Assembly: GCA_003697105.1 (NCBI GenBank)
Contig: RFFQ01000153.1
Span: 1 to 8,078, forward strand
DNA from: Gemmatimonadota bacterium
GTDB lineage: Bacteria > 4572-55 > J002
Direction: 5' to 3'
DNA length: 8,078 bases
A model generated the notes under the pieces. It ran no database searches. It saw only the letters and a list, made by a program, of their open reading frames with translations, and was not told the origin of the DNA. Positions 1-8,078 of the stretch are shown piece by piece. The stretch's first letter is position 1; each line of letters starts with the position of its first letter. Position numbers and translations under genes: made by a program.

Positions 1-932
1 AGCGGGTCAACTTCAATTTCCGGTGTTCCGCCGCTTTCCCCTCCGATGCCGTCCAGTGGGACATTGAAGATGGGGTCTTGATTCGAGAAATTGATGATTT
101 GCAAGTTGTCGCTGATTTCACCTGCCCGATCCGGACTAAAATGCACCTGAAAGTCATAAACTTCGGTTTCGGCGATTTCCAAGATGCCGCTAACCTCTAA
201 AATGGCACTTGGATTCCCCCATTCCAAAACCCCCAACCCGCTTACTTCAATGGTAAAAGCCGGATCGAACGTGACTAAACTGGTGATATAGAGGTCGTCA
301 TCACCGGTATTCGCAATGCTCACCGTTTGGCTTGCCATTTCGCCAATTTCGACCTCGCCATATGTGATACTCAATGGAGAAACAGACATTTCCCCCACGT
401 CATCATCTGTAAGGTTTGGTGCGCCCGGCGTGCCGTCTTCTGTTTCGGCTAGCCAGGCATACGGTTGGCTGTTATCCAATACTGGCGCAATTAACTCCAG
501 AGACCGGTTTCGATCATCTCCATCGGCATCGTCGGGCCACGGTCGATCATCTAAATACGGAACCAGATCAACCAAATTGTCATCTGGGTCGAACAGGCGT
601 ACCTGATCACCATCATTACCTAAATCAAACCCATAACTGCCGATGACGTTATCCACATCGTCATAATAGGCTTGAAAGGCACTCAAATTTCGGGCGAGTA
701 CGACATATTGACCCGCCGGTAACGAGTATGGGGGCAGAGTGAATTCTTCGTCCCCGCCATTCCGAAAAATCCACCCGCCCAAATTCAACGAGGTTGGTCC
801 CGCGTTATACAGCTCGATAAATTCAGTTTCATCACTTAAATATGGGTTGTACTGAATCTCATTGATGACGACTTGCGCTTGCGCCAAACTCGCCCCGATC
901 AAGAGCCAGAAGAGAATTAATCGTGATAACAT
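1..932 (-). CDS. Secreted lamin-tail-domain protein with Hydin-like repeats, 3' end outside the window
   Basis: The reading frame is open from the ATG at 930-932 to the left edge: 310 codons plus two bases, with no stop. Residues 1-19 form a signal peptide (MLSRLILFWLLIGASLAQA). Residues 20 to about 150 match a lamin tail domain, with VVINEIQYNP, then EFIELYN, LNLGGWIF and a QYVVLARN segment. This Ig-like fold is common in secreted proteins and nucleases of the FCB group. After a short acidic linker, residues 183-296 resemble a Hydin/ASPM/choice-of-anchor-D module (SVSPLSITYGEVEIGE, TVSIANTGDDDL, VHFSPDRAGE). A second copy appears to start at PEIEVDP as the window ends. Such proteins often finish with a sorting domain, which cannot be seen here. 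It lies 55 bases behind the cohesin-dockerin protein and is probably co-transcribed with it. It is very likely exported. Its function is unknown; a structural or adhesive surface role is inferred. Confidence 0.88.
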   Translation of the reverse strand, partial: MLSRLILFWLLIGASLAQAQVVINEIQYNPYLSDETEFIELYNAGPTSLNLGGWIFRNGGDEEFTLPPYSLPAGQYVVLARNLSAFQAYYDDVDNVIGSYGFDLGNDGDQVRLFDPDDNLVDLVPYLDDRPWPDDADGDDRNRSLELIAPVLDNSQPYAWLAETEDGTPGAPNLTDDDVGEMSVSPLSITYGEVEIGEMASQTVSIANTGDDDLYITSLVTFDPAFTIEVSGLGVLEWGNPSAILEVSGILEIAETEVYDFQVHFSPDRAGEISDNLQIINFSNQDPIFNVPLDGIGGESGGTPEIEVDP

Positions 933-937
933 GACTG

Positions 938-943
938 CTCCTT
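938..943 (-). promoter_or_regulatory. Ribosome binding site of the lamin-tail protein gene
   Basis: The minus strand reads AAGGAG here, five bases before the ATG at 930-932. This good Shine-Dalgarno match fixes the start of the partial gene, and the signal peptide begins directly at that codon. Confidence 0.8.
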
Positions 944-975
944 TTTTATTTGTGGGGTGACACTACGTTCTATTC

Positions 976-987
976 GGAAATATTTCC
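976..987. repeat. Perfect 12-base palindrome next to a stop codon
   Basis: GGAAATATTTCC is fully self-complementary and touches the TAA stop (988-990) of the cohesin-dockerin gene. It lies within the 55-base gap before the lamin-tail gene. It has no loop and no following T-run in the transcribed direction, so it does not look like a terminator. It could be a protein-binding site or a chance AT-rich palindrome. Confidence 0.5.
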
Positions 988-3447
988 TTATTTGAGCAAT
1001 ACCATTGGTCGCGTTTCGGTAAACTCTCCGGCATCAAGGTGATAGAGATATACTCCTGATGGAACGGGTGTTCCGGCACTGTTCGTCCCGTTCCATTCCA
1101 CCGCATAGTGATCTGCCGCTTGCGGCTGATCGACTAAAACCCGGATCAACTGCCCCTTGAGGCTGTAAATCGATAGTGTGGCGTGAGTTTCCACCGGTAA
1201 CGTGTAGCGGATAGTCGTTTTGGGGTTAAACGGATTGGGGTAATTTTGGAGTAATGTGTAATGTTGAGGCGTCGTTTCCACTGCCGGCAGTTCAACCCCT
1301 TTGGGATCGGCAAGTTTGATGTTGTCTATCTCCACGAGCGCGGTTCCAGACTGCTTCACGTAAAATTCCAACGTGGCAATCACGCCGCCGCCGGTAACGG
1401 CGCCGCCCGCGCCGTAACTGAATGCCGCATAGCGGGTTTGTCCTGCCTCAATGGTCGCCTCAATATCTGCCACATACCGTCCAGATTTCCCCAGAAAGCC
1501 GCGTTGCTCAATCTGCCGGAGTTCCAGTTGTTCCGGGGCGTAGCGCACATCAAACTGGTACGCGCCCAGACCTTCCGCATAGCTCACATTATCAACCTGT
1601 ACATCAATTGCCAGTACCTCTCCGGCAGAGACCGACCGGTTATAATTTGCCAAACTGACTTGAATCTCATGAACGCCGGTGGGCGTACCGGTGGAGGGTA
1701 TTTCTTCCGGGAAGGGGCTGGTTTCACCCCAGTGAGATGCAATGATCTGTAAATCCAGCACATCGATACAGCCATTTTCATCAAAATCATATGCCGGAAC
1801 GTACCCGACCTCACCGGAACAGGTATTCCAGCGATCCGCAACCAACTGAATATCGAGCGCGTCCACTTCACCGTCATTATCGGGATCGAACGGATAGGGT
1901 TGCTCCACAATCGAGACGCTACCGTTGGCAATCCGCGTGGGGATACTCACCCCGTGAATATTACCCACCTGCACATTATCAAAGGTGATGTTTGCCGTGC
2001 CCATTCCTAAACTTGTCCAGTAGATGACACCCAAAATGCCGGCGCCGCTGGGTCCGGCATTATCGCCGTAGCTGTATGCGCCAAAGTCCAATCGACCGGC
2101 GGTATTATCCACAACCGGTCCCAGTGGGGAGACGGTACGTCCGGTACTGCCTAGAAAATCACCCAATTCGACCGAATCGACCTGCACGAGTGCCGCATTA
2201 AAGGTTACATCCAGATCGAAGGCACCTAAATTGTTGACATCATCAATCACAATATGGGTCACAAAGGGCATCCCCTCCGATGTTTGTTGCCAACTGGGAT
2301 CGACTCGAACGACGGTATTCGTGGGTTGTCCCACATTAAACCGGTAGGTATTGTTGGGCGCACCGCCCGGATCGGTGGCGCGTTCTCCATCACCGGCAAT
2401 TGCGGCGACATAGTAATCAACGGTGGTGCCCAAAGCTTGTCCCGGAATATCTGCCGTGTACGTTACCGGGTCGGAGCCACCGCCACCGCCACCGCCGCCT
2501 CCTTGTGGCGTGGCGTAAATTCGCATTCCATCCACGTGGCAACCGCTGGTGTTGCACGAGCCATTACTGAACGTACTTATCATGTCAAATGTTTCGCCGT
2601 TGTAGCTTAAACTGGCGGTATAGGGGGGTTGGGGGGTTGGGTCATCATCGTCCACTTCCAGCCAGATGTTGCCATACAGTTGGCTACTCGTCAGGGTGTA
2701 CGTATGTCCGGCGTTGTCTTCAATGGTGATAATCGCTCCCGGAACGACATTCGACCCGTTGAGGTCGTCATAAATTGTGCCACCAAAGGCAAACTCATCT
2801 TCACCGGGACCGCCGTCATAATGGCATGCTCCGCAGTCCTCACCGGGGCGGTGCGATTCATCCTCATCATCGTCCCGCAAGCCCCAATCAAAGCGGGTTT
2901 CATGTACCGGTGGGATGAATGACACGGCGGGGACTTCGGTCATGGCAACTTCGGTAAAATTAACACCGCCATCTATGCTATAAAAGAGGGAGACGGACTC
3001 GACCCCGCTCTCATCTAAGACGGTCGTTTGAACCTCATAAGGACCGTTTTCGTCTTCGGTATCTGGCAATTGAGTGGTGTTGCTGATCAAGGGTCCACCG
3101 GTTGCCCCGGGGAAGGATGCCGGGTCTCCTGGATTTGTCACCTCTGCCGGATTGCCCGGATCGGGGTCACCAATTGACCACGTGCCGGTGGAATCTTGCA
3201 ATTCCACACCGTTGGAGTAGCCATCATTGTCAGAATCAATGGCGGCGAGTACCGCATCCCAAAGATGGTTGTTCGCGGCAAAATCATCGGCAAAGGGGGT
3301 ATGGGTGCCCCCTTGTTGGGTCGCGTGGCAGGAGAGGCACATATCAACTGCGCCATTGGGGATTTGATTTTCATAGCCGGGCAGTGCCCAGACCACTAGA
3401 GGGGCGCAAATAAAAAGAATACCGAGTAAAATCAACTGCTTATACAT
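988..3447 (-). CDS. Secreted haem-motif protein with cohesin-dockerin-cohesin block and T9SS sorting domain
   Basis: The product is 819 residues from an ATG with GGAGG seven bases upstream. A longer TTG start at 3498 has no such support and would bury the signal peptide. Modules in order: signal peptide 1-21 (MYKQLILLGILFICAPLVVWA); temptin-like segment about 22-113, with IPNG, haem-type CLSCH at 37-41 and a calcium-type DSDNDGYSNG at 71; an Ig-like domain starting near 117; an insert at about 172-327 holding CGACH (205-209), a carboxypeptidase-regulatory-like beta module, CNTSGCH (298-304) and nine glycines (316-324); return of the Ig-like domain to about 373; cohesin-like module 377-513; dockerin 520-573 with two calcium loops (DPDNDGEVDALD and DFDENGCIDVLD); second cohesin-like module 593-724; and a C-terminal domain 729-819 starting near NYPNPFNP, as in type IX (Por) sorting signals. 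It is therefore expected to cross the outer membrane and become surface-attached or released. Covalent c-type haem binding is predicted from the motifs only. Its position just behind the sigma-54 activator gene suggests control by it, but no sigma-54 promoter was found in the 47-base gap. Confidence 0.9.
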   Translation of the reverse strand: MYKQLILLGILFICAPLVVWALPGYENQIPNGAVDMCLSCHATQQGGTHTPFADDFAANNHLWDAVLAAIDSDNDGYSNGVELQDSTGTWSIGDPDPGNPAEVTNPGDPASFPGATGGPLISNTTQLPDTEDENGPYEVQTTVLDESGVESVSLFYSIDGGVNFTEVAMTEVPAVSFIPPVHETRFDWGLRDDDEDESHRPGEDCGACHYDGGPGEDEFAFGGTIYDDLNGSNVVPGAIITIEDNAGHTYTLTSSQLYGNIWLEVDDDDPTPQPPYTASLSYNGETFDMISTFSNGSCNTSGCHVDGMRIYATPQGGGGGGGGGSDPVTYTADIPGQALGTTVDYYVAAIAGDGERATDPGGAPNNTYRFNVGQPTNTVVRVDPSWQQTSEGMPFVTHIVIDDVNNLGAFDLDVTFNAALVQVDSVELGDFLGSTGRTVSPLGPVVDNTAGRLDFGAYSYGDNAGPSGAGILGVIYWTSLGMGTANITFDNVQVGNIHGVSIPTRIANGSVSIVEQPYPFDPDNDGEVDALDIQLVADRWNTCSGEVGYVPAYDFDENGCIDVLDLQIIASHWGETSPFPEEIPSTGTPTGVHEIQVSLANYNRSVSAGEVLAIDVQVDNVSYAEGLGAYQFDVRYAPEQLELRQIEQRGFLGKSGRYVADIEATIEAGQTRYAAFSYGAGGAVTGGGVIATLEFYVKQSGTALVEIDNIKLADPKGVELPAVETTPQHYTLLQNYPNPFNPKTTIRYTLPVETHATLSIYSLKGQLIRVLVDQPQAADHYAVEWNGTNSAGTPVPSGVYLYHLDAGEFTETRPMVLLK
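2476..2502 (-). repeat. Glycine-codon triplet repeat encoding nine glycines
   Basis: Nine consecutive glycine codons (mostly GGC and GGT alternating on the minus strand) encode residues 316-324 of the cohesin-dockerin protein. The tract lies between the last haem-type motif and the resuming Ig-like domain, so it looks like a flexible hinge. Triplet repeats of this kind can change length in whole codons without breaking the frame. Confidence 0.85.
2623..2641 (+). repeat. G-tract tandem repeat inside the cohesin-dockerin gene
   Basis: The plus strand carries two copies of GGGGGGTT followed by GGG. This is the template strand of the gene. The minus strand encodes a proline-rich linker (residues around DPTPQPPY) after an acidic run. 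Each six-base G homopolymer is a possible slippage site that would cause a frameshift. Confidence 0.7.
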
Positions 3448-3454
3448 GATATAT

Positions 3455-3459
3455 CCTCC
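3455..3459 (-). promoter_or_regulatory. Ribosome binding site deciding the start of the cohesin-dockerin gene
   Basis: The minus strand reads GGAGG seven bases before the ATG at 3445-3447. This strong site, with a signal peptide starting at that ATG, supports the shorter start over the TTG codon at 3496-3498, which would overlap the end of the response regulator gene. Confidence 0.85.
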
Positions 3460-3477
3460 AAAAATACAGGTGAGAGA

Positions 3478-3495
3478 AACCGGTAGTTTCCGGTT
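3478..3495. repeat. Inverted repeat at the end of the response regulator gene
   Basis: AACCGG and CCGGTT form a perfect six-base stem around a six-base loop. The repeat reaches the stop codon of the response regulator gene (3495-3497) and lies in the 47-base gap before the next gene. A T-run is lacking (TCTCTC follows in the transcribed direction), so a terminator is unlikely. It could affect mRNA processing or be a weak attenuator. Confidence 0.45.
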
Positions 3496-4889
3496 CAATC
3501 GGTTTCCGTTTCATCATCGCTGATGAGACCGTACTTTTTTAATTTGTAGTGCAAATGACTGCGGCTAACCCCCAGCAACCGCGCGGCTTGCGCCTGTACG
3601 TCTTTTGATGTTGCTAATGCTTTAGCAATAATCTGTTTTTCGATGTCTTCGATGAGTTCGGGTAAGGTTTCGCCGTTTTCCAAGCGGCGCAAATAATTCT
3701 CACTATCGGTTGGTTCGCTATTCATCTTTTCGAAGGTTTCGGGCAAGGCGGTGGGGGTAATGGTTTCGGTGGGGGAGAGTACGACGGCGCGTTCGATCAC
3801 ATTTTGCAATTCCCGAATATTGCCGGGCCAGGAATAGTGTGTGAGCAGGCGGTAGGTTTCGGCACTGAGGACGGTCTGTTTGTTTAGTTGGCGGTTGTAC
3901 TGTTCCAAAAAGTGTTGTGCCAATAAAGGGATGTCATCTTTACGTTCTGCCAAAGGGGGTAGATGGATCTGCACCACGCTCAGGCGGTAGTACAAATCTT
4001 GCCGGAATTTGCCGGTGTCCATCAGCTGTTGTAGATTTTGATTGGTGGCGGCAATGATCCGCACGTCCACTTTGATGGGTGAGATGCCGCCAACCCGCTC
4101 AAATTCCTGCTCCTGCAATGCCCGTAGAATTTTAGCTTGTAAGCTGAGTTGCATATCGCCGATCTCATCTAAAAAGAGGGTGCCCCCGTTGGCGAGTTCA
4201 AATTTTCCCTTTTTTTGCTGGTGGGCGCCGGTGAAAGCTCCTTTTTCATAGCCGAACAACTCGCTTTCCAGTAGATCGTGGGGGATGGCGGCACAGTTGA
4301 TCTTAACAAAGGGCTGGTGAGCCCGGTCGCTGAGTCCGTGAATCGCTTTGGCAATCAGTTCTTTGCCGGTGCCGCTTTCTCCTAAAATCAGAACCGTTGT
4401 GGGCGTAGGCGCCACCTGCCGGACGATTTCAAAAATATGTTGCATCTTGCTGTTCCGGCTGATGATATTCCGAAATTCATATTGTTGCCGGACTTCCTCC
4501 CGTAATTGGCGGTTTTCCCGCCGCAGGTCATAGACCTCCAGCGCTTTGGCGACGGTAGATTTGATCTGGTTGACTTCAAATGGTTTGGTGATATAGTCAA
4601 ACGCACCCTGGCGCATTGCCTCAACGGCACTTTCAATCGAACCATGCGCCGTAATGAGTACAACCGGAACATCTGGGGCGATCTGCTTGATTTCGCTCAT
4701 TAACTGCATCCCATCCATGTTGGACATGCGAATATCACTGATGACCAGATGGCATTCGATTAATTTGAAGGTTTCCAAAGCAGTCAACCCATCTGTGGCG
4801 GTGCGGATGGTGTGCCCTTCTTCCTCTAGCATCATCCGCAAGACGGTCAGCATATTTTTTTTGTTATCGACAATCAGGATATGCGCCAT
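3495..4889 (-). CDS. NtrC-family sigma-54-dependent response regulator
   Basis: The product is 464 residues with the full three-domain layout of NtrC/PilR-type activators. The receiver domain (1 to about 117) has the phospho-acceptor Asp52 in VISDIRMS, Thr80 in VLITAHGS and Lys102 in YITKPF. The acidic pocket reads Asp8-Asn9 in place of two acidic residues. The central AAA+ domain carries Walker A GESGTGKE (170-177), the sigma-54 contact loop GAFTGA (217-222), Walker B TLFLDE (237-242), FRQDLYYRL (295-303) and SWPGNIREL (353-361). The C-terminal Fis-type helix-turn-helix spans about 419-455 (AARLLGVSRSHLHYKLKKYGL). The intact GAFTGA and Walker motifs indicate a working ATPase that remodels sigma-54 RNA polymerase. 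The ATG at 4887-4889 is chosen because it begins the receiver strand (MAHILIVD) and has GGAG upstream; a TTG at 4991 would add 34 residues with no domain match. The partner is almost certainly the upstream histidine kinase. The targets are unknown, and the flanking surface-protein genes are the obvious candidates. Confidence 0.96.
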   Translation of the reverse strand: MAHILIVDNKKNMLTVLRMMLEEEGHTIRTATDGLTALETFKLIECHLVISDIRMSNMDGMQLMSEIKQIAPDVPVVLITAHGSIESAVEAMRQGAFDYITKPFEVNQIKSTVAKALEVYDLRRENRQLREEVRQQYEFRNIISRNSKMQHIFEIVRQVAPTPTTVLILGESGTGKELIAKAIHGLSDRAHQPFVKINCAAIPHDLLESELFGYEKGAFTGAHQQKKGKFELANGGTLFLDEIGDMQLSLQAKILRALQEQEFERVGGISPIKVDVRIIAATNQNLQQLMDTGKFRQDLYYRLSVVQIHLPPLAERKDDIPLLAQHFLEQYNRQLNKQTVLSAETYRLLTHYSWPGNIRELQNVIERAVVLSPTETITPTALPETFEKMNSEPTDSENYLRRLENGETLPELIEDIEKQIIAKALATSKDVQAQAARLLGVSRSHLHYKLKKYGLISDDETETD

Positions 4890-4890
4890 A

Positions 4891-4913
4891 TCCAACTCCG
4901 GGAATCCGTTGGA
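4891..4913 (-). promoter_or_regulatory. Ribosome binding region of the response regulator gene with possible hairpin
   Basis: GGAG (4896-4899, minus strand) lies six bases before the ATG and is the likely Shine-Dalgarno site. TCCAAC and GTTGGA form a perfect six-base stem with an 11-base loop. The 3' arm covers the spacer between the site and the start codon. In the mRNA this could partly hide the ribosome site. The ribosome binding site is well supported; the hairpin's function is speculative. Confidence 0.55.
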
Positions 4914-4955
4914 GTTCCAAAATCTGAAGGGTGAGTAACTTCGGTTTAGAGTCCT

Positions 4956-4979
4956 GGGGTCAAGACACCTTGTGACCCC
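4956..4979. repeat. Inverted repeat in the leader of the response regulator gene
   Basis: GGGGTCA and TGACCCC form a perfect seven-base stem with a ten-base loop, 66 bases before the response regulator start. The loop can add an inner CAAG/CTTG pairing. No T-run follows in the transcribed direction, so it is not a standard terminator. It may be an operator, a leader-RNA hairpin or an mRNA-processing site. Confidence 0.5.
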
Positions 4980-4986
4980 GACGTCT

Positions 4987-5030
4987 GTCAAAAAATTTGA
5001 AATCGATTCCAGTTTGCGTCAAAGAATTTG
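4987..5030. repeat. Pair of 13-base direct repeats with dyad symmetry between kinase and regulator genes
   Basis: GTCAAAAAATTTG (4987-4999) and GTCAAAGAATTTG (5018-5030) differ at one base and start 31 bases apart, close to three DNA helical turns. Each has a dyad of the form TCAAA-N3-TTTGA or TTTGT. Paired, helically phased dyads upstream of a regulator gene are typical of binding sites for dimeric activators, so autoregulation is plausible. The sites are AT-rich, which raises the chance of coincidence. Confidence 0.5.
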
Positions 5031-5042
5031 TACGCGGTGAGC

Positions 5043-6317
5043 TTAGTCCGAATGGGTGGAAACGGTGTCCGACACGGGTGAATCCTCGATATTACCATCC
5101 TCCGTTATATCACGGATAGGCAGTACTATTGTAAAAACCGTGCCATTTCCGAGTTCGCTATCCACCAGAATTCGCCCGCCGTGCTCTGAGATGATGTTGG
5201 CGGCAATGGCTAACCCCAGCCCGGTGCCTTCATCTTTCGTGGTAAAAAAGGGTTCAAACAGCATGGAAAGGTTTTTACGCGGGATGCCCAGACCGGTATC
5301 AATAAACGCAATTTCGATGCGATGTGTGATATGGCGGGTTTTTAGGGTCAACTGGCCGCCATGGGGCATGGCTTGTATCGCGTTCAGAAAGAGATTTAAA
5401 AAGACCTGATGTAATGCGTTGCGGTCAACGGCGGTCAAGGGTAAATGGGGGTCGTATGTTTCGATGACGTTCACATGTGGCGGCAGAGTTTCCTGAGCTA
5501 AATTGACCACTTGATGGAGTATCTCGTTGATGTCTCGCTGTTCCAATTGCAGTTTTACTGGGCGGGAATATCGCAAGAAGTCGTTAATAAATTCGTTTAA
5601 ACGGCTGGCTTCCTCCTGAATCGCCGCCGTGAGTACCCGGCAACGGAGGTTTTCAAGTTCCATGCTTTGGATAAGATCGGTTGAGCTTTTGATGATACTC
5701 AGTGGGTTACGGATTTCATGGGCAATCCCCGCCGAAAGCCGCCCAATCGCTGCCATCTTCTCTTGCCGGGAGATTTCCGTCCGTGCCCGTTGTAACTCTG
5801 TATTTTGGGCTTCCAATGAGGCTATCATTTTCGCCGTCTGGATTTTTTCCCGGCGGTACTCCCGTCCCATAAAATAGACCACCAAGCCGATCACAAAAAA
5901 GAGGATTATCTTTGAGACCGTCTCAAAAATCTCATGATCGAAGACGGTCAATTCGTGGGCTTGCGGCGAAAAAATCAAGGTACTGCCAAATCCAATTGAT
6001 GCCAACGTGCAGACCAGAATAACCCCCTTGAGATGCTGTTCTGCCGCGATGATGATGATCGGAATGGTATAGAGCGGAAAAAACGCGCTTTCGTAAGCTC
6101 CGGTGGTGTAAACAAGCGTGGTCGTGAGGATGATGTTGGTCAGAGAGTCAATCAGATGTTTTTCTTTTAGATGCTGGCTGGCAAGATATTGTAGCAAGAT
6201 TGCCCCGAAAAATGCGCCGTAAACGTAAAGACGGGCATTGCCCGCATCGCCAAATAGCAGAAAGAACACCAGAGCGGCAACGGCAGTAAGGACATTAATT
6301 TGATCGAATAGTTTCAT
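5043..6317 (-). CDS. Six-transmembrane PilS-like sensor histidine kinase
   Basis: The product is 424 residues. Six hydrophobic segments fill the first 150 residues (about 7-23, 31-46, 57-74, 79-92, 97-116 and 133-150), with almost no periplasmic domain. The pattern, including YTTGAYESAFFPLY, resembles the membrane part of PilS. A charged coiled-coil linker (about 151-186) leads directly into the HisKA domain, with phospho-acceptor His200 in AGIAHEIRNPL. The ATPase domain has the N box around Asn312 (NLFLNAIQAM), G1 DTGLGIP (340-346), the F box FEPFFTTK (354-361) and G2 GTGLGLA (364-370). All key catalytic residues are present. No PAS domain is visible between membrane and HisKA, unlike typical PilS. 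The signal is probably sensed in or at the membrane. It autophosphorylates and should transfer phosphate to Asp52 of the NtrC-type regulator encoded next. The upstream Shine-Dalgarno sequence is weak; the ATG is chosen because the first membrane segment follows closely. Confidence 0.95.
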   Translation of the reverse strand: MKLFDQINVLTAVAALVFFLLFGDAGNARLYVYGAFFGAILLQYLASQHLKEKHLIDSLTNIILTTTLVYTTGAYESAFFPLYTIPIIIIAAEQHLKGVILVCTLASIGFGSTLIFSPQAHELTVFDHEIFETVSKIILFFVIGLVVYFMGREYRREKIQTAKMIASLEAQNTELQRARTEISRQEKMAAIGRLSAGIAHEIRNPLSIIKSSTDLIQSMELENLRCRVLTAAIQEEASRLNEFINDFLRYSRPVKLQLEQRDINEILHQVVNLAQETLPPHVNVIETYDPHLPLTAVDRNALHQVFLNLFLNAIQAMPHGGQLTLKTRHITHRIEIAFIDTGLGIPRKNLSMLFEPFFTTKDEGTGLGLAIAANIISEHGGRILVDSELGNGTVFTIVLPIRDITEDGNIEDSPVSDTVSTHSD

Positions 6318-6393
6318 GAGCCATCTTTCTGATCCCGAAAACTCAAAGATACGAAAAAACAGTGTGTCAGCGAGTCTAGTGGTTCCAAATTTT

Positions 6394-8028
6394 TTACCAA
6401 CGGTAACCTACAGAAAGCCAGAGGTGATGCCCTTGGCGCAGGTCGCCGGTTTGATAGAAATACTGCCCTTGTAGCGTTATGTTTTGAGGTTTCCATAAAT
6501 AAGACCCGTACCACCGCAATTCTTGCTGGTTGAGGGTGCGACTCATTTCGTGGGATTGATTGTAGTGCTCTAACCGCACGGTAACACCTGCCGATCCCCA
6601 CTCAAATGTACGGTACAGATCAACGGAAGGCGCATGACCCTTTAGAAAGCGGTTATCGGCGTATTGGTAGCGCACTGTCAGAATCGATTGGGCATCCCAC
6701 AGGGAATTGACCCGTAGGTAGTGAGACACGGAAAATGCCGGTTTTGTCTGCCCCGTTTGAACCCGCCAGCCAATGGATGTGCCGGTCTTCAACGAGGGGG
6801 AGAGTTTCCAGTCTCCACCCCCACGAAACCCCTGTTGTTGCGCGTTAAAAAAGAGGCTATCGGGAATATCTCGATTTTCGGTCTGCCGCACGTTTTCCGA
6901 GTGGGTATAGGCGGCAGAAATATGCATATTGGCGTGTACTTGATAGCGGATCGAAAGATTAAACCGGCTCAGTTGCAGTTGACCCGCGCCGGTATTCGCT
7001 TTCCAGCCACGATTGAGATCGACTTCTGCTTGTTGGTAAACGGATAACCGGCGGTGTTCCCAGTAGTTTGCTTGCAGATACAGCACCTCCCGGCTAACTT
7101 CACCTTGGATATATTGCCCCACTACGCCCACAGTTGCCTTGTATTTACGGGAGCGATAATCGCCGCGATCCAGATAGAGATACCCTCCATATTTTTGCTG
7201 GTCCGGATTCGGCTCCGAACGGGTTAAATCCGGTTGAAATCCACCTAAAACACCAATGCCCCAACCCGTGGCATGATAGACCGCTTCCATGCCATCCCAA
7301 CTGCCGCCGCCCCGCATGTAATCAGAATAAATCCGCCCGAAATGGAGGGTGTACGACGACGGTTGGTAACTCAGTTCCGCATAGTAGAACCGGTTTCGCC
7401 ATTCTGTCTCGCGGACCGCGGCGCTAATATTCCGGCGGCGCATTTGGTAGCGGCTGCGGGCTTTCAAGCGGAAATGGAGCGGCATACCCCCCAAATTTTC
7501 CACTTTATACGTGATTCTAAATTGGGGTTGGTAAAAATCTTCGCCAAATTTAGACTGATCCTGAAATGCTTCCACTCCCACTTCCGCGCGTCCCCGAATC
7601 GTTGTGTTGAGTTGATCCGCCGGGGGTGGGGGTGGGAGGAGTTCCGGTCGAGTTTGGGATTCGGAGGGGCTGGAGCGAACTTTAGGGAGCATTTCGGGTG
7701 CTCCGGCTTGCTTTGTGTGGGGGGTGAATCGCACTTCGTCTGCTACTTGCAAATTTGTTGTTTGGGATTCCACTTCACAAGCGGCTGAATGTGGTGCGAC
7801 ATGACGTACCCGCAGGATGGCGACTGGTGTTCCATTCCGCCAGACCTGCACCCGGTCGTCTATTTCTATTCCGGCGGCTTTGCCCTGATCGATGTAAACC
7901 ATGCCGGCAGCGATGTACTTAATTTTAGCCGTGCCTTGTGCTTGTGCGGTCCCAATTATCAGCAGAATAAACCATAATACAGCAAAAAATAAATTGTGCA
8001 GGTAGTTAATTCGATCTCTTTTTGTCAT
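6394..8028 (-). CDS. Outer-membrane beta-barrel protein with N-terminal SH3-like domain
   Basis: The product is 544 residues. Residues 1-30 form a signal peptide (basic start, hydrophobic core around FFAVLWFILLIIG, then AQA). Residues 33 to about 101 look like a small SH3-like beta domain of the FlgT C-terminal type (MVYIDQGKAAGIEIDDRVQVW, VADEVRF). A proline-rich linker with five prolines follows (132-136). From about residue 144 to the end, alternating aromatic/polar strands such as FYYAELSYQPSSYTLHFGRIYSDY indicate a transmembrane barrel of roughly 16-20 strands (estimated from length). The last residues, VGYRW, end in an aromatic residue as expected for Bam-dependent insertion. The ATG at 8026-8028 is chosen because the signal peptide starts there. 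It is the first gene of the five and lies 76 bases before the kinase gene. The substrate or partner is unknown: it could be a porin, a secretion pore or an anchor for a surface complex. No specific family is recognised. Confidence 0.85.
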   Translation of the reverse strand: MTKRDRINYLHNLFFAVLWFILLIIGTAQAQGTAKIKYIAAGMVYIDQGKAAGIEIDDRVQVWRNGTPVAILRVRHVAPHSAACEVESQTTNLQVADEVRFTPHTKQAGAPEMLPKVRSSPSESQTRPELLPPPPPADQLNTTIRGRAEVGVEAFQDQSKFGEDFYQPQFRITYKVENLGGMPLHFRLKARSRYQMRRRNISAAVRETEWRNRFYYAELSYQPSSYTLHFGRIYSDYMRGGGSWDGMEAVYHATGWGIGVLGGFQPDLTRSEPNPDQQKYGGYLYLDRGDYRSRKYKATVGVVGQYIQGEVSREVLYLQANYWEHRRLSVYQQAEVDLNRGWKANTGAGQLQLSRFNLSIRYQVHANMHISAAYTHSENVRQTENRDIPDSLFFNAQQQGFRGGGDWKLSPSLKTGTSIGWRVQTGQTKPAFSVSHYLRVNSLWDAQSILTVRYQYADNRFLKGHAPSVDLYRTFEWGSAGVTVRLEHYNQSHEMSRTLNQQELRWYGSYLWKPQNITLQGQYFYQTGDLRQGHHLWLSVGYRW

Positions 8029-8035
8029 TCTAAAA

Positions 8036-8068
8036 CTCTCCCAATTCTTCCCAACTCCCCAACTCCCC
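8036..8068 (-). promoter_or_regulatory. Ribosome binding site overlapping a G-quadruplex-like leader
   Basis: GGGAGAG (8036-8042, minus strand) is the likely ribosome site of the beta-barrel gene, about nine bases from the ATG. It overlaps a run of four G-tracts on the coding strand (at 8065-8068, 8057-8060, 8050-8052 and 8040-8042) with loops of 4, 4 and 7 bases, which fits the standard quadruplex pattern. If it folds in RNA it could hide the ribosome site. Confidence 0.5.
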
Positions 8069-8073
8069 AACTC
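8053..8073 (-). repeat. Tandem octamer repeat upstream of the beta-barrel gene
   Basis: About 2.6 copies of the eight-base unit GAGTTGGG or its permutation (AACTCCCC on the plus strand) run toward the right edge and may continue outside. Translation of this region as a TTG-started extension (MGSWGVGKNWESFR) gives only repeat-derived residues before the signal peptide, so it is treated as non-coding leader. Confidence 0.7.
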
Positions 8074-8078
8074 ATAAA

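Follow-up and report, generated by a model that had tools for sequence, protein, structure and literature searches.

The window analysed here, meaning the whole stretch of 8,078 nucleotides, is an entire contig (C31) of a 4.18-Mb genome that is 96.9% complete and belongs to a phylum for which the collection searched contains just two genomes. All genes and protein features of the window described below lie on the minus strand. The gene of interest is an open reading frame at positions 991 to 3,447 that encodes a protein of 819 residues, P0001. It starts with ATG, directly preceded by a GGAGG Shine-Dalgarno sequence, and specifies in order a signal peptide, a temptin-like haem module, an Ig-like domain split by an insert, a first cohesin, a dockerin, a second cohesin and a type IX secretion system (T9SS) tail. 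Pfam matches to P0001 comprise Temptin_C, Cohesin and Dockerin_1, plus FlgD_ig across the tail. A first-pass annotation of this DNA had described a cohesin-dockerin-cohesin block at positions 1,276 to 2,319, which correspond to residues 377-724 of the ATG-start reading frame. The block, whose module identities are backed by Pfam, a window-free cohesin profile, paralogy and the fold of cohesin 2, occupies residues 374-726, and the further statement that haem motifs and a T9SS signal share the chain with the cohesins and the dockerin was borne out by the motifs themselves and by a TIGR04183 match above its cut-off.

Directly upstream of the P0001 gene, on the same strand and possibly co-transcribed with it, are a histidine kinase and a sigma-54 response regulator (3,495 to 6,317). 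The short gap between the regulator gene and the P0001 gene holds a perfect inverted repeat, AACCGG-N6-CCGGTT (3,478 to 3,495), which has a single exact copy in the window and, with up to two mismatches allowed, three matches against 0.55 expected. Matches to a sigma-54 promoter for the P0001 gene occurred at chance level, with none upstream of the gene. At 6,394 to 8,028 lies a gene for a 544-residue protein with a signal peptide and an apparent outer-membrane beta-barrel, for which no match was found in Pfam, NCBIfam or PHROG, while at 3 to 932 the contig end truncates the gene for a lamin-tail-domain protein, of which the beginning, with an ASH-like Ig domain, is left.

Haem-motif modules and the export signal

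The N-terminal signal peptide (residues 1-22; 3,382 to 3,447) was read from the sequence as a hydrophobic stretch. It is followed by a Temptin_C-like module (residues 21-107; 3,127 to 3,387; PF24784, E 2.4e-13) that contains the motif CLSCH (residues 37-41; 3,325 to 3,339). This module is the sole one of its kind in the genome, and its relatives in other genomes also bear CxxCH. The remaining haem motifs, CGACH (residues 205-209; 2,821 to 2,835) and the CX3CH-type CNTSGCH (residues 298-304; 2,536 to 2,556), are found within an insert at about residues 173-325 (2,473 to 2,931), which ends in a run of nine glycines (2,476 to 2,502) immediately before the Ig-like domain resumes. The insert is homologous to a lipoprotein-like stand-alone protein encoded on contig C186 of the same genome (BLASTP 3e-8), and genomes G064, G205, G247 and G335 encode further stand-alone homologues that share its CxxCH...Cx2-3CH pattern, several of them with CX3CH. 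The Ig-like domain that it splits (about residues 117-172 and 326-374; 2,326 to 3,099) is continuous in genome G001 (contig C51). Because the insert resembles stand-alone proteins and its host domain is uninterrupted elsewhere, P0001 is, by sequence comparison, a mosaic protein. When 386 genomes were searched with the haem half, the temptin-like and insert modules were recovered separately, and no second protein matching across both haem modules was found among the matches read; a further match, of 905 residues, lies in G208.

P0001 combines three CX2-3CH motifs with a secretion signal in a genome that encodes cytochrome c maturation, with three matches to the cytochrome c assembly family PF01578, and thus has the attributes of a c-type cytochrome; from this sequence-level evidence we infer that it carries covalent haem. 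A cytochrome c assembly match at G000:C83:11463-12044 has internal TGA and TAG codons and is perhaps a decayed gene or the product of sequence errors. A search for MtrB/PioB-type porins gave no match anywhere, the controls included, and so carries no weight. Of about 30 further proteins of this genome with a cohesin or dockerin that were looked at, none had a CxxCH-type motif.

At the opposite end of the chain, residues 736-819 (991 to 1,242) form a T9SS type A C-terminal sorting domain, which scores 32.1 bits against the TIGR04183 cut-off of 23. The genome also encodes SprA (508.6 bits over the frame), so that sorting domain and secretion system occur together, as for T9SS type A cargo. P0001 resembles such cargo in its signal peptide, its NYPNPFNP...SGVYxY C-terminal sorting domain and its modular Ig-like middle, whereas most type A cargo lacks a cohesin-dockerin stalk. 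T9SS tails are normally cleaved, after which the protein is fixed through its new C-terminus; cohesin 2 would therefore lie closest to the cell and the haem modules outermost.

Cohesins and dockerin of P0001

The two modules that flank the dockerin differ in how readily they are recognized. The Pfam cohesin family PF00963 matches P0001 with an E value of 3.8e-13 (best stretch 605-709; 50.3 bits for the whole protein against a cut-off of 24.1), and cohesin 2 (residues 593-724; 1,276 to 1,671) scores above this curated cut-off. Cohesin 1 (residues 372-513; 1,909 to 2,334), taken alone as a single stretch, reaches 18.5 bits (E 0.0045) and so misses this cut-off, and the family assignment proposed for both flanking modules was thus upheld by Pfam for cohesin 2 and not for cohesin 1 alone. 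The window-free cohesin profile nevertheless matches cohesin 1 at 8.8e-10 in a search space of 1000 decoys, the best shuffled decoy giving 0.36. The earlier suggestion that the modules are paralogous copies proved well founded: they share 27% identity, 24 s.d. above shuffles, and a tree of 41 cohesins unites them with support of 97/85. Both also have the landmarks FLG-x-S/T-GR and (F/Y)SYG, as had been described, and these landmarks partly recur in cohesins of unrelated genomes (e.g. G321 and G272). By these sequence comparisons cohesin 1 is a true cohesin despite its sub-cut-off Pfam score, and the profile match, the paralogy and the tree grouping together indicate that the two modules probably arose by duplication inside P0001.

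An AF2 model of cohesin 2, for which the alignment consisted of cohesin 1 only, had a pLDDT of 70 and a pTM of 0.67. When this model was compared with the PDB using Foldseek, the best 50 matches were all cohesins (best E 2.6e-5, TM about 0.57), and in VIA-align, with Z up to 11.2 and an rmsd of 3.0 A across 119 residues, the top 42 entries were cohesins only, the leading ones mostly of type II. As modelled, cohesin 2 has the jelly-roll cohesin fold, an assignment that applies to this module only: the single-sequence AF2 model of the whole block had a pLDDT of 41.9 and unusable geometry, that of cohesin 1 included. A four-sequence profile (A3) of such terminal cohesins matched cellulosomal cohesins in the PDB at 4.7e-8, and cohesin 1 alone had no match among PDB sequences. 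Chance resemblance of the modules to cohesins was considered and is ruled out by the paralogy and profile scores, Foldseek and VIA-align.

The dockerin (residues 520-577; 1,717 to 1,890) matches Dockerin_1 (PF00404) over residues 520-570 with 25.5 bits (cut-off 22.9; E 1.5e-5), and consists of duplicated calcium-loop-helix repeats. Both loops are canonical and lie exactly where they had been noted, DPDNDGEVDALD at residues 521-532 (1,852 to 1,887) and DFDENGCIDVLD at residues 554-565 (1,753 to 1,788). The best PDB match is the type II dockerin of CipA (1.4e-4), and the distance from loop to loop, 33 residues, equals that of CipA when counted along the alignment of this match. The two halves are identical at 9 of 20 positions and hydrophobic at positions 10-11 of each, as expected of a dockerin that binds a partner. 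Within its own genome, this dockerin is closer to terminal dockerins (a score of 107 with that of C103, against a shuffle maximum of 41) than to dockerins in mid-chain positions, where the second loop is in some cases degenerate.

The distance between cohesin 1 and the dockerin is nearly constant among relatives. The gap between the two profiles was 36-41 residues in 13 of 16 cases among relatives fetched with the block, a sample that may be biased since the block itself was the query, while the gap from the dockerin to the next cohesin ranged from 22 to 80 residues in the same set. A bias-free check is provided by Pfam positions in genome G059, fetched by the families alone: in eight adjacent cohesin-dockerin pairs the dockerin starts at cohesin-profile position 141-145, compared with 140 in the window and a profile length of 139. 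The FDAAR-repeat dockerins of the present genome start about 50 residues further along. With a linker so short and nearly constant, cohesin 1 and the dockerin may well form a single rigid bimodule, comparable, in part judging from PDB titles, to the pairing of X-module and dockerin in type II scaffoldins.

Related tails in this and other genomes

Other dockerin proteins, which the first-pass annotation had raised as possible partners, do exist in this genome: dockerin profiles match 31 places at E<=1, 16 of them above the cut-off. Reading frames that bear both a cohesin and a dockerin, called by profile or by eye and with T9SS tails present, were found on contigs C3, C14, C110, C111, C124, C125, C160, C163, C179 and C183, and four, the window included, score above both Pfam cut-offs (PF00963 and PF00404). 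The presence of both partners on one chain, thought exceptional at first, is therefore not so. In addition to these ten or so reading frames, on which we rejected the idea that P0001 is unique in this respect, it is seen in many relatives, is ordinary in adaptor scaffoldins (PMC4959524) and is reported for noncellulosomal proteins of ANME archaea, where a single dockerin is accompanied by as many as five cohesins (PMC9012536).

The full arrangement of cohesin, dockerin, cohesin and T9SS tail was also found in G001, G046, G059, G152, G272 and G321, of which G001 is of the same class and the other five lie outside it. Such tails are carried by unrelated outer parts (cytochrome, cadherin-like, Calx-beta and LRR), and on sequence evidence the cohesin-dockerin T9SS tail is a design of wide occurrence, not a singular self-polymerising wire. 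One case in an unrelated genome (at locus G040, C71:20530-21090) is a 1439-residue reading frame that, like P0001, joins CxxCH motifs (two), a cohesin-dockerin pair and a T9SS tail on one chain; unlike P0001, it has other haem regions, an LRR middle and a single cohesin. As different haem motifs are here joined to the same kind of tail, the combination of haem with such a tail has arisen at least twice.

Several proteins of the genome are candidate partners for P0001. These include multi-cohesin proteins (C16, C157, C160 and C183) and proteins ending in a dockerin, among them an M14 peptidase (C43) and a beta-propeller protein (C103); the annotated subset of dockerin proteins consists of these two and an S8 peptidase (C160). 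The dockerin-terminated candidates lack T9SS tails. A second dockerin-like type, in which ISPFDAAR repeats are followed by GE/DVTGNW, is found on contigs C111, C124, C125, C160, C163, C165, C74, C176, C48 and C140, often after a carboxypeptidase-regulatory-like domain, and co-occurs with a second subfamily of cohesins (GTLTEGW/F). Searches by exact peptides found no close relatives in the genome contig collection or in viral contigs, cohesin scans across viral contigs gave no match, and a scan for distant relatives yielded dockerins and nothing else, all from planctomycetes and an Oscillospiraceae bacterium. The complete 5.0-Mb genome G059, kin only at the domain level, has 96 cohesin places, at least 153 dockerin places and T9SS tails; among the places listed only about ten are adjacent cohesin-dockerin pairs, the majority lying apart. 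In scale this compares with Ruminococcus flavefaciens, which has 222 dockerin proteins (PMC2930009).

Comparison with described systems relates P0001 to two groups of proteins. With cohesins and a dockerin on a single chain it has the make-up of an adaptor scaffoldin, and like CipA, and like ScaB of Acetivibrio cellulolyticus (adaptor and primary scaffoldins of cellulosomes), it has several cohesins and one dockerin, the dockerin being type II-like and the cohesin 2 fold closest to type II cohesins. Unlike those proteins, it has no carbohydrate-binding module or glycoside hydrolase and instead has haem modules and a Gram-negative T9SS tail; the likeness is one of sequence and fold. Its cohesins and dockerin lie outside cellulosomes, as do those of Archaeoglobus ORF2375/2376, ANME archaea, their bacterial partners (PMC10553843) such as Seep-SRB and Hot-Seep1, and the Cloacimonadota (Ca. 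Stygibacter), from which a scaffoldin-like protein with a conserved C-terminal T9SS-type surface-attachment domain has been described (PMC8542988). In contrast to these proteins as described, P0001 joins haem motifs, a cohesin-dockerin-cohesin block and a T9SS tail in one chain, and the literature searched, with partial coverage, for cohesins and dockerins with cytochromes or T9SS held no account of this combination.

Possible roles of the cohesin-dockerin stalk

The reading we tentatively favour is that P0001 is an adaptor-scaffoldin-like surface cytochrome that docks with partners in trans. It would be a T9SS-exported, C-terminally anchored mosaic surface protein, its outer half bearing three c-type haem motifs distributed over two modules independent of each other and its cell-proximal half forming a docking stalk. 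Guided into the periplasm by its signal peptide, it would there receive haem through cytochrome c maturation; the T9SS would then export it, the tail being cleaved and the protein fixed on the surface. Cohesin 1 and the dockerin would act as a rigid bimodule and cohesin 2 as a second, more flexibly joined socket. The dockerin would plug into cohesins of other surface proteins and the cohesins could accept dockerins of other exported proteins, leaving a small cytochrome fixed within a calcium-dependent protein coat. Haem loading, export, anchoring, binding in trans and electron transfer are thus all functions that we infer for P0001. What favours an adaptor role is the pair of canonical, similar calcium loops, the likeness to terminal dockerins and the multi-cohesin and dockerin-terminated proteins of the genome. 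The module identities, the T9SS tail together with SprA, the cytochrome c assembly matches, the nearly fixed spacing and the recurrence of the block in six other genomes also count for it, and the many dockerin-profile places in the genome make recruitment of dockerin proteins by P0001 plausible. What weakens this reading is that the candidates ending in a dockerin have no T9SS tail to take them to the surface.

The fixed spacing of cohesin 1 and the dockerin also fits a purely structural role, and the main rival, a possibility that stands close behind, is that the dockerin packs on cohesin 1 without any partner, the block serving as a spacer of Ig-like and calcium modules that separates the outer modules from the T9SS anchor. 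That this spacing recurs in unrelated genomes, that the tail is joined to unrelated outer parts and that the second calcium loop is often degenerate in sister tails all speak for such a spacer; the two canonical, mutually similar loops of the window dockerin with their hydrophobic recognition positions, and the partner-like proteins of the genome, speak against it. We consider it unlikely that the dockerin binds a cohesin of another P0001 copy to give a head-to-tail or lattice cytochrome polymer, as the first-pass annotation had envisaged. Matching families do occur on one chain, here and in further proteins of the genome, and two cohesins with one dockerin per chain would allow both growth and branching. 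However, same-chain dockerins and cohesins differ in specificity in known adaptor scaffoldins (PMC4959524), the strong Archaeoglobus pair joins the ORF2375 dockerin to the cohesin of a separate protein, ORF2376 (PMC9705933), anchoring of every copy by its C-terminus would limit linear growth, and the nearly fixed spacing argues for cohesin 1 and the dockerin as one unit. Least probable is a clasp within one molecule, in which the dockerin would bind its own cohesin 2 and keep the stalk closed until a competing partner opens it: the Pro/Thr linker of about 16-22 residues between these modules would suit it, but the gap of variable length among relatives argues that no such clasp is conserved.

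Cohesin-dockerin pairing is among the tightest protein interactions known and, to our knowledge, has been studied almost entirely in cellulosomes. The tails described here point to cohesin and dockerin modules as a stalk that recurs at the C-terminus of T9SS surface proteins from several poorly known phyla, and such a stalk, with its fixed spacing, is of wider interest than P0001 alone. It is a long shot that they form a shared plug-and-socket stalk by which many unrelated surface proteins of these phyla, each with both partners, snap into a calcium-dependent lattice over the cell, with small cytochromes such as P0001 evenly mounted in a redox-active, S-layer-like coat. The role of noncellulosomal cohesins, and of the cohesin/dockerin proteins reported from methane-oxidising consortia, thereby becomes directly testable using a few purified domains. 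If the stalks do bind in trans, they would provide a general route to Gram-negative surface assemblies, including ones that hold cytochromes.
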